DNA of 64,000 nucleotides from Longimicrobiales bacterium (GTDB taxonomy: Bacteria > Gemmatimonadota > Gemmatimonadetes > Longimicrobiales > Gaopeijiaceae), in the NCBI GenBank assembly GCA_029245345.1, contig JAQWPM010000007.1:62001-126000 (forward strand), read 5' to 3'. The translations under genes and the position numbers were made by a program. Positions 1 to 64,000 of the stretch are shown one piece after another (positions within the stretch are counted from its first letter, which is position 1; each line of letters opens with the position of its first letter). Below the pieces are notes generated by a model, which ran no database searches, was not told the DNA's origin, and saw only the letters and a list, made by a program, of their open reading frames with translations.

Positions 1-87
1 GGCTCTTAGCGCAAACAAATCACCCGAGGCGACGAGAGCCTCGAGGCGTTCTTTGCTTCGCTGGAGGTCATGCTCGGAGTTGCTCAT
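1..87 (-). CDS. mgtE: Probable magnesium transporter MgtE, N-terminal fragment (runs off the left edge)
   Basis: Only the first 29 codons are inside the window, from an ATG at 87. The peptide begins MSNSEHDLQRSKERLEAL and continues with a V-A-S-G-D-L-F-A-L-R segment. This resembles the helical N domain that opens MgtE Mg2+ channels (family pattern 'L...G D..AL R.LL..LHPADIA'). The in-frame codons upstream hold no other ATG/GTG/TTG before a stop, which supports the start. It lies 121 nt downstream of ybeY on the same strand and no clear Shine-Dalgarno is visible. The family call rests on a short helix, so another membrane or CBS-type protein is possible; reading past the edge would settle it. 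Confidence 0.45.
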   Translation of the reverse strand, partial: MSNSEHDLQRSKERLEALVASGDLFALRA

Positions 88-208
88 GGCCAGTCGGTCG
101 AAATCGGGGGGCGCCGTGAGCCGATCTGCGACATGAAACGGTCACGGAGAGCGCGAGGCTGGAAGATCCCGGAGGTGCGGAGACCCCGCAAGGCGGGCAT
201 GAGGCTAA

Positions 209-634
209 CTAACAGCCGCCGGCGAGAACCTCGCTCAAGAGTCTCTCTTGAAGCACAAACATCGGGCTTTCCAATCGGTCCAGCCCATCGGGATGGTCTT
301 CGCCCATCACGTGAAGTGCGCCGTGGATGGCAAGTCGGGTGAGTTCCTCCTTCACCGAGACATTGAGTTCGACCGCTTGGCGTTCTGCCTGGCTCACGCA
401 CACATAGACATCACCTAAGGGCACATGTTCGTCGCCAAGATTGAAAGCGATGACATCGGTAGGGCAATCTTTCCCTAAGTATTCCCGATTCAGCGAGGTG
501 ATCTCCTCGTCGGACACGAGAGTCAGAGAGACCTCCGCCTGGTCTGCCGCGCCCCGAAGCACACGCTCGACAGCGCACCGGAGCAACTTCAAAGGTGCAT
601 CTTCGAACCCATTCGTATTGACCTGAACCCTCAT
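209..634 (-). CDS. ybeY: Endoribonuclease YbeY (rRNA maturation factor)
   Basis: This 141-aa protein matches the usual YbeY length (about 140-160 aa). The zinc-site signature H-G-x-L-H-x-x-G-x-D-H is intact, with ligands His104, His108 and His114. The conserved segment before it (L-N-R-E-Y, then P-T-D-V-I-A-F) is also present. YbeY is a single-strand endoribonuclease involved in 16S rRNA 3' processing and ribosome quality control. The ATG at 634 lies 3 nt after the pgpH stop, so the two are probably translated together. The order phoH-pgpH-ybeY is a common bacterial arrangement and supports all three calls. Confidence 0.95.
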   Translation of the reverse strand: MRVQVNTNGFEDAPLKLLRCAVERVLRGAADQAEVSLTLVSDEEITSLNREYLGKDCPTDVIAFNLGDEHVPLGDVYVCVSQAERQAVELNVSVKEELTRLAIHGALHVMGEDHPDGLDRLESPMFVLQERLLSEVLAGGC

Positions 635-637
635 TCG

Positions 638-2947
638 TTAGGCAGATGCATGGGGTTCGGATGCCCCGGAACCGGGCGCTTGGTCCGCACCCTCTTCCGC
701 AGTCCCGTTCTTCGGGCTCTCCCCATTTTCACCCTCGGCATCCGTGAGGTGCTTCGTCGAGGGGTATTCGATACGCCGGTGCATGACACCCGCGAGGATC
801 TTCACGAACTGTTCCTTGACCCGTGCGATCTCTCCGAGCGTCAGCGGAGACTCATCAAGCTGACCGTCGGCGATCTTGCCGTCGACGACGTTGTTGATCA
901 GATCGCGCATACGCTCCGGGGTCGGCTCTTGCATCGCCCGAGTCGCAGACTCACACGAGTCGGCAAGCATCGCGATCGCTGTCTCTTTGGATTGAGGCTT
1001 CGGCCCGGGGTAGGAGAAACGCTCCGCATGGACCTCGCCGGAGGCCTCCTCGCAAGCCTTCTCGTAGAAGAAGCCGATCCGTTGTGTACCGTGGTGCTCT
1101 AGGATGAAATCGAGAACGATGTCGGGGACTTTCTCCTCTTTCGCGAGCCGCACTCCTTCCGTGACGTGTTCCCTCACGATGGCGGCAGACGTCTCCGGTT
1201 TGAGCTTATCGTGCGGGTTCCGGCCGGCCGGCTGGTTCTCCACGAAGTAGTGCGGCTTCAGCATCTTGCCCACGTCGTGATAGTAGACACCCACTCGGCT
1301 CAGTAGCCCGTTCGCTCCGACTTCGGCCGCAGCCGCCTCACTCAGGTTCGCGACATTGATCGTGTGAGCGTATGTGCCCGGCGCCTCCAGAGAGAGCCTA
1401 CGCAACAGTGGCCGCGTTGGATCTGCCCATTCGAGGAGCGTCTGGTCCGTCGTGATACCTGTGAACAACTCGAAGACGAACAGAAAGCCCATCGCAAGGA
1501 GCGCAGAGATTGTCGCGTTCCCAGCGAGCGCTACGGTGCCACGGGCGACACCGCCGAAATCGGCCGCTGTCGCGAGTCCGTGCGCCGCCAGCATGACCCC
1601 TCCTGCCGCCGCGATGATCGCGATGGACACCCACGTCTCCGACCGGCGCCGGACGGCTCGCACACTCATCGCGGCAGCGGCACCCGCAGCCATCAAGGCC
1701 AGCACGCTTCCATAGTCGGAGAACGGTGTGAGCGTTCCAGTGATCGCGACAAGAACCAGCACAAGGAAGAGCGACATCCTCGAGTCCCAAAGAACTGCAA
1801 CTGGCAACGCGACGAACGCGATCGGGAGCCACTCCGTAGCCAGCCCACTGCGATCGATCGCCACTGCGGCACCAAAGTAGGTCGCGACGAGAACCGCGAT
1901 GAGCACCAACCACCGATAGTTCGCATACACCTCAGGGCGGTTGAAGAACAAGAGCAAGCCAAAGAGCGACAGCATCATCGCATTGACGATGCCGGATCCG
2001 ATCAGCGCGCCCCACCCCAGCTGTTCCGCTTGACGCATTCCCTGAGCTCTGAGTGCCGCCTCATACGCCGCGAGCCGCTCTAATGCCTCCGGTCCGATCG
2101 GGTCCGCCTGTCGGACGATCGCTTGGTTCTCGAGTACTTCACCCTTGGTCGGCGAAATCGAGCCCGCCGCAGCGCTACGGTCACCCTCCGTGGCAATCAC
2201 GTTGAGCGACAGGCTGTATTGCATATGGCCGATGAGCATCATGCTGAAAAGGCCCGCCTGCTCCGGCGTGGTCTCGCTTGGCAACAAGCGTGTCGCTTCG
2301 TCCAAGAAGACCCGTGAAGTCGCAAGATCCTCAACCAGAACACTGCGTTCTTCTTGCTGGGGCTCTCTGATCGTAACCCGGGTCGCCGTGAGATCCGCAA
2401 TGCGTGAAGCGTCCACAACCCCGTCATGCACGATCTGCATTGCGAGCACTGCGGCGGTCCGAAGGTCTAGGCGAGCTTCGTCGTCGATCAAGAAAGCCAT
2501 CTGAGAAGCGGTAGCTACGATTCTGCCTCCGCGCAGCACCGCCTCTAATCGGCTGCTGTCTCGAGACTCCGCTGCAGAATCGATCTGATCAAAGAACCGC
2601 ATGAGCCGGGCAGACATGGTGTCAGCGGACTCGGGAAGCAGATCAAAAGTGGGCGGAACCGCGTCCATTACAGTGCGCCGTTCGGCCTCGAGCTCAGCAG
2701 GCGCCTTCGGGATACTGAACGGTATCGCCGCAATCACGTCCTCCTGAGCGACCCTTCCCTCTTGATACGGAGCCACGTCAGTGCCGCGAATCGGCGGGAA
2801 GAAGACCGACACCAGCGCAGCCAAGGCAAGCACGAGGAAGACTCGGGCCCCGTGATGCGTGATGCGGTCACCCCACGCCCCGCCCGGTGCTCCGGAGAGT
2901 TGGTGGAGCACAGATGTCCGCTCCTTCTTCTCGGAACGGCGACTCAC
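638..2947 (-). CDS. pgpH: 7TMR-HDED / HD-domain membrane protein, probable c-di-AMP phosphodiesterase (PgpH/YqfF type)
   Basis: The 769-aa protein has one membrane segment near residues 36-51, then an extracytoplasmic helical domain to about 305 (7TM-HDED type). A multi-pass block follows at about 309-497, then a cytosolic HD domain from about 520. The metal site is visible as His528 (T-Y-A-H-T) and His557-Asp558 in Y-Y-H-D-V-G-K; a second histidine cluster H-H-G-T lies near 618. Listeria PgpH with this architecture hydrolyses c-di-AMP, so that activity is inferred. The C-terminal 40 residues are acidic and low-complexity. The GTG start overlaps the phoH stop as GTGA, which implies coupling. 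Confidence 0.85.
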   Translation of the reverse strand: MSRRSEKKERTSVLHQLSGAPGGAWGDRITHHGARVFLVLALAALVSVFFPPIRGTDVAPYQEGRVAQEDVIAAIPFSIPKAPAELEAERRTVMDAVPPTFDLLPESADTMSARLMRFFDQIDSAAESRDSSRLEAVLRGGRIVATASQMAFLIDDEARLDLRTAAVLAMQIVHDGVVDASRIADLTATRVTIREPQQEERSVLVEDLATSRVFLDEATRLLPSETTPEQAGLFSMMLIGHMQYSLSLNVIATEGDRSAAAGSISPTKGEVLENQAIVRQADPIGPEALERLAAYEAALRAQGMRQAEQLGWGALIGSGIVNAMMLSLFGLLLFFNRPEVYANYRWLVLIAVLVATYFGAAVAIDRSGLATEWLPIAFVALPVAVLWDSRMSLFLVLVLVAITGTLTPFSDYGSVLALMAAGAAAAMSVRAVRRRSETWVSIAIIAAAGGVMLAAHGLATAADFGGVARGTVALAGNATISALLAMGFLFVFELFTGITTDQTLLEWADPTRPLLRRLSLEAPGTYAHTINVANLSEAAAAEVGANGLLSRVGVYYHDVGKMLKPHYFVENQPAGRNPHDKLKPETSAAIVREHVTEGVRLAKEEKVPDIVLDFILEHHGTQRIGFFYEKACEEASGEVHAERFSYPGPKPQSKETAIAMLADSCESATRAMQEPTPERMRDLINNVVDGKIADGQLDESPLTLGEIARVKEQFVKILAGVMHRRIEYPSTKHLTDAEGENGESPKNGTAEEGADQAPGSGASEPHASA

Positions 2948-3927
2948 GCCTCGGCCCCTTCATCCGAAGCCCGCTCGTACGCCTTGATAATGTCCTTCAC
3001 TAGGCGATGTCGGAGCACGTCTTTAGCGTCGAGATACACGACCGAGATCCCCTGAATTCCGCCGAGAATCCGCTCGACCTCGAGCAAGCCAGAGTTTTCC
3101 TTCCGAGGAAGATCGATCTGCGTCTTGTCACCGGTTATCACCACCTGCGAGTTCAGGCCGAGGCGCGTCAGAAACATTTTCATCTGCGCCGTAGTCGCAT
3201 TCTGAGCTTCGTCGAGAATGACAAAAGCATCCGACAGTGTACGCCCTCGCATGTAGGCCAGCGGGGCAATCTCGATCGTTCGTTCCTCGAGTGCTTTCTG
3301 GACACGCTCCTGAGGCATCATGTCCTCGAGCGCATCGTAAAGCGGACGAAGATATGGATCCACTTTCTCCTGAAGATCGCCCGGGAGGAAACCAAGGTGC
3401 TCGCCGGCTTCGACCGCCGGCCGAGCCAGGACGATCCGCTTAACTCTCTTCTTATAGAGCGCTTCGACCGCGCACGCTACCGCTAGATAGGTCTTCCCTG
3501 TCCCGGCAGGGCCAACACCGATCACGATGTCGTTCGCAGTGATCGCTTGGACGTAACTCCGCTGCCCATCCGACTTGGGTACGATGACTTTGCGAGATCC
3601 CGGGATGGCAATACGGATCTGGTCGTCAGGGTGGACTATGCCGTCGGGTCCTAGCGCATCAACTCCATCCGCGAAGCGTCCGATGTCCGGCACGTCGAAC
3701 GGCACCCGCAAACGAGAGAGTTCGATCATGTGCTGCACCACAGGCACCGACCGCTCCACCGAACTCAGGCCCCCGGAGAGGATCAAGTGATCTCCGCGCA
3801 TAACGACCCTGATGCCAAAGAGCCGCGTGAGTTCTTGCATGTTTCGATCGTTGACCCCCGCGAGCATGAGGGGATCGACCCCGTCCGCGTCAAGGCGGTG
3901 TGCTATAATCGTGTCGCCGTTCGCCAA
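2944..3927 (-). CDS. phoH: PhoH-like P-loop ATPase
   Basis: The 327-aa protein carries Walker A G-P-A-G-T-G-K-T at 139-146 and a Walker B/DEAD-like D-E-A-Q-N at 239-243. The segment between them (about 168-184, A-R-P-A-V-E-A-G-E-H-L-G-F) is diagnostic of PhoH/PhoL. An N-terminal KH-like stretch precedes it. PhoH-like proteins are linked to RNA metabolism and often sit next to ybeY, as here. The start is TTG at 3927, preceded by AGGAG with 5 nt spacing, which is better placed than any nearby ATG. It lies 17 nt after aspS and overlaps pgpH by 4 nt. The biochemical role is not well defined even in model species. Confidence 0.9.
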   Translation of the reverse strand: MANGDTIIAHRLDADGVDPLMLAGVNDRNMQELTRLFGIRVVMRGDHLILSGGLSSVERSVPVVQHMIELSRLRVPFDVPDIGRFADGVDALGPDGIVHPDDQIRIAIPGSRKVIVPKSDGQRSYVQAITANDIVIGVGPAGTGKTYLAVACAVEALYKKRVKRIVLARPAVEAGEHLGFLPGDLQEKVDPYLRPLYDALEDMMPQERVQKALEERTIEIAPLAYMRGRTLSDAFVILDEAQNATTAQMKMFLTRLGLNSQVVITGDKTQIDLPRKENSGLLEVERILGGIQGISVVYLDAKDVLRHRLVKDIIKAYERASDEGAEA

Positions 3928-3938
3928 ATGGTCTCCTA

Positions 3939-3954
3939 GGAGGGCTAGCCCTCC
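3939..3954. repeat. 16-bp perfect palindrome across the aspS stop codon
   Basis: GGAGGGCTAGCCCTCC reads the same on both strands and includes the aspS TAG. It sits just upstream of the phoH Shine-Dalgarno. In RNA it could form a short hairpin that affects phoH translation or the 3' end of aspS, but no U-run follows, so it is not an intrinsic terminator. It may be incidental. Confidence 0.4.
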
Positions 3955-5738
3955 TCTGTCTCCCGTCTCTTCACGATCAGGCCGAGCTCTTCGAGTTCGG
4001 AGTCACCCAGTGCGGTCGGAGCCCCTTCGAAAAGAGCTCGGGCCGCCGTCGTCTTCGGGAATGCAATTACATCCCTCAGACTACCCGATCCGGTAAAACG
4101 CTGCACGATTCGGTCCACTCCCAGCGCGATGCCTCCATGAGGCGGCGCTCCGGCAGCAAGCGCATCGAGAAGAAAGCCAAACTTTTCGTCGATCTCTGCC
4201 TCATTGAGGCCTAGTGCCCTCAGAATACTGCGCTGAACCTCAGGCTGGTGATTCCGGATACTGCCTGATCCCAACTCGGTGCCATTATACACCAAGTCGT
4301 ACGCTGTGCCTCGTACGGAGACCGGATCCGTCTCAATTCGATCAATGTCGTCCGCGTGTGGCATTACGAAAGGGTGATGGCTGGCCACGATCACGCCATC
4401 GAATTCTTCGAAGACCGGGAATTCGGTGACCCAGAGCCAGGAGTGCTCAGTCGTGAGTGGCAGTTCCATCGCCACCGCAGCTGCAGCCCTGGCCGCCGAC
4501 AGCGCCGGAGACGTGACGGAGTCTTGCCCGGCAGATGCCAAGATCAAGTCACCAACTGAGAGCCCCATGGCTTCAACATTGGCGGGCCCTAAGAACTTGC
4601 CGAGCGGACCCGAAGTCCCCTCGTCTTTCACCTTCGCCCAGAACAACCCCGGAGCGCCAGCTTCCTTCGCCTTCGCTTCAATCCCTTCGATTTGTTTCCG
4701 CGACAGGCGTGCCCCACCCACGAGGTGCAGACCGCGGAGCCGACCGCCCGCGTCGACGGCGGAGCGCACGATTCCCATCTCCACGTCACGCGTCGCATCG
4801 GTCCAGTCACTGATCTCCAACTCGTACCGTAGGTCGGGTCGATCCGAGCCGTACCGCTCCATAGACTCGTGCCACGAGAGTCTCGGGAACGGCCGTTCCG
4901 CAGGGATGTCTGCTACGTTGGCGAGGCTCGCCATCAGGCCTTCAATCCAAACCAGAATGTCCTCTGGTTCGACGAACGAGGCCTCGACGTCGATCTGCGT
5001 GAATTCGGGCTGGCGATCCGCACGAAGGTCTTCATCGCGGAAGCATCGAGCGATCTGGAAGTACCTGTCGAAGCCGGCAACCATCAGGATCTGCTTGTAG
5101 ATCTGCGGGCTCTGCGGAAGGGCATAGAACTCCCCTTTGTGCACACGACTCGGGACCAGGTAGTCGCGAGCTCCTTCGGGAGTCGCTTTCGTCAGGATCG
5201 GGGTTTCGACTTCGATGAAGCCGTGCTGATCCATGTAATTCCGGGTTTCCAAGATGAGCTTGTGCCGCAGTACCAGCGCCTGCTGCAGCTCCGGGCGCCG
5301 CAGATCCAGGACTCGGTGTTGCAGTCGGAGTTCTTCCGCCGGCAGCTCGTCATCCGCACTGCGATACACCGGGATCGCCGGCGTGCGCGCATCGGAGAGG
5401 ATCTGCAATGAACTCGCGCGGACTTCGATGTCGCCCGTCGCCATATCGGTGTTTTCGGCCCCTTGGGGGCGGGTCGTCACAACACCTTCGACTCGGATCA
5501 CATCCTCATGTCCGATCTTATGAGCGAGTTCAAGCGAAGCGGCATCCGTCCAATCCGGCCCGAACGACACCTGAACGAGGCCACTTCGGTCGCGAAGATC
5601 CACAAAGAGCAGGCCGCCGAGGTCACGACGGCGGTGTACCCAACCTGCGAGATGCATCCTGGAATCGGCATCCGACCCTCGTAGGCCGCCTACCATCCGC
5701 GTGCGAAGCTGTGTCCGTTCGATTTCCATGTTCGCCAT
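3945..5738 (-). CDS. aspS: Aspartate--tRNA ligase (bacterial type)
   Basis: The 597-aa class II synthetase has an N-terminal OB anticodon-binding fold (G-W-V-H-R-R-R-D-L-G-G near 32-42), a catalytic core with motif 2 around F-R-D-E-D-L-R-A-D-R, and the bacterial GAD insertion. Motif 3 is seen as G-I-A-L-G-V-D-R-I. The anticodon-site loop reads R-R-R-D-L rather than R-R-R-D-H. Leu at this place is typical of discriminating, Asp-only enzymes, and this agrees with a separate asnS at 45501-46805. The reading frame is open 14 codons further upstream, but the ATG at 5738 forms a TGATG junction with the vanZ stop and is the likely start. Confidence 0.97.
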   Translation of the reverse strand: MANMEIERTQLRTRMVGGLRGSDADSRMHLAGWVHRRRDLGGLLFVDLRDRSGLVQVSFGPDWTDAASLELAHKIGHEDVIRVEGVVTTRPQGAENTDMATGDIEVRASSLQILSDARTPAIPVYRSADDELPAEELRLQHRVLDLRRPELQQALVLRHKLILETRNYMDQHGFIEVETPILTKATPEGARDYLVPSRVHKGEFYALPQSPQIYKQILMVAGFDRYFQIARCFRDEDLRADRQPEFTQIDVEASFVEPEDILVWIEGLMASLANVADIPAERPFPRLSWHESMERYGSDRPDLRYELEISDWTDATRDVEMGIVRSAVDAGGRLRGLHLVGGARLSRKQIEGIEAKAKEAGAPGLFWAKVKDEGTSGPLGKFLGPANVEAMGLSVGDLILASAGQDSVTSPALSAARAAAAVAMELPLTTEHSWLWVTEFPVFEEFDGVIVASHHPFVMPHADDIDRIETDPVSVRGTAYDLVYNGTELGSGSIRNHQPEVQRSILRALGLNEAEIDEKFGFLLDALAAGAPPHGGIALGVDRIVQRFTGSGSLRDVIAFPKTTAARALFEGAPTALGDSELEELGLIVKRRETEEG

Positions 5739-6112
5739 CAGAGTGTCGTTTCTGTTGCAGTTCTGCGTGTCTCGATCCACCAGTACAGCGCCATATAGCC
5801 GATCACAATCCCCGCTGCGTCAGCGAGCCAATCACTCACGGCGGGATACCGCCCCGGTACGAACGACTGATGCCACTCATCGCTGGCACCGTACAAGACC
5901 CCAGCCGCGATCAGTAGTCCGTGGGACCATCCGACCGATCCCTTCCACCGTCCGTAAACGAGGGCAGCTCCCAGGACCGAATAAACGCAGGTGTGGATGA
6001 ATAAATCGCTAACCGAGATGCCTTCAATGGCCGACCCCGGAATCGAACTCAACAAAAAAAGGACCACTGCCCAAAGAACAGCGGGTCCCCACGCAAACAT
6101 TTGATTGGTCAC
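5738..6112 (-). CDS. VanZ-like family membrane protein
   Basis: This 124-aa protein is almost all hydrophobic, with about four predicted membrane helices. It carries the VanZ-family signature near 80-103: G-A-S-D-E-W-H-Q, then P-G-R and D-W-L-A-D-A-A-G. VanZ itself gives low-level teicoplanin resistance, but most chromosomal homologues have no known role, so none is claimed. The GTG at 6112 has a GAGGGAG purine stretch upstream; an ATG four codons later is the alternative. It is the first gene of the run vanZ-aspS-phoH-pgpH-ybeY and is joined to aspS by a 1-nt TGATG overlap. Confidence 0.85.
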   Translation of the reverse strand: MTNQMFAWGPAVLWAVVLFLLSSIPGSAIEGISVSDLFIHTCVYSVLGAALVYGRWKGSVGWSHGLLIAAGVLYGASDEWHQSFVPGRYPAVSDWLADAAGIVIGYMALYWWIETRRTATETTL

Positions 6113-6156
6113 CGGGGGTGATCTCCCTCGTCTTCAGCGGGTTCCGGTTGACGGCT

Positions 6157-6185
6157 AAGTTAAGCCCGCCCCACAGGTGATTCAA
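6157..6185 (-). promoter_or_regulatory. Candidate sigma-70-type promoter for the vanZ-aspS-phoH-pgpH-ybeY operon
   Basis: On the minus strand TTGAAT (-35, plus coordinates 6180-6185) and TAACTT (-10, 6157-6162) are separated by 17 nt. They lie about 45 nt upstream of the vanZ start in the short divergent region shared with rlmN. The -10 match is modest, so this is a candidate only. Confidence 0.3.
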
Positions 6186-6214
6186 GAAAACGGCCCCCAC
6201 CGACCCCACCGGGA

Positions 6215-7339
6215 ATGACGACAGAAGCCCGCATTGACCTCCTCTCATTGACGCCAGACGACCTCCGTTCGGCGTTAGAGGACCATTTCGCTCAGCGCGG
6301 CCAGCCTGAGTACAGGGTCGGTCAGGTGACGAAGTGGCTCTATGAGCGGCTCGCCGGGTCGATCGATGAAATGACCGACCTCTCTGTGACGGAGCGTGAT
6401 ACCCTTTCAGAGTCGTTCACGGTAGCGGAGCCTGAAGTCGCCCGGGTCGAGATCAGCAAGGACGGGACAGTCAAACACCTGTGGCGTTTGGCGGACGGCG
6501 AACTGGTCGAATCCGTGCTCATTCCGACAAAGAAGCGCCTGACGCTGTGCATCTCATCACAGGCAGGCTGTGCAATGGGGTGCACATTCTGCGCGACGGG
6601 TTGGGGTGGCTTTGACCGACAACTCACTGCGGGTGAGATCGTGACGCAGTATCGAGCCTCCCGTCGCTGGGCCAAAGAAAAGGGCCTCGGGCCGATCAGC
6701 AATATCGTGTACATGGGGATGGGCGAGCCGTTGTCGAACCGGAAGGCCGTCCACCCTTCTCTGACGATCCTGAACCAGGGCTACGGTGTGGGCGCGCGTC
6801 GCATCACAGTTTCCACGGTCGGTGTCGTGCCTGGAATCGACGAGTTAGCGCAGCGCCCAGAGCAGTTCCGGTTGGCTCTCTCTCTCCACGCACCACAGTC
6901 CGACCTTCGGCGCGAGCTGATCCCGTTGGAGAAGCGGCATCCCCTTCCGGAGGTTATCGAAGCACTGAGAAAATTCGATGCCGCCGGAGGTAAGCGGATC
7001 ACTTTCGAATACACGATGATCCGAGGGATAAACGACGACCTGGTGCTCCTGCCCGCCCTCGCGGACCTCGCCTCTCAGGTGCGTGCTTTCGTAAACCTGA
7101 TCCCGTTCAACCCGATCCCATATCAGGATTGGGAAGCGTCCGAGCCAGAGCGTATTGCCGAATTTGCGCGAGGACTCGAAGACCGGGGCGTTTCAGTCGC
7201 GGTCCGTGAGACTCGCGGCCAAGACATCGACGCCGCGTGCGGCCAGCTCAGGGCTCACACCCTGGTTCAAATCGAGAAGCACGGGACCGCGGAGCTACCT
7301 GATGCCGCGCCCGACTCGGTCAAGCCGAACCTCGCGTAA
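6215..7339 (+). CDS. rlmN: Dual-specificity 23S rRNA / tRNA adenine-C2 methyltransferase RlmN
   Basis: This 374-aa radical-SAM enzyme carries the cluster motif C-x3-C-x2-C at Cys119, Cys123 and Cys126. The two further cysteines of the RlmN mechanism are Cys112 and the methyl-carrying Cys342 (D-A-A-C-G-Q). RlmN methylates A2503 of 23S rRNA and A37 of some tRNAs at C2. It is transcribed away from the vanZ operon. Its last 45 nt overlap the end of the convergent lepB gene, so the final 15 codons of each are read from opposite strands of the same DNA. The Shine-Dalgarno before the ATG is weak. Confidence 0.96.
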   Translation: MTTEARIDLLSLTPDDLRSALEDHFAQRGQPEYRVGQVTKWLYERLAGSIDEMTDLSVTERDTLSESFTVAEPEVARVEISKDGTVKHLWRLADGELVESVLIPTKKRLTLCISSQAGCAMGCTFCATGWGGFDRQLTAGEIVTQYRASRRWAKEKGLGPISNIVYMGMGEPLSNRKAVHPSLTILNQGYGVGARRITVSTVGVVPGIDELAQRPEQFRLALSLHAPQSDLRRELIPLEKRHPLPEVIEALRKFDAAGGKRITFEYTMIRGINDDLVLLPALADLASQVRAFVNLIPFNPIPYQDWEASEPERIAEFARGLEDRGVSVAVRETRGQDIDAACGQLRAHTLVQIEKHGTAELPDAAPDSVKPNLA

Positions 7340-8032
7340 CCACGGGAAGGGTCGATAGGACCCTTTGTTGTACGAGAAGTATGTGAAGACCGCCCTCCCC
7401 TCCAGGCGCCATCCCTCGAGAAGACCCCAATACCTGGAATCGAGGCTGGTCTCCCGGTTATCACCGAGCATGAAGTAGCGATCCTCGGGAATAACCAGAG
7501 GGCCCCAGTTGTCGCGAGTCGGAGCATACGTACGCGCATCCATCCCGGGTACGAGGTAGTCACGCTGCCAGGCCATCCAAGGATGACTCTCGTCCCTCAC
7601 ATCCGAGTGCTTCAGGTAGGGTTCCTCTGAAGCTTCACCGTTCACATAAAGAACCCTGTCGCGCATGCGGACCGTGTCCCCAGGCATGCCCACCAATCGC
7701 TTCACGAGCTTGATCGTTTCTTCGTGTGGAGGGTCGAATACGAGGACATCGCCCCGGTGGGGCTTCGAATAGCCCGGAATGCGGATCCCGGTCAACGGAA
7801 TGTGCGAACCGATGGCCGCTCGGTTCACCAGGAGCATGTCGCCGACTAGAAGCGTCTCTTCCATCGATCCTGACGTGATCACGAACGTCTGAACGAGGAA
7901 TGACCTCAGAAAGATGAAGAGAACTGCGGCGATGATGATGGACTTGGCCCATTCACTCGCAGCGTTCAGCGACTCCTCGGAGCCTCCCTCGTCCGCCTTG
8001 TCCTTTTTCGGGCCTGCCTCGTTCTTCGCCAT
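7295..8032 (-). CDS. lepB: Signal peptidase I
   Basis: The 245-aa type I leader peptidase has one N-terminal membrane anchor (about 29-45). The catalytic serine is Ser56 in S-G-S-M and the catalytic lysine is Lys111 in V-K-R-L-V-G-M-P-G-D. The conserved C-terminal box G-D-N-R-x-x-S-x-D-S-R-Y-W-G is also present. The enzyme removes signal peptides from exported proteins on the outer face of the inner membrane. The frame stays open upstream to 8161, but that would overlap the preceding gene and adds arginine-rich, unfamily-like sequence. The ATG at 8032 is therefore preferred. The 3' end overlaps rlmN by 45 nt on the other strand. Confidence 0.95.
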   Translation of the reverse strand: MAKNEAGPKKDKADEGGSEESLNAASEWAKSIIIAAVLFIFLRSFLVQTFVITSGSMEETLLVGDMLLVNRAAIGSHIPLTGIRIPGYSKPHRGDVLVFDPPHEETIKLVKRLVGMPGDTVRMRDRVLYVNGEASEEPYLKHSDVRDESHPWMAWQRDYLVPGMDARTYAPTRDNWGPLVIPEDRYFMLGDNRETSLDSRYWGLLEGWRLEGRAVFTYFSYNKGSYRPFPWLREVRLDRVGRGIR

Positions 8033-8082
8033 CGCCGTCTTCAGCACCTCTTCGGACGATGCTGCTGTGAGCAGACCGTCAT

Positions 8083-8562
8083 CTATCGAAACCAACTCCG
8101 GGGATCCCACCGTGCACGCGCGCCCGGAGCCACCGCGGGGGCATCGACGGGTGCGAGCCATTCACTACCGAGCATTACGGACACATCTACGAAGAGTTCC
8201 GGATCCGGCTCGCTGAGGACGTTACGGATTCCGAGTGCCTTGGCAACGGCCTCAGCCATTTGCCGGTCACCCACCCTGTCCACAACGCTTGAGCTGTTGC
8301 CCGTCACCTCGGGAGCGTTGCCGTAGTAGACCACATCCAACCCAAGGTCACGGAGATAGCTCGTGGCACCGCCCGCGAGCCCCGAGACATCACTCGCGTT
8401 CAGGACTTCGACCCGAATACGCACACCTGGCAACGGGCGGCCAGTCGCGTCGACGACCGGATCGACTACGGGTTCCCGGTCCCAGGGGCGTGTGAGGAGG
8501 AGGCCCACGCCCGCTACGGCGAGTACGACTCCAACCATGACCACACGGTTCTTACCCTTCAT
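8083..8562 (-). CDS. Stand-alone LytR_C (LytR/CpsA C-terminal) domain protein
   Basis: This 159-aa protein has a single N-terminal membrane segment (about 7-24). A domain near 48-115 follows, beginning R-I-R-V-E-V-L-N-A-S and continuing G-L-A-G-G-A-T-S-Y-L-R, typical of LytR_C. That domain usually follows the catalytic LCP domain of wall-polymer ligases, but here no LCP domain is present. The protein is probably anchored in the inner membrane with the domain outside. It overlaps yqeK by 11 nt and lies 50 nt before lepB. Its function is unknown; a link to the cell envelope is inferred from the domain and from the neighbouring signal peptidase. Confidence 0.75.
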   Translation of the reverse strand: MKGKNRVVMVGVVLAVAGVGLLLTRPWDREPVVDPVVDATGRPLPGVRIRVEVLNASDVSGLAGGATSYLRDLGLDVVYYGNAPEVTGNSSSVVDRVGDRQMAEAVAKALGIRNVLSEPDPELFVDVSVMLGSEWLAPVDAPAVAPGARARWDPRSWFR

Positions 8563-9142
8563 CGGTCGCTACCAGCGCATTCCAAAATCGGACCGTATCG
8601 GGCAGCAGGTCGACACCGCGCCCGACAATGTGGCTGATGCGACCCGCCACGACGTCCCGCGTCACACCCTTCAGGTCATGAGGCATGCGAGCCCGGAGGC
8701 TAGCTCGCCATTCCTGTTCAAGGGTCCGCCCAGGTTCTAGAAAGTCGGCCACGTACAAGGCTCGCCCCAAGACACCCAGCGACGCGTGACCTGTAGTGTG
8801 GTATGCGATCGCATAAAGGGCTTCGCCGTCGAGTACACCTTCGATCCGCAGTCGCTCAGCCGCTGCGGGTCCATGCAGGAGTGGGGCCGGCAGACTCGCC
8901 ACGCCGGGCGGGACCTTTCGAGCCAGTTCCACGGGAGACGCCTCGCGAAGCACATCGTGCAGCTGGCCCACCGCGATCCAGCGATCCACACTCTGGGGCC
9001 CGAGATCGAGAATCACGGCCCACTGGCCAAGCAATTCGGCGACCCTACCCATATGCGCGCGACGGGCCTCCCCTGCGACGGTCCAGGAAGGCAGTCGTCC
9101 TTGGGCGGCAGCGGCCATGATGGGATGCGGAGATGTGTTCAC
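8552..9142 (-). CDS. yqeK: YqeK-type HD-domain hydrolase (probable symmetrical Ap4A hydrolase)
   Basis: The 196-aa HD-domain protein has an N-terminal metal histidine (about His30), the H-D pair at 62-63 (L-H-D-V-L-R-E), and the L-H-G-P-A-A-A segment. It also carries the family-diagnostic A-I-A-Y-H-T-T-G-H-A followed by L-Y-V-A-D-F-L-E-P-G-R. Firmicute YqeK cleaves diadenosine tetraphosphate symmetrically into two ADP; that activity is inferred. The start could be the GTG at 9142 or the ATG at 9118, and neither has a strong Shine-Dalgarno. It is the first gene of yqeK-LytR_C-lepB. The usual partner rsfS is not next to it. Confidence 0.85.
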   Translation of the reverse strand: MNTSPHPIMAAAAQGRLPSWTVAGEARRAHMGRVAELLGQWAVILDLGPQSVDRWIAVGQLHDVLREASPVELARKVPPGVASLPAPLLHGPAAAERLRIEGVLDGEALYAIAYHTTGHASLGVLGRALYVADFLEPGRTLEQEWRASLRARMPHDLKGVTRDVVAGRISHIVGRGVDLLPDTVRFWNALVATDEG

Positions 9143-9226
9143 GGCTTAGAAGATCGCGTGCTTGGAGGTCCTCCGGGAGACCCCGACTTCATCCCTCCAG
9201 AGGATTCTCTCGATTAGCTTCCGCCG

Positions 9227-10870
9227 ATGGGAATTCGTTGGGACGCGCTCTTGGTGCGCGAAGTCGCGCGCGAGTTGAATGACAAGCTCGCCCGTGCACG
9301 ATTGCGCGCCGTGCGGTTCGACGGAAATTCGCGCGACGCGATCTTGTTTTTTCGGGAAGCAACTGTGGTGTGGCGACTGCACCCAGACCGCGGCACCGTG
9401 AGCGTTCACGAGCCCCGTGACCCGGGGGCAGACGCTCTCCCGCTGGCCTCTCGGGTTAGGCGCATTCACGCCCCAGCAGATGAGCGCCTCATTGTGTTCG
9501 AGCTCATCCCAGTCCGGGGAAGACGACAAGCTTCAGATCTTGTCGTCGAACTTCTCGGGAACCAGTGGAATTGCCTCATCGCCGAGGGAGAAGCCGGTAT
9601 CCTGCGGCATGTGCTGCACACCCGCACAGGCAAACGCCTCCTAAGGGTTGGACAGCCCTATCAGCGGCCCGCGGCTTCCGCCCGACTCGGTGCGGACAGC
9701 ATAATAGTGACCCGCACGGAATGGGCCGCCTGGGTCGGGAACGTCCCGCCCGAAGAACGAGCGAAGTCCCTGGTCTCCGGCGTAGCCTGGACCTCGCCTC
9801 TCAACGTGAAGGCGTTACTCCCACCCTCTGAGTCTCCGTCGGAGACCGATCCTGGATTCGCTCTTTGGCGTCAACTGGCTGAAGGAAGCGCATTGACTCC
9901 CTGCCTCCTCCGCCTGGAACGGGGAGACCAGCCATATCCGGTCGCCCTCCCAGGCGTCCAATACGATCCGGTCGAATCGCTACTCGCCGCGTTCACCCAC
10001 TTCAGCGAAGGCGATGAGGGCATTGGAAGCCCTGAAAGTACGCTCGTCGACCCACACGTTCTCCGCCGGTTGGAGAAAGAGATCGAGAGCGCAGAGCGAC
10101 GAGGCACCTCCCTCGTCGCGGAGTTGGACTCACTGGAGGACCCCGAGAAACTGAGAGCCGTCGGAGACCTCCTTTTGGCGCGCTATCACGACATCCCGAC
10201 AGGGGTAGAAAGCGCCACCATCAAAGACTTCGAGGGAAACCCTGTCGTGGTGCAGCTCGATCCGGGCGCACCGGCTCACAAGAACGCAGCGGCGTACTAC
10301 GACCGGGCGGCCAAAACGGACCGCGCCCTGAAACGGCTCCCCGCGATGATAGAGGCAGCCAAGTCGGACGCTTCGGACTTTCGCGACCTGCTCCTCAAGG
10401 CCAGCGCTGGATTGGCGACGTCCGAGGAAATCGAAGCCCGGTTACCGGCGGCCAGAGTCGTCCGCGCTCCAAAAGGCGAAGAAGAGTCGCTTCCGTACCG
10501 CCGCTACACGAGTTCGGGTGGCATCGAAATCAGAGTCGGCCGCGGAGCCAAACACAATGACGCCCTCACATTCCACCACGCTGCACCCAACGACGTTTGG
10601 TTGCACGCGAGACATACCGCGGGCGCACATGTGGTGCTGCGTTGGTCAGGTCCAGGCAACCCGCCCGGTCGAGATCTGGAGGAGGCTGCGATCTTGGCAG
10701 CGCTCCACTCAAAGGCCCGCACATCCGGAAGCGTTCCGGTGGACTACACGCTTCGAAAGTATGTGCGGAAGCCAAGAGGGGCCGCTTCAGGAGCCGTCCT
10801 TCCAGATCGCGTGAAGACCTTATTCGTACGTCCCGACCCGGAGGTCGCGGAGCGCCTAGCGGACGCGTAA
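9227..10870 (+). CDS. rqcH: NFACT-family protein, divergent RqcH/Rqc2-like ribosome quality-control factor
   Basis: At 547 aa this is close to RqcH length (about 570). It has an NFACT-N domain (1 to about 230), a coiled-coil region (about 280-400) and a C-terminal NFACT-R domain (about 425-530, Y-R-R-Y-T-S-S-G-G, then N-D-V-W-L-H-A-R and G-A-H-V-V-L-R). RqcH binds stalled 50S subunits with tRNA-Ala and adds C-terminal alanine tails. Compared with B. subtilis RqcH, the D97-R98 pair needed for tRNA binding appears here as E-R in A-D-E-R-L-I-V-F, and the preceding F-C-M-L-L-R-K-H box is not conserved. The family is clear; activity in tailing is uncertain. It is monocistronic and convergent with trpA, 5 nt apart. 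Confidence 0.85.
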   Translation: MGIRWDALLVREVARELNDKLARARLRAVRFDGNSRDAILFFREATVVWRLHPDRGTVSVHEPRDPGADALPLASRVRRIHAPADERLIVFELIPVRGRRQASDLVVELLGNQWNCLIAEGEAGILRHVLHTRTGKRLLRVGQPYQRPAASARLGADSIIVTRTEWAAWVGNVPPEERAKSLVSGVAWTSPLNVKALLPPSESPSETDPGFALWRQLAEGSALTPCLLRLERGDQPYPVALPGVQYDPVESLLAAFTHFSEGDEGIGSPESTLVDPHVLRRLEKEIESAERRGTSLVAELDSLEDPEKLRAVGDLLLARYHDIPTGVESATIKDFEGNPVVVQLDPGAPAHKNAAAYYDRAAKTDRALKRLPAMIEAAKSDASDFRDLLLKASAGLATSEEIEARLPAARVVRAPKGEEESLPYRRYTSSGGIEIRVGRGAKHNDALTFHHAAPNDVWLHARHTAGAHVVLRWSGPGNPPGRDLEEAAILAALHSKARTSGSVPVDYTLRKYVRKPRGAASGAVLPDRVKTLFVRPDPEVAERLADA

Positions 10871-10875
10871 GGCGG

Positions 10876-11652
10876 CTAGTCGTCCATCCCCGCTCGGAGG
10901 CCCGCTACGAAGTCCGCCCCTGCCTTCACCCCATGCTCGCCGAGGATGCGAACCAAAGCGCTACCGACCACAACTCCGTCCGCCAATCGTGCAACTTCGG
11001 ACGCCTGGTCGGGCGTCGAGATTCCAAAGCCCACGGCAACCGGCAGCTGGACCGCCGAGCGCACGGCCGCTACTTCGTCGGCAAGCGACGAGCTCAATTC
11101 TGTCCGGGCTCCGGTGACACCGGTGCGGGAGATGTAGTACAAAAAACCAGACCCTCCTTCCGCCACTGCGGCGACACGCTCGGGGGGCGTGGTCGGCGCC
11201 ACGAGACGAATCAGATCGATCGGCGAATCGATGATCTGCCGCTCGAGGTCATGATCCGCTCCGGTCGGGAGGTCGGTGAGCAGTAGCCCGTTCGCTCCTG
11301 CCTCATGCGCGGCTGACAGAAAAGCACCGACGCCGTAACTGAACACTGGATTTAGATACGTGAAGATGACTACCGGCGTCTCATGCGACTCTCGGAAGAT
11401 GGCTATGTCTGAGAGGACTGACTGGACCGTGGTGCCACCGGCCAGCGACTCGAACGACGACTTCTGAATGGTCGGGCCGTCGGCGAGGGGATCGGAAAAC
11501 GGAATCCCCAACTCGATCACGTCCGCCCCCGCCTCGGCGAGTGATACCAACGCCTCTACGGTTGAGTCCTTCGAGGGATACCCCGCCGTGATGTAAGGCA
11601 CGAGCGCAGCCCTGCCCTCGGACCGTCTGGCGTTGAATGTGGCGGAGATCAC
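10876..11652 (-). CDS. trpA: Tryptophan synthase alpha chain
   Basis: The 258-aa TIM-barrel subunit cleaves indole-3-glycerol phosphate to indole, which is channelled to TrpB. The catalytic residues are Glu47 in V-I-E-L-G-I-P-F-S-D and Asp58 in A-D-G-P-T-I-Q. The phosphate-binding segments near the C-terminus (V-G-F-G-I-S, V-V-G-S-A) are present. The GTG start at 11652 forms a GTGA overlap with the stop of the small unknown ORF upstream, so trpA translation is probably coupled to that ORF rather than directly to trpB. It is the last gene of the trpCFB-orf-A operon. Confidence 0.97.
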   Translation of the reverse strand: MISATFNARRSEGRAALVPYITAGYPSKDSTVEALVSLAEAGADVIELGIPFSDPLADGPTIQKSSFESLAGGTTVQSVLSDIAIFRESHETPVVIFTYLNPVFSYGVGAFLSAAHEAGANGLLLTDLPTGADHDLERQIIDSPIDLIRLVAPTTPPERVAAVAEGGSGFLYYISRTGVTGARTELSSSLADEVAAVRSAVQLPVAVGFGISTPDQASEVARLADGVVVGSALVRILGEHGVKAGADFVAGLRAGMDD

Positions 11653-11882
11653 GCAATCAGGTCGTCGCTGACGAGGATCCCATACTTCTGTGGATCGGTC
11701 GTCTTGATGATGTAATGGGCGGGCTTCCCGGTCGCAGGGTCGGCAACCGCGAAGTCAAGCGTCTTGGGCTCGGTCAGAGACACACCTTCGGCGACCGGCA
11801 GGTCGTCCCCCCAGTCTCCGGTGGCCCGAACGCCGCCCTGTCCATCTGCTACTTCGCTCAACGCGCGCTCCGACCGACCCAT
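11649..11882 (-). CDS. Small unknown protein inserted between trpB and trpA
   Basis: This is a 77-aa ORF with no family I recognise. The ATG at 11882 shares its A with the trpB TAA stop (TAATG), and its TGA overlaps the trpA GTG (GTGA). Such double coupling strongly suggests a translated gene. The N-terminal third is charged and glycine-rich. The C-terminal half, beginning L-T-E-P-K-T-L-D-F-A-V, looks like a small beta-rich fold ending in K-Y-G-I-L-V-S-D-D-L-I-A. There are no cysteines, signal peptide or membrane segment, so it is probably cytosolic. A role in assembling or regulating the TrpA-TrpB complex is possible only by context. Confidence 0.7.
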   Translation of the reverse strand: MGRSERALSEVADGQGGVRATGDWGDDLPVAEGVSLTEPKTLDFAVADPATGKPAHYIIKTTDPQKYGILVSDDLIA

Positions 11883-13084
11883 TAGAGAAGTGACCCGCGT
11901 CCCTCAACGCGGGCGACATGTGCAACGTCTTTGTCGCCACGACCAGACAGGCATACTACGAGGGGACCACCGTCGCGATAGGCCTCCCCCTCTGCGAGGA
12001 CGTGAGCTATTGCGTGGGCGGATTCCAAAGCCGGTATGATCCCCTCCAATTCCGACAATCGGTGGAATGCCGCCAAAGCCTCGTCATCAGTGACTGCAGT
12101 GTAACGCGCCCGACCCGAATCCTTCAGATGTGAATGTTCGGGCCCAACGCCGGGGTAATCGAGGCCGGCAGAAATCGAATGCGCCGGCGCCACCTGTCCG
12201 TCCGAATCCTGGAGAAGATAGCTCAGGGAACCGTGCAAAACACCGGGCCTCCCCGCACTCAACGAGGCCGAGTGCAGGCCAGATTCGATCCCGGATCCCG
12301 CGGCCTCCACGCCAACCAATTCTACTTCAGCATCCGGGATGAAAGCGTGGAATATGCCCATCGCGTTCGAGCCTCCGCCCACACATGCGACAACCGCACC
12401 CGGAAGCCGACCTTCAGCCTTTAGAATCTGAGCCCGAGCCTCGACGCTGATGATCGACTGGAAATCACGGACCATGCGAGGGAACGGATCGGGCCCCACG
12501 ACCGAACCAATGATGTAGTGCGTCGTCTCCACATGGGTCACCCAATCCCGGATGGCCTCGTTCGTAGCGTCTTTCAGGGTGCGAGTGCCGGACGATACCG
12601 GCCGAACCTCAGCCCCCAGCAGCTCCATCCGGTAGACATTGAGTGCCTGGCGCTCAACGTCTTCCTCCCCCATGTAGACCACGCAGTCGAGGTCGAACAG
12701 GGCACAGGCGGTCGCGGTAGCCACACCGTGCTGCCCAGCCCCCGTCTCCGCGATGATCCGGCGCTTCCCCATACGCATCGCGAGAAGAGCCTGCCCGAGC
12801 GTGTTGTTGATCTTGTGGGCGCCCGTATGGTTCAGGTCTTCGCGCTTGAGATAAACAGAAGGATGCCCGATGGCATCACCGAGTCGGGTGGCATGGTAGA
12901 GGGGCGTCGGCCGACCAACGAACTGCGCGAGCAATCCGTGGAACTGGTCCTGGAACGCCGCGTCTGTTGAAGCCTCGGCATACGCCACCACGAGTTCATC
13001 CAGTGCCGTCCTAAGAGTCTCAGGCACGTACCGGCCACCGAACGAGCCAAAACGGCCAGTGTGTGGCTGGGTCTCTGAAGTCAC
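11882..13084 (-). CDS. trpB: Tryptophan synthase beta chain
   Basis: The 400-aa PLP enzyme condenses indole with serine. The PLP lysine is Lys91 in [10 protein letters not shown], and the phosphate loop [10 protein letters not shown] is present. The N-terminal [13 protein letters not shown] marks the canonical TrpB1 type that pairs with TrpA. The frame is open 21 codons upstream into trpF, but the GTG at 13084, 2 nt after the trpF stop and behind a GAGGAG, gives the family-like N-terminus. The stop overlaps the small downstream ORF by one base. Confidence 0.97.
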
Positions 13085-13086
13085 AG

Positions 13087-13755
13087 CTATGGATGCTCCT
13101 CGAAGGACGAGATCTTGCGAGCCTCGTCGAAGAAACGCCTCAGGCACTCGGGGTCTTTCGCCCCGGGCTCGACTTCGACACCCGAGGACACATCTACGAC
13201 GTTGGGCAGAAAGCGTGCGGCAGCTTCCGCCACGTTGTCCGGGTTCAGGCCCCCTGCTAGGACAAACCTATTGTGGTTCGGCAGCATGCGCCTCACCTCC
13301 GCCGGGAGCAGCGTCAATTGCACCCCACCCCCACCAACGACGCCGTCCTTCCAACCTTCCACGAGAAATCCATCCACTACATCTTTATGTGTGGACACTA
13401 CGTCTTGGAGATCGGCCAAGGCCCCTGCACGCACCGCCTTCCAAATGAGTCCACTCCATCGCGCCGCCAAATCAGTAAGCATCTCCGGAGACTCTGTACC
13501 ATGGAGCTGAAGGACATCGGCTTCGATCGATTCGGCCAACGCGAGTGCATCTTCGGCGCTTTCGTCAACGACCACTGCCACCCTGCGGGCGGACGTACCC
13601 GAAAGGATCTGGGCAGCAACGGGGCCGGAAACGCTCCGGCTGAATCCCGGTGAAAGAATGACGCCGAGGTAATCTGTGCCGAGTTCGTCGGCGAGGGCTG
13701 CGTCTTGCGCTCTCTGAAGGCCGCAGATTTTTACCATTGGGGGGTGGCCGGACAT
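13087..13755 (-). CDS. trpF: Phosphoribosylanthranilate isomerase
   Basis: This 222-aa TIM-barrel isomerase converts phosphoribosylanthranilate to CdRP. The catalytic cysteine is Cys11 in V-K-I-C-G-L, and the partner aspartate lies in V-V-D-V-S-S-G-V-E near the C-terminus. Glycine-rich phosphate-binding turns ([10 protein letters not shown]) are present. Its ATG follows the trpC stop with no gap, and its TAG is 2 nt before the trpB GTG. A separate TrpF, not fused to TrpC, is the common layout outside enterobacteria. Confidence 0.95.
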
Positions 13756-14574
13756 CTAACGATCCACTCGTGACACGCGGGACAGACGCGCGGCTTCCTC
13801 AGACGGATCCTCCGCTTTCAGGAGTGTTTCACCAACTAGGATCGCATCGACCCCTTCCGCTCCGAGTCGCTCAACGTCTCGTAGGGACTTGATCCCACTC
13901 TCCGACACCACCACGACATCTCTAGGGAGCTGTTCTAGCAGGCGAGTCGTCGTGCGGAGGTCCGTGGTGAAGGTTGCCAAGTCCCGGTTGTTGATTCCAA
14001 CGATCTTCGCTCCCAAGGCCATCGCGCGGTCGAGCTCTCTCTCGTCGTGCGTCTCCACAAGAACGTCCATCCCGAGCCCCGTGGCCTCGTCGAACAGGCT
14101 TCGCAGCGAGCTGTCCGTCAGAATTCTGACGATGAGGAGAACCGCATCCGCACCGATTGTGCGCGCCTCGACCACGTGGAGCGGATCGAGAGTGAAGTCC
14201 TTCCGCAGAATGGGAATGCTCGTCCCTTCGCGGATGGTCTCGAGGTCAGCGTTCGATCCACCGAAGTACTGACGATCGGTCAGAACGCTCAGGGCAGCCG
14301 CGCCCGCGTCCTCGTACGAACGCGTGAGCGACACAGGGTCGAGATCGGGTCGGATCTCCCCCGCTCCTGGTGATCGGCGTTTGCACTCGGCAATCAGTGA
14401 CACGTGATGCGGCACGGAAAGAGCTTCTGCGAAGCCACGGATGCGCGGAGCATCCGCTAGGGAGGCTTCGAGTTCCTCTCTCCTCAGCAAAAGTGTGGTG
14501 AGTTCCTCGTGTTTGGTCTCCACGATCGAGGCCAGAACCCCAGGAAGCGCTTCAGATACTTGCGTTTCGGGCAA
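13756..14574 (-). CDS. trpC: Indole-3-glycerol phosphate synthase
   Basis: The 272-aa TIM-barrel enzyme closes the indole ring from CdRP. The active-site segment I-A-E-C-K-R-R-S-P (Glu63, Lys65, Ser68) is present. So are D-A-V-L-L-I-V-R-I-L, E-T-H-D-E-R-E-L, the loop V-G-I-N-N-R-D-L and V-S-E-S-G-I-K. The start is taken as TTG at 14574, with AAGGA about 10 nt upstream; the family N-terminus (V-L-A-S-I-V-E-T-K) begins about 12 codons later. It heads the trpCFB-orf-A operon and diverges from lexA across 58 nt. trpE and trpG are not in this window. Confidence 0.95.
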   Translation of the reverse strand: MPETQVSEALPGVLASIVETKHEELTTLLLRREELEASLADAPRIRGFAEALSVPHHVSLIAECKRRSPGAGEIRPDLDPVSLTRSYEDAGAAALSVLTDRQYFGGSNADLETIREGTSIPILRKDFTLDPLHVVEARTIGADAVLLIVRILTDSSLRSLFDEATGLGMDVLVETHDERELDRAMALGAKIVGINNRDLATFTTDLRTTTRLLEQLPRDVVVVSESGIKSLRDVERLGAEGVDAILVGETLLKAEDPSEEAARLSRVSRVDR

Positions 14575-14632
14575 CGTTCGGGTATCCTTACTTCGGTTCC
14601 TGTTCGGGTCTTACGCGAGGAGTGCGAACGAC
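14575..14632. promoter_or_regulatory. Divergent trpC/lexA control region with GTTC direct repeats
   Basis: This 58-nt gap must hold control elements for both lexA and the trp operon. The octamer GTTCGGGT occurs at 14576-14583 and 14602-14609, with another GTTC at 14596-14599. GTTC is the half-site in several LexA operator types, though the spacing here does not match the alpha-proteobacterial GTTC-N7-GTTC or the Gram-positive GAAC-N4-GTTC boxes. GAGGAG at about 14618-14623 is the lexA Shine-Dalgarno. The operator assignment is inference. Confidence 0.3.
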
Positions 14633-15241
14633 ATGCCGCTGACCAAGCGCCAAAAGGAAATTCTAGACTACATCAGTTCTTTCATCGCAGATCAGGGTTA
14701 TGCCCCGAGCTTCGAAGAAATCGCGGAGTCCTTCGGGTACTCGTCGCTCGCTACCGTGCATGAGCACCTGACCAATCTGGAGCGCAAGGGCTACATAAGG
14801 AAGTCTTACAACGAGTCCCGCTCCATCGAACTGGTGAACCCCGGTCAGGGTCACCCATCCATCGAACTGCCCCTTTTGGGCGCGGTGGCCGCCGGTCTCC
14901 CGATCGAAGCGATCGAGGAGACAGAGACATTAGCAGTGCCCCCGGACATGGTGCGTCGGCAGAGGGACAACTACGTCCTGCGCGTCGAAGGGAACTCGAT
15001 GATCGAGGAGCAGATCCGGGATGGTGATTACATCGTGGTTCAGGCTCAGGAGTCGGCCGAAGACGGGCAGATGGTCGTCGCGTTAGTCGGGGGCGATTCC
15101 GCGACAGTGAAGAAGCTCTACCGCGAACCGGGGGGAATGATCAGGCTTCAGCCTGCCAATCCTACTATGGAGCCGATCATGGCAGACGCTCGAGACGTCC
15201 GCATTCAGGGCATCGTCGTCGGAGTCATTCGGAAGTACTAG
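14633..15241 (+). CDS. lexA: LexA repressor (SOS regulator, self-cleaving)
   Basis: The 202-aa protein has an N-terminal winged helix (L-T-K-R-Q-K-E-I-L-D-Y-I, then the recognition region Y-S-S-L-A-T-V-H-E-H-L) and a C-terminal S24 peptidase fold. The Ala87-Gly88 cleavage site (A-V-A-A-G) and the Ser122 (G-N-S-M) and Lys160 (A-T-V-K-K) dyad are all intact, so RecA-stimulated self-cleavage is expected. The frame is open upstream to 14441 inside trpC, but the ATG at 14633 gives the canonical M-P-L-T-K-R-Q start and has a good GAGGAG. It faces the trpD gene 25 nt downstream. Confidence 0.96.
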   Translation: MPLTKRQKEILDYISSFIADQGYAPSFEEIAESFGYSSLATVHEHLTNLERKGYIRKSYNESRSIELVNPGQGHPSIELPLLGAVAAGLPIEAIEETETLAVPPDMVRRQRDNYVLRVEGNSMIEEQIRDGDYIVVQAQESAEDGQMVVALVGGDSATVKKLYREPGGMIRLQPANPTMEPIMADARDVRIQGIVVGVIRKY

Positions 15242-15266
15242 TCGCGCTTCTCAAAGCTGGCTTCGT

Positions 15267-16292
15267 TCAGACTCGATTCGTCGCATCTCGGAGTCGATTG
15301 AGCGCATCTTGAGCGGCTCCACTATCGACGGCAGATGCCGCCATGGCGACGCCTGATGCAAGCGTTTCCGTCGCCTCCCCCACCCAGAGGGCCGCAGCGG
15401 CGTTCACGAGCACCGCTGTGCGAGCGCCACCCGGTGCACCGGCCAAGACGCGCAGCATCACCTCAGCGTTTTCGGCTGGTTCTCCGCCGGCCAACGACTC
15501 GATCGACGCGGACTCTAAGCCCAGTTCTTCAGGGGTCACCGTGTATCGAACGATCTCACCGTTCACGACCTGCGCCACCTCGGTCGGACCTGACGGGCTG
15601 ATTTCATCCATACACGGGGCACCGTGCACGACCATGCCCCGTGTGTGTCCGAGTTCCCGTAGAGAGGCGGCAATAAGGTCGATCAACGCGGGATCGGCCA
15701 CACCAATGACCTGACGACGCGCGCCGGCCGGATTCGTAAGCGGGCCCAGAATGTTCATCATGGTCGTGATGCCGAGACCTCTACGGACGGGCCCCACATG
15801 GCGCATGGCCGGATGCAACAAGGGTGCGAACATGAACACGATCCCGGCCTCGCCAAGGACCTCGCCCATTCGCGTGGCGGAAAGGTCGATCTTCACACCG
15901 AGCGCCTCGAGAACATCGGCGCTCCCACTCCTCGACGTGAACGACCGATTCCCGTGCTTTGCGATCTGAACTCCGGCCCCAGCCGCGACAATCGCAGCGG
16001 CCGTGGAGATGTTGAACGTTGTCACCCCGCCACCGCCTGTTCCAGCCGTATCAACCAGAACAGTGGGGTCGGAAGAATGAACCGGCACCATGGCCTTCCG
16101 TAGAGCCCTCACGCCACCTGCGACTTCGACCGGGGTTAACCCCTTCGCTCGAAGCCCGACGAGAAGACCCGCCATCTCGACCTCGGAGGCCGCTCCGGCC
16201 ATGAACAGATCGATCGCTCCCTCGGCCTCTTTGGCCGAGAGATCTTTGCCGTCGACCACTGCGCCGATCAGATCTGTGAGCTTCACATCCAC
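15267..16292 (-). CDS. trpD: Anthranilate phosphoribosyltransferase
   Basis: This type III phosphoribosyltransferase joins anthranilate to PRPP. From the GTG at 16292 it is 341 aa, the usual length, and begins D-V-K-L-T-D-L-I like family N-termini. The frame is open to 16616, but that would overlap the divergent truA; an ATG at 16406 is the main alternative start. The PRPP loop reads G-T-G-G-G-G at 84-89, where the family normally has G-T-G-G-D-G. The K-H-G-N-R and G-P-L-T-N-P-A motifs are normal. It is separate from trpCFBA, on the far side of lexA, and convergent with it. Confidence 0.93.
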   Translation of the reverse strand: MDVKLTDLIGAVVDGKDLSAKEAEGAIDLFMAGAASEVEMAGLLVGLRAKGLTPVEVAGGVRALRKAMVPVHSSDPTVLVDTAGTGGGGVTTFNISTAAAIVAAGAGVQIAKHGNRSFTSRSGSADVLEALGVKIDLSATRMGEVLGEAGIVFMFAPLLHPAMRHVGPVRRGLGITTMMNILGPLTNPAGARRQVIGVADPALIDLIAASLRELGHTRGMVVHGAPCMDEISPSGPTEVAQVVNGEIVRYTVTPEELGLESASIESLAGGEPAENAEVMLRVLAGAPGGARTAVLVNAAAALWVGEATETLASGVAMAASAVDSGAAQDALNRLRDATNRV

Positions 16293-16399
16293 CGTACGGT
16301 CAGACAATCCTATGTCTCGCTCGTCTTGAGTTGACGCTAGAGCGTGAAATCCTAATCGCAATGCCGTTTTTCGGCCAATCTTGCGTACTTGAACATCGC

Positions 16400-16428
16400 T
16401 TGACATCGCCCCGATCCGATCTACCTTT
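16400..16428 (+). promoter_or_regulatory. Weak candidate promoter for the truA-to-add run
   Basis: A perfect -35 hexamer TTGACA (16400-16405) is followed 16 nt later by TACCTT (16422-16427), a poor -10. It lies just upstream of the truA start. The -35 box is convincing and the -10 box is not. Confidence 0.2.
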
Positions 16429-16433
16429 TCGCG

Positions 16434-17249
16434 GTGGAAGCCCCCGAAACGATCCGAATGATGCTGACCCTCCACTACGACGGGTCCGAATTCCATGGAT
16501 GGCAACTCCAGCCAGATCAGCGGACCGTTCAGGGCGAGCTCCAGGCGGTGCTCAGCCGGCTCGCTGATTCGCCCCGAACCGTACTCGGTTCGGGCCGTAC
16601 GGATACGGGAGTCCATGCCGTGGGCCAGGTGGCGTCGGTGGACATGCCTTCAAAGTGGACGTCGGCACAACTCCTTCGGTCACTGAACGCCACGTTGCCC
16701 GTCGACATCTGGATCGACTCGGTCCAGCGCGCCTCGTCTGACTTTCACCCTCGCTACGATGCCGTAGCTCGGAGCTACACGTACCGAGTGGGAATCCCGC
16801 GGGTCACCGCCTCACCGTTCCATCGCGGATCATGCTGGGCACTGGGTGAAGACCTAAATTTAGAGATTCTGAACGCCGCGGCGGCTCGATTCGTGGGCGC
16901 CCACTCATTCGAGGCCTTCGCCAAAGCGGGGCAGCCGGAGCGTGGATATGACTGCGTGATCGCGGACGCCACATGGACGCCATGGGAGTTCGGAGTCGAA
17001 TTCAACGTGACGGCAGACCGATATCTCCATCACATGGTGCGCTACATCGTTGGCACCTCGGTCGACATCGCTCGTGGGCGGCGGCCTGTCCAGGACATCG
17101 ATCTCTTATTGGCGGGTGACTCCGCATTGACGACTTCACCCCCTGCTCCGGCGGAGGGCCTCTTTCTCGCCCGTGTGGAGTACCCTTCGCACGTCATACT
17201 CGCTGACCCTACGCCTGACTCAACACAACGGAGCACTGCCACCGCATGA
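16434..17249 (+). CDS. truA: tRNA pseudouridine(38-40) synthase
   Basis: The 271-aa enzyme isomerises uridines 38-40 in the anticodon arm. The catalytic aspartate is Asp57 in [11 protein letters not shown], and the N-terminal [10 protein letters not shown] is the family signature. [15 protein letters not shown] and H-H-M-V-R-Y-I-V-G are also typical. The start is GTG at 16434; ATGs eight to nine codons downstream are alternatives. It is the first gene of a 12-gene plus-strand run, and its stop overlaps the next start by 4 nt (ATGA). Confidence 0.95.
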
Positions 17250-17902
17250 AGATCTTTCTTGATACCGCGGACCTCGACGAGATCCGTCGCGCCGCCGACG
17301 CCGGCCTGATCGACGGCATCACTACGAATCCGTCGCTGATCGCCAAAGTCGCCGGGGATCGAGATCCTAAGGAGATCTACCGCGAGATCTGCGATATCGT
17401 GGACGGCCCGATTTCGCTCGAGGTCGTTGGGCTCGACCGAGACACGATGGTCGCGGAAGGACGGAAACTTGCGGCCATCCATGAGAACGCCGTCGTAAAG
17501 CTCCCACTGACAGAAGACGGCTTGAAAGCCTGCCGCGATCTAGTCGCCGAGGGCTTCAAGACGAACGTGACGCTGTGCTTCTCCGTCTCCCAAGCGCTGC
17601 TGGCAGCCAAAGCGGGCGCGACCTACGTCTCACCGTTCGTGGGGCGCATCGACGATATCTCAGGAGAAGGCATGGATCTGATCCACCAGATGCGTCAGGT
17701 GTTCGACAACTACGGATTCGAGACCCAAATTTTGGTCGCTTCGATTCGCCATCCTGGCCACGTGATCGAGTCGATGATGATGGGCGCCGACTGCTGCACG
17801 ATTCCGCCGAAGGTGCTTTGGCAGCTCAGCAAACACCCGCTCACCGACAAGGGGCTCGATGGATTCATGGCTGATTGGGCGAAGCTGGGTGCAGATCTCT
17901 AG
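17246..17902 (+). CDS. tal: Transaldolase / fructose-6-phosphate aldolase-like (TalC/MipB family)
   Basis: The 218-aa short transaldolase has the N-terminal M-K-I-F-L-D-T-A, the T-T-N-P-S-L-I loop, and the Schiff-base lysine Lys85 in V-V-K-L-P-L-T. F-V-G-R-I-D-D and A-S-I-R-H-P are also present. This subfamily includes both true transaldolases of the pentose-phosphate pathway and fructose-6-phosphate aldolases; the sequence alone does not separate them, though transaldolase is more common. The ATG overlaps the truA stop, and the following htrA begins within about 10-30 nt. Confidence 0.9.
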
Positions 17903-17932
17903 CAAGAGACAGTGAATGGAGCGATCGCGGGG

Positions 17933-19405
17933 ATGACTGGGAAGCTGAAGACATTTTGGAAGGCCTGTGTGTTGGTCGCGCTCGCGGCGAGCAGCGCGTG
18001 CACGGCAGACGCGGCGGAGGCACGGCAGGCGGACGGGGGTCCGATCGTTGAGGAGCCCCTCGCCCGCCAGGCCTCGCCGGAGCCGGCCCCACACACACAA
18101 GAATCGAGCGTGGTCACATCAGGCCAGGTCGACCAAAGCCGCCGCACCGCGATCGTGCGTGCGGCGAATCGGGTCGCCCCCGCGGTGGTCAATATCGCCG
18201 TGATCCGGACCCGCCAGGTCCAGGCTCGATCCATGTACGAAAGCTTTTTCATGCCCCGAGGGGGCACACGGCAGAGCGCCGGCTTTGGATCCGGGGTGGT
18301 CGTCCGGAGCGACGGGATTGTGCTGACGAACGATCATGTGATCCAAGATGCAGATCAAATCCGCGTCACACTGCCGGACGGACGCGACTTTGACGCGGAA
18401 CTCGTTGGGACGGACCCTCTCGCCGATATCGCGGTCCTGCGCATCAGTGGGCCAGACCTACCCGTGGCACCAGTCGGTACCGTGCAGGGCCTGATGATCG
18501 GCGAATGGGCACTCGCGATCGGCAATCCCTTGGGCAACTACGTGGCGGACACTGAACCAACCGTCACGGCTGGCGTAATCTCGGCGATGAATCGGAACAT
18601 CACACCGTCCGCGGATGGACAAGGAATCTACCTTGGGATGATCCAGACCGATGCGTCCATCAATCCCGGAAACTCGGGCGGTGCCCTGGTCAATGCGGCG
18701 GGCGAGGTCATCGGGATCAATGCCTCCATTATTTCTCGGAGTGGAGGAAGCGAGGGCCTCGGCTTTGCGATCCCCATCGACCGAGCCCTGCGCATCGCGG
18801 ACGACCTGGTGCGGACCGGAGAGGTACGTCGCGCGTGGGTCGGCCTAGATGTCGAACCCGTTGAAGCTGACGCATGGGGGAGGACACGGGGAGTACGGAT
18901 CGCGCGGGTGGCGGATAGCTCGCCCGGAGATCTCGCTGCTCTTGAGCCGGGTGACCGCCTCCTTTCTGCGAACGGCCGGTCTCTGGCGGGGACGCTGGAC
19001 TTCGAGGGAATCCTCCTCGACCTCCGGGCTGAAGACGCGTTAGTGCTCGAAGTTCAAGGCCGATCGCGCCCAGTTACGCTCGACGCGGTCTCCTTCCCGT
19101 CCGAGACGGCTGAGAGGGTGATCGTTCTTCGGGATCTGCAGCTGATTACGGTGACTCCGCAGGTTCGGGCAGAACGCCAGATCGCGAGCGAGGCAGGAGC
19201 TCTGGTGACCGCTGTGTCGGACGAACTCTCGCGCTCACTCGGCCTCGCCCCCGGAGACGTTATTCTCAGGATCCTCCGTACGCCCGTCAGGACGGCGGAA
19301 GACGTGGTGAACATCTTTGAGGCACTCCGCGGGACCGGACGAGTCCCGCTCTACTTCGAACGCAATGGCGCCCAATACGTGCGCGAATTCAACTGGAGAC
19401 GGTGA
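17933..19405 (+). CDS. htrA: HtrA/Deg-type periplasmic serine protease with two PDZ-like domains
   Basis: From the ATG at 17933 this is 490 aa; an in-frame GTG at 17912 would add 7 residues. A signal sequence ends in L-A-A-S-S-A-C, so it may be a lipoprotein on Cys23. The protease domain has the triad His135 (T-N-D-H-V-I), Asp165 (L-A-D-I-A-V-L) and Ser248 (N-P-G-N-S-G-G-A). One PDZ domain follows (about 300-380), and a second, more divergent one reaches the C-terminus. HtrA proteases degrade or refold damaged envelope proteins. The stop overlaps the purB start (GTGA). Confidence 0.93.
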   Translation: MTGKLKTFWKACVLVALAASSACTADAAEARQADGGPIVEEPLARQASPEPAPHTQESSVVTSGQVDQSRRTAIVRAANRVAPAVVNIAVIRTRQVQARSMYESFFMPRGGTRQSAGFGSGVVVRSDGIVLTNDHVIQDADQIRVTLPDGRDFDAELVGTDPLADIAVLRISGPDLPVAPVGTVQGLMIGEWALAIGNPLGNYVADTEPTVTAGVISAMNRNITPSADGQGIYLGMIQTDASINPGNSGGALVNAAGEVIGINASIISRSGGSEGLGFAIPIDRALRIADDLVRTGEVRRAWVGLDVEPVEADAWGRTRGVRIARVADSSPGDLAALEPGDRLLSANGRSLAGTLDFEGILLDLRAEDALVLEVQGRSRPVTLDAVSFPSETAERVIVLRDLQLITVTPQVRAERQIASEAGALVTAVSDELSRSLGLAPGDVILRILRTPVRTAEDVVNIFEALRGTGRVPLYFERNGAQYVREFNWRR

Positions 19406-20850
19406 CGTTGACCGCACCTGATCGATACACCCACCCACTCTCGGAGCGTTATGCGTCCCGAGAGATGCAGCAGGTCTTCTCGCCAGCCAACCGCTACGGA
19501 ACTTGGCGCCGCCTATGGCTGGCCCTCGCAGAGTCCGAAGCCGAACTCGGACTCGACATTTCCGAGTCCGCGCTCGCTCAGATGCGGGCGACGCTGGATA
19601 CGATCGACCTGGACCGGGCCGCGGAATACGAGAAACGCTTCCGGCACGACGTCATGGCCCACGTCCACCTGTACGGCGACGACGCTCCGGACGCTCGAGG
19701 TATTATTCACCTGGGTGCAACCAGTGCGTTCATCGGTGACAACACTGACCTGATCCTGCACCGCCAGGCACTCCAGCTCGTACGGGCACGACTGGTGCGC
19801 TGTGTGGACGCACTTTCTCAATTCGCGGAGAAGTACGCATCCCTCGCCACCTTGGGCTTCACGCATTTCCAACCGGCCCAGCCGACTACGGTCGGCAAGC
19901 GTGCCACGCTTTGGATTCAAGACCTGCTGCTCGACATCGAGGAGATCGACCACCGGCTCTCGAGCCTTCGTTTCCGTGGTGTCAGAGGGACGACAGGTAC
20001 TCAGGCCTCGTTCCTGGAACTGTTCAGCCGTGACCACGACAAGGTCGACACGCTCGACCTGGCGGTCGGTCAGCGCATGGGGTTTGAGGCCACGTACCCG
20101 GTGAGCGGTCAGACCTACCCCAGAAAAGTGGACTATGCGATCCAAGCTTCGCTCGCCGGTGCGGCTGCATCTCTTTCTAAGATGGGTCATGATTGGCGAC
20201 TGCTCGCCCACCTACGTGAGGTCGAGGAGCCGTTTGAGTCGGAGCAAATCGGTTCATCCGCCATGCCCTACAAGCGGAATCCTATGCGCGCCGAGAGGAT
20301 CTGCGCGCTCACGCGACATGTGATCGTCCTTTCCCAAGATCCGGCATTCACAGCAGCCACTCAGTGGTTGGAGCGTACCCTGGACGATTCGGCCAACCGG
20401 CGCGTCTCCGTGCCGGATGCCTTCTTGGCGCTGGACGGCTCGCTCGTCCTCGCGGAGAACGTGGCCAAGGGACTCATCGTGAATCCTCAGGTCGTCCGTA
20501 GGAATCTCGCGGAGCACCTTCCCTTCATGGCCACGGAGACGATCTTGATGCACGCCGTGTCGCGGGGTGGCGATCGCCAGAATCTGCACGAGAAGATTCG
20601 GGTGCATTCCATGGCCGCTGCGGGACGCATGAAAGAAGAGGGTGCCGACGCCGATCTTCTTGATCGGATCGCTGCAGATGAGGCATTCGGACTCACTTCA
20701 AAAGAGCTCGACGACCTGGTAGATCCCATACGGTTTGTGGGTCGGGCACCTCAACAAGTGACACATTTCTTGGAAGCTTCCGTCCGCCCGGTGCTCGAAC
20801 GACTCCGGGGTGAAGCAGACCATTTGAACGACCCGGAGATCCATGTCTGA
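19402..20850 (+). CDS. purB: Adenylosuccinate lyase
   Basis: The 482-aa fumarase/aspartase-superfamily enzyme acts twice in purine synthesis, on SAICAR and on adenylosuccinate. The signature loop S-S-A-M-P-Y-K-R-N-P-M-R-A-E is at about 285-298. The H-L-G-A-T-S-A-F and T-H-F-Q-P-A-Q-P-T-T segments that carry catalytic residues are intact. The S-S-A-M-P-Y form of the loop is closer to the longer, eukaryote-like ASL group than to the B. subtilis type. The start is GTG, overlapping htrA by 4 nt. The stop overlaps purC by 8 nt, next step first in the pathway. Confidence 0.96.
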   Translation: MTLTAPDRYTHPLSERYASREMQQVFSPANRYGTWRRLWLALAESEAELGLDISESALAQMRATLDTIDLDRAAEYEKRFRHDVMAHVHLYGDDAPDARGIIHLGATSAFIGDNTDLILHRQALQLVRARLVRCVDALSQFAEKYASLATLGFTHFQPAQPTTVGKRATLWIQDLLLDIEEIDHRLSSLRFRGVRGTTGTQASFLELFSRDHDKVDTLDLAVGQRMGFEATYPVSGQTYPRKVDYAIQASLAGAAASLSKMGHDWRLLAHLREVEEPFESEQIGSSAMPYKRNPMRAERICALTRHVIVLSQDPAFTAATQWLERTLDDSANRRVSVPDAFLALDGSLVLAENVAKGLIVNPQVVRRNLAEHLPFMATETILMHAVSRGGDRQNLHEKIRVHSMAAAGRMKEEGADADLLDRIAADEAFGLTSKELDDLVDPIRFVGRAPQQVTHFLEASVRPVLERLRGEADHLNDPEIHV

Positions 20851-21790
20851 CGATAGCCCTGTTCTCGAATCGAAGCTCGACCTGCGCCTCATTCATCAAG
20901 GCAAGGTCCGCGACGTCTACGAAGTCGATGACCGCACGCTGCTCATGGTCGCCAGTGACCGAATCAGCGCCTTCGACGTCATCCTGCCCCAGCCAATTCC
21001 TCATAAGGGAGAAGTGCTCACTCAGGTGACGGCTTGGTGGATGGACCAACTTGGAGATCGTATACCACACCATCTCATCGCGGTCGATCCCGACGTGATC
21101 ATCGAACGCCACCCGGAACTGGCCGCCTCGCGTGCCCAGTGGGAACGTCGGGCAATGCTCGTTAAGCGAACCCGGCCCGTTTTGGTTGAGTGTGTGGTGC
21201 GTGGCTACATCACTGGCTCGGCGTGGAAGGAGTACAACGAGCACGGTACGCTCGCGAACGAACCCCTCAGCCCGGGCCTCCAAGAGTCGGAAAAATTGGT
21301 TCCTCCCATTTTCTCACCCGCCACGAAGGCCGAGAAGGGAGCACACGATGAGAACATCACCTTCGGCCAGACCATCGAGGTCCTCGGAGAGGAACTGTCA
21401 CACCGCCTTCGTGACCTTTCATTCGAGATCTATGCCTACGGACGGGACGTCGCGGAGACGTGCAATATCATCCTGGCAGACACCAAGTTCGAGTTCGGTC
21501 ACGACGCGGACGGAGAACTCCTACTGATTGATGAGGTCCTTACGCCTGACTCGTCCCGCTTCTGGCCCAAAGAGAGCTACGGGGTTGGGCGTGGCCAGCC
21601 GTCGTTGGACAAACAACCGGTGCGTGATTGGCTCGAAACGCTCAAGGGATGGGACAAGAACCCTCCTGGCCCGGACCTCCCGGATGAGGTCGTGCGGGCA
21701 GTCAGTGACCGCTATCAGGACGTCTTCCGCCGTTTGACCGGCATCGAGCTCGCCGACTACCGCCCGCCGCACTTCGAGGCAGGTCAGTGA
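20843..21790 (+). CDS. purC: Phosphoribosylaminoimidazole-succinocarboxamide (SAICAR) synthase
   Basis: This 315-aa ATP-dependent ligase joins aspartate to CAIR. It carries G-K-V-R-D-V-Y near the N-terminus, A-S-D-R-I-S-A-F-D, E-C-V-V-R-G-Y-I-T-G-S, and the family box L-I-D-E-V-L-T-P-D-S-S-R-F-W. The length matches the longer, approximately 300-aa subgroup rather than the 240-aa E. coli type. The ATG lies inside the end of purB (8-nt overlap). PurC makes the substrate that PurB cleaves, so the pair is functionally consecutive. Confidence 0.97.
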   Translation: MSDDSPVLESKLDLRLIHQGKVRDVYEVDDRTLLMVASDRISAFDVILPQPIPHKGEVLTQVTAWWMDQLGDRIPHHLIAVDPDVIIERHPELAASRAQWERRAMLVKRTRPVLVECVVRGYITGSAWKEYNEHGTLANEPLSPGLQESEKLVPPIFSPATKAEKGAHDENITFGQTIEVLGEELSHRLRDLSFEIYAYGRDVAETCNIILADTKFEFGHDADGELLLIDEVLTPDSSRFWPKESYGVGRGQPSLDKQPVRDWLETLKGWDKNPPGPDLPDEVVRAVSDRYQDVFRRLTGIELADYRPPHFEAGQ

Positions 21791-22452
21791 GTTTCGCCCG
21801 CGAAGGGTACCCATTCATAGGCATTGGGGTGCTCCTGGCGGGCGCTGGCTGGGTCGCTGTTTGGGGTGGCATAGGCGGTAATTGGGTTCGCCTACTCGCC
21901 ATCACGCTGACCCTACTCACACTCTTTACGGTGTGGTTCTTCCGCGACCCGGAGCCTGGTACGCCGACTGAACCGGGGCTCGTCATCGCACCCGGCAACG
22001 GGAAGATCATCAGCATTACGGAAGAAGATGAACCTACCTACATGGGCGGCAAAGCCCGCCGCATAACGATTTTTCTGAGTGTCTTCGACGTTCACGTCCA
22101 GCGCTCACCTGTGAGCGGAACCGTTGAGCACCGCGTCTACAAGCCGGGCAAATACCTCGTCGCCTGGGCAGAGAAGGCATCTTCTGACAACGAACAGGCG
22201 TCTCTAGGTATTCGGACCCCTTCAGGTCCGGTACTCGTGCGACAGATCGCAGGCCTCATCGCGAGACGTATTGTGACGGACCACGCCGTGGGAGACGAAG
22301 TGTTGCGGGGGCACAGGATCGGTATAATCCGGTTCGGCTCACGGGTCGACCTGTTCATCCCCTTGGATTGGGAGGTAGTCAGTTCCGTCGGGGACCGCGT
22401 TCGGGTAGGTTCGACGGTGCTCGCCCGCCACCCGGTAGACACTGACGCATGA
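21787..22452 (+). CDS. psd: Phosphatidylserine decarboxylase (short type II)
   Basis: The 221-aa proenzyme has two N-terminal membrane segments (about 8-30 and 34-51). The Psd core follows, with A-P-G-N-G-K, F-L-S-V-F-D-V-H-V-Q-R and the self-cleavage site Gly184-Ser185 in R-F-G-S-R-V-D. Cleavage there makes the pyruvoyl cofactor on the small subunit. It decarboxylates phosphatidylserine to phosphatidylethanolamine at the inner membrane. The GTG start overlaps the purC stop by 4 nt, and it precedes pssA, which makes its substrate. Its place inside a purine gene run is unusual. Confidence 0.95.
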   Translation: MSFAREGYPFIGIGVLLAGAGWVAVWGGIGGNWVRLLAITLTLLTLFTVWFFRDPEPGTPTEPGLVIAPGNGKIISITEEDEPTYMGGKARRITIFLSVFDVHVQRSPVSGTVEHRVYKPGKYLVAWAEKASSDNEQASLGIRTPSGPVLVRQIAGLIARRIVTDHAVGDEVLRGHRIGIIRFGSRVDLFIPLDWEVVSSVGDRVRVGSTVLARHPVDTDA

Positions 22453-23345
22453 GAACGCCTCGCGCACCGCGCAGAGAGACCCTTCAACGCGGGATCATCA
22501 TCCTCCCGTCGGCGTTCACGCTCGGAAACCTGTTTTTCGGACTCTATGCTATCGTCGCCGCCACCCGTGGAGACCTAGTCTGGGCTGGCTGGTTCATCAT
22601 GTTTGCGGGCACGCTCGACATGCTCGACGGCAGCGTTGCACGCCTAACGAGAACGGGCTCGCGTTTCGGAGCCGAGTTGGACTCGCTCGTAGACGCCATC
22701 TCCTTCGGCGTTGCCCCCGGAATGATCGCCTACGAGCTCTTCTTCTTCGACGCCCAGTGGGCATGGACGCTGTCCTTCGTCTGGGTGACCGCGGTCGTCG
22801 TACGCTTGGCCCGATTCAACATCGAACAGGGCGGCGAAGCCAAACGGTCGTTCCACGGATTGCCGTCTCCAGCCGCCGGAATGGCGCTCGCCTCGTACTA
22901 CCCGTTCAGCCAGACGCCATTCTTCGAGACCTACCTTTTCGATCTCCCTTGGGCCCAGATCATCGGCATTTCGATGGTCCTACTGAGCGTGTTGATGGTG
23001 AGCCACGTTCCGTATGCAAAGGTCCCCAAGATCGGGTTAAGAACCGTGAAGGGTGTCACGACCACGGTCTTCGTGCTTACGACGGTCTTCGCCGCGTTCG
23101 CGTTTCCGCGCTACGTCATCTTCAGTTCGTTCCTCATCTACATCTCCTGGGGACTTGTGAAATCGGTCCTTCTGGGACTGCTCGATCGGCTCCCCGGTGG
23201 CGATCCGCTGCTTGATGAGGACGAGCACGACATGGACGATCGTGCAGAGGTTCGAGAGCTCGCATATGCAGATTTCGACTCGGCACCATCGGACATATCA
23301 CGATCCAACTCCATACTAAACAACGATTTGGAGGACCAGGCTTGA
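22449..23345 (+). CDS. pssA: CDP-diacylglycerol--serine O-phosphatidyltransferase
   Basis: This 298-aa multi-pass membrane enzyme has the CDP-alcohol phosphotransferase motif D-G-x2-A-R-x8-G-x3-D-x3-D, starting at Asp60-Gly61 and ending with Asp78 and Asp82. About seven to eight membrane segments follow. It makes phosphatidylserine from CDP-diacylglycerol and serine, the substrate of Psd. The C-terminal 45 residues are acidic and cytosolic (D-E-D-E-H-D-M-D-D). The start overlaps psd as ATGA and the stop overlaps purS as TTGA, which ties the lipid pair tightly to the purine genes. Confidence 0.95.
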   Translation: MRTPRAPRRETLQRGIIILPSAFTLGNLFFGLYAIVAATRGDLVWAGWFIMFAGTLDMLDGSVARLTRTGSRFGAELDSLVDAISFGVAPGMIAYELFFFDAQWAWTLSFVWVTAVVVRLARFNIEQGGEAKRSFHGLPSPAAGMALASYYPFSQTPFFETYLFDLPWAQIIGISMVLLSVLMVSHVPYAKVPKIGLRTVKGVTTTVFVLTTVFAAFAFPRYVIFSSFLIYISWGLVKSVLLGLLDRLPGGDPLLDEDEHDMDDRAEVRELAYADFDSAPSDISRSNSILNNDLEDQA

Positions 23346-23614
23346 GTCAGTTCAGACTAGAAGTTCGAGTAAAACCCCGTCCCGGATTACTCGACCCCCA
23401 AGGCAAGGCGATCCACCATGCCCTCAATTCGCTCGGTTGGGACGGCGTAGCCGACGTCCGCGTCGGGAAGGCCATCTACATCGACATCGCAGCCGAGTCA
23501 TCGGAAGCGGCTGTCGAAGCCGCTGAGGCCATGTGCCGGAAGATCTTGGCGAATCCAGTGACCGAGGACTACGAGGTGACTGGTGTGACCGAGATCGAGG
23601 TCGCCGGCGCATGA
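23342..23614 (+). CDS. purS: Phosphoribosylformylglycinamidine synthase subunit PurS
   Basis: This 90-aa small subunit of the PurSQL FGAM synthase has the N-terminal [18 protein letters not shown] strand-loop and the later [11 protein letters not shown]. Both are diagnostic. PurS bridges PurQ and PurL and helps pass ammonia between them. The start is TTG at 23342, overlapping the pssA TGA. The stop overlaps purQ by 4 nt. The presence of purS fits the short PurL at 24346. Confidence 0.95.
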
Positions 23615-24309
23615 GGGTAGCGGTCATCACCTTTCCCGGCTCCAACTGCGACTACGATCTCTACAAAGCGGCCCAGCAAGTTGAGGCTAGCCCCGAGTTC
23701 ATCTGGCACCGCGAAAGGGGGTTGGATGGCTACGACGCAGTCCTGCTGCCCGGAGGCTTCTCTTACGGCGACTATCTGCGAGCCGGCGCAATCGCACGCA
23801 TGAGTCCTATTATGGAAGACGTCGTCGCCTTCGCGGAACGAGGCGGCCCAGTCTTAGGGATCTGCAACGGTTTTCAAATCCTGTGCGAGGCAGGGCTTCT
23901 GCCCGGTGCGCTCATGCGCAACAACGTGCTCAAGTTCGCCAGCAAGGATGTCTTCTTAGGCGTTGAGCGGACGGACACTCCGTTCACGACAGCGTACGCC
24001 AAGGACCAGGTCCTCCGTATTCCGATCGCCCACGGCGAAGGGAACTACGAAGCAGATCGCGAGACCCTCGAGCGTATCGAAGGTCAAGGCCAGGTCGTGT
24101 TTCGATATGTCACCTCTGAAGGCGCGAGGACGGACATAGCGAATCCAAACGGCTCCTGGCATGACATCGCAGGTCTCACCAACAGCGCGGGCAACGTGCT
24201 CGGCATGATGCCTCACCCAGAACGTGCGATGGAGGAGCTCCTGGGCTCCACGGACGGAACCGGGGTTTTCACCTCACTCGTTGCGAGCCTTTCGGCCGCC
24301 GTGAGCTGA
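23611..24309 (+). CDS. purQ: Phosphoribosylformylglycinamidine synthase glutaminase subunit PurQ
   Basis: The 232-aa class I glutamine amidotransferase supplies ammonia to PurL. The catalytic cysteine is Cys85 in G-I-C-N-G-F-Q, and the His-Glu pair lies in M-P-H-P-E-R-A near 205. The N-terminal [12 protein letters not shown] is typical of PurQ. The frame is open further upstream into purS, but the ATG at 23611 (ATGA overlap) gives the canonical start. A gap of 36 nt separates it from purL. Confidence 0.96.
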
Positions 24310-24345
24310 CACCACTAAACACTTCATCAGGACATAGAACCAACC

Positions 24346-26646
24346 GTGAGCACGGTCGACGAAAGCTCTACGGACCACATGGTCGATCCCCGCGAGGGCG
24401 ACCCCGAGATCACTGCCGAACTCGTAGCCGATCACGGCCTCTCCGAAGACGAGTACGAGCAGATAAAGAGGATCATGGGCAGAACACCGACCTTCACGGA
24501 GCTCGGTGTATTCAGTGCCATGTGGTCAGAGCACTGTGGGTATAAAAACTCCCGCCCGCTCCTGAGTCTCCTGCCCACTCAAGCACCTTGGGTGATCCAG
24601 GGACCTGGTGAGAACGCCGGCGTGATCGACGTGGGTGAGGGATACGCGCTCGCGTTCAAGATCGAGTCGCACAACCACCCGTCCGCAGTCGAACCCTACC
24701 AAGGCGCGGCCACAGGAGTGGGTGGAATTCTGCGCGACATCTTCACGATGGGCGCGCGCCCGGTCGCGATCCTGGACTCCCTCCGTTTCGGTGACCTGGA
24801 CACTGGCCGGGTCAAATACCTGTTCAGCGGCGTGGTCAGCGGTGTGGGGGACTACGGCAACTGTATGGGCGTTCCCAACATCGGTGGAGAGGTCGTCTTC
24901 GACCGCGGGTACGAAGGCAATCCCATCGTGAATGCCATGTGCCTGGGGCTGATGAAGCACGAAGATCTTATTACTGCCTCGGCGTCCGGAGACGGCAATC
25001 CTCTGATGGCGGTCGGCGCACGTACCGGTCGAGACGGCATTCACGGTGCGACGTTCGCAAGTGAAGAGCTCAGTGAAGATTCCGACGAGTCGTCACGCCC
25101 ACGAGTTCAAGTGGGAGACCCGTTTACTGAGAAGCTGCTCCTTGAAGCGAGTCTCGCATTGATCGCCAGCGGAGCCATCTCTGGTATTCAGGACATGGGC
25201 GCCGCGGGCATTACCTCTTCCGCCTCTGAAATGGCCGGACGGGGTGGAAGCGGCGTCGAGATCGACATGGCCCTGGTGCCGGTACGCGAGCCGAACATGA
25301 CTCCCTACGAGATTCTGCTCTCCGAATCTCAGGAGCGCATGCTCGTTGTGGCAGAGAAGGGTAAAGAGAGCGAAGTCGTCCGCATTTTGGAGAAGTGGGA
25401 GCTGGAAGCGAAGGTGATCGGCCGGGTAACGTCTGACGGACGCTTTAGGGTGCTCGAAGGCGGCAGAACGGTCGCGGACATCCCAGCGCTACCGCTGACA
25501 GAGGAGTGCCCAACCTATGAGCGTGAAGGCGTCGAAGGTGAGGACATCATCGCGCTTCGGGAAATGGACCTTTCCGAGCATCTGATCCCACGTGGCGACC
25601 TCACGAAGAGCTTCCTTATGCTCTTGGGCTCTCCGAACGTGGCGTCCAAGCAGTGGGTCTATCACCAGTATGACACGACCGTCCGCACCTCGACGGTGGT
25701 GCGTCCGGGAGCAGCCTCGGGAGTCATCCGGATCCGAGGCACAAACCGCGCGGTCGCAGCGACGACCGACTGCAACGGACGTTTCGTCTACTTGGAGCCA
25801 CGAACGGGAGCTCTGGGGGCGATGGCCGAGGCAGCGAGAAACCTCGTCTGCGTCGGGGCTACGCCTACAGCAATCACGAACAACCTCAACTTCGGCAATC
25901 CGCTCAAACCCCACATTTATTACCAATTCCGTGAGGCAGTGGGCGGCATGTCGGACGCCTGCGAAATGTTCGAAACACCGGTAACGGGCGGGAACGTCTC
26001 GTTCTACAACGAGACCGACGGAGCCGCGATCTATCCGACGCCCGTAATTGGGATGGTGGGTGTCATCGAGGACGTTTCCAAGATCACAGCCCAAGCTTTC
26101 CAGAACGAAGGCGACGACATCGTCTTGCTCGGAGCAAACACGGCGGAGATGGGCGGGTCTGAGTACCTCTACGTTACCGCAGATCTCGTTGCCGGCGCCC
26201 CACCTGCAGTCGACCTGCTCGGGGAACGCGCGCTACAACACTGCGTGCTTGCATTGATTCATGACCGCCTGCTCTCTTCGGCCCACGACTGCTCCGAGGG
26301 GGGCTTGGCATGTGCGATCGCCGAAAGCGCCCTCGGAAACGGCGAAGCGCCATTCGGGGCTGATGTGACGATCAAGGACGACCTCGCTCCCGTAGCCGCG
26401 CTCTTTGCAGAGTCACAGGGCCGGGTAGTCATTTCATGTGACCCCAGTAGGACGGGGGAAGTCTTGCGGATCGCGGAACGCCACGATGTCCCTGCCCTGA
26501 AAATCGGGAACGTCGGCCCGCAGGGCGGCGCGTTCCGGATCACCCTCCACGAAGGCTCTGTGGAGTGCGGCGTCGACGAAGCCGCCTCAGTCTATTTCGG
26601 TGCTATTCCTGCCATCATGAACGGTCCAACCGCCTCGGAGACCTGA
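24346..26646 (+). CDS. purL: Phosphoribosylformylglycinamidine synthase subunit PurL
   Basis: The 766-aa PurM-superfamily ATPase is the small form of PurL that works with PurS and PurQ. The catalytic His63 lies in [11 protein letters not shown]. The substrate motif [12 protein letters not shown] follows at about 106-117, then G-A-A-T-G-V-G-G. The second half repeats the fold ([10 protein letters not shown]). It converts FGAR to FGAM. The start is GTG at 24346 with AGGA about 12 nt upstream. The stop is 3 nt before purF. Confidence 0.97.
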
Positions 26647-26649
26647 TCC

Positions 26650-28113
26650 GTGTCCAACCCTCCCCGGAAACTGCCTGTCGATCCTGAAGACGACTGCATT
26701 TTCGACCCCTACGACGACGGCCCTCGTGAAGAGTGTGGCGTTGTCGGGATAAGCGGCATCGACTTGGCGTCGGAGCAGGCTTTTCTAGCCATGTACGCGC
26801 TCCAGCACCGAGGGCAAGAAGCCGCCGGCTTGGTGACCTTCGACGACGAGGGCCCACACGTACTGAAGGGTGAGGGGCTGGTGGGTGACATCTTCAAGAC
26901 CTGGTCCGTGCGGAAGCTGACCGGCCGCACCGCGGTCGGCCACGTTCGGTACTCGACAGCGGGGGGCAGTGACCTCGACAACATTCAGCCGATCATCGCC
27001 CGGTATGCCCGGGGCCAGATCGCGTTGGCGCACAACGGAAACCTGACGAACCACTACGATCTCCGAAAACGATTGGTGGAGGACGGAGCGATATTCCGCA
27101 GCTCCTCGGACTCGGAGATGCTGGTTCACCTGATTGCCAAATCGCGACACGACAGTATCGATGCACAGGTCGATGACGCTCTGACGCACCTTGAAGGTGC
27201 GTTCAGTATCGTGATCTCGATCGACGACACCGTCTACGCCGCGCGTGACTCGCGCGGATTCAGGCCTCTCGTACTGGGTAGAAAGGACGGCGGGCACGTC
27301 GTTGCGAGCGAATCCTGTGCGCTGGACATTCTCGACGCGGAATACGTCAGAGACATAGCCCCGGGTGAGGTCATCAAGATCGAGGACGGCAAGGTCACGC
27401 AGCTGAGAAGCCTGCCCCCGGCAGTCAGTCCGTCACCGTGCATCTTCGAACTCGTCTACTTCGCTCGCCCGGACTCACGCATTTGGGGCCAGAGCGTTGA
27501 CGCGGCACGCCGCGCTTTCGGCAGGAGGCTCGCCATTGAACACCCCATCGAGGCCGATGCCGTCGTAGCCGTTCCCGACAGCGCCAATTCAGCGGCTCTT
27601 GGCTACGCCGAAGAGAGCGGGATTCCGTTCGAACTCGGGATCCTTCGGCACCACTATGTAGGTCGGACCTTCATCAAGCCTTCCCAAAAAGACCGCGATT
27701 TCGGTGCGCGCATGAAGTACAACCCGGTGAAGCACGTCCTAGAGGGAAAGAGAGTTGTCATCGTAGACGATTCCTTGGTTCGCGGCACAACGAGCAAGAG
27801 CCTCGTCCGTATGCTCCGCCAAGCTGGCGCCAAGGAAGTCCACTTCCGAATCGGAAGCCCTCCTGTGAAATGGCCATGCTTCTACGGCATCGACATGCCT
27901 ACAAAGGGTGAGTTGATCGCCTCTTCGATGGAGGTTTCGGAGATCGCCGAGACGTTGGGCGTGGACTCCTTAGGCTATTTGTCGCCGGAGGGAATGGTTG
28001 AAGCGGTGGCAGACGGCGGGCCGTACTGCTCCGCTTGCTTCTCCGGTGAGTACCCCGCCCCCCTGATCGACGTCGACAAGGGCTTTGTGTCCTCGGAGGG
28101 CCCCGGGCATTGA
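26650..28113 (+). CDS. purF: Amidophosphoribosyltransferase (4Fe-4S, propeptide type)
   Basis: This 487-aa enzyme commits PRPP to purine synthesis. The catalytic cysteine is Cys29, after a propeptide ending R-E-E, so Cys1 in the mature protein. The PRPP loop reads V-I-V-D-D-S-L-V-R-G-T-T-S-K. Four cysteines match the B. subtilis cluster ligands: Cys264, Cys410, Cys460 and Cys463. The first two become 236 and 382 after processing, the same numbers as in B. subtilis. An oxygen-labile 4Fe-4S cluster and propeptide cleavage are therefore expected. The start is GTG at 26650, and the stop overlaps add by 4 nt. Confidence 0.97.
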   Translation: MSNPPRKLPVDPEDDCIFDPYDDGPREECGVVGISGIDLASEQAFLAMYALQHRGQEAAGLVTFDDEGPHVLKGEGLVGDIFKTWSVRKLTGRTAVGHVRYSTAGGSDLDNIQPIIARYARGQIALAHNGNLTNHYDLRKRLVEDGAIFRSSSDSEMLVHLIAKSRHDSIDAQVDDALTHLEGAFSIVISIDDTVYAARDSRGFRPLVLGRKDGGHVVASESCALDILDAEYVRDIAPGEVIKIEDGKVTQLRSLPPAVSPSPCIFELVYFARPDSRIWGQSVDAARRAFGRRLAIEHPIEADAVVAVPDSANSAALGYAEESGIPFELGILRHHYVGRTFIKPSQKDRDFGARMKYNPVKHVLEGKRVVIVDDSLVRGTTSKSLVRMLRQAGAKEVHFRIGSPPVKWPCFYGIDMPTKGELIASSMEVSEIAETLGVDSLGYLSPEGMVEAVADGGPYCSACFSGEYPAPLIDVDKGFVSSEGPGH

Positions 28114-29141
28114 GCCCATCCTCCGAGTTCCTTTTCCGCCTGCCGAAGGCAGAGTTGCATGTGCACTTAGACGGCAGCCTACGTACCGACACGATGCTCG
28201 ACCTTGCGGCCGAACGAGGCATCACGATGCCTGCTCCGACCGCGGAAAGCCTCTACGAGTACATGGTCGTATCGGACGCGGAAAACCTCGAAGAGTACCT
28301 CGCGCGCTTCCACCTGACGTTGTCCGTCATGCAGGACGCCGAAGCGATCGAACGCATCGCCTACGAGTTGGCCGAGGATCACGCCAAAGAGAACGTCACC
28401 TACATGGAGGCGCGCTTCAGCCCGATCCTCAACGCTGAAGGTGATCTGGAGCCCTACGAAGCCCTGGAAGCGGCGCTGCGCGGGCTCTCTCGAGCGGAAC
28501 AGGACTACGACATCCGCACTGGAGTCATCGTCTGCGCCCTTCGGAGCCTCCCGGCATCTGTGTCCACCGAAATGGCTGAATTGGCCGTCGGACATGCCGA
28601 TAAGGGCGTGTGCGCGTTCGACGTGGCGGGTGCAGAGGCAGGAAACCCAGTCCGAGACCACCTCGAAGCCCTCAGAACGGCGGACGCCGCGGGCCTTCCG
28701 ATTACGATCCATGCCGGAGAGGGCTTCGGCGCATCGTCGATCCGGCAAGCGGTCGACGAAGGCCGTGCAGGGCGCATCGGCCACGGCACACGCCTCCTGG
28801 AGGATGAAGAGCTCCTCGCCCAGGTAAGGGACGCTGGCATCGCTCTGGAGGTCTGTCAGACTTCCAACGTACAGACCAGGGTCGCCGCGACCCACGCGGA
28901 CCATCCCCTCAAGCACTACTACGACGAGGGCGTCACGGTGTGCATTGGCACAGACAACCGTCTGATGAGCGGTGTGACGCTCACAGAGGAGTACGAGCAC
29001 GCTCGGGATGACCTCAGGTTTACTGAAACTGAGCTGCTTCGGGTGGCTCGGATGGGCTTTGAGAGCGCGTATGTGGGTGCTGACGCGAAGACTGAGCTGT
29101 TGGCGGACTTTGACGGGCGGGTTGAGGTGCTGACGGGCTAA
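28110..29141 (+). CDS. add: Adenosine deaminase
   Basis: The 343-aa TIM-barrel amidohydrolase has metal ligands His17 and His19 (H-V-H-L-D-G-S-L-R), the H-A-G-E box at 201-204, His225 in R-I-G-H-G, and Asp282 in G-T-D-N-R-L-M-S. The T-D-N-R form, rather than T-D-D-P, is also found in actinobacterial Add proteins. It deaminates adenosine to inosine and so links salvage to the de novo genes upstream. The start is TTG at 28110, overlapping the purF stop. It is the last gene of the plus-strand run. An adenine- or futalosine-specific relative is less likely. Confidence 0.9.
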   Translation: MSPSSEFLFRLPKAELHVHLDGSLRTDTMLDLAAERGITMPAPTAESLYEYMVVSDAENLEEYLARFHLTLSVMQDAEAIERIAYELAEDHAKENVTYMEARFSPILNAEGDLEPYEALEAALRGLSRAEQDYDIRTGVIVCALRSLPASVSTEMAELAVGHADKGVCAFDVAGAEAGNPVRDHLEALRTADAAGLPITIHAGEGFGASSIRQAVDEGRAGRIGHGTRLLEDEELLAQVRDAGIALEVCQTSNVQTRVAATHADHPLKHYYDEGVTVCIGTDNRLMSGVTLTEEYEHARDDLRFTETELLRVARMGFESAYVGADAKTELLADFDGRVEVLTG

Positions 29142-29162
29142 AGAAGGCAGGCGAACGCGCGC

Positions 29163-29296
29163 GACGCTGCTCTTCGCGGGTGCGCTGCGTTCTGGCTGGG
29201 GTCTTTCCGGGCCTCAAGGGGGTCTTCCTGTGCTCTTGCTTGCTCGTTCACTTCGCTCCGAGGCATAGCCCCTCGAGCCCCGCGAAGAGCAGCGTC
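29163..29296. repeat. 18-bp perfect inverted repeat enclosing 98 nt
   Basis: The arm GACGCTGCTCTTCGCGGG (29163-29180) is repeated exactly, inverted, at 29279-29296. Inside, smaller complementary pieces also pair, such as GCCTC near 29209 with GAGGC near 29260. As RNA it would fold into one long closed stem with inner branches. As DNA it looks like a small palindromic element with no coding capacity. No target-site duplication is obvious next to the arms. Confidence 0.6.
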
Positions 29297-29420
29297 ACAC
29301 ACGTCCCCCCGCCCCGCTTTGGAGGCACAACCGGCATCCCGTTTCGGGTACCTCCGCTTCGCGGTCAGCTGGTTGTCTCCACGGGTACCTGGCCAATCGC
29401 CGTCTCGTGAGATGGATGGC

Positions 29421-29486
29421 GGCGAGGCTCGTCATGGTTCGCTGGGGCACAGGTCGCGCTACGCGCGACTACGGCGGGGCCTCGCC
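29421..29486. repeat. Nested inverted repeat (cruciform or branched-hairpin unit)
   Basis: GGCGAGGC at 29421-29428 pairs with GCCTCGCC at 29479-29486, extendable by a T-G and a C-G pair. It encloses a second perfect hairpin, GTCGCGC-TAC-GCGCGAC at 29453-29469. The nested arrangement in the same short non-coding gap as the 18-bp inverted repeat makes chance less likely. Its role is unknown. Confidence 0.5.
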
Positions 29487-29616
29487 AGAGAGCGCGGCGG
29501 GGGCGCTTCGTACCGTCGGGCCTACGTGACCCATGAAGTGGTACTCCAGGTGTAATAAACGCTGCGAGAAGGGCCCGCGCTCACACAGCCACACGCGAAC
29601 ACAAGCCTACTCACGC

Positions 29617-29650
29617 AAAAAACCCCCGCCGGACCGAAGTCCGACGGGGG
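29617..29650 (-). terminator. Strong intrinsic terminator of the large lipoprotein gene (possibly bidirectional)
   Basis: On the minus strand a GC-rich hairpin, with CCCCCGTCGGA pairing with TCCGGCGGGGG and one mismatch, is followed at once by six T (29617-29622) about 40 nt past the stop at 29691. Read on the plus strand the same hairpin is followed by a short CCTTTTC, so it may also end transcripts from add. Confidence 0.85.
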
Positions 29651-29690
29651 CCTTTTCGCTCAGGTAGCGTGAGCTACCCGGAGTTCAGCG

Positions 29691-32600
29691 TTAGCTGATC
29701 TCGTAAGCCGCGATCGTCTCAACGTCGTTGTTGCCAACGATCGTCGCGAGGACGTTTACGTCGACACCGCCAGCGACACCGTCGAGACCCTCGTTGACCG
29801 TGTACCCACCCGTTGCCGGAGCAACGTCGAGCTGGTACACACCTTCGAGCAGGCCGCTGAACGTGTAGTTACCGCTCGCGTCCGTGTCGAAGTTCTGAAT
29901 GTGCGGCGACGGCACACCATGCTTCAGTGTGCAAGCACCCGCTGCCGGTGGCGACGGCGCTGCTGGTGCCGTCTGACACCGTGTGAGCGTCACGCGAACA
30001 CCAGTCGTCACGCCGACACCAGCCGCCGTGATTTGACCCTTGACCGTACCGGTCTGGAACAGGTGTACGAAGTTGGCATCGCCCGTGGTGAGCGCGCCGT
30101 TCGCGTTGTTCGGGCCAGCGCCGACGTTACCTGCGTCGGCTGCCGCTGTACCCGTCAGGTAGTTCCAGCGCGGGAACTCATCCAGCTGCGCCGGAGGTGA
30201 CATGTTACCGGCCTGACGCGTACCGGACTGGTTGAGCGTAGCGCCCGCACCAACCGCAGCAACGGTGGTGACCGCAGCCGTACTCGTCACAGAACCCGTT
30301 GCCGACAGCCCACGGAGGACCGTGGCGTTGGACGGGCTCGTTACCTGCACGATGTAAGCACCCTCACGGAGACCCGAGAACCCATAGGCACCGACAATAT
30401 CCGTCGTGGTGCTGGAAACGATGGACTCGCCGGAATCAATGACACCGTCAGCATCCGTGTCACTAATGAGGTCGACCGCGACACCGGACAGAGCTTCGTC
30501 CGGATCGATCGTGTTGAAATCTGCGTCACGATCGTTGACCACCACGCCCTGAACCTTCGTGTCCATGCGAACCGCCTGATAGTTCGCAACCGTGGTCACC
30601 GTACCGTAGCCCTGGACATCACGCGACGCAGTCTTCGCGTCGTCGTTGTTCACGTTACCGGAATTGGTAGCTACGGTAAGCGTATCGAAGAACTCCCAAG
30701 TACCGGCGATGTCTGCAACCGTCACCGTGTACGGTCCCTCGCGCACACCGGTGAACGCGTAGGCACCGGTTGCGCTCGTGGTGTCCATGTAGGACGCCGT
30801 GCCCTGGGTGTTCAGGGCCGTCGGGGCAAGCGTAACGATCACGCTTGCCGCTGCGGTGACCCCGTCAGCGGCCATTGCGACACCTGAAACCGTGTTGTTG
30901 GCCGTCTTGATGGCAAACGTCGAGTTGCCTGCACCACCCGTGAGGGTCTGGTCGGTGTAGACTTGATCCGATCCATCCAGCGTAATCGAAACCGTCGTAT
31001 CCGAAAGAACGACCACGTTGGTGCCGTCGGTTGCTCTTGCATGCAGCGTGTAGCTGCCCGTCGCGATGTTCGCCATGGTAAGCGCACCGGCGGCGGGAGC
31101 TGTCGGCCCAGAGACCGAAGCCGGCGTCGCCGCCGTGCTGAACAGCTCCATCAGCGTGGTACCGTCCACGTTACCGCGGTCGTCCAAAGCGGTGAACGTC
31201 GGCACCGCCGAAGAATCATCACGCTCGTGATGGATCCCCACCGAAATGTCCATATCAGTGTAGGTCACATGCTGTGTACCGAGAGCAATGGTCGTTCCAG
31301 CTGGATCAGTTCCGTTCCAGATGTAGCTGAGGAACGATCCTGCCGCGGTGCCACCACTTGCCGTGGGGGCCTGCGTGAACGCATGGCCATTCGCACCCGC
31401 CTGCGTATCACGGAGCCGGAACCAAAGCGTATCCGGGAACACACCGTCACCGCCGTCACCGCTGGCGATGATCGTAGCCGGCGTAACGGTGAAGGTCGCA
31501 TCACCATTTGCATCCGTCGTTGCGCCCGAACCCACAATGGCACCAGAGATGGTCGAGTCAACCCGCGAACGCATGATCACGCCCCAGCTTGCCAGCGTAT
31601 CTGCGTCGCTCTCAGCGGCGTGCACCGTGAACGTGATCGAGTTGTACAGAGCGTCGAACTCGTCGTTAGCCGTGGAAATCGAATCCTTGGCCGAGTACTT
31701 GATCTCAAGGATTTGCTCACCGCTCAACGTGTGTGTGACCGACGGCGGACCTGTGACTGAAGCAAAGATGACCTGGTCAATCTCAGCCGAGTTCGGGCTC
31801 ACATCCGCAGTCCGCGCGAAGCGGAACGTGGAGTAGCCATCCGCACCCGTAGCGACGGCCCCGAGGCGGCCGGTCGCGGTAGCTGCGACAGCGTTCGCCT
31901 GGGTGTCATACAGGCTGATCGTCCAGCCAACCACCGGCGACTGCTTCGGCCCGGGCGTCGTCGAGACGTCGTTATCCGTACCGAGGAAACCACCGACCTT
32001 GATGGCCTGCGTCGTGATATCGAACGGGAAGTCGACCGTTCCGGTCGAACCCGTCGTCAAGGTGATCAACTGCGGGTTGGTGCCGCCAAACGTGACCATG
32101 CCCGGAATTGGGGCACCCATCGTGAGCGTCACGCGGTAGGTACCAGCAGCGAGATCCGACACCGAGAAGGTACCATCAGCAGCTGTGACAACAGTAGACG
32201 TGTTGTCTACCAGAACACCCTCGATCGTGACGGTAACACCTGCCACCGAGAGGTTGTCCTCGAGACCAGCGCTGAACGAGTTGTCTTTGTCGTTCTCGTC
32301 AAGGAACATACGGCCCGTAATCATGGCCGTCGTGAGCAGTGAACCACCGAAACTCACAACCTCAGAAGAACCAACACCCAGCGTCACCGACTCAGACGTG
32401 GCTGCGAAGCTGTAGGTGCTGTCGTCGAAGCCGGACACTGCAACCGTGTAGGTTCCAGCGCGGAGACCGCTGAAGGAGTAGTCGCCGCCGGTGCCGGTCG
32501 TCGTGGTGGCCGCAGCGTTGAGCGAAGCCTGCCCGTTGAGCGAAGCCCCCCCGGTGAGCGAAACGGTCACCCCGGCTAGGCCTAAGCCGCCGCCGGTAAC

Positions 32601-32969
32601 CGAACCAAGAATGGCCGAGGTCCGAATGTACGAACCACTGAAGTTAGCAGTGGCCACCTGACCAGCCGACGAAACCGTGACGGCCATGACTGTGGCGGCA
32701 AAACTCGCGTCGGAGGCGAATCCGCTAATGGTTACCGTGTACGAACCGGCTGTAACTCCAGTGAAGGAGTATGCGCCGGATCCGTCCGTCGTCGCGCTAA
32801 CGCCAGACGACAGACCCACGGATACACCAGAAGCAGCCGAGCCTTCGAGCGTGACTACGCCGGACACCGTGCCTGTGACCGGAGGAGCGACGATAACCGG
32901 CGCTTCTCCTTCTTCACAAGCAGCGACTGTCACCAGCGCTGCGAGAGTCAAATACTTAAAAAACTTCAT
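29691..32969 (-). CDS. Large secreted lipoprotein of repeated SdrD-B / carboxypeptidase-regulatory-like beta-sandwich modules
   Basis: From the ATG at 32969 (AGGTG just upstream) the protein is 1092 aa. A signal peptide ends V-T-V-A-A-C, so Cys18 is the lipidated residue. At least six modules of about 70-110 residues follow, each with a G-x-V-x-L-x-G-V-x-V start and a G-x-Y-x-F-x-G-L/V-x-x-G-x-Y-x-V finish; clear ones begin near 32, 115 and 216. The third has Asp/Asn-rich loops (D-E-N-D-K-D-N) that look calcium-binding, as in SdrD B repeats. Composition is Ala/Thr/Gly/Val-rich with few Lys. It is probably an outer-membrane-anchored surface or matrix protein. It stands alone with its own promoter region and a strong terminator. 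Specific function unknown. Confidence 0.8.
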   Translation of the reverse strand: MKFFKYLTLAALVTVAACEEGEAPVIVAPPVTGTVSGVVTLEGSAASGVSVGLSSGVSATTDGSGAYSFTGVTAGSYTVTISGFASDASFAATVMAVTVSSAGQVATANFSGSYIRTSAILGSVTGGGLGLAGVTVSLTGGASLNGQASLNAAATTTTGTGGDYSFSGLRAGTYTVAVSGFDDSTYSFAATSESVTLGVGSSEVVSFGGSLLTTAMITGRMFLDENDKDNSFSAGLEDNLSVAGVTVTIEGVLVDNTSTVVTAADGTFSVSDLAAGTYRVTLTMGAPIPGMVTFGGTNPQLITLTTGSTGTVDFPFDITTQAIKVGGFLGTDNDVSTTPGPKQSPVVGWTISLYDTQANAVAATATGRLGAVATGADGYSTFRFARTADVSPNSAEIDQVIFASVTGPPSVTHTLSGEQILEIKYSAKDSISTANDEFDALYNSITFTVHAAESDADTLASWGVIMRSRVDSTISGAIVGSGATTDANGDATFTVTPATIIASGDGGDGVFPDTLWFRLRDTQAGANGHAFTQAPTASGGTAAGSFLSYIWNGTDPAGTTIALGTQHVTYTDMDISVGIHHERDDSSAVPTFTALDDRGNVDGTTLMELFSTAATPASVSGPTAPAAGALTMANIATGSYTLHARATDGTNVVVLSDTTVSITLDGSDQVYTDQTLTGGAGNSTFAIKTANNTVSGVAMAADGVTAAASVIVTLAPTALNTQGTASYMDTTSATGAYAFTGVREGPYTVTVADIAGTWEFFDTLTVATNSGNVNNDDAKTASRDVQGYGTVTTVANYQAVRMDTKVQGVVVNDRDADFNTIDPDEALSGVAVDLISDTDADGVIDSGESIVSSTTTDIVGAYGFSGLREGAYIVQVTSPSNATVLRGLSATGSVTSTAAVTTVAAVGAGATLNQSGTRQAGNMSPPAQLDEFPRWNYLTGTAAADAGNVGAGPNNANGALTTGDANFVHLFQTGTVKGQITAAGVGVTTGVRVTLTRCQTAPAAPSPPAAGACTLKHGVPSPHIQNFDTDASGNYTFSGLLEGVYQLDVAPATGGYTVNEGLDGVAGGVDVNVLATIVGNNDVETIAAYEIS
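32517..32564. repeat. 18-bp tandem repeat inside the lipoprotein gene
   Basis: The unit GTTGAGCGAAGCCTGCCC at 32517-32534 is followed by a near copy at 32535-32552 and a partial third to 32564. In the protein it gives repeated A-S-L-N-G-Q / A-S-L-N-A in the loop of the second module. Because the unit is a multiple of three, copy-number changes would keep the frame. Confidence 0.5.
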
Positions 32970-33014
32970 TTCACCTGAATTCCGTTTAGGAATGGATGAC
33001 TTGCCCCGAGTGGG

Positions 33015-33042
33015 CATATAGAACCGAGAATGATTGGAGCAA
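33015..33042 (-). promoter_or_regulatory. Candidate promoter of the large lipoprotein gene
   Basis: On the minus strand TATATG (-10, 33015-33020) lies 16 nt after TTGCTC (-35, 33037-33042). A start near 33008 would give a leader of about 40 nt. The 168 nt upstream of the gene are AT-richer than their surroundings, which fits a promoter zone, but the -35 match is weak. Confidence 0.25.
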
Positions 33043-33137
33043 TAACAATGCCACTTTTTGACTCAACCTAAATCATTGCAAGACAACGCCTTAGGGAGTC
33101 ATCAGCTTTCTGAGGGAAAGCGGAAAACCACCTACCC

Positions 33138-34139
33138 TCAGATTTCTGAGCCTTCTCTCAATAGTCGCTCCGCCAGATCCACAAACTCCGCTGATCCGAT
33201 GTAGAGCGGGACTCGCTGATGGAGTGCCTCGGGGATGACGTCCATGATGTCCTGAAATCCAGTGCTGGCACGGCCTCCAGCTTGTTCAGCGACCATCGCC
33301 ATGGGTGCCGCTTCATAGAGAAGCCGGAGCTTTCCGGCCCCATTGATGGAATCTCCGGGGTACATGAAGATCCCGCCCTGTAAAAGCGTCCGATGGAAGT
33401 CTGCGACAAGCGATCCGATATAACGAGATCCGAATCCACCGTCCGTCTTCAAATGACTCACCAGGCGCTGCTGACCCTGCGACCACCGGGCAAAATACGC
33501 TTCGTTGATCGAATAGATCTTCCGGGGCGGGTCAGGGAAGCGCATTTGGGGGTGGCTCAGTACGAATTCACCCAGGGACGGATCCAGCGTGAAGCCGTGG
33601 ACACCGGCCCCGGTGGTATACACGAGCATGGTCGAGGAGCCGTAAAGCACATATCCAGCGGCTACCTGGCGGCTTCCCGGCTGGAGACAGTCGTCCAGTG
33701 TTCCCCGCTCACCCGTACTGACTTTGCAATGGATACTGAAGATTGTGCCGATCGACACGTTCACATCGATGTTCGACGAACCATCGAGCGGATCAAAAAT
33801 CACCACATACTCACCGGCATCGAACTTGTCCGGGATCGGGATGAATTCTTCGTGCTCCTCTGATGCCATGCAGGCAACGAGGCCGGTATGGTCCAAGGCA
33901 CGGTACATGACCTGGTCTGCGAACGCATCCAGCTTCTGAACCGTCTCCCCGTGGACGTTGCGACCACCAGCATCACCAAGAATGTCTGCGAGACCTGCCT
34001 TGTTCACTTCTCGCCCGATCACCTTAGCTGCTAGGGCGATATCGTGAAGGAGGCTCGTGAAGGCCCCGGTGGCGGCAGGTGCGTCCCGCTCCTGATCCAC
34101 CAAGAAACGGGAGATGGTGACAACGTGACTTTCGAGCAT
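33138..34139 (-). CDS. fbp: Fructose-1,6-bisphosphatase class I
   Basis: This 333-aa gluconeogenic phosphatase has the metal-binding D-P-L-D-G-S-S at 116-122 and the E-E-H-E-E segment near 94-98. The later Y-I-G-S-L-V-A-D-F-H-R and Y-P-G-D motifs bind substrate. Class I enzymes are usually Mg2+-dependent and AMP-inhibited. It appears to be transcribed alone from a promoter at 34196-34224, and it lies between the large lipoprotein gene and comEC. The start is the ATG at 34139. Confidence 0.96.
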   Translation of the reverse strand: MLESHVVTISRFLVDQERDAPAATGAFTSLLHDIALAAKVIGREVNKAGLADILGDAGGRNVHGETVQKLDAFADQVMYRALDHTGLVACMASEEHEEFIPIPDKFDAGEYVVIFDPLDGSSNIDVNVSIGTIFSIHCKVSTGERGTLDDCLQPGSRQVAAGYVLYGSSTMLVYTTGAGVHGFTLDPSLGEFVLSHPQMRFPDPPRKIYSINEAYFARWSQGQQRLVSHLKTDGGFGSRYIGSLVADFHRTLLQGGIFMYPGDSINGAGKLRLLYEAAPMAMVAEQAGGRASTGFQDIMDVIPEALHQRVPLYIGSAEFVDLAERLLREGSEI

Positions 34140-34195
34140 CGAGAGCGGGGTCCTGTACGCTTGGCTTGGATAGAAAGCCGTGACGAGGGCTACCG

Positions 34196-34224
34196 AGGAT
34201 AGAAACGCTGCGTAAGCAGGTCAA
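34196..34224 (-). promoter_or_regulatory. Candidate sigma-70-type promoter of fbp
   Basis: On the minus strand TTGACC (-35, 34219-34224) and TATCCT (-10, 34196-34201) are separated by exactly 17 nt, giving a predicted start near 34188, about 50 nt before the fbp ATG. It is one of the best promoter matches in the window and lies in the comEC-fbp gap, free of other features. Confidence 0.45.
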
Positions 34225-34257
34225 CGCCACGGCAGTCTTCCGGACCGCGGACTACTG

Positions 34258-36480
34258 TCAGTCTCGGGCGCCAATAATGGAATAACTCCCGTCCCTTCTG
34301 CCGATCACCCTAATGGTTCCGTCGAGGTCCGTTCGGGAGACGAGGGCCCCGACGCGCTCGAGTCGGCCCAAGACCGCAGGCGCCGGATGCCCGAAACGGT
34401 TGTTACGCCCCGCAGACACGACGGCCACCTTGGGCCGGGTCCGGGCAAGAAAGAGTGAATCCGAAGAGGTCGTGCTCCCGTGATGGCCCACCTTCAGCAC
34501 TTCAACCCGGCCGCTAAACCGCGAGGAGATGGAGCGCTCGACCTCCGCTGGAGCGTCCCCGGTCAAAATAGCGTCGAAATCACCCCATGTGAGCCAAAGT
34601 ACAACGGAAGATGCATTCGCCTCCGTGTCTGCCTCCATCAGGCTGTCCGCGGGCGCCAAGACCTCGAGAGTAATACCGTCGATGCTCCAACTCTGGCCTG
34701 CGGCAGCTCTCCGCCAACGGATGCCGCGATCCCGACTGGCTTCAAGGACGTCGATGAAGCCGGCCTTGGGACTGGGTCGCGCGGGATCGACGATCTCTGA
34801 GACCGGAAAGGATCCAATCACATCGAGAGCCCCGCCGAAGTGGTCTAGGTCTGGATGGGTGAGCACCAACGCTTCGAGCTTCTGGACTCCGTGCGCTTGG
34901 AGTTCCTTCACGACAGGGTGTTGACCGTTTCCGCGTTGAGGAGGTCCTGCGTCGATGAGCAACCACCGCGCGCGGGGCGTTCTGATGGCTACGGCATCAC
35001 CTTGGCCGACGTCGATGAACACGAGCTGGACCTGACCACGCCCTGTCCACGACAGCAGGACCGGCCACAACAGACCGATCGCGGCCATGTATGCGACAAC
35101 CCTCAGGCGCCGCGCGCCGAGCCGCAGCCCGCTGTAACGGGCAGCCAACTGCCCAAGTGCCGCCCCCACGGCTAGCGCGTTCACGGTCGATCGAGACACC
35201 CAGGTGCTCGCCCAAGAGAGCCGGGCGATCCCCTCCGCTCCTGTGGCCAGCACAGCTAGGAGTAGATCCACACCCCCTGCGATGAAGTCCCCCGCCGGTT
35301 CGAACACCATGTCCAAGAAGAGCCCTACCAGTGCCCCGGGAACCGCCAGGCTCACGATAGGGCTCGCCAGGAGCGTCACGGGAATACCGACAACCGAGAT
35401 CCGCTCGAAGTGCCATGACACGATCGGCAGAGTGGCGAGCGTGGCAGCCGCCCCCGCAGCAAGCGCAGTTGCCACGGGTCTCGGCATCTTCCCTGCGGTG
35501 GCGTCACGAAGTGCCTTTGTGAGTAGTGGTGACAAAGCCACCAGACCTCCGGCACCCGCAAATGAAAGCTGAAACCCTGGGCTCCATAATCGGGTTGGAT
35601 CGAGCACAATGAGAATCAAAAAAGCGCTGCCGAGCGCGCCCCACCGGGCCGGCGGCCTGCCATGTCCGTTGGACACCGCCACCGAAGCCATGATCAGCGC
35701 TGCACGACATGCCGCGTCAGGAAAGCCGAGCACCGCCACATAAACCCAGGTGACGACGGCGCTCAAGACAGAGGCCCTACGTCTAGAGAGTCGACCCAGT
35801 CGCAAGATGGCCATGACGATTCCGCCAAAGACGCCCACATGGAATCCGGAGATCGCCAAGAGGTGGGCGATGCCGACGCGCGCGAATGCATCACGCACGT
35901 CCGGATCGAGTCCTTCACGTCGCGCAAGAATCAACGCAGACACGAGAGGGGCTCGGTCTCCGTACTGTCGGCGCAGACGGTCCACCAATGACGCCCGCCA
36001 GCGGACGCCGGCCCACCGGACGGACGCCCACCGGAGCGAGGATGGGTCCTCCGCCAGCTCTACGCGTGCCGCTCGGAACCACGGCCGGAACCGTCCTTCC
36101 TGCCAGGCGCCGTCCAGCACAACCCGATGGCCGGCGGGGGCACTTTGCTGGCCGAGCACGACGCGGACCTCACATCTGGAAGCTTCCACCCGAAACGGAG
36201 CGGAACCGCCCACTGGGTCCGCGAGGAAGCGTCCGACCAAGGCACTCCGGTCCGTAACGCACTCCGGCTCCCCAGAGACGCGGGACCCGGCAAACAAGCC
36301 GGCGAGAAGGAGAGGCAACCACACCCATGACTGGCTGGGCCGCCGTGATAGGTGAATGGGCAAAAAAACGAGCACCGAACCAATCAGCGGCGCGATTGAC
36401 CAAAGTGCGCCGAACCGAGTCAGTGCGACCCCCGCCCCAAAGGCGAGCGCCGCATTGGCGACCGGCGGCAACGAACCCAT
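34258..36480 (-). CDS. comEC: ComEC/Rec2 family DNA-uptake channel protein
   Basis: The 740-aa membrane protein has an N-terminal hydrophobic region with a soluble OB-like insert (about 65-155). The multi-pass competence domain follows (about 190-470, with A-I-S-G-F-H-V-G), then a C-terminal metallo-beta-lactamase-like domain. Its metal motif is T-H-P-D-L-D-H at 541-547, and G-H-H-G-S-T follows later. ComEC carries single-stranded DNA across the inner membrane in natural transformation. No comEA or comF is nearby. It is the last gene of the alr-to-comEC run and starts 22 nt after the lapA-like gene. Confidence 0.93.
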   Translation of the reverse strand: MGSLPPVANAALAFGAGVALTRFGALWSIAPLIGSVLVFLPIHLSRRPSQSWVWLPLLLAGLFAGSRVSGEPECVTDRSALVGRFLADPVGGSAPFRVEASRCEVRVVLGQQSAPAGHRVVLDGAWQEGRFRPWFRAARVELAEDPSSLRWASVRWAGVRWRASLVDRLRRQYGDRAPLVSALILARREGLDPDVRDAFARVGIAHLLAISGFHVGVFGGIVMAILRLGRLSRRRASVLSAVVTWVYVAVLGFPDAACRAALIMASVAVSNGHGRPPARWGALGSAFLILIVLDPTRLWSPGFQLSFAGAGGLVALSPLLTKALRDATAGKMPRPVATALAAGAAATLATLPIVSWHFERISVVGIPVTLLASPIVSLAVPGALVGLFLDMVFEPAGDFIAGGVDLLLAVLATGAEGIARLSWASTWVSRSTVNALAVGAALGQLAARYSGLRLGARRLRVVAYMAAIGLLWPVLLSWTGRGQVQLVFIDVGQGDAVAIRTPRARWLLIDAGPPQRGNGQHPVVKELQAHGVQKLEALVLTHPDLDHFGGALDVIGSFPVSEIVDPARPSPKAGFIDVLEASRDRGIRWRRAAAGQSWSIDGITLEVLAPADSLMEADTEANASSVVLWLTWGDFDAILTGDAPAEVERSISSRFSGRVEVLKVGHHGSTTSSDSLFLARTRPKVAVVSAGRNNRFGHPAPAVLGRLERVGALVSRTDLDGTIRVIGRRDGSYSIIGARD

Positions 36481-36502
36481 TTAGGGTCGAGGCCTCCAGT
36501 CC

Positions 36503-36826
36503 CTAGGTGCTTTCAGCCTCTTCCTTACTCCCGTCGAAGAGTTCCTCCTGATCTTCATCCATGAACAGGTCGCGCTCGCGCCGCATTTCGTCCGCCAAAC
36601 GTTCTCGAAGCACCCTGCGGACCTTGAGGTCCGAATGGATGCCGGCGGCAAGCATGATGACCATACCCGTCACGAGTCCACCGAAGGCGACAACCGTCAA
36701 CGGCACGCCGTAGAAGGTCGCAACCCCCAAACGCAGCGTAACGTGCTGCCCGCCATTGAGGGACGCGAAACCCATGGAGAGTCCGAGAACCAACAAAACG
36801 CCCACGATCCCGAAGAACCGACTCAC
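36503..36826 (-). CDS. LapA-domain (DUF1049-like) inner-membrane protein
   Basis: This 107-aa protein has two membrane segments (about 4-24 and 40-62) joined by a short loop, then a charged cytosolic helix ending in an acidic tail (E-D-Q-E-E-L-F-D). The layout and the N-x-x-x-V-x-L-R-x-x-x-x-x-F-x-x-V-P segment match LapA/DUF1049 proteins, which in E. coli take part in controlling LPS synthesis. The role here is inferred from the fold only. It overlaps the miaB stop by 4 nt. Confidence 0.7.
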   Translation of the reverse strand: MSRFFGIVGVLLVLGLSMGFASLNGGQHVTLRLGVATFYGVPLTVVAFGGLVTGMVIMLAAGIHSDLKVRRVLRERLADEMRRERDLFMDEDQEELFDGSKEEAEST

Positions 36827-38214
36827 ACCGTCCCCGCGAGTGCCGGAGCCTTCACTTCCCTACCAGTAAACGTGGCACCGGTGGTCCCTTCCAACGTCAC
36901 GTCGGCATACTCACCGATGCGTCCGAGGTCTCCGTCGAATACTACGACCTTGTTCCGGCGAGTCCGGCCCAAGATCTGGCCCTCGTCTCGGCCGTGCCGC
37001 TCAATCAGGACCCTCTCGGTCCGCCCTACCTCACTGACGTTGATTTCCGCCTGGATCGCGCGGCTGACTTCGATGAGTTCGGCGAGGCGAGCCTGGGCCA
37101 GCTCCGGCTCGATGAACTGATCCTCCGGGAATCGCGTAGCCGGCGTACCATCACGAAGCGAGTACTTGTACGTGAAGGCATCATCGAAGCGCACCGTTTT
37201 CATCAGTTCGAGTGTATCGCGGAACTCGTCGTCCGACTCGCCCGGGAAGCCAACGATGATATCGGTCGACAAAGCGATATCCGGGATGGCCGCGCGGACC
37301 AATTCCACCTTCTCGATCAAGCTCTCCACCGTATACCGCCGGAGCATTCGCTTGAGCGTGCGGTTGTTTCCAGACTGAGCCGGCAGATGGAGTTGCTCGC
37401 AAACCGCGATCTCACCTGCCATGACCTCGACCAGCTCCGGCGTCACATCGTTGGGATGCGGCGACGTGAAACGCACTCGCCGGATCCCATCCACGTTGGC
37501 CACTTCGGACAGCAGCCTCGGAAACGACCAGTCCCCGTGCTCATACGAGTTCACGGTCTGACCAAGAAGAGTGACCTCCGAAACGCCGCTCTCAGCCAAC
37601 CCACGCATCTCCGCAAGCACTTCGAGAGGGTCACGGTTCTTCTCAGGCCCGCGCACGTAGGGCACGATGCAAAACGTGCACCGATGGTCGCAGCCGCGCT
37701 GAATCGGTACCCAAGCCGTCGGGCCATCGCCTCGACGCTGTTCGAGTCCCTCGTAGTTCTCACCCAAACTCAAGTCGAGAACCGCCAACTGTGGGCCCCG
37801 CTTCCGCCGAACCTCCGGTTCGGATTCGGGCTGGGCTGCCCCATCTCCCAGCTTCGAGAGGGCGTCCGCCAGTCCTCGATATCCGTCGGGTCCCATGACG
37901 AGGTCAACATAGGGAGCCTTCTCGAGCAAGGTCTGACCCATGCGTTGAGCCATACAGCCCGTGACACCGATGACGAGTTCGGGGCGCTCCTGCTTGAGCC
38001 CATTCAGCTGCGAGACTCTTCCCAGTACGCGTCTCTCCGCATGCTCACGGATCGCACACGTGTTGACGAGTACGACGTCAGCTTCCTCGGGGCTGTCCAC
38101 AATGGTGTAGCCGCCGTCTGCGAGGACGCCTTGCATCAGCTCACCATCGCTGATGTTCATCTGACACCCGTACGTCTCGACGTACGCGCGCTTCGGAGTC
38201 TTGGGGTCAGTCAT
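36823..38214 (-). CDS. miaB: tRNA-2-methylthio-N6-isopentenyladenosine(37) methylthiotransferase MiaB
   Basis: The 463-aa radical-SAM methylthiotransferase has the N-terminal UPF0004 cluster cysteines Cys17, Cys53 and Cys87. The radical-SAM cluster is Cys175-x3-Cys179-x2-Cys182 (G-C-D-H-R-C-T-F-C-I-V-P-Y), and a C-terminal TRAM domain is present (about 390-455). Y-G-C-Q-M-N-I-S-D marks the MiaB branch. It adds a methylthio group to i6A37 of tRNA. The ATG at 38214 overlaps the mtaB stop (ATGA); a start 10 codons upstream is less likely. No miaA is in the window. Confidence 0.96.
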   Translation of the reverse strand: MTDPKTPKRAYVETYGCQMNISDGELMQGVLADGGYTIVDSPEEADVVLVNTCAIREHAERRVLGRVSQLNGLKQERPELVIGVTGCMAQRMGQTLLEKAPYVDLVMGPDGYRGLADALSKLGDGAAQPESEPEVRRKRGPQLAVLDLSLGENYEGLEQRRGDGPTAWVPIQRGCDHRCTFCIVPYVRGPEKNRDPLEVLAEMRGLAESGVSEVTLLGQTVNSYEHGDWSFPRLLSEVANVDGIRRVRFTSPHPNDVTPELVEVMAGEIAVCEQLHLPAQSGNNRTLKRMLRRYTVESLIEKVELVRAAIPDIALSTDIIVGFPGESDDEFRDTLELMKTVRFDDAFTYKYSLRDGTPATRFPEDQFIEPELAQARLAELIEVSRAIQAEINVSEVGRTERVLIERHGRDEGQILGRTRRNKVVVFDGDLGRIGEYADVTLEGTTGATFTGREVKAPALAGTV

Positions 38215-39524
38215 ACTGAAATGACGGATGATTCTGTGTGCCATGCAATATACAGATGGTCACCATCGCCTCGAAGCGTGCCCCTGCGAAGCTCCGGTGT
38301 AGCGGGCCGAGTGCGGTCCCCATCCTCGACCCCAACTCTGAGATAGTCCCCCGTGAGCGCGGTTCCACCGTTGCCTTCCACAACCACTTCGGCCGTTTGC
38401 CCGACGCGGGTCTCGCGATAGGCGCCACCCTTTTGGTGCACGAGACTCCGCAGCTCCTTGCTCCGTTCTCCTGAGACCCGCTGCACGACAGGATTGGGCA
38501 ACTCGGCAGCCACGGTCCCCGACCTGGGTGAATACGGAAAGACATGCAAGTAGGTGAATGGCAGTTCCTCGATGAGCGATCGAGTGGCCTCATGATCTTC
38601 TGCGGTCTCTCCCGGAAAGCCGGTGATCACATCCGCACCGAGGCCCAAAGGCGATATGCGCTCAGCGATCTCGAGCGCACGGACTCGGTACTGCTCCCGC
38701 GTATGCCATCGACGCATGCGTTTGAGCACCGGGTCGGCTCCGCTCTGGAGCGGCATGTGGAGATGCGGCGCCACCCGTCCACCAGCGCCGGCCAATAGGT
38801 CGATCAAGAGATCATCGACCTCCGTGGCTTCCACACTCCCGAGTCGGAAGCGCACGTCCGGCACCTCATCGAGCAAGAGTCGGAGCAAGCGAGACAGCGA
38901 CCATGACGGTTCGAGGTCGACGCCGTAGTGGCCGATGTGGATCCCGGTGATCACCAATTCTGGATGCGAGCGTGCCAAGAGCCGCGCCTCTGCGACTACG
39001 CCCTCCGGGCTCCTCGAGCGAGACTCTCCGCGCGCGAGTCGGGTCGCACAGAACGAACACTTCCGATCACACCCATCCTGGACTTTCAACCATCCACGAG
39101 ATGCGTCTCTTCTCGTGCGTAACAGTTCCCCACCGATCGGTTCCGAGTCGATGCGATCGAGTGAGCTCCGCAGCTCGATTTGGACCGGAGTGGCGGGGCT
39201 CACCCGACCGGCAACTTCGACGGGATCATGGCCCGCGATCACCGAGGTCACGCCAGGCATCTCACGGTAGACATCGGCTTTGAGCGCCGCGGAGCAGCCA
39301 GCGACAACGATCTGCGCACCGGGCCTCTCGCGGTGCAACCGGCGGATGTATCGCCGTGCGTCCGCGTCCGCCTGGTTCGTTACGGTGCAGGTATTGACCA
39401 CAACGACGTCTGCACCTGACACGTCGCTCGTGGTTCCAGCCCCACGCGCCTCGGCCTCTTGGCGCATGCGCTCAGTATCGTACTGGTTCGCCTTACAACC
39501 GAACGTCTGATAGTAGACGGACAC
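38211..39524 (-). CDS. mtaB: tRNA N6-threonylcarbamoyladenosine(37) methylthiotransferase MtaB
   Basis: This 437-aa enzyme has the same three-domain layout as MiaB. The cluster cysteines are Cys10 (T-F-G-C-K-A-N-Q-Y-D), Cys46 and Cys77, and the radical-SAM motif is Cys152-x3-Cys156-x2-Cys159. T-F-G-C-K-x-N is typical of MtaB rather than MiaB or RimO. It converts t6A37 to ms2t6A37 in ANN-decoding tRNAs. The start is GTG at 39524. It is followed by miaB with a 4-nt overlap, so both A37 methylthiolases are made together. Confidence 0.93.
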   Translation of the reverse strand: MSVYYQTFGCKANQYDTERMRQEAEARGAGTTSDVSGADVVVVNTCTVTNQADADARRYIRRLHRERPGAQIVVAGCSAALKADVYREMPGVTSVIAGHDPVEVAGRVSPATPVQIELRSSLDRIDSEPIGGELLRTRRDASRGWLKVQDGCDRKCSFCATRLARGESRSRSPEGVVAEARLLARSHPELVITGIHIGHYGVDLEPSWSLSRLLRLLLDEVPDVRFRLGSVEATEVDDLLIDLLAGAGGRVAPHLHMPLQSGADPVLKRMRRWHTREQYRVRALEIAERISPLGLGADVITGFPGETAEDHEATRSLIEELPFTYLHVFPYSPRSGTVAAELPNPVVQRVSGERSKELRSLVHQKGGAYRETRVGQTAEVVVEGNGGTALTGDYLRVGVEDGDRTRPATPELRRGTLRGDGDHLYIAWHTESSVISV

Positions 39525-39542
39525 TGAGGTTCCCGCTTCGGC

Positions 39543-40709
39543 CTAGTAGCCCGAGATATTCAGCGAGATCGTCACCCGCCAAAATTTCTCTGTGAGCGAC
39601 GAATCGGTCCGAGTTCCCCGCTCGAGGGCGAGGTCCGCCGATGCTAGCACGACCCCGCCAGTCTCGTTGAGCGTCAAGCCAAAGCCTGTGGACAGAATCG
39701 ACTCCGAACCGGCGGACGTCCCGAACGCGAACGGCAAGTCAGTCTTGCGATAGCCTAACCGAAGCGGCGCCGGAGTCCCGAGGAGGCGTGCTCGCGACAG
39801 TTCGAGGCCGATGCCCATGCCACCAGTACCACCCACTGCAGCGGCGCCTGCGAGATCGGCCGCAATCCCGGACCAGTCCGCGCGCATCATACTCGCGGCC
39901 ACCCTCAGGCCCGGTGCTAAGACCGCACTCGCACCAATCCGATACTGGAGCGGCAGGTCGAACTCCTTGTTCGTGCCATCCGAGTCATCGGAGGCGCTTG
40001 CCGACAGCCCACCAGACCAAGTAGCACTACCGGAGACACGTGCGATTGCCCCAAGATCCGTAACAAACCCGCCCGTGATCGACGCACCGGAGTAGGACCA
40101 GAACCCACCCGTTTGATAGGGAATAATCGAACCGATGTCAGTCACATCGCCAAAATCACGACTCAAGCGGCGAGTCAGCGAACCTGCATACCGACCGACA
40201 TTGAACCCAACCGCCGCTGACTCGAGAATCTGCTTCGAATAACCGAAGGTCACTTGGGACACGGCACCGTCTTGTTCGAACACGTCCGTAGCCAGGCCAG
40301 ACTCGCCTTCGAGTTGGTACGACACTTCCCGTTCGCTCTCAAAGCGCTGATCCAGAAAGGAGCTGAACGTTAGGGTGAACATACCGCTGAAAACTGGATA
40401 TCCGATGCCGATCAGCGGAAACCGGTTTCCTTGGGAAGAGCCGGTCTCACCCGCGTTTCGGTCGAATTCCACCCAAGACGGTTGGGCCACCATGATCGCG
40501 CTGGGCGCGACAAGCATCCCAGCCGATGCGGGGTCGCCTGGCTGAAGAGACGCACCCCACAGCCCGACTCCCAATGACCCCAGTGCTCGCGACTTTCCAT
40601 CGACAGGCTCCGACGGGAGCCCAAGTCCTGCGGCGTTGAAGATCGACTGAGCAGCCAGCGGAGACGCGACGAACAACATCACCGCTGCCAGAATTGCACG
40701 CTTCATCAT
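39543..40709 (-). CDS. Unknown exported protein, probable outer-membrane beta-barrel
   Basis: The 388-aa protein has a cleavable signal peptide (M-M-K-R-A-I-L-A-A-V, ending A-S-P-L-A-A-Q). The rest shows alternating hydrophobic strands with Gly/Ser turns and ends in an aromatic residue after a strand (V-T-I-S-L-N-I-S-G-Y), as barrel proteins do. It resembles FadL/PorV-like barrels in layout, but I cannot name a family. Its ATG overlaps the end of the lipoprotein gene upstream (4 nt), so the two are probably partners. mtaB starts 18 nt downstream. Confidence 0.65.
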   Translation of the reverse strand: MMKRAILAAVMLFVASPLAAQSIFNAAGLGLPSEPVDGKSRALGSLGVGLWGASLQPGDPASAGMLVAPSAIMVAQPSWVEFDRNAGETGSSQGNRFPLIGIGYPVFSGMFTLTFSSFLDQRFESEREVSYQLEGESGLATDVFEQDGAVSQVTFGYSKQILESAAVGFNVGRYAGSLTRRLSRDFGDVTDIGSIIPYQTGGFWSYSGASITGGFVTDLGAIARVSGSATWSGGLSASASDDSDGTNKEFDLPLQYRIGASAVLAPGLRVAASMMRADWSGIAADLAGAAAVGGTGGMGIGLELSRARLLGTPAPLRLGYRKTDLPFAFGTSAGSESILSTGFGLTLNETGGVVLASADLALERGTRTDSSLTEKFWRVTISLNISGY

Positions 40710-42028
40710 GGGAGCTCCACCGGTCGAGCGACCGTGATCACCAACTTCAGATACGGCGCCAAGCCACTGCCGGGTCCGTAGAACGACGCGAACGAGATCG
40801 ACACCGGCTCGAACACCGACATTAGTGCGAGACTGATCGGTGGCGTATCACCATCGGCGTCCACACCACGGACGAGGTCCTGCGCGTAGAGCGTGATCGG
40901 CACCTCGACCTCCTCGCCTGCGGCGTCACCGAACGCCGTAGGGCTGACCCGTTTCCCCAGCGTCCCCAAGAGCGAGTTGCCCAACGGAGCTTTGGGAAGC
41001 GATGCCCTGAGGAGGACCGGCCTCACATCAAGGCCGATCGTGTCCGTCGGTTGAAACGCGGTTTCGGTTGTCCGGCTCGTCAGAACGATGGCCACAAAAT
41101 TAACTTCCCCGGCGTCGAGGCTGACGGGACAGCCGACCGAGGCGCACAGCTCAGGAGGACCGTGGATCAACTTCGGCATGGCGATATCCAGGATCGTCCT
41201 CCATGCCGGAGCTCCACCAATCCGGATGCCGTCGGGCGGAGGATCCGGGATCGGATCGTAGACAAAGCTGATCTCTTTCTGGGGCGTAAACAGGTAGAAG
41301 GTCGAATCAGGATTGAGGCTCGGGCGGGTGTTCAACTGAAGGGAGGTGCGTAGCACCTGGAGTCGGACGCCCTCGGAGAGAACCTCGAGGCGAACGCCTC
41401 GACCAGTGTCACTCGTGTCCGCCATGCTCGCCACGATGGCCGAATCGATGAGGAACGTGACGGAGTCCCCTTCTGCGGGATCCCAAATGGCGGTGCCCCA
41501 ATCGAGGACGGGACCGGCACCCGGTTCACTCCAGACTCGGTCGTCGTTGATCGTGTCTACCGCACTCTCCCACGTCACGGTTCCGACGTCCCACTCCTGC
41601 TGGAGTCCCCCGAGCGCGAGCGTAACCGGTCCGTCGTTCGTGCTGGCGATCGTGTCGAAGTATGCCACGATTCGGCCGCCGATGAACGTGAGGTTGTTGT
41701 CAGGACGCGTGGTCCCTAGCGTGTCCCGGACAGACACCTCAGTCGGATACGCACCATATCGGACTACCGTCCGCGCATTCAGCGTGCCAGCGAAGACGTT
41801 CGCGAGCACACCGGTTCCGAGTTCAGCCGGAGCGCCGTAGCCACCGAAGACTGCCAGATTCGAGGCGAACTCCTCCCAAGGGAAGTGGAGTTCCACAGTG
41901 ATCGGCTCCGGCGGAAGAAGATCCGGGTCCAACGACGTGGGCGTCTCTTCTGCACACGCCACCGCAAACACGACCGTGAGGCTGAAGAACGCGGCAAGGC
42001 GCGATCTATCTATAGTTTTTCTGATCAA
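40706..42028 (-). CDS. Unknown lipoprotein paired with the barrel-like protein
   Basis: This 440-aa protein has a signal peptide ending F-A-V-A-C-A-E-E, so it is probably lipidated at Cys25. The mature part is predicted beta-rich, with segments such as V-G-T-V-T-W-E-S and Y-L-F-T-P-Q-K, and has no transmembrane helix after the signal. A distant likeness to DUF4270 or DNRLRE-type surface modules is possible but not proven. The start overlaps the cdd stop, and the end overlaps the barrel gene. The strict lipoprotein-barrel pairing suggests a surface assembly or export complex, which is inference. Confidence 0.65.
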   Translation of the reverse strand: MIRKTIDRSRLAAFFSLTVVFAVACAEETPTSLDPDLLPPEPITVELHFPWEEFASNLAVFGGYGAPAELGTGVLANVFAGTLNARTVVRYGAYPTEVSVRDTLGTTRPDNNLTFIGGRIVAYFDTIASTNDGPVTLALGGLQQEWDVGTVTWESAVDTINDDRVWSEPGAGPVLDWGTAIWDPAEGDSVTFLIDSAIVASMADTSDTGRGVRLEVLSEGVRLQVLRTSLQLNTRPSLNPDSTFYLFTPQKEISFVYDPIPDPPPDGIRIGGAPAWRTILDIAMPKLIHGPPELCASVGCPVSLDAGEVNFVAIVLTSRTTETAFQPTDTIGLDVRPVLLRASLPKAPLGNSLLGTLGKRVSPTAFGDAAGEEVEVPITLYAQDLVRGVDADGDTPPISLALMSVFEPVSISFASFYGPGSGLAPYLKLVITVARPVELP

Positions 42029-42432
42029 TCCTCTATCCCACCAGGTCGACCCAGGAGCCCATCAAAGGGCTCGGGCAGAAGCTCGTCCAAGGTCCATTCT
42101 CTACGTCTACCACCTGCTTCGGATATCACGCGCATGGTCGGAGCGAACTCCGCTAGCACTTGCCGGCAGGCTCCACACGGCCCCACGGGTCCATCCCCAT
42201 CTGTAACGATCGCTACAGCGACGTAATTACGCACACCCGCCGCCACCGCATTTCCTACCGCGGCACGCTCTGCACATACAGTGAGACCGTACGACCCGTT
42301 CTCGACGTTGCACGCCACATAAACGGAACCGTCTTGACCAAGCAATGCAGCCCCAACATGGAACTCCGAATACGGAGCGTAAGCGTTCCCCATCACCGCC
42401 CGTGCCTCAGCGACCAGCCGATCGTCATTCAC
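42025..42432 (-). CDS. cdd: Cytidine deaminase
   Basis: The 135-aa homotetrameric-type enzyme has the zinc ligands Cys53 (T-V-C-A-E, with catalytic Glu55), Cys86 and Cys89 (P-C-G-A-C-R-Q). The substrate segment C-N-V-E-N-G-S-Y-G is also present. It deaminates cytidine and deoxycytidine. The C-terminal 25 residues (P-F-D-G-L-L-G-R-P-G) extend slightly past the usual end. It starts inside the end of alr (8-nt overlap), an odd pairing with no clear pathway link. Confidence 0.95.
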   Translation of the reverse strand: MNDDRLVAEARAVMGNAYAPYSEFHVGAALLGQDGSVYVACNVENGSYGLTVCAERAAVGNAVAAGVRNYVAVAIVTDGDGPVGPCGACRQVLAEFAPTMRVISEAGGRRREWTLDELLPEPFDGLLGRPGGIED

Positions 42433-43549
42433 CGTGGTCCACCCAAATACGGGGGAGTCGAGGGGTGAATCCGGTCAGTACTTCGTAACTGATCGAGTTC
42501 ACGTGCTCTGCCACTTCGTCGACTGTGATTCTCTCGTCTCCGTCCGATCCAATGAATGTCGCCACATCTCCGACGGAGACACCTGCAATACCCGTGATGT
42601 TTACCACCGTCACGTCCATGGAGATCCGCCCAATGATCGGCACGCATCGTCCAGCCACCAGCGCATCACCCGTGTTTCCGAGTCCCCTGGGCAACCCGTC
42701 GCCGTACCCGATGCTCACCGTAGCCCATTGCTGCCGCGCCTCCGCCGCATAGGTGGCACCGTAACCTACCGTATCCCCGGCCTCGGCAGTGCGGATGTGC
42801 ACGATCCGAGCACAGACCGACGCAACCGTCTCAGGCTCCGGCTGACCTGCCCCGATGCGACCCCCATAAAGGAAGATCCCGGGCCGCACCGCAGCGCAGG
42901 CATACTCCGGCAAGCGCATCGCTCCAGCCGAATTCAATACGTGAATCATGACTCCGTCAGGGACGACCATGGCATTGAGGGTCTCCCTTAGGCGGCCCCA
43001 CTGGTCACGAACGGTCTCGGGCCCCTCGTCTGCCGAGTGGAGGTGGGTATAACAGCCGGCCCAAACGACGCAGCCGTCTGCTGCCGCCGCGACCAGCGGC
43101 GCCCATTCCGAGACCTGTCGCCAGTCAAATCCGGCTCGCCCCATCCCGGTGTCGACTTCCACGTGTACGGCGACCTCACGTCCCGCACGGCACCCCGCTG
43201 CCTCTACTGCTGCCAGCCCTTCCGCGTTCGAAACGCTTATCTGAAGCCCGGCCCGTACCGCCGAATCCACAGCCGAAGGCGGCAACGGACTCACGACCAC
43301 GATTGGCAACTCAACCCCGGACCGACGAAGGGCGACGCCTTCGGCGGCGGTAGCCACGCCGAAACCCCACGGATCAAGCGTTTCGAGCGCTCGTACGGCG
43401 CCATCGACGCCCAACCCATAGGCGTCCGCCTTGACCATGGGTATCAGGCGTGCGCCATCCCCGGCCGAGGCTCGCACAGCCTGGGCATTACGGATTAGCG
43501 CATCGGCCTGAACTTCCATCCAGGCTCTATCTCGAAGGTGCGTTGACAT
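42425..43549 (-). CDS. alr: Alanine racemase
   Basis: This 374-aa fold-type III PLP enzyme makes D-alanine for peptidoglycan. The PLP lysine is Lys40 in M-V-K-A-D-A-Y-G-L-G, and the catalytic tyrosine region is V-G-Y-G-A-T-Y. R-I-S-M-D-V-T-V is also typical. The ATG at 43549 has no clear Shine-Dalgarno. It is the first gene of the alr-cdd-lipoprotein-barrel-mtaB-miaB-lapA-comEC run and is divergent from mazG across 58 nt. Confidence 0.96.
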   Translation of the reverse strand: MSTHLRDRAWMEVQADALIRNAQAVRASAGDGARLIPMVKADAYGLGVDGAVRALETLDPWGFGVATAAEGVALRRSGVELPIVVVSPLPPSAVDSAVRAGLQISVSNAEGLAAVEAAGCRAGREVAVHVEVDTGMGRAGFDWRQVSEWAPLVAAAADGCVVWAGCYTHLHSADEGPETVRDQWGRLRETLNAMVVPDGVMIHVLNSAGAMRLPEYACAAVRPGIFLYGGRIGAGQPEPETVASVCARIVHIRTAEAGDTVGYGATYAAEARQQWATVSIGYGDGLPRGLGNTGDALVAGRCVPIIGRISMDVTVVNITGIAGVSVGDVATFIGSDGDERITVDEVAEHVNSISYEVLTGFTPRLPRIWVDHGE

Positions 43550-43607
43550 GGCGGAACAAAGATGCCAGAAACCTTGTGGCTATTGAAGAAGCGAGGCGGA
43601 GCGAGGC

Positions 43608-44414
43608 ATGAGCGAACCAGAGACTGACACAGTGGCAGATACCCATCATTTCGCGGGTCCAGGCACGCTGGATCGAGCCTTACGACTCGTGGAGTTCCTT
43701 CGCAAGAACTGTCCATGGGACGCCGAACAAACGGCTGAGTCGCTCATCCCGCACCTGCTGGAGGAGACGCATGAAGTCGTCGATGCGATCCGCGAGGGCT
43801 CGCCCGACGAACTCGCCGGTGAACTCGGAGACCTTCTCCTCAACCTCGCTTTCCAGATCGTCGTCGCAGAGGAGAAAGGCGACTTGGACTCGAACACCGT
43901 TTACGGGCACCTCGAAGAGAAGATGATTCGCCGGCATCCTCACCTCTTCGGCAACGGCGAAAAGCTCAGCTGGGAAGCTCTCAAGGCCGAAGAACGAGGC
44001 AGTACGGATGGCGCGCTCAATGGGCTGGCTAAGGGACTCGACCCGCTCACCAAATCCTTTCGCATTCAAGAACGCGTCGCCTCTGTCGGCTTCGACTGGG
44101 ACGACTTCGAGGGACCCTACGCTAAAGTCAAAGAAGAGCTGCTCGAGGTTCGCGGGGCGATCGAAGCCGATGATGACGCTCTGATCGAGGAAGAGATCGG
44201 TGATCTCCTCTTCGCAGTCGTCAACCTGTCACGGCTCGTAGGTCGTCATCCCACCACGGCGCTTGCATCTGCGAATGAGAAGTTCAAGGGTCGCTTCGAG
44301 GCACTGGAACGGCTGGCTCGAGAACGCGGGATCGACGTCCCGACCGCGGGGCTTCCCGTGTTGGACGGGCTCTGGGACGAACTGAAGGCACGAGAGGCGA
44401 GCCGAACCGACTAG
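43608..44414 (+). CDS. mazG: Nucleoside triphosphate pyrophosphohydrolase MazG
   Basis: The 268-aa protein carries two MazG domains. The first has C-P-W-D-A-E-Q-T and the metal-binding E-E-x-x-E (L-L-E-E-T-H-E-V-V-D-A-I, G-E-L-G-D-L-L). The second repeats it as K-E-E-L-L-E-V and E-E-I-G-D-L-L-F-A-V-V-N-L. It hydrolyses NTPs and dNTPs to monophosphates, cleaning the nucleotide pool. The ATG at 43608 follows GGAGCGAGG. It is a single gene, and its TAG overlaps the stop of the convergent dehydrogenase gene. Confidence 0.95.
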   Translation: MSEPETDTVADTHHFAGPGTLDRALRLVEFLRKNCPWDAEQTAESLIPHLLEETHEVVDAIREGSPDELAGELGDLLLNLAFQIVVAEEKGDLDSNTVYGHLEEKMIRRHPHLFGNGEKLSWEALKAEERGSTDGALNGLAKGLDPLTKSFRIQERVASVGFDWDDFEGPYAKVKEELLEVRGAIEADDDALIEEEIGDLLFAVVNLSRLVGRHPTTALASANEKFKGRFEALERLARERGIDVPTAGLPVLDGLWDELKAREASRTD

Positions 44415-45484
44415 TAGCCTGCGTCCTGGTCGACCACGCAGCGCCACTGCGACGGTTCGGCACCATTCAAATAACACCGCAAATTATGGAGCATGAGGTC
44501 CGCCTCCCGCCTCCAGAATCCTCGAGTCACCGCGGACACGTGCGGTGTGACCAGTACGTTCGGTAATCCCCAGAGCGGACTCCCGGCCACCAGCGGCTCC
44601 TTCGAAAACACATCGAGCCCAGCCCCTCGGAGATGTCCGCTTTGGAGCGCCCTGCTCAATGCATCTTCGTCCACGACCTTCCCCCGCGCGACGTTGATCA
44701 ACACAGCTCCCGCCTTCATTCGCGAAAACGCCCCCCCGTCGATCATTCCCCTGGTCTGATCCGTTTCCGGGACCGTCAGCACGACCGCGTCGCTCCGCGA
44801 GAGGAGATAGGCCAGGCCAGCTTCTCCATGCACCAACTCCACGTCGGCATCGAGCGCCCCGCCGGCCATGCTCGCTAATTTCTTGTCACTTGGCTTGGGC
44901 TCGGTCCGCTTCAGGGCGATGACCTTCGCTCCGAGGCTAGCCACCCGACGAGCGACTCCTTTACCGACACCGCCATAGCCGACGATGCCAACGGTTGAGG
45001 CTCCGAGTTCGCTGAGTGGGGCCCCGGCCTCGTAATACGGCTCTGTATTCCACTGCGAGGCACGTTGGTTCTGTACCGCCAAGTGGAGCCCCCTCCCGAA
45101 GAAGAGGAGCATCCCCAATACCGTCTCCGCCATCGGATCGGCGTGAATCCCGGCCGAGTTCGTAAAGACGATGTCTCGATCAATCAACGACGGCGTCAGT
45201 GAGCTTCCCACGCCGGCCGCTCCTGAATGCACCCACGCGAGCCGGGGCGCGGCATCCACGAGCTGGGCAGGTATCCCGTACCCGAAGTAGACCTCTGCTT
45301 CAGCGACAGCGTCCAACACCCTGGGTGCTACTCGTGCCGCTCCGTCCCCCGAACCATCCGTCTCTTCGTCGTTGACGACGAGATCCCACCCGCTCGGTAG
45401 TGCGTCTCGAATTTCGTCAGGCACCCAAGCGGGCATCGCCCATATGGGGCGACGGTCCATCATGTCGAGAACAGCGCGGGGCAC
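44411..45484 (-). CDS. D-2-hydroxyacid dehydrogenase (NAD(P)-dependent, GyaR/phosphoglycerate dehydrogenase-like)
   Basis: The 357-aa enzyme has the NAD-binding G-I-V-G-Y-G-G-V-G-K-G at about 166-176. The family active-site segments are N-V-A-R-G-K-V-V-D-E-D-A-L (Arg) and V-T-P-H-V-S-A-V-T (His). The E-T-V-L-G-M-L-L segment is also typical. The substrate (glyoxylate, hydroxypyruvate or another 2-oxo acid) cannot be read from sequence. The GTG at 45484 has GGAAG 7 nt upstream. It lies 16 nt after asnS and ends tail to tail with mazG. Confidence 0.85.
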   Translation of the reverse strand: MPRAVLDMMDRRPIWAMPAWVPDEIRDALPSGWDLVVNDEETDGSGDGAARVAPRVLDAVAEAEVYFGYGIPAQLVDAAPRLAWVHSGAAGVGSSLTPSLIDRDIVFTNSAGIHADPMAETVLGMLLFFGRGLHLAVQNQRASQWNTEPYYEAGAPLSELGASTVGIVGYGGVGKGVARRVASLGAKVIALKRTEPKPSDKKLASMAGGALDADVELVHGEAGLAYLLSRSDAVVLTVPETDQTRGMIDGGAFSRMKAGAVLINVARGKVVDEDALSRALQSGHLRGAGLDVFSKEPLVAGSPLWGLPNVLVTPHVSAVTRGFWRREADLMLHNLRCYLNGAEPSQWRCVVDQDAGY

Positions 45485-45500
45485 GGGCTGGCTTCCTACG

Positions 45501-46805
45501 CTATGGGTACAAACGGTTCGTGAGGCGCGGGAACGGGATCATCTCCCGAATGTGGTGACGACCGGTGATCCATCCGACTGTCCGCTCTAGCCCCAGGCCG
45601 AAGCCTGAATGAGGGAACGAGCCGAACCGCCGAAGGTCGAGGTACCACTTATACGCTTCCTCAGGCAGCCCTTCCTCATGAATGCGGGCCGTGAGTCGAT
45701 CCAGATCGTCCTCGCGTTGCGACCCACCAATGATCTCTCCGTATCCCTCGGGAGCGAGCAGATCGTCGCACAGAACCGTGCGGGGGTCGTCCGGGTTCTC
45801 CTTCATGTAGAAGGCCTTCGCCGACTTCGGGTAGTTGTACACGAAGACGGGCAGGTCATAGTCCTCCATGATCGTGGCCTCATCCCCCGCTCCGAGGTCC
45901 GCACCCCATTCGATGTCCGAGCCCTTGGCCTTGAGAATCTCCACGGCCTCCGTGTAGCTCACACGCGGGAAGGACGGCTTGATGTGTTCGAGCTTGCTCG
46001 TGTCCCGCTCCAGCACCTTGAGTTCTTCCGAACAGTTCTCAAGCGCGCGTTCGACCAGGTAGGAGATGAAGTCCTCCTGGAGGCGCATGTTGTCGTCCGA
46101 ATCGTTGAACGCGACTTCGGGCTCGATCATCCAGAACTCGGTGAGGTGCCGACGCGTCTTGGACTTCTCCGCACGGAATGTGGGCCCGAAGCAGTAAACC
46201 TTCTGGAACGCCGGGCAAGCAGCCTCGACGTAGAGCTGGCCGGTCTGTGCGAGGTAGGCGTTCTCTCCGAAGTAGTCCGTCTCGAAGAGCGATCCTGCGT
46301 GTTCACCGATGGCACCGGTGAGGATCGGGGTGTCGATTCGGACGAAGTCGTTCTTGTAAAAGTAGTCGTGTACCGCCTGCGAGATCTCCGATCGAACCTT
46401 GAGGCCCGCACGTTGCATGGAAGATCGAAGCCACAGGTGCCGGTTGTCGAGCAAAAAATCGACGCCGTGTTCCTTAGGCTGGATCGGGTACTCATCCGAC
46501 GGCGAGATCAACTCGATAGAGGAGATGCCTAGCTCGTACCCTCCCGGAGCGCGCGCATCTTCCTTGACCTCCCCCGTAAGGGCGACGACACACTCTTGGG
46601 TAAGAGAGCCGTATAACTCCCACTCGGACTCGTTCACCACACTCTTCACGACCACACCCTGAAGTGTCCCCGTACCGTCTCTAAGGACGATGAACGCCAC
46701 TTTTCCGTGCCCCCGGGTCGCCTCGACCCAGCCTCGTACCGTGACACTTTCCCCGACGTGAGCGCCGAGCCGCTTGATATCGACCATGGATTCGTTCGAA
46801 CTCAT
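45501..46805 (-). CDS. asnS: Asparagine--tRNA ligase
   Basis: This 434-aa class IIb synthetase has an N-terminal OB fold (V-T-V-R-G-W-V-E-A-T-R). The catalytic domain contains F-G-P-T-F-R-A-E-K-S-K-T-R-R-H-L-T-E-F-W and ends G-F-G-L-G-L-E-R with I-P-F-P-R. The last part distinguishes AsnRS from AspRS, which carries a GAD insertion. Together with the aspS at the other end of the window it implies direct Asn-tRNA charging. The ATG at 46805 follows a short leader with a hairpin. Confidence 0.95.
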   Translation of the reverse strand: MSSNESMVDIKRLGAHVGESVTVRGWVEATRGHGKVAFIVLRDGTGTLQGVVVKSVVNESEWELYGSLTQECVVALTGEVKEDARAPGGYELGISSIELISPSDEYPIQPKEHGVDFLLDNRHLWLRSSMQRAGLKVRSEISQAVHDYFYKNDFVRIDTPILTGAIGEHAGSLFETDYFGENAYLAQTGQLYVEAACPAFQKVYCFGPTFRAEKSKTRRHLTEFWMIEPEVAFNDSDDNMRLQEDFISYLVERALENCSEELKVLERDTSKLEHIKPSFPRVSYTEAVEILKAKGSDIEWGADLGAGDEATIMEDYDLPVFVYNYPKSAKAFYMKENPDDPRTVLCDDLLAPEGYGEIIGGSQREDDLDRLTARIHEEGLPEEAYKWYLDLRRFGSFPHSGFGLGLERTVGWITGRHHIREMIPFPRLTNRLYP

Positions 46806-46813
46806 CTGATTGG

Positions 46814-46830
46814 GCCGGAGGACTTCCGGC
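46814..46830 (-). promoter_or_regulatory. Short hairpin in the asnS leader
   Basis: GCCGGA and TCCGGC (six pairs, five-base loop) lie 9 nt before the asnS ATG on the coding strand, where they could cover the ribosome site. The rest of the 118-nt recG-asnS gap holds a 12-bp palindrome GCCTCCGGAGGC but no T-box or clear promoter. Confidence 0.25.
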
Positions 46831-46923
46831 GCGGACCATCGCCCGAGAAGAAAACACCCGATGGCGTCAGGCGTCTAGATGTAGGCACAAGCTTGGCCTC
46901 CGGAGGCATGTACGTGCGGCCGC

Positions 46924-49005
46924 CTAGCCGACGCCAAACATCTCGATGCGATCTCGGTACCGGGCCTCGACCAGCGACCTGAGCTTGGCATGATCAGGGT
47001 TCGACAAGTCCGCATCCGACTCGATAAGCGCACGGGCATCGCGTTGTGCGTGAACCAGGAGCTCTTCGTCCGTGAGTAGGTCCGCGAAGAGGAGTACCGG
47101 GTCCCGGCCGTGCTGTTGGGCTCCGAAGAGGTCACCCTGGCCCCGAATGCGGAGATCCGCCCGCGCCACTTCAAAACCGTCACTCGTGTCCCGGAAGATC
47201 TTGAGCCGCTCCATGGAGCCTTCACCCGGTTCCGCGATCAAAATGCAGTGGCTCTCATCGGCACCGCGACCGACACGTCCGCGCAGCTGATGGAGTTGGG
47301 AAAGGCCGAACCGCTCAGCGTGTTCGATCACCATTACCGTGGCGTTCCCCACGTCGATGCCAACCTCGATCACCGTCGTGGATACAAGGAGGTCCAACTC
47401 ACCTGCCAAAAACGCACGCATGACGCGGTCCTTTTCGGCAGACTTCAGCTGGCCGTGAAGGAGCCCCAGGCGCCGCCCGGGGAACACCTCGGTGCTGAGG
47501 CGTTCGAACTCTTCCGTCGCGGAGAGGAGATCCACTTTCTCGGACTCCGTCACCAGCGGGTAAACGATGTAGGCCTGACGGCCCTCTGCCAATTGAGCGT
47601 CGATGAAGGAGTACACGCCGTCTCGGCGATCCGGCATCCGGAGTGCGGTCTTCACGGGCAGCCTTCCCGGGGGCAACTCGTCCAAGACACTCAAATCGAC
47701 GTCACCATAGAGAGCCATTGCGAGCGAACGAGGGATCGGCGTCGCCGACATGACCAACGTGTCCGGGCGCGGCCCTTCTTGTTCACTAAGCGCCATGCGC
47801 TGCCGAACGCCGAACCGATGCTGTTCGTCAACGACAACGAGGCCGAGGTTCTTGAACGACACGCTGTCTTGAATCAAAGCGTGCGTCCCGATGACGATAG
47901 ACGCTCCAGCCTGAATCGCCTCTATGGCACTCCTCCGCTTTGCCCCCGATAGACTGCCCGCCAGAAGCACTGTCTCGAGCCCGAGCGGCGCCAACATCTC
48001 TCCGAGTTTTCTGGCATGCTGCTCGGCAAGGATCTCCGTGGGTGCCATGAGCGCCGCCTGGAATCCTCCCTCCACCGCGAGCAGCATCGCGAAGAGCGCC
48101 ACCACTGTCTTTCCAGAACCGACGTCACCCTGGAGCAGTCGGCTCATGCGGCGGGGCGAACACATGTCGTCCGTGATCTCACGGAGAACCGCAGCCTGGG
48201 CTTCTGTGAGGGCAAAGGGCAGCGTGTCGTGCAGGGGGCGAATGAGAATGTTCGTACGGACGTGGGTAATGCCCGGAGATTCCTCCGCAGCCTTCCGCCG
48301 CGCCTGTGCCTGAACGATTTGGAGCATGAACAACTCATCGTAGGCGAGTCTGCGCCGCCCCGCCTCAGCATCGCTCAGTCGGGTCGGCCGGTGGAGCGCG
48401 GTAAGCGCCTCTTCGAGGCTTAGATAGCCCGAGGCGGCCCGTTCCGCCGGGTCCATATATTCGTCCTCGTCAGCAAACCCCAAGAGCTCATCGAGATTGG
48501 CCTCGAAGATGCGGCGGAGAACCCACTGTGGAACCTCTTCGCTGGCAGGGTAACTGGCGAAGATCTTCCCCTCGTCCGAGGGGTCCTCCCCCGCCCGAGC
48601 CAGGAGCGTGTATTCACGCGGCTGCAGCTGCTTTCCGTGAAAAAACCGCACGGGGCCACTGACAAGGAGTACGTCCCCTTCCTTGATCTTGCGCTCTAAC
48701 CACGGCTGACCGGGCCACGCAATCGTGAGCATGCCGGAAGCATCCTCGAGCACGACCTGGAAGATACGGAGCCCTTTTCGCGTGGGAATCACACCTTTGG
48801 AGCGCACGCGCCCCACAGCCGTGGCATCGGCGCCCACCTCGAGCTGTCCGATCGGTGTGACCGTCGAAGCGTCGTCGTAGCGCCTCGGCACGTGGTACAA
48901 GAGATCTCGGGCCGTCCCGATGCCCATCCGGGCCAGCGCATCCGTACGCTTGGGCCCTACGCCCTTCAAGAACTGGGCAGGCCGATCGAGCTGTGAGTAA
49001 CTCAC
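46924..49005 (-). CDS. recG: ATP-dependent DNA helicase RecG
   Basis: From the GTG at 49005 the protein is 693 aa, the normal RecG size. It has the N-terminal wedge domain (F-L-K-G-V-G-P-K-R; R-R-Y-D-D), Walker A G-D-V-G-S-G-K-T at 293-300, D-E-Q-H at 393-396, and S-A-T-P-I-P-R-S-L. The C-terminal Q-L-R-G-R-V-G-R-G motif VI is also present. It remodels stalled forks and Holliday junctions. The frame is open 13 codons upstream into ftsY, but those residues are not family-like. It follows ftsY by 7 nt. Confidence 0.96.
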   Translation of the reverse strand: MSYSQLDRPAQFLKGVGPKRTDALARMGIGTARDLLYHVPRRYDDASTVTPIGQLEVGADATAVGRVRSKGVIPTRKGLRIFQVVLEDASGMLTIAWPGQPWLERKIKEGDVLLVSGPVRFFHGKQLQPREYTLLARAGEDPSDEGKIFASYPASEEVPQWVLRRIFEANLDELLGFADEDEYMDPAERAASGYLSLEEALTALHRPTRLSDAEAGRRRLAYDELFMLQIVQAQARRKAAEESPGITHVRTNILIRPLHDTLPFALTEAQAAVLREITDDMCSPRRMSRLLQGDVGSGKTVVALFAMLLAVEGGFQAALMAPTEILAEQHARKLGEMLAPLGLETVLLAGSLSGAKRRSAIEAIQAGASIVIGTHALIQDSVSFKNLGLVVVDEQHRFGVRQRMALSEQEGPRPDTLVMSATPIPRSLAMALYGDVDLSVLDELPPGRLPVKTALRMPDRRDGVYSFIDAQLAEGRQAYIVYPLVTESEKVDLLSATEEFERLSTEVFPGRRLGLLHGQLKSAEKDRVMRAFLAGELDLLVSTTVIEVGIDVGNATVMVIEHAERFGLSQLHQLRGRVGRGADESHCILIAEPGEGSMERLKIFRDTSDGFEVARADLRIRGQGDLFGAQQHGRDPVLLFADLLTDEELLVHAQRDARALIESDADLSNPDHAKLRSLVEARYRDRIEMFGVG

Positions 49006-49012
49006 GCCCGGG

Positions 49013-49936
49013 TCATGTGCCGAAAACTCCCTCCACGAAGGCATCCGGATCGAAGCTGTGCAGATCCTCCAACGCTTCTCCGGTCCCCACGAGCTTGACC
49101 GGTACTCCGAACTCCTGCTTCAGAGCGACCACGATCCCTCCGCGAGCGGACGAATCCATCTTCGCAAGCACGATCCCACTCACATCCACGCATTTTCTGA
49201 ACGCCTCGAGCTGCCGCACCGCGTTTTGCCCAACGGTCGCGTCGAGCACCATGAGTGTCTCGTGCGGCGCACCTTCGATCCGACGGCGCACGACGCGGTC
49301 GATCTTCTCGAGCTCCTTCATCAACCCCTGATTCGTGTGGAGCCGGCCCGCCGTGTCGATCAAGAGAACGTCCGTTCCGCGAGCTTCGGCCGCTTCCAGG
49401 GCATCGTAAACAACTGCCGCGGGGTCGCCACCGTGCTGACCCCTCAGGAAGTCTGCTCCAATGCGCTCAGCCCACATAGCCAATTGTTCGACGGCACCGG
49501 CGCGGAAGGTATCCGCTGCAGCAACCATGACCGAGCGGCCGTCTCGCACCAGATGGTTGGCCAGCTTGGCCACCGAGGTCGTCTTGCCGACTCCGTTCAC
49601 CCCGACCATGAGGTAGACCGTAGGGCCGCTCTCCGCCGCTCTTAGGTGGGCGTCTTCACCGCCGTCCACAATGGCCGCGATCTCTTCGCGAAGCGTGGCG
49701 TTCACGCCCGAGGAGCCACGTGCCTTCCCTCGACGGAGGGCTTCTTCCGCGCGGTCGACGAGCCGCAGCGTCGCCGGAACACCAAAATCGGCCGCAATGA
49801 GCCGCTCTTCCAAACTCTCAAGGGAGTCGTTGTCGATTCCACCCGCTGCCACCCGCACATCTGTGAGGGCTAAATCCACGACGCGCTTCCAGATGCCCTT
49901 CTTGCGCTCGAGCTTCTTCTTAAAGAGCCGGGTCAC
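49013..49936 (-). CDS. ftsY: Signal recognition particle receptor FtsY
   Basis: The 307-aa SRP-family GTPase has the G1 loop G-V-N-G-V-G-K-T-T at 112-120, D-T-A-G-R-L-H-T-N in G3, and L-D-A-T-V-G-Q-N-A. It docks ribosome-SRP complexes at the membrane. The long acidic A domain of E. coli FtsY is missing; a basic N-terminus (F-K-K-K-L-E-R-K-K) probably binds lipid instead. The GTG start overlaps the vWA gene stop (GTGA). Confidence 0.97.
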   Translation of the reverse strand: MTRLFKKKLERKKGIWKRVVDLALTDVRVAAGGIDNDSLESLEERLIAADFGVPATLRLVDRAEEALRRGKARGSSGVNATLREEIAAIVDGGEDAHLRAAESGPTVYLMVGVNGVGKTTSVAKLANHLVRDGRSVMVAAADTFRAGAVEQLAMWAERIGADFLRGQHGGDPAAVVYDALEAAEARGTDVLLIDTAGRLHTNQGLMKELEKIDRVVRRRIEGAPHETLMVLDATVGQNAVRQLEAFRKCVDVSGIVLAKMDSSARGGIVVALKQEFGVPVKLVGTGEALEDLHSFDPDAFVEGVFGT

Positions 49937-51834
49937 CTCAGCCCACTCCGTCGCCTAAAGACCCATTCTCCGCACAGGAGCATCAGGATCAGCAGATACG
50001 GCCAGGCGAACGTCCGCAACGGACGGCCCACATCACCAGGTGCCGCAGAAGCGGCCATGACTGCAACAGAATCGAAGGTCGCAGGAGGAGGCACCAGTTC
50101 CGCCGTAGCAGCCGACACGTCGAAACGCCCCTGGCTGACTACGTCTCCGGCGCTGTCATCCACCCGGTAGGAGTACTCGCCCGGCGGAAACTCACCAAAC
50201 ACGGTCATTCCGCCCGTAAGGACGGTGTCCACACGCGCCTCCGGCACGACCACCCGGTACGCGACGGTATCCCCTGGAACGCTGAAGCGGACCGCGTCTC
50301 CTCTGTTGAAGACCCAGGCTGTCGGACGCGGTTCCGGCGGCGCGACGTCGTCATCTTCCAGAAGCCAGCCCGCGACACCAGACCAAAGGCGCCGATAGGC
50401 ATCATGTCCATCACCCTCACGCATGGCCCACCGCCAAAAGCCCGACGCGAGCATCACAACGCGGCGGCCGTCCACTCGGTCCATCAAATGGAGGGCAGCT
50501 TCCGGAGCACCTGTCCCGCGAAACTGCAACTCCAAAGGTGCACTGATACGCGAGCGAACGTCTGGGACTATTACGTCGCTCAGGGGGGGCAGCCCCAAGA
50601 GCGAAGCTCCCGCCAACTCACCGGACAGCGGCGACGAGGGTACATCTCCTGACGCGTACCACTCGCCCGACCTTGGTGCAGCAGCACTTACGCCTACGAG
50701 TTCAGCTGCGATGGCGTCGTTCGGAATAATCACGGTGCGCCCCGGACGCTGCGCCAGCGAAGTCACCCAAGGGTCCTCCGAGCCTCCGAGCCCGTGCACG
50801 ACCACCAACTCAGCGTCGCGAACGGCCTGTGCAACTACAGACGAGTCTACGGGCGCGGCGCGCTCCAACGCTCGGCCGAGCGGCAAGAAGCGATCGGGAC
50901 CCACGCGGAGATAACCAAGCGTAGGAAGACCCGTGACATCCTCCAGCACCGGCAACAAAAACCGTGGCTCCCAGTTGGGCGAGAGCGAGACCAGGACGAG
51001 GGCGTCCTCTTCGTATCCAACAGATGCGTATGCGATCGCTTCGTCATCGGATTGGAAGTCGTCCGTGCTGGCGCTCACACGCGCACTGTAGCGAACGCGC
51101 CCTCCTTCTCCCGGCACTGTGATCCCAACCGGGACCGTTCGGCGAAGCCCTGGGGCCGGCAAGATCACGCGCTCCGATCCGACCTGCGCTCCGTTGGCGA
51201 AGACATCAACCGTCACGCTGTCGTTTCCGTGGCCGTGCACCTCGACGTCGGCCACAACCTCTTCCCCGGGACGCGGCGCATCCGGGACGTCGAAGGAGGA
51301 TACGCCGACATTGGAGATCGCGTCGCCCATGGCTTCGAACTCTACCTGCAGCGGCAGGGATTCTAGGGCCGCGCGTACGCTCGGCACGTCCTCGATCCTC
51401 AGATCGGATAGCACGATCACATCCCGGGCTCCCGATTCGGCCGCACGTTCGAGCACCGGCGCCAAGCGCGTCTCGGAACCCGACGGGCCGGCTCCGGTCG
51501 GGTCCGCGGCACCGCCAAGTGAAACGAGCGTCCATCCATCGTCTACCAGCTGCTGCGCTCTGACCTGAGCCAGGTCCCACGGGGTTCGGCCCTGTGGGCC
51601 GGCAGACATGCTCAGCGAGGCATCCAGCACGACCCAATGGGGGGAAAGCCCGGGCTGATTCGTGCCGGGAAGACGGGGGTCAAAAAGCAGGGCAAGAATG
51701 AGGACCAATACTGAGGCACGCACAGTCGCCATCCACCGGCTGCCGCGAACGGGGAGCTCGGCCCGGCTATAGACCCAAAAGGCGTAGCCCGCCACGACAA
51801 CCGCGAGCGCGAGGAAAGAGAGAACCTGAATCAC
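49933..51834 (-). CDS. Unknown membrane protein with a vWA-like MIDAS motif
   Basis: This 633-aa protein has two N-terminal membrane helices (about 5-22 and 38-52) and one C-terminal helix (about 612-628), so most of it should face the periplasm. After the second helix comes V-V-L-D-A-S-L-S-M-S, a D-x-S-x-S MIDAS motif of von Willebrand A domains, at 71-75. A middle part shows beta-sandwich character (S-N-V-G-V-S-S-F-D-V-P-D). It resembles the BatA/DUF-type vWA proteins of aerotolerance operons, but no MoxR ATPase is beside it. It lies between an M23 peptidase and ftsY, overlapping both by 4 nt. Confidence 0.7.
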   Translation of the reverse strand: MIQVLSFLALAVVVAGYAFWVYSRAELPVRGSRWMATVRASVLVLILALLFDPRLPGTNQPGLSPHWVVLDASLSMSAGPQGRTPWDLAQVRAQQLVDDGWTLVSLGGAADPTGAGPSGSETRLAPVLERAAESGARDVIVLSDLRIEDVPSVRAALESLPLQVEFEAMGDAISNVGVSSFDVPDAPRPGEEVVADVEVHGHGNDSVTVDVFANGAQVGSERVILPAPGLRRTVPVGITVPGEGGRVRYSARVSASTDDFQSDDEAIAYASVGYEEDALVLVSLSPNWEPRFLLPVLEDVTGLPTLGYLRVGPDRFLPLGRALERAAPVDSSVVAQAVRDAELVVVHGLGGSEDPWVTSLAQRPGRTVIIPNDAIAAELVGVSAAAPRSGEWYASGDVPSSPLSGELAGASLLGLPPLSDVIVPDVRSRISAPLELQFRGTGAPEAALHLMDRVDGRRVVMLASGFWRWAMREGDGHDAYRRLWSGVAGWLLEDDDVAPPEPRPTAWVFNRGDAVRFSVPGDTVAYRVVVPEARVDTVLTGGMTVFGEFPPGEYSYRVDDSAGDVVSQGRFDVSAATAELVPPPATFDSVAVMAASAAPGDVGRPLRTFAWPYLLILMLLCGEWVFRRRSGLR

Positions 51835-53144
51835 TGTCGGAACGGCGATGCTCCCCCGTGGTCGTCATCCGAGGGATCCTCGGAGTCGGCCGACGCTGTA
51901 CGGACCGGCCCCGCTCCCGGAATCGACTCGAGAAGGGCCACCCGCGTCGCCATATGGCCAAGCCAGAGCACTCTGTCTTCAGACGGCACCGGATCCCCCG
52001 CGGGTAGATCCACCGACAAGGGGTCCATCTGCTGTCCGCCGCGAAGCATCTCGTAGTGGAGATGATTCCCGGTCGCACTGCCTGTCATACCTACGTACCC
52101 GATGATATCCGTCTGGTGGACCCGTGTACCGAGGCTCACTCCAGATCGGAAATTACTCAGATGTGCGTATCGGGTGATAAACCCATTGGGATGACGGATC
52201 TCAACCGTGTTTCCGAAGGAGCCCTTGGGTCCCCGGTGCACAACGACGCCGTCAGAAGTGGCCATAATCGGCGTACCCGCGTCGGCGGCGTAGTCGATCC
52301 CGCGATGGGCCCGCCAAGTCTTCAGAATCGGGTGCAACCGCGAGCTGCTGAAACGACCCGAGATACGACGGTACGAGAGCGGCTTCAACAGAAAGGCACG
52401 TCGCACCGAGTTACCCTCGAGATCGAAGTACGACCCGTCTCCGTCTCCGTTGGGGTCGAACCACACCGCGTAGTAGGGTTCACCACTGTTCACCAGTTCA
52501 GCCGACAGCAGGCGCCCCGCCCGCATGGACCCGTCCGGCCGCACCTCTCGCTCAAACGCGAATCGGTATGTGTCGCCGACCCTGATCTGACTCGAGAAGT
52601 CGATCTGCCACTGGAAGACACGGTCCAAATGGTCGATGAGCCGATTCCTGTCACCCGCAGGCATACTGGCCAGCGCCGGATTACCAACAACGGCGGTCCA
52701 CAAGACGGTCTCGATCGAGCCCGACGCGAACACTGTATCTACATACACGGGTGTGGTGATGAGACCTGACGACCAGCCAACCTCGTCTCGGGTCAGGCGT
52801 ACCGACTCATCTCGGTTGATCTGGACGTCAACGCCTCTCAGCCACTCGTCCTCAGGACGGTATCGGAGTGTGATCTCCGTCCCAGGGCGCATGCGTCTAG
52901 GGCTCGCATGCTCCCGGAAGGCCAGAAGGAGCGACGCTTGTTCGTTGTAAGAGACAGCGCCGTCCAGCAGTTGTCCGATGGTTTGGCCACGGCCCAACGC
53001 CAAGATCCTGATGTCCTCGGCAGGCTCGGCATAAACCGGATCGATCATGCCCACATCAGGGGCACTATCTACCGTACACGACGACGTGACCACGGCGATC
53101 GCCGCGATCACGAGACGCTTCAATGTCGCGTGACGGATGCTCAC
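51831..53144 (-). CDS. M23-family peptidoglycan metallo-endopeptidase, lipoprotein
   Basis: The 437-aa protein has a signal peptide ending V-V-T-S-S-C (Cys23), suggesting a lipoprotein. A LysM/Nterm-like linker (G-Q-T-I-G-Q-L-L) follows, then a C-terminal LytM domain. The zinc ligands are all present: His280 and Asp284 in H-R-G-I-D-Y, and His361-x-His363 in G-N-H-L-H-Y-E. It should cut peptide cross-links, like MepM. Since it follows ftsZ it may help at division sites, which is inference. The start is GTG, and its stop overlaps the vWA gene (GTGA). Confidence 0.9.
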   Translation of the reverse strand: MSIRHATLKRLVIAAIAVVTSSCTVDSAPDVGMIDPVYAEPAEDIRILALGRGQTIGQLLDGAVSYNEQASLLLAFREHASPRRMRPGTEITLRYRPEDEWLRGVDVQINRDESVRLTRDEVGWSSGLITTPVYVDTVFASGSIETVLWTAVVGNPALASMPAGDRNRLIDHLDRVFQWQIDFSSQIRVGDTYRFAFEREVRPDGSMRAGRLLSAELVNSGEPYYAVWFDPNGDGDGSYFDLEGNSVRRAFLLKPLSYRRISGRFSSSRLHPILKTWRAHRGIDYAADAGTPIMATSDGVVVHRGPKGSFGNTVEIRHPNGFITRYAHLSNFRSGVSLGTRVHQTDIIGYVGMTGSATGNHLHYEMLRGGQQMDPLSVDLPAGDPVPSEDRVLWLGHMATRVALLESIPGAGPVRTASADSEDPSDDDHGGASPFRQ

Positions 53145-53199
53145 TGAATCAGTTATCCCCTGCTCTGCGCTTCCGACTTCATCAAATAAAGACGCTACA

Positions 53200-53229
53200 A
53201 CCGCCCGGCGGACGTCTCCGCCGGGCGGT
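53200..53229 (-). terminator. Hairpin terminator candidate after ftsZ
   Basis: A perfect 13-bp stem with a 4-nt loop (ACCGCCCGGCGGA / TCCGCCGGGCGGT) lies 38 nt past the ftsZ stop. On the minus strand the stem is followed by TTG and then TTTATTT a little further on, so the T-run is broken. It probably ends or weakens dcw transcription before the M23 gene. Confidence 0.65.
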
Positions 53230-53266
53230 CCATCGCCTCAGAACATAACCGGGCTAGGGAATCCGG

Positions 53267-54472
53267 TCAGTCCATTTGGCGACGGATGAACGTCGGAATG
53301 TCCAGCTCAACGAGCTGATCGCGAGACACGGTCCGCTCTGGAAATCTGCTCAGCGGAAGAACTTCCTCATCACGACCGCCACCCACTGCAACCCGCTTCT
53401 GCTCCTGGAACTGCGGCATTTCGAGCACCGGATTCTGAACCGGAGCGGCGGCTGCCTGTGACTGCGGACGAGTACCCCGGAAGTTGCCCGGAATGATCTT
53501 CTCGTCTACCGCAGAATCGAAGCCCGTGGCAATCACCGTCACGCGGATCTTGCCTTCGAGTTCCGGGTCGTGCACAGCGCCAAAGATGATCTCGGCCTCG
53601 TCACCCGCTTCTTCCTGGATAATGGAGGAAATCAGCGTGACCTCGTCAATCGCGAGATCCAGGCCTCCAGTGATGTTGATGAGAACTCCTCGTGCCCCCG
53701 TAATCGACACGTCGTCGAGTAGCGGCGAGGATATGGCTTCCTGAGCGGCCTCTTGGGCGCGGTTGTCGCCCTCACCGAAGCCAGAACCCATGAGCGCTGG
53801 GCCTCTGGACGACATGATCGTGCGCACGTCAGCGAAGTCGACGTTGATCTCACCGGTCACGCGGATCAGGTCACTGATGCCCTGCGTTGCGTTCAACAGG
53901 ACTTCATCCGCCTTCTTGAGCGCATTGCGGAACGAGGTGCCCTTGGGGACGACGGCCATGAGACGATCGTTCGGAACGACGATCATGGTGTCGACGCAGC
54001 GGCGGAGCTCGGCTAAGCCTTGGTTCGCCTGGCGCTCACGCTTCCGGCCCTCGAACGAAAACGGCTTCGTCACGACTCCGATCGTGAGCGCTCCCATGTC
54101 CCGCGCGATCTCCGCGACCATCGGAGCGGCACCGGTTCCCGTACCACCACCCATTCCGGCGGTCACGAACACGAGGTCCGCGCCATCCAGCGCTCGACGC
54201 ACGTCCTCTTCACTCTCGGCGAGCGCCTGCCGACCGACTTCCGGCCGCGCACCTGCACCCAAACCACGGGTGAGCTTCTTCCCGATTTGCAGAGTTACCT
54301 GCGCACGTGAGGCTTTGAGCGCCTGGCCGTCAGTGTTCATGGAAATGAACTCGACGCCCTCCAGGTCCTCGTCGATCATGCGGTTTACGGCATTCCCGCC
54401 TGCGCCGCCGACCCCGATCACCTTCATCTTGGCGTTCTGGCTCGGTGTGTCCTCAAACTCGAAGATCATCAT
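53267..54472 (-). CDS. ftsZ: Cell division protein FtsZ
   Basis: The 401-aa tubulin homologue has the GTP-binding G-G-G-T-G-T-G at 108-114 and N-terminal V-G-G-A-G-G-N-A. The T7 synergy loop N-V-D-F-A-D is also present. The C-terminal peptide D-I-P-T-F-I-R-R-Q, which binds FtsA and other partners, is intact after a short linker. Two ATGs (54472 and 54469) follow a strong GGGAGGAG; the second has the better spacing. It is the last gene of the dcw run and is separated from ftsA by 64 nt with a terminator-like hairpin. Confidence 0.98.
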
Positions 54473-54499
54473 GTCTCCTCCCTAGCGGAGTGTTGGAAT

Positions 54500-54535
54500 A
54501 AAAAAGCGTGACGGGTGCCGGCCCTAGCGGCACCC
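54500..54535 (-). terminator. Terminator-like hairpin between ftsA and ftsZ
   Basis: An 8-bp perfect stem (GGGTGCCG / CGGCACCC, 54513-54520 and 54528-54535) starts 1 nt after the ftsA stop on the coding strand. It is followed 7 nt later by six T (54500-54505). The gap to the T-run makes it a weaker terminator; it could act as an attenuator or RNA-processing site that sets ftsZ relative to ftsA. Confidence 0.45.
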
Positions 54536-54536
54536 A

Positions 54537-55766
54537 CTAGAAAAACTCCTTGAGCCAAGTGCCGAGCTTGGTGAACATCCCCGACGTAACAGTCGAGGCA
54601 CCACGGCCGGTTTCGGCAAATCGGTCAGCTCCCCAGAGTGCGAGCCCAGCCGCAACCGAGAAGCGCGGACGCGCGACGGAGTCGGCGAGTCCTGCAAGCC
54701 CCTCACCCGGCACGCCGAGGCGTACCGGAGAGGCAAAAATCTGTTGGGCCAACTCCATGATGCCTGGCATGGCGACTGTGCCACCCGTGAGCACCACTCC
54801 GGCCCCCAGCTTGTCGAGTAGGTCGTTGTCCTGGAGTTCGCCTTGGACGAGCCCGAACATTTCGTCCAGCCTCTGCTCGACGATGTGTGCGATGAGCTCG
54901 CGGGCCACGGCCCGCATCTGTCCCGGTGAAGGTCCGGGCATTTCGACGGTCTCCCGAGGATCGACCAACTGAGCGAACGCAGTCCCATAGTGCTCTTTGG
55001 CCTTCTGTGCCTCTGCATACGGGACTGAGAGTCCGCGGACCAAGTCTTGCGTCAACGTGTTCCCACCGAAGGGCAGAATCGCGACGTGCTGGACCTTGCC
55101 TTCATAGTAAGCCGCAACGTCAGTGGTCGAAGCACCGATCTCGACCATGGCGACGCCGACTTCTTTTTCGTCTTCTGTTAGAACCGCTCTGGCACCTGCG
55201 AGAGGCTCCAGTACTAGCTCCTGAACGCGGTACCCTGCCCGATTCACAGCTTTGCGGATGTTGGCGGACGCGGTAATCGCCGCCGTCACGAGGAAGACCT
55301 CGGCCTCGAGCCGCACCCCTGCCATACCGAGTGGGTCCTTGATACCTCGCTGGTGGTCTACCAGGTACTCCTGAGGGATCGCGTGTAACATTTCGCGGTC
55401 GGGCGGGAGCGCTACCGCCCGGGCCACGATGTGGCAGCGCTTCACATCGTCCAGCGTGACGTCTTCTTCGGGCACGGCCACGACACCCATGGAGTTCGTG
55501 GCTCGAATGTGGTCCCCACCAATACCGGCATAAACACGATCTACCGAAGCACCGGCCATCAGTTCGGCTTCCTGGATGCACTTCCGCACCGACTCGGTCA
55601 TCTCTTCGATGTTCGTGACCCTGTCGCCGCGGAGACCGCCTGTACGGGCTTGGCCGACCCCGAGGATGGTCAGACCGGGCCGACGAGGATCGCCAACGAT
55701 CTCGCCGATGACCGCACACGTCTTGGTCGTCCCGATGTCGAGGCCACAAATGAGGTTTGAGCGCAT
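54537..55766 (-). CDS. ftsA: Cell division protein FtsA
   Basis: This 409-aa actin-like protein begins C-G-L-D-I-G-T-T-K-T and contains the phosphate-2 segment M-V-E-I-G-A-S-T-T-D-V-A near 216-227. G-V-V-L-T-G-G-T-V, the adenosine motif, is near 311-319. The C-terminus ends in K-L-G-T-W-L-K-E-F-F, an amphipathic membrane-targeting helix. FtsA tethers FtsZ filaments to the membrane. It starts 5 nt after ftsQ. Confidence 0.96.
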   Translation of the reverse strand: MRSNLICGLDIGTTKTCAVIGEIVGDPRRPGLTILGVGQARTGGLRGDRVTNIEEMTESVRKCIQEAELMAGASVDRVYAGIGGDHIRATNSMGVVAVPEEDVTLDDVKRCHIVARAVALPPDREMLHAIPQEYLVDHQRGIKDPLGMAGVRLEAEVFLVTAAITASANIRKAVNRAGYRVQELVLEPLAGARAVLTEDEKEVGVAMVEIGASTTDVAAYYEGKVQHVAILPFGGNTLTQDLVRGLSVPYAEAQKAKEHYGTAFAQLVDPRETVEMPGPSPGQMRAVARELIAHIVEQRLDEMFGLVQGELQDNDLLDKLGAGVVLTGGTVAMPGIMELAQQIFASPVRLGVPGEGLAGLADSVARPRFSVAAGLALWGADRFAETGRGASTVTSGMFTKLGTWLKEFF

Positions 55767-55771
55767 AGTTG

Positions 55772-56509
55772 TCAGTTCCCAGCAGTGTTCCGGACCACAA
55801 CCTGGTCCGCGAATCTCAAGTCGATCTCAATGGGCATCTCGCCCGGAGCACGAGCGATGGCGTCCGCCAGCGCGATGAGTCCCTCACGGAGCCGAGCCTG
55901 TGGAAGGCCGTACCCCAGCAGAAAGTCCACTTCGGGGTCAGCCCATCGGGCCACCAAAGACTCGCGTTCTCCGGGCCGGACCTCGGACACCATGTGAAGG
56001 AACGCGGTGTCCACGGTCATGAGTCGCCCGACTTCGGCCACGATCGTGCGAAGGTCTTCCGGGAGGAGTAGCGAGCCGTGCGCTGGCTGTTGGGTCGTCT
56101 CCACCAGTGGCAGATCGAGCCGGTAATCACTGGGGTCGATTGGGAGCCTGATCCCATCCACGTCGACCGGCTCCAGCAGCGGTGTCGCGATCAGTGCAAC
56201 CGGCACGCGTTCCGTAACCTGAACCAGTAAGCCATTCGGAATTCGTCGCGCTACGACCACTCCCTTCACGAGCGGATGCTCGCGGAGCGACTCAGCCCAC
56301 GCGTCGGTATCTCCCCACACCGAGGTCTCGGCAGTGATCCCCATCACTTCGATAGCGGCCTCTCGTGAGAGGTAGTGCAATCCGACCATCTCGACATCGG
56401 TTACACGAAAAGTCTCCATGGTGCGCAGAGCGACGGGGACACGGTCACCCCACGCTAGGCCGGTCCCGAGCATGCCGGTCACGGCCAGAATCTTCACTTC
56501 TCTACGCAT
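55772..56509 (-). CDS. ftsQ: Cell division protein FtsQ (DivIB), POTRA domain
   Basis: From the ATG at 56509 the protein is 245 aa: a short basic N-terminus, one membrane segment (about 6-22), and a POTRA domain beginning F-R-V-T-D-V-E-M-V-G (about 36-110). A beta domain follows. FtsQ links FtsB/FtsL in the divisome. The frame is open 29 codons further into murC, but the ATG that overlaps the murC stop by 8 nt (ATGCGTAG) gives the normal length. The usual murB and ddl between murC and ftsQ are absent. Confidence 0.88.
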   Translation of the reverse strand: MRREVKILAVTGMLGTGLAWGDRVPVALRTMETFRVTDVEMVGLHYLSREAAIEVMGITAETSVWGDTDAWAESLREHPLVKGVVVARRIPNGLLVQVTERVPVALIATPLLEPVDVDGIRLPIDPSDYRLDLPLVETTQQPAHGSLLLPEDLRTIVAEVGRLMTVDTAFLHMVSEVRPGERESLVARWADPEVDFLLGYGLPQARLREGLIALADAIARAPGEMPIEIDLRFADQVVVRNTAGN

Positions 56510-57914
56510 GGACACGGGCTCCCAAAAGTTCGAGAACACGTGCACCCACACTTTCAATCGATCCAGCGCCGATCGTGACCAGGACGTCGCCCTCATCCAG
56601 ATCGTCTGCCAGCGCTTCAGGGAGATCCGCGAGTGCCTCGACGTAGTGCACTTGGTTCTGACCGAAGGCCTCGACCGCCTCCACGATCGTGTGTCCCGTG
56701 ATTCCTGGAATAGGCAGCTCCCGTGCCGGGAAGATGTCGGTCACCCAGGTGACATCGGCCGCGGAGAGAGCCGCACCGAAGTCGGAGGCGAAGTCCCTGG
56801 TCCGGGAGAACAAATGCGGCTGGAACGCTGCAACGAGGCGACGATCCGGGAACATCGAGCGAGCCGCTCGTAGTGTGGCCTGGATCTCCGTCGGATGATG
56901 CGCGTAGTCGTCGATCACGATCACACCGTGCGTTTCACCGAGCCGTTCGAAGCGACGACCGACGCCTCGGAATGCTTTGAGGGCCGCTAGAATCGCGTCC
57001 CATTCCACACCGCACGCCCGCGCAGCCGCAGCCGCAGCCAGAGCATTCCGCAGGTTATGGAGGCCACCCAGCACCAATGCCATTTCCCCGATGACCACGC
57101 CTTCTTCGACCACGGTGCAGTAGGTGTGGCTTTCGGTGATGCGCACATCAGTCGCGCGCAGCATCGATCCCGCAGAAGTGCCGTACGAATACCCGGCCGT
57201 ACCCACGAAGGGCAGTAGAGACGATGCGCCGTGGTCATCCGCACAGGCCACGATTCGTCCACCGCCCCTCACGCCAGCCAGGAACGTCAGGAAGCCCTCA
57301 CGAACCCCGCGCAGATCACCGTACACATCGAGGTGGTCGGCTTCGAGATTCGTAACAACCGCGACGTCGGGGGTCAGCGTGTGAAAGGAACGATCGTATT
57401 CGTCCGCCTCGACAACGAAGAGTTCATCCGAGCCGAGGCGGAGGTTGCCGTCCCAACCTTCGACGCGCCCACCGACGAATCCGGTCGGATTCAGGCCACC
57501 GGCTGCGATCACCTCGGTGGCCATGGCCGTGGTCGTAGTTTTGCCATGAGTTCCGGCGATCGCGACCACGTGACCACCGTTCACAACCGCACCCAGTGCT
57601 TGCGCTCGCTTGAGCACGGGAATGCCACGCTCGTGCGCGCGCAGGAGTTCAGGATGGTCCACCGGAACAGCCGCCGTCACGATCAGAGCGACCGCTTCGC
57701 CGAGGTGCTCGGCATCGTGGCCGATCGACAACACGACACCGTGCCTCTCGAGGTCGCGAACCGTCTGAGTGTCCTTGGAGTCGCAGCCGGACACCTGTCC
57801 ACCATGCCGAACAATCAGCTCGGCCAACGCACACATGCCCGAGCCACCGACACCCATGAAATGAACTGGGCCCTGGCTCGAGAGCGAACGCAGATCCAAC
57901 TCGATGCCGGTCAT
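56502..57914 (-). CDS. murC: UDP-N-acetylmuramate--L-alanine ligase
   Basis: The 470-aa Mur ligase adds the first amino acid to UDP-MurNAc. It has the N-terminal H-F-M-G-V-G-G-S-G-M loop, the ATP motif G-T-H-G-K-T-T-T, and D-D-Y-A-H-H-P-T-E-I, which is typical of MurC. The ATG at 57914 overlaps the murG stop (ATGA); the longer open frame into murG is arginine-rich and not family-like. Confidence 0.97.
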   Translation of the reverse strand: MTGIELDLRSLSSQGPVHFMGVGGSGMCALAELIVRHGGQVSGCDSKDTQTVRDLERHGVVLSIGHDAEHLGEAVALIVTAAVPVDHPELLRAHERGIPVLKRAQALGAVVNGGHVVAIAGTHGKTTTTAMATEVIAAGGLNPTGFVGGRVEGWDGNLRLGSDELFVVEADEYDRSFHTLTPDVAVVTNLEADHLDVYGDLRGVREGFLTFLAGVRGGGRIVACADDHGASSLLPFVGTAGYSYGTSAGSMLRATDVRITESHTYCTVVEEGVVIGEMALVLGGLHNLRNALAAAAAARACGVEWDAILAALKAFRGVGRRFERLGETHGVIVIDDYAHHPTEIQATLRAARSMFPDRRLVAAFQPHLFSRTRDFASDFGAALSAADVTWVTDIFPARELPIPGITGHTIVEAVEAFGQNQVHYVEALADLPEALADDLDEGDVLVTIGAGSIESVGARVLELLGARVHA

Positions 57915-59053
57915 GAAGCCCTCCCGCCTGAGCCGATGAACGTGCCGACCTGGGCGGCGATCTGACCTGACGCCTCGGGGCGGGCACGGGACCCTGCCGC
58001 TGCTCGCATCCCCTCTAAGGCCACAGCGTCCGTGGCGAGCTTGCGAACTTCGGCCCAAAGGGCCTCCGGCGTGATTGAATGCTCAGGCATCACAATCGCC
58101 GCACCGGCCTCGGCCAGTGCTTCAGCGTTGTGGGCCTGGTGGTTCGCAGCGGCCGACGGGAGCGGGATGAGCAGCGCCGGCAGTCCTTGATTCAGGAACT
58201 CGGCGGTCGTCATCGCCCCGGAGCGGCTCACCGCGAGATCTGCTGCAGCGAGCGCCGACGGCATGTCTTCGATGTACGGGACTGCGGTCACCCAACTCGT
58301 GTCATCCTCCGACATCATCTCTGAAATACCCTCGAAGTGTTTCGTGCCCGTCGACCAGAGCAGTCTGATTCCAGCCTGTGCCTCGAGAGGTCCGACACTT
58401 CGCAGCGCGATCATATCGGCGACGATCCGGTTGAGCGCGAGTGAGCCTTGGCTTCCACCGGTGACAAGAACAACGAAGGCACCGGCCGGCAGATCAAAGA
58501 CATCACGCGCGTCGGTCCGGGCGCGTGGGGAGACCGGTCGAACCGGATTTCCACTCACCAGCACACGGTTTCGTACAGAGCGCGGAAGAAGCTCGCGGGC
58601 TTCGGGGAACGCGATGTGGATGGTGTCCGCCCAGCGGCTCAGCGCACGAGTGGAGATCCCGGGTACCGAGTTCTGTTCCTGAAGCACCAATGGGATTCCC
58701 ATCAACCCAGCCACGAGGCCGGCCGGTGCACCTGCATATCCGCCTGTCACCACGACAACCTCCGGGCGAAGGCGGTGGAAGAGTTCGACCACGGACTGCA
58801 GCGATCGGAGGAGACGCGGGACGGCCCGCCAGCTGGACCAGGGGCGCGTACGGTCGATCCCCTGCACAGGGAGCAGCACGTGCTGCTCGCCACGGTCAGG
58901 AAGGATCCGGGATTCGATACCCCTCGTAGCACCGACGAAGAACGCATCGACTTCCGGGTATTGCTCACGAACCGCGTCAGCGATTGCCAAGGCGGGGTAG
59001 AGATGCCCGCCAGTCCCGCCGCCGGAGAAGACGACCACACGGCGCTCATGCAC
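57911..59053 (-). CDS. murG: UDP-GlcNAc:lipid I N-acetylglucosaminyltransferase MurG
   Basis: This GT-B transferase of about 380 aa makes lipid II at the inner face of the membrane. Its signatures are S-G-G-G-T-G-G-H-L-Y-P near the N-terminus, Q-E-Q-N-S-V-P-G, T-G-G-S-Q-G and R-S-G-A-M-T. Two in-frame GTGs compete; the one at 59053 has GGAAGG 7 nt upstream and is preferred over 59068. The start overlaps the ftsW stop by 8 nt, and the end overlaps murC by 4 nt. Confidence 0.95.
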   Translation of the reverse strand: MHERRVVVFSGGGTGGHLYPALAIADAVREQYPEVDAFFVGATRGIESRILPDRGEQHVLLPVQGIDRTRPWSSWRAVPRLLRSLQSVVELFHRLRPEVVVVTGGYAGAPAGLVAGLMGIPLVLQEQNSVPGISTRALSRWADTIHIAFPEARELLPRSVRNRVLVSGNPVRPVSPRARTDARDVFDLPAGAFVVLVTGGSQGSLALNRIVADMIALRSVGPLEAQAGIRLLWSTGTKHFEGISEMMSEDDTSWVTAVPYIEDMPSALAAADLAVSRSGAMTTAEFLNQGLPALLIPLPSAAANHQAHNAEALAEAGAAIVMPEHSITPEALWAEVRKLATDAVALEGMRAAAGSRARPEASGQIAAQVGTFIGSGGRAS

Positions 59054-60221
59054 GGGCCGCCCTTCCACTTGGTGCAGCCCGAGCGACCGACATCAGGATT
59101 CCGAGCGAGACCAATGTGACCACAAGATTGGAACGCCCATACGAGAGAAGGGGCAGAGCCAAGCCCGTAGTCGGGACCAACCCGAGGCCAACCGCCATGT
59201 GCAAGACGGCTTGGAGCGCGATCAAGGTCGTGAACCCAACGGCCAGCAGTTCGCCGAACATGTCAGGAGCACGGCTCGCGATGCGGAAACCGACCAGGAC
59301 GATCGCCATATAGATCGAGAGCAGGAGGACCACACCTAGGAGCCCCCACTCCTCCCCGACCATGGCAAAGATGAAGTCGTTATGGGCCTCCGGGAGAAAG
59401 CCGAACTTCTGGCGCCCCTCTCCGAAGCCCACGCCGGTGAGGCCACCGGACCCGAGCGCCACGAGCGACTGGCGCAGCTGGAAGCCCGCGCCTGCAGGAT
59501 CCAAGGCGGGGTTCAGGTACGCATCGATACGGTCCTGTCGGAAGCCAACTGCGAGTTGATTCAGGAAGACCGGTACGACCAAGAGACCGAGAAAGACGAA
59601 GTGGGCGATCCGGGCGCCGGCAGCGAAGACCACCATCACACCGAGAATGCCAATCAGGACCGCAGTCGAAAGATCCGGCTCGAGCGCGATCGGGATGAGC
59701 ACCAGGCTCCACACGACGAAGAACGGGCCGAGGCCATTCCTCAACGAATCGAAGTGAGGCGCCTTCTTCACTGCCATAGCAGCGGTCCACACGATGACCG
59801 AGATCTTCGCGAAGTCGGACGGCTGAATCGTGATCCCAATCTGGAGCCAACGGCGAGCCCCGTTGATCTCAGGAGCAATGGCCTCAGTTCCAGGCAGGAT
59901 GATTAGAACGAGCGTCACGACGCTGACCCAGAGTAACGGCCAGGACCAACGCTCCCACCTTTTGTATGGCGTGAGCGCACAGCCGATCATCGCAGCCAGA
60001 CCCCCAACCGCGCCGGCGGCCTGGCGAAGCACGTAGTAGGTGTCGGGACTTCCCTGCCGCATGGCCAGCACAGACGATGCACTGTAGAGCGTCACGAGGC
60101 CGAGTGAGAGAAGCAGAAGCGTGAGCCCCAGAATCGCCCGACCTTCCCAGCCACTGCCCAGACCGGAGTCGGGCAGGCGCACCGGACGAGCCGGGGCGAT
60201 GTCCATGGGGCGGGCGGTCAT
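59046..60221 (-). CDS. ftsW: FtsW/RodA-family peptidoglycan glycosyltransferase (FtsW)
   Basis: The 391-aa SEDS protein has about ten membrane segments. The conserved R-W-L-Q-I-G and Q-P-S-D-F-A-K segments are at about 123-137. The large periplasmic loop has the catalytic-region motifs F-G-E-G-R-Q-K and L-P-E-A-H-N-D-F-I-F-A, and P-T-T-G-L-A-L-P follows later. It polymerises lipid II at the septum. Context in the dcw cluster favours FtsW over RodA. It overlaps murD by 4 nt and murG by 8 nt. Confidence 0.95.
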   Translation of the reverse strand: MTARPMDIAPARPVRLPDSGLGSGWEGRAILGLTLLLLSLGLVTLYSASSVLAMRQGSPDTYYVLRQAAGAVGGLAAMIGCALTPYKRWERWSWPLLWVSVVTLVLIILPGTEAIAPEINGARRWLQIGITIQPSDFAKISVIVWTAAMAVKKAPHFDSLRNGLGPFFVVWSLVLIPIALEPDLSTAVLIGILGVMVVFAAGARIAHFVFLGLLVVPVFLNQLAVGFRQDRIDAYLNPALDPAGAGFQLRQSLVALGSGGLTGVGFGEGRQKFGFLPEAHNDFIFAMVGEEWGLLGVVLLLSIYMAIVLVGFRIASRAPDMFGELLAVGFTTLIALQAVLHMAVGLGLVPTTGLALPLLSYGRSNLVVTLVSLGILMSVARAAPSGRAARA

Positions 60222-61588
60222 ACGTTCTCCCGCGCAAATTCTGAGAAACGTCGACCACGGTCTTCGTAGCTCTCGAACATGTCGAAACTGGAGCAGGCTG
60301 GGGACAGCAGAATGACGTCACCAGGCTGCGCCGCTCCGCGTGCAGCCTCGAGCACACCCCTGAAGTCGCCCTCCACGAGGTCGGAACCCTCCACCTCAAA
60401 AGCGATACGCGGCCCTGCGGCCCCATAGCTGATCACCGCTCGCATGTCAGCGCCCTCAGGCACGAGTCCGGTGAAGTCCTCACCTTTGTCTGTTCCGCCG
60501 GCCAAAAGAACGATGGGACGGTCCAAGCTAAGAAGCGCGCTACGGGCAGCCGCGACGTTCGTCGCCTTGGAATCATTGACCCACAACACGCCACCCTGCT
60601 CCGCTACAGGCTCGAGCCGGTGCGGCAGCGAGCGAGCGGATTCCAGCCCAGACCTAATCCCACTCACAGAAGCGCCCGCCAAGGACGCCGTGAGCGACGC
60701 GGCCAGCGCATTGTTCAGATTGTGAGTGCCGAGCAACGGGAGGTCTGTGGCCCCAATCAACGCGTCGTCGCTTCCACCCAAACGGAGCATCAAGCGACCC
60801 TCAGACACGTAAGCGTGTGTGTCCGTGAGGTCATCGCCTCCGAAGTAGAATCGGTGACCCTCGGCGTCTCCGACGAGGTCCGCAACATCCCCATCACCAC
60901 ACGGAAGCACCCACTTGCTGTCAGGAGCCGCCTGATCGAGAAGCCTCGCCTTGTCGGCGTAGTAAGCCTCCAAGCTCTCGTACCGATCCAAGTGATCTGG
61001 CGAGAGGTTCGTGATCACGCCGATATCCGGTCGGAACGTGTCCACATCCGCGAGTTGGAAAGAACTCATTTCGAGCACGTACCATTCCGGGGATACCGGA
61101 AGGAGGGCAAGTTCCGACGCCGCAGGGGCGAGTCCGCCGCCCACGTTACCGCCCACAGCCGCACGGATTCCCGCCGCTTCGAGCAAGTGGCCCACGAGTA
61201 GGGTCGTCGTTGTTTTTCCATTGGTCCCAGTAACCGCGATCAGTGAACCCGAGAAGAACCGAACGGCGAACTCGGGCTCGGAGATCCAGCGCGTGCCACG
61301 GTCTCTGAGCGCTGTAAGCACCGGAGCATGCGGCGGGATTCCTGGACTGACCACGACGAGGTCGGCTCGCGCCATGCGTTCGACGTCGTGCTTTCCCAAT
61401 TCGACGCGGGCTCCCTCTGCTCTGAGGTCGGCTCCACGAGCTGCAACCGCGGGTTTAGTACGCAAATCCGAGACATAGACGTCTCCTTCCTTTTTGAGGG
61501 CCAACCGAGCCGCGGCGACGCCACTGGCTCCGAGGCCGATGATTTCCACTTTCGCTCCGCTCAAACCGCTCACTACCGGTCTCCACAT
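60218..61588 (-). CDS. murD: UDP-N-acetylmuramoyl-L-alanine--D-glutamate ligase
   Basis: The 456-aa Mur ligase has an N-terminal Rossmann domain (I-I-G-L-G-A-S-G-V-A-A-A-R), the ATP loop V-T-G-T-N-G-K-T-T-T, and N-L-S-P-D-H-L-D-R-Y. V-N-D-S-K-A-T-N appears later, as expected for MurD. It adds D-glutamate to UDP-MurNAc-Ala. The ATG at 61588 is 22 nt after the mraY stop, the largest gap in the cluster apart from ftsA-ftsZ. Confidence 0.96.
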   Translation of the reverse strand: MWRPVVSGLSGAKVEIIGLGASGVAAARLALKKEGDVYVSDLRTKPAVAARGADLRAEGARVELGKHDVERMARADLVVVSPGIPPHAPVLTALRDRGTRWISEPEFAVRFFSGSLIAVTGTNGKTTTTLLVGHLLEAAGIRAAVGGNVGGGLAPAASELALLPVSPEWYVLEMSSFQLADVDTFRPDIGVITNLSPDHLDRYESLEAYYADKARLLDQAAPDSKWVLPCGDGDVADLVGDAEGHRFYFGGDDLTDTHAYVSEGRLMLRLGGSDDALIGATDLPLLGTHNLNNALAASLTASLAGASVSGIRSGLESARSLPHRLEPVAEQGGVLWVNDSKATNVAAARSALLSLDRPIVLLAGGTDKGEDFTGLVPEGADMRAVISYGAAGPRIAFEVEGSDLVEGDFRGVLEAARGAAQPGDVILLSPACSSFDMFESYEDRGRRFSEFARENV

Positions 61589-61610
61589 CGCATATGCGCG
61601 GCATATTCGC

Positions 61611-62717
61611 TCACCGTATCTTTAGGGTGCTCAAAGCGAGCATCGCGAAGAGGATTCCGAGGATCCAAAACCGGACCACCACCTTCGTCTCGGGCCAACC
61701 GAGCTTCTCGAAGTGGTGGTGGATTGGGGCCATCCTGAAGACGCGCTGCCCTTCACCCGTCCGGGCGCGCGTGTACCTGAACCAACCGGTCTGGATGATG
61801 ACCGACACCGTTTCGAGGACGAACACGCCGCCCACGAACACGAGGAGGAACTCAGCCTTAAGAAGGATGGCCATGACTCCGATCGCGCCGCCCAGGGCGA
61901 GCGACCCGGTGTCACCCATGAAGACTTCCGCCGGGTGGGCGTTATACCACAGGAACCCGATCGCCGCTCCAGCCAACGCGACCGCGAAGATCGTCAGCTC
62001 TCCTGCGCCGGGCAGATGGAAGAACCCGAGGTAACTCGAGGTATCCACGCGGCCGGCGATGTAGGCGAAGATGCCGAAGGTCACGGCAGAAATCGCTGTG
62101 AGTCCTGCGGCTAGGCCATCTAGGCCGTCGGTCAAGTTCACTGCGTTGGACGAGCCCGACACGATAAATCCAGCGAACAGTACGAAAGCCAGCGGTGTGA
62201 ACATGGCCTGCAGGTCCGCGAAGAACGGAACCGCTGTTGCTGTGGACGGGTGCGGAGAAATCGGATTGAAGACGAGGAACGCCCCCAATGCGAGTCCGAA
62301 GGTCCACTGGCCGACCATCTTGTACTTGGCGATTAGGCCCCGTGTCTGGCCCTGCACAACCTTGAGGTAGTCGTCCAAGAATCCGATCGCGCCCATCCAC
62401 AACAGAGAGATCAGCGCGATCACCGTGTACGGATTCGTGAGTTCCGCCCAAAGGAGCGTCGACACAACCGCGGCGAAGATGATGATGAGTCCGCCCATTG
62501 TAGGCGTACCGGCCTTCAGCAGATGTGTCTCTGGGCCCACCTCCCGTACCACTTGGCCCACGCCTGCCCTTTCCAGGCGTCGAATGACCCAAGGGCCGAA
62601 CACAAAGGCCATAAGGAGCGATGTGACCACAGCTCCAGCGGCCCGGAACGTGATGTATCCGAAGATGTTGAAGACTGTGTGGATATCGGTCAGGCCAGGC
62701 AGGAAGTGATAGAACAT
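61611..62717 (-). CDS. mraY: Phospho-N-acetylmuramoyl-pentapeptide-transferase
   Basis: This 368-aa multi-pass membrane enzyme transfers phospho-MurNAc-pentapeptide to undecaprenyl phosphate to make lipid I. Signatures include G-T-P-T-M-G-G, F-L-D-D-Y-L-K, N-A-V-N-L-T-D-G-L-D-G-L-A and the metal-site M-G-D-T-G-S-L-A-L-G. H-H-H-F-E-K-L-G-W is also present near the C-terminus. The ATG overlaps the murF stop by one base (TGATG). Confidence 0.97.
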   Translation of the reverse strand: MFYHFLPGLTDIHTVFNIFGYITFRAAGAVVTSLLMAFVFGPWVIRRLERAGVGQVVREVGPETHLLKAGTPTMGGLIIIFAAVVSTLLWAELTNPYTVIALISLLWMGAIGFLDDYLKVVQGQTRGLIAKYKMVGQWTFGLALGAFLVFNPISPHPSTATAVPFFADLQAMFTPLAFVLFAGFIVSGSSNAVNLTDGLDGLAAGLTAISAVTFGIFAYIAGRVDTSSYLGFFHLPGAGELTIFAVALAGAAIGFLWYNAHPAEVFMGDTGSLALGGAIGVMAILLKAEFLLVFVGGVFVLETVSVIIQTGWFRYTRARTGEGQRVFRMAPIHHHFEKLGWPETKVVVRFWILGILFAMLALSTLKIR

Positions 62718-64000
62718 CAGGCCTCCACCACGCCGACTAGGTCCGTGGTGCCGAAATCGTCCTCAAAGAGCGGTAGGATCCCTTCCATCGCCACGCCGCG
62801 GGACGCCTTGAGTAGCACGACTTCTCCACCGCCCAGGCGTGAACGCAGCTCCGGATAGGCGGCGCGCCAGTCGTCTGCACACAGCACCCGGTCTGCGCTG
62901 ACGCCCACGGCGTCGACGGCTTCCGAGAACAACCCCGTGGCAACGATCAGGTCCACACCCGTCGCCAGCGCGTCTCGCAGGACTTCCTCGTGCAGCGCTG
63001 CCGCATGATCCCCGAGCTCGAGCATGGTGCCCAAAACGGCGACCCGGCTCGTGGCCGGCGCATGGCTCTCGAGTAGTTCGAGTGCCGCGCGGACACTCTG
63101 TGGATTCGCGTTGTAGCAGTCGATGATCAGGGTGATATCACCCACGCTACGAACCTCACCCCGCATGGCTCCCGGCGCGGCGGTAGCTAGGCCCTGGGCC
63201 GCATCACTAGGCGAGACACCAAGCAGGTCAGCGATCGCGAGGGCAATCATCGCATTCGCAACCGAGTGGCGGCCCGGCAATGAGAGCGTCACGGCCTGTC
63301 CACGCCAGCGGAAGCGATATCCACCGGACACATCGGCTTCGACGCTTTCCGGGCGCAGTCCGTCATCGGCTCGTTCGCTCCAGCCCGCGACACGTGCGTC
63401 GGAGCAGATCGTCCTGGCACGGTCCGCGAGGATCGTTGGCTCGTCTCCAACCACGCAACTCCCACCGGCGGCGACCGCGCGCAGGAGATCTAGCTTCTCC
63501 TGAAGCACACCATCCATCGAACCGAGCTTCTCGAGGTGGCTCTCGCCCACGGTCGTGACGACGGCCAAATCGGGCCTAGCGATCGCCGCGAGCGTCCGAA
63601 TTTCTCCGGGTTCGTTCGTGCCCAGTTCGAGCACGACCACGTCGGCCTCGTCCGGAGTAGCCAACAACGTGAGCGGCATGCCGATCCGGTTGTTGAAGTT
63701 GCCTTCGGTCGCGTGGACACGACGGGCGCTTCCCAACGCGGCTCGCGTAAGGTCCTTGGTCGTCGTCTTCCCAGACGACCCAGTGATCGCCACCACAGGC
63801 ACTTCAAGCGCGTCACGGCGACGAGAGGCGAGTGCACCAAGCGCGACGAGCGTGTCGTCCACCGGATACAGTGTTTGGTTCGGCTCCGTCACGACCTGCC
63901 GAGACACAACGGCACCCCGTGCACCCTTGGCGAACGCGTCGGCGACGAAGTCGTGCCCGTCGAAGTGTTCTCCGACGAGCGCGACATACAGGTCGCCCTG
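62717..64000 (-). CDS. murF: UDP-N-acetylmuramoyl-tripeptide--D-alanyl-D-alanine ligase, N-terminus beyond the right edge
   Basis: At least 427 codons are inside the window, and the frame is open at the edge, so the start lies outside. The edge sequence G-D-L-Y-V-A-L-V-G-E, then F-D-G-H-D-F-V, is the MurF N-terminal domain. Further on are the ATP loop I-T-G-S-S-G-K-T-T-T-K, V-L-E-L-G-T-N-E-P-G-E-I, and the family box I-D-C-Y-N-A-N-P-Q-S. It adds D-Ala-D-Ala to the UDP-MurNAc tripeptide. It is the most upstream dcw gene visible; murE is expected just past the edge. Confidence 0.95.
   Translation of the reverse strand, partial: QGDLYVALVGEHFDGHDFVADAFAKGARGAVVSRQVVTEPNQTLYPVDDTLVALGALASRRRDALEVPVVAITGSSGKTTTKDLTRAALGSARRVHATEGNFNNRIGMPLTLLATPDEADVVVLELGTNEPGEIRTLAAIARPDLAVVTTVGESHLEKLGSMDGVLQEKLDLLRAVAAGGSCVVGDEPTILADRARTICSDARVAGWSERADDGLRPESVEADVSGGYRFRWRGQAVTLSLPGRHSVANAMIALAIADLLGVSPSDAAQGLATAAPGAMRGEVRSVGDITLIIDCYNANPQSVRAALELLESHAPATSRVAVLGTMLELGDHAAALHEEVLRDALATGVDLIVATGLFSEAVDAVGVSADRVLCADDWRAAYPELRSRLGGGEVVLLKASRGVAMEGILPLFEDDFGTTDLVGVVEA

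Follow-up and report, generated by a model that had tools for sequence, protein, structure and literature searches.

A family of hairpin elements, apparently undescribed and scattered through genomes of Gemmatimonadota, has one of its copies in a non-coding gap of a Longimicrobiales genome. Here, we describe this copy, which lies in a window of 64,000 nucleotides (the whole stretch of DNA that was analysed), together with its relatives. Throughout the family the sequence of the hairpin tip is conserved, that of the stem mostly is not, and the complementarity of the stem is kept. We think it rather probable that the element is a dispersed, non-coding, non-autonomous palindrome, seen so far only in one family of this phylum.

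The gap is bounded by two convergent reading frames. The upstream gene encodes an adenosine deaminase (PF00962, stop codon 29139-29141) and stands behind purL- and purF-like frames, which carry AIRS and glutamine-amidotransferase domains. The frame on the other side is listed with the remaining features in the table below; as judged by eye, it has a lipoprotein-like signal near its start. The earlier note gave the length of the gap as about 475 nt, which is too short, as the two genes stop at 29141 and 29691. From its sequence the gap is unlikely to be coding, and we rejected this reading: the two plus-strand ORFs inside it are of 76 and 78 amino acids. The note's 18-bp perfect inverted repeat enclosing 98 nt, on the other hand, was confirmed at 29163-29180 and 29279-29296. 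It is contained in arms of 35 nt, which are 83% complementary and enclose the same 98 nt. A scan of the window for inverted pairs, with seeds of 10 nt, a minimum arm length of 20 nt and a maximum separation of 200 nt, gave four in total. The gap repeat is the only one of its kind; the remaining three are overlapping palindromes of 21-23 nt. No partner hairpin for this copy was found within the window. The terminator-like hairpin close to the end of the gap is a neighbour which lies outside the element.

Table. Features of the window copy and its surroundings (positions are those of the window).
Feature	Position	Strand	Remark
Non-coding gap	29142-29690		between the adenosine deaminase stop and the stop of the convergent frame
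P1 outer arm (3' arm on the minus strand)	29146-29180	minus	pairs with 29279-29313; 4 nt from the adenosine deaminase stop; base 29180 also belongs to the 3' core
Conserved 3' core with P3 closing pairs	29180-29189	minus	CGCAGCGC on the minus strand; adjoins the stem
Expanded P3 loop, about 65 nt	29190-29253	minus	copies found in other genera have a much shorter loop
Apical hairpin P2	29254-29277	minus	minus-strand sequence CTCGAGGGGCTATGCCTCGGAGCG; covaries and is conserved across the family
P1 inner arm (5' arm on the minus strand)	29279-29313	minus	perfect over 29279-29296
Inner flank	29319-29383		GGAGGCAC motif and local hairpin; the second unit of the earlier note
Terminator-like hairpin with T-run for the minus-strand gene	about 29620-29655	minus	read by eye, partly flagged by the scan
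Reading frame of 1108 aa	29691-33017	minus	SdrD_B/CarboxypepD_reg-like domains or repeats; convergent on the gap

The window copy has an unusually stable predicted fold. Folded as minus-strand RNA, positions 29143-29316 gave -102.7 kcal/mol (z -6.5), and none of 200 shuffled sequences was as low. Over 29142-29670, a stretch which includes the terminator-like hairpin, the z value was -5.2 for the minus strand versus -2.4 for the plus strand, and the unit folded as single-stranded DNA gave z -3.9. A chance fold of GC-rich DNA was thus rejected, both by the shuffles and by the existence of further copies. A separate, nested hairpin unit had also been noted, and part of this claim stood: the hairpin at about 29320-29380 is unusual (plus strand, z -3.5, 1 of 200 shuffles as low), whereas the entire middle stretch 29317-29560 is ordinary (z -1.8, 11 of 200 shuffles as low). 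The independence of the two units, which had been proposed, is improbable: the second lies in the inner flank of the first, where the motif GG(N)CAC recurs beside copies of the genus. It was present inside the stem foot at 20 of the 22 copies of the genus, in comparison to 18% of random 64-mers from the window.

Copies of the element occur elsewhere in the same genome and in relatives. The BLASTN comparison proposed in the earlier note was positive: the 475-nt gap matched three more places in its own genome (G000), two of which form one inverted pair, and, in a search of 38 relatives, it gave core matches in a congener (G001). Single matches of 22-31 nt in 4 of 39 genomes (G010, G013, G034 and G037; E 2e-4 to 9e-4) were taken as chance, and DNA matches at E 0.007-0.009 in 3 of 121 family genomes were set aside for the same reason. 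The first ten copies align on a common core, and every copy has its own complementary arms. With a covariance model of these ten copies (R1), 6 copies were detected in G000 and 15 in G001, and 22 other genomes had none; on 154 genomes of the order, the same model additionally gave one copy each in two further genera. A model of 21 copies (R2) had matches in 8 of 394 genomes of the class, all of them within the window's family. A third model (R3, 31 copies) gave 40 matches in 11 of 32 selected family genomes, a set which includes all earlier positives and is no prevalence sample. After a G021 match with 10-bp arms and a weak G128:C113 match had been dropped, the final tally came to 38 copies in 10 genomes and 7 genera, all of the window's family; G000 accounts for 7 of these and G001 for 16, and 8 further members have 1-4 each. 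The model searches of the order (154 genomes) and of the class (394 genomes) gave no match outside this family; they scored 22 (order) or 8 (class) candidates per genome and missed copies, G001 yielding 8 instead of 16.

The core pattern was also searched for in genome and viral contigs. It was present in four contigs of the congener's MAG and in one Luteibacter contig, where we regard the match (16.8 bits, 18 model positions) as chance, and in none of the viral contigs. A phage or plasmid origin was rejected, as a 691-base stretch of G001 holding a pair had no match in the phage or the plasmid collection. In the titles and abstract openings of the open-licence literature searched, no description of this family was found.

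The element is best read on the minus strand. Its long stem, P1, has about 20-36 bp, the hairpin at its apex is termed P2, and a short P3 completes the unit, which measures about 75-170 nt. P2 has the form GCT-CGAGGC-loop-GCCTCG-[G]-AGC, and the extra G is found in most copies although its pairs change. P3 closes a loop of 3 to about 75 nt across copies. This loop is shorter in other genera (e.g., GCG-AAG-CGC), thus the window's genus has an expanded form of it.

Strong covariation was found when the copies were compared, a check which the earlier note had suggested. In the alignment A4 (21 copies), which was made from sequence only and covers P1 (22 of up to 36 pairs), P2 and P3, 26 of the 32 pairs changed on both sides and P2 was 97.6% paired. 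Pairing was seen in 88.2% of 672 cells of this alignment, as compared to 67.5% after shuffling and 37.6-46.3% with partners slid by 1-3 columns; nine of its 19 genus copies were first found by R1, and the outer ten of its 22 stem pairs lie outside that model. The alignment A6 (31 copies) was fitted to the model and leans towards it, and we therefore take A4 as the main evidence for covariation, while A5 misplaced short cores and was left out.

The arms match within each copy far better than between copies. Mean arm complementarity in 19 copies was 84% within versus 48% between copies, and in the stems of 33 copies 920 of 1041 ungapped positions (about 88%) were matched, with 12 gaps. The 121 mismatches of these stems comprise 49 of the G-U type, 24 of the A-C type and 48 transversions. 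That 72 of them are not wobble pairs is unusual for a helix selected purely as RNA, and so is the finding that P2 has no G-U pair in A4 or A6. The excess of G-U-type over A-C-type mismatches (49 to 24, 33 copies, binomial p 0.005) applies to the strand which reads P2 before P3; taken separately, the two halves of the data show it weakly (19 copies, p 0.044; 14 copies, p 0.071), and models that favour G-U pairs helped to find many of the copies. A zone of mismatches 7-9 bp from the tip recurs, with 9-11 of the 31 copies of A6 unpaired at each of three columns. The arm statistics of the 19 and 33 copies omit three copies without a detected core pattern (both G000:C26 copies and the G001:C79 minus copy, which has one mismatched arm) as well as the G001:C21:29716, G132:C5 and G128:C113 matches.

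Sites shared between species were used to follow stem changes. At the NUDIX/PD40 site, common to both species of the genus, the cores are reciprocal best matches among 19, and 14 of the 35 stem positions have changed on both arms, in comparison to 3 that have changed otherwise. In two species of another genus, a pair stands at the 3' end of an rpoC-like gene (PF04998): one hairpin shows three paired changes and no other over its inner 20 bp, while its partner has one paired versus four other stem changes (1/5 paired). At this site 56 nt over the tip are identical between the two species, within a stretch that is 74% identical overall. At a secA-like 3' site the identical run over the tip is 60 nt, again between two species; the secA-like gene itself has identical runs of up to 68 nt, and the tip runs are no longer than these. 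Three paralogous comparisons (L046, L048 and L051) gave 4, 6 and 7 paired versus 5, 3 and 5 other changes. Sites of doubtful orthology were not counted as compensatory (L043/L044 with 7 paired and 19 other changes, L039/L038 with 3 and 13), and the stem comparison L044/L054, distorted by an indel, was excluded.

Shared occupancy does not always reflect vertical inheritance. The adenosine deaminase site is occupied in both species of the window's genus; however, the window core has its nearest match in the core of the Mrp site, the G001 core of this site most resembles copies of another site, and the best core match at the MatE site is one-sided. The copies at these two sites may be replacements or independent arrivals. 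Some further features of these loci were seen. Behind the adenosine deaminase gene in the congener, a second, tandem copy of the outer stem arm is seen, and the pair is followed by a reading frame that carries the C-terminal domain of a Mu-type transposase, PF22483 (L015, G001:C21, about 2520-2630; L044, 2055-3110). The MatE transporter frame of the congener (L038, 84-1553) runs on into the element, as though a deletion had removed both the left hairpin and the end of the gene itself. At the rpoC site (L106, about 1420-1640), a GC-rich hairpin with a T-run between the two hairpins and a TTGACA...TATAAC sequence after the second were seen by eye; the pattern scan flagged neither the terminator nor the promoter, and they were not used as evidence.

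The two congeners differ in the sites that are filled. At the ABC-F/MoxR site, the two genes are separated by 20 nt in G000 and by 667 nt, which include a hairpin pair, in G001; the flanks are 76-80% identical. The Mrp site carries the element in G001 but is empty in G000, and the purA site is filled only in G000. Emptiness was compared at these three sites only, and with two species the differences could represent loss rather than gain. No target-site duplication was readable at the MoxR site. Of the 38 copies, 20 belong to ten inverted pairs, which are all arranged minus-then-plus and whose modelled parts are separated by 81-364 nt. In the R3 search of 32 genomes we saw no autonomous or longer copy, and no pair exceeded 364 nt between modelled parts. 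The 22 copies of the genus lie at 14 sites, and 16 of 21 assignable outer neighbours face the copy with their 3' end. Two irregular arrangements were also observed. One G005 copy (L108, 1320-1450) is adjoined by a partial duplicate of the inner arm and P2, without an outer arm of its own and, unlike in the inverted pairs, in the same orientation. The spacer that separates the hairpins in L036 (about 1350-1455) contains CAACCCCCGTGCC at 1353 and again at 1404, a direct repeat whose period is 51 nt.

Several known classes share traits with the element, and each of them differs from it. The terminal repeats of MITEs are conserved because the transposase reads them. Our element resembles MITE-type elements (RU/ERIC, Correia, bcr1) in being non-coding, capable of forming hairpins and present or absent at orthologous sites (MoxR, Mrp and purA). 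Its arms, however, are its least conserved part, and the difference in arm complementarity given above led us to reject an ordinary MITE. An intrinsic terminator was rejected as well, since the window hairpin has no T-run and terminator-like sites occur in the window only at 29564-29578 and 29624-29639; at the rpoC site (L106), two overlapping terminator-like matches lie on P2 of the second hairpin, minus strand, where 1.0 is expected. A known RNA family was also rejected, as Rfam gave no match above the gathering threshold in the window or in 7 further loci. The best sub-threshold match on the hairpin, to the MIR1437 precursor, reached 31.6 of 168 bits.

Of the three options raised in the earlier note, i.e., a structured RNA, a REP- or MITE-like family and a regulatory 3' region, the palindromic repeat family is best supported, although in a form that is neither a strict REP nor an ordinary MITE. 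In PMC3733652, REPs are described as forming inverted dimers with small-hairpin spacers at 3' or convergent locations, with alternative complementary stem residues between subfamilies. They measure 20-40 bp, and their stems are mostly of 6-9 bp (12-13 in the GTAG-24 family). The present copies are likewise dispersed intergenic palindromes downstream of genes (16 of the 21 assigned copies of the genus, at gene 3' ends), often in inverted pairs (ten of them) with structured spacers, and they too have alternative complementary stem residues. They differ from REPs and BIMEs in the stem of about 20-36 bp, the two-hairpin tip, the number of copies (at most 16 seen per genome) and the size of the unit, about 75-170 nt. 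That the family is a REP/BIME of the RAYT-mobilised kind, which these likenesses might suggest, seems to us highly improbable. The Y1/RAYT transposase (PF01797) was found in neither G000 nor G001 (98% and 94% complete), whereas 5 of 14 control genomes were positive, and there is no consistent GTAG/CGTC tag: at the inner foot GTAG occurs in 2 of 34 and CGTC in 6 of 34 (0.6 and 2.0 expected), and at the outer foot GTAG in 2 of 34, CGTC in 0 of 34 and GTTC in 7 of 34 (1.3 expected). REP/RAYT identity was thus rejected for G000 and G001.

A structured non-coding RNA or an mRNA 3' element, in which the transcribed fold would protect or process transcripts or make antisense RNA, is a possible explanation, if on balance an unlikely one. 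Covarying helices are a trait of structured RNAs and are strongly developed here; the position after stop codons, the wobble bias on one strand and the long identical runs at the rpoC-like and secA-like sites would suit it as well. However, a copy usually faces the 3' end of a gene to which its wobble-biased strand is antisense, and an mRNA 3' element is therefore not favoured. Moreover, the absence of G-U pairs from P2 and the negative Rfam result speak against an RNA element, and a mobile element accounts better for sites that are filled in one congener and empty in the other. We consider it still less probable that the palindrome is maintained purely by mutation, that is, by template switching which copies one arm onto the other without any selection on folding. 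Such a process agrees with stems that differ far more than the tip and are yet about 88% matched, and PMC6649704 discusses both concerted arm evolution and template switching for nematomorph mitochondrial palindromes. These also have long inverted-repeat arms that evolve in concert; they differ in lying in coding genes and in that nearly all long ones are perfect, and the passages on them mention no dispersed family with a conserved tip. Purely mutational maintenance would leave unexplained the conserved tip and the covariation of P2, the inverted pairing and the spread to many sites, and the recurrent mismatch zone close to the tip counts against it.

We favour, with moderate confidence, a low-copy, non-autonomous, REP/BIME-like mobile element that is recognised by its tip as a folded strand. 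The conserved tip, the stem that mainly pairs and the mild wobble bias on one strand fit recognition of a folded single strand. No mobilising enzyme was identified, PF01797 being absent from G000 and G001. Under this reading, some enzyme or binding protein would recognise the tip of the folded strand, which could be single-stranded DNA during replication or transposition, or RNA. If recognition is based on the tip, the stem would need only to pair, and a mutation in one arm would be compensated in the other, through selection and probably also through template copying between the arms; the stem could thereby drift quickly. The copies behind the rpoC- and secA-like genes may have become 3'-end elements of the host.

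The terminal repeats of parvoviruses and AAV are T-shaped, with a long stem and two small tip hairpins, and stand inverted at both ends of the unit. The likeness to our element is one of shape only, in the stem with two tip hairpins and in the inverted orientation. By this analogy, an inverted pair might be a hairpin-ended mobile unit replicating through its ends, whose T-shaped hairpins would prime or receive DNA synthesis, each round re-copying one arm from the other; we regard this as a rather remote conjecture. If true, the ends would stay self-complementary while their sequence drifts, and the chemistry at the ends of this bacterial element would resemble that of parvoviruses.

Dispersed palindromes are common, and REP families are defined by the sequence of both stem and loop. 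Here the stem is free to change, and it is mainly pairing and a small tip that are kept across seven genera. The family thus offers a natural test of how a folded strand may be recognised independently of its stem sequence and of how fast the arms of a bacterial palindrome get corrected, and its covariance model can be used for annotating gaps in the genomes of this Gemmatimonadota family.
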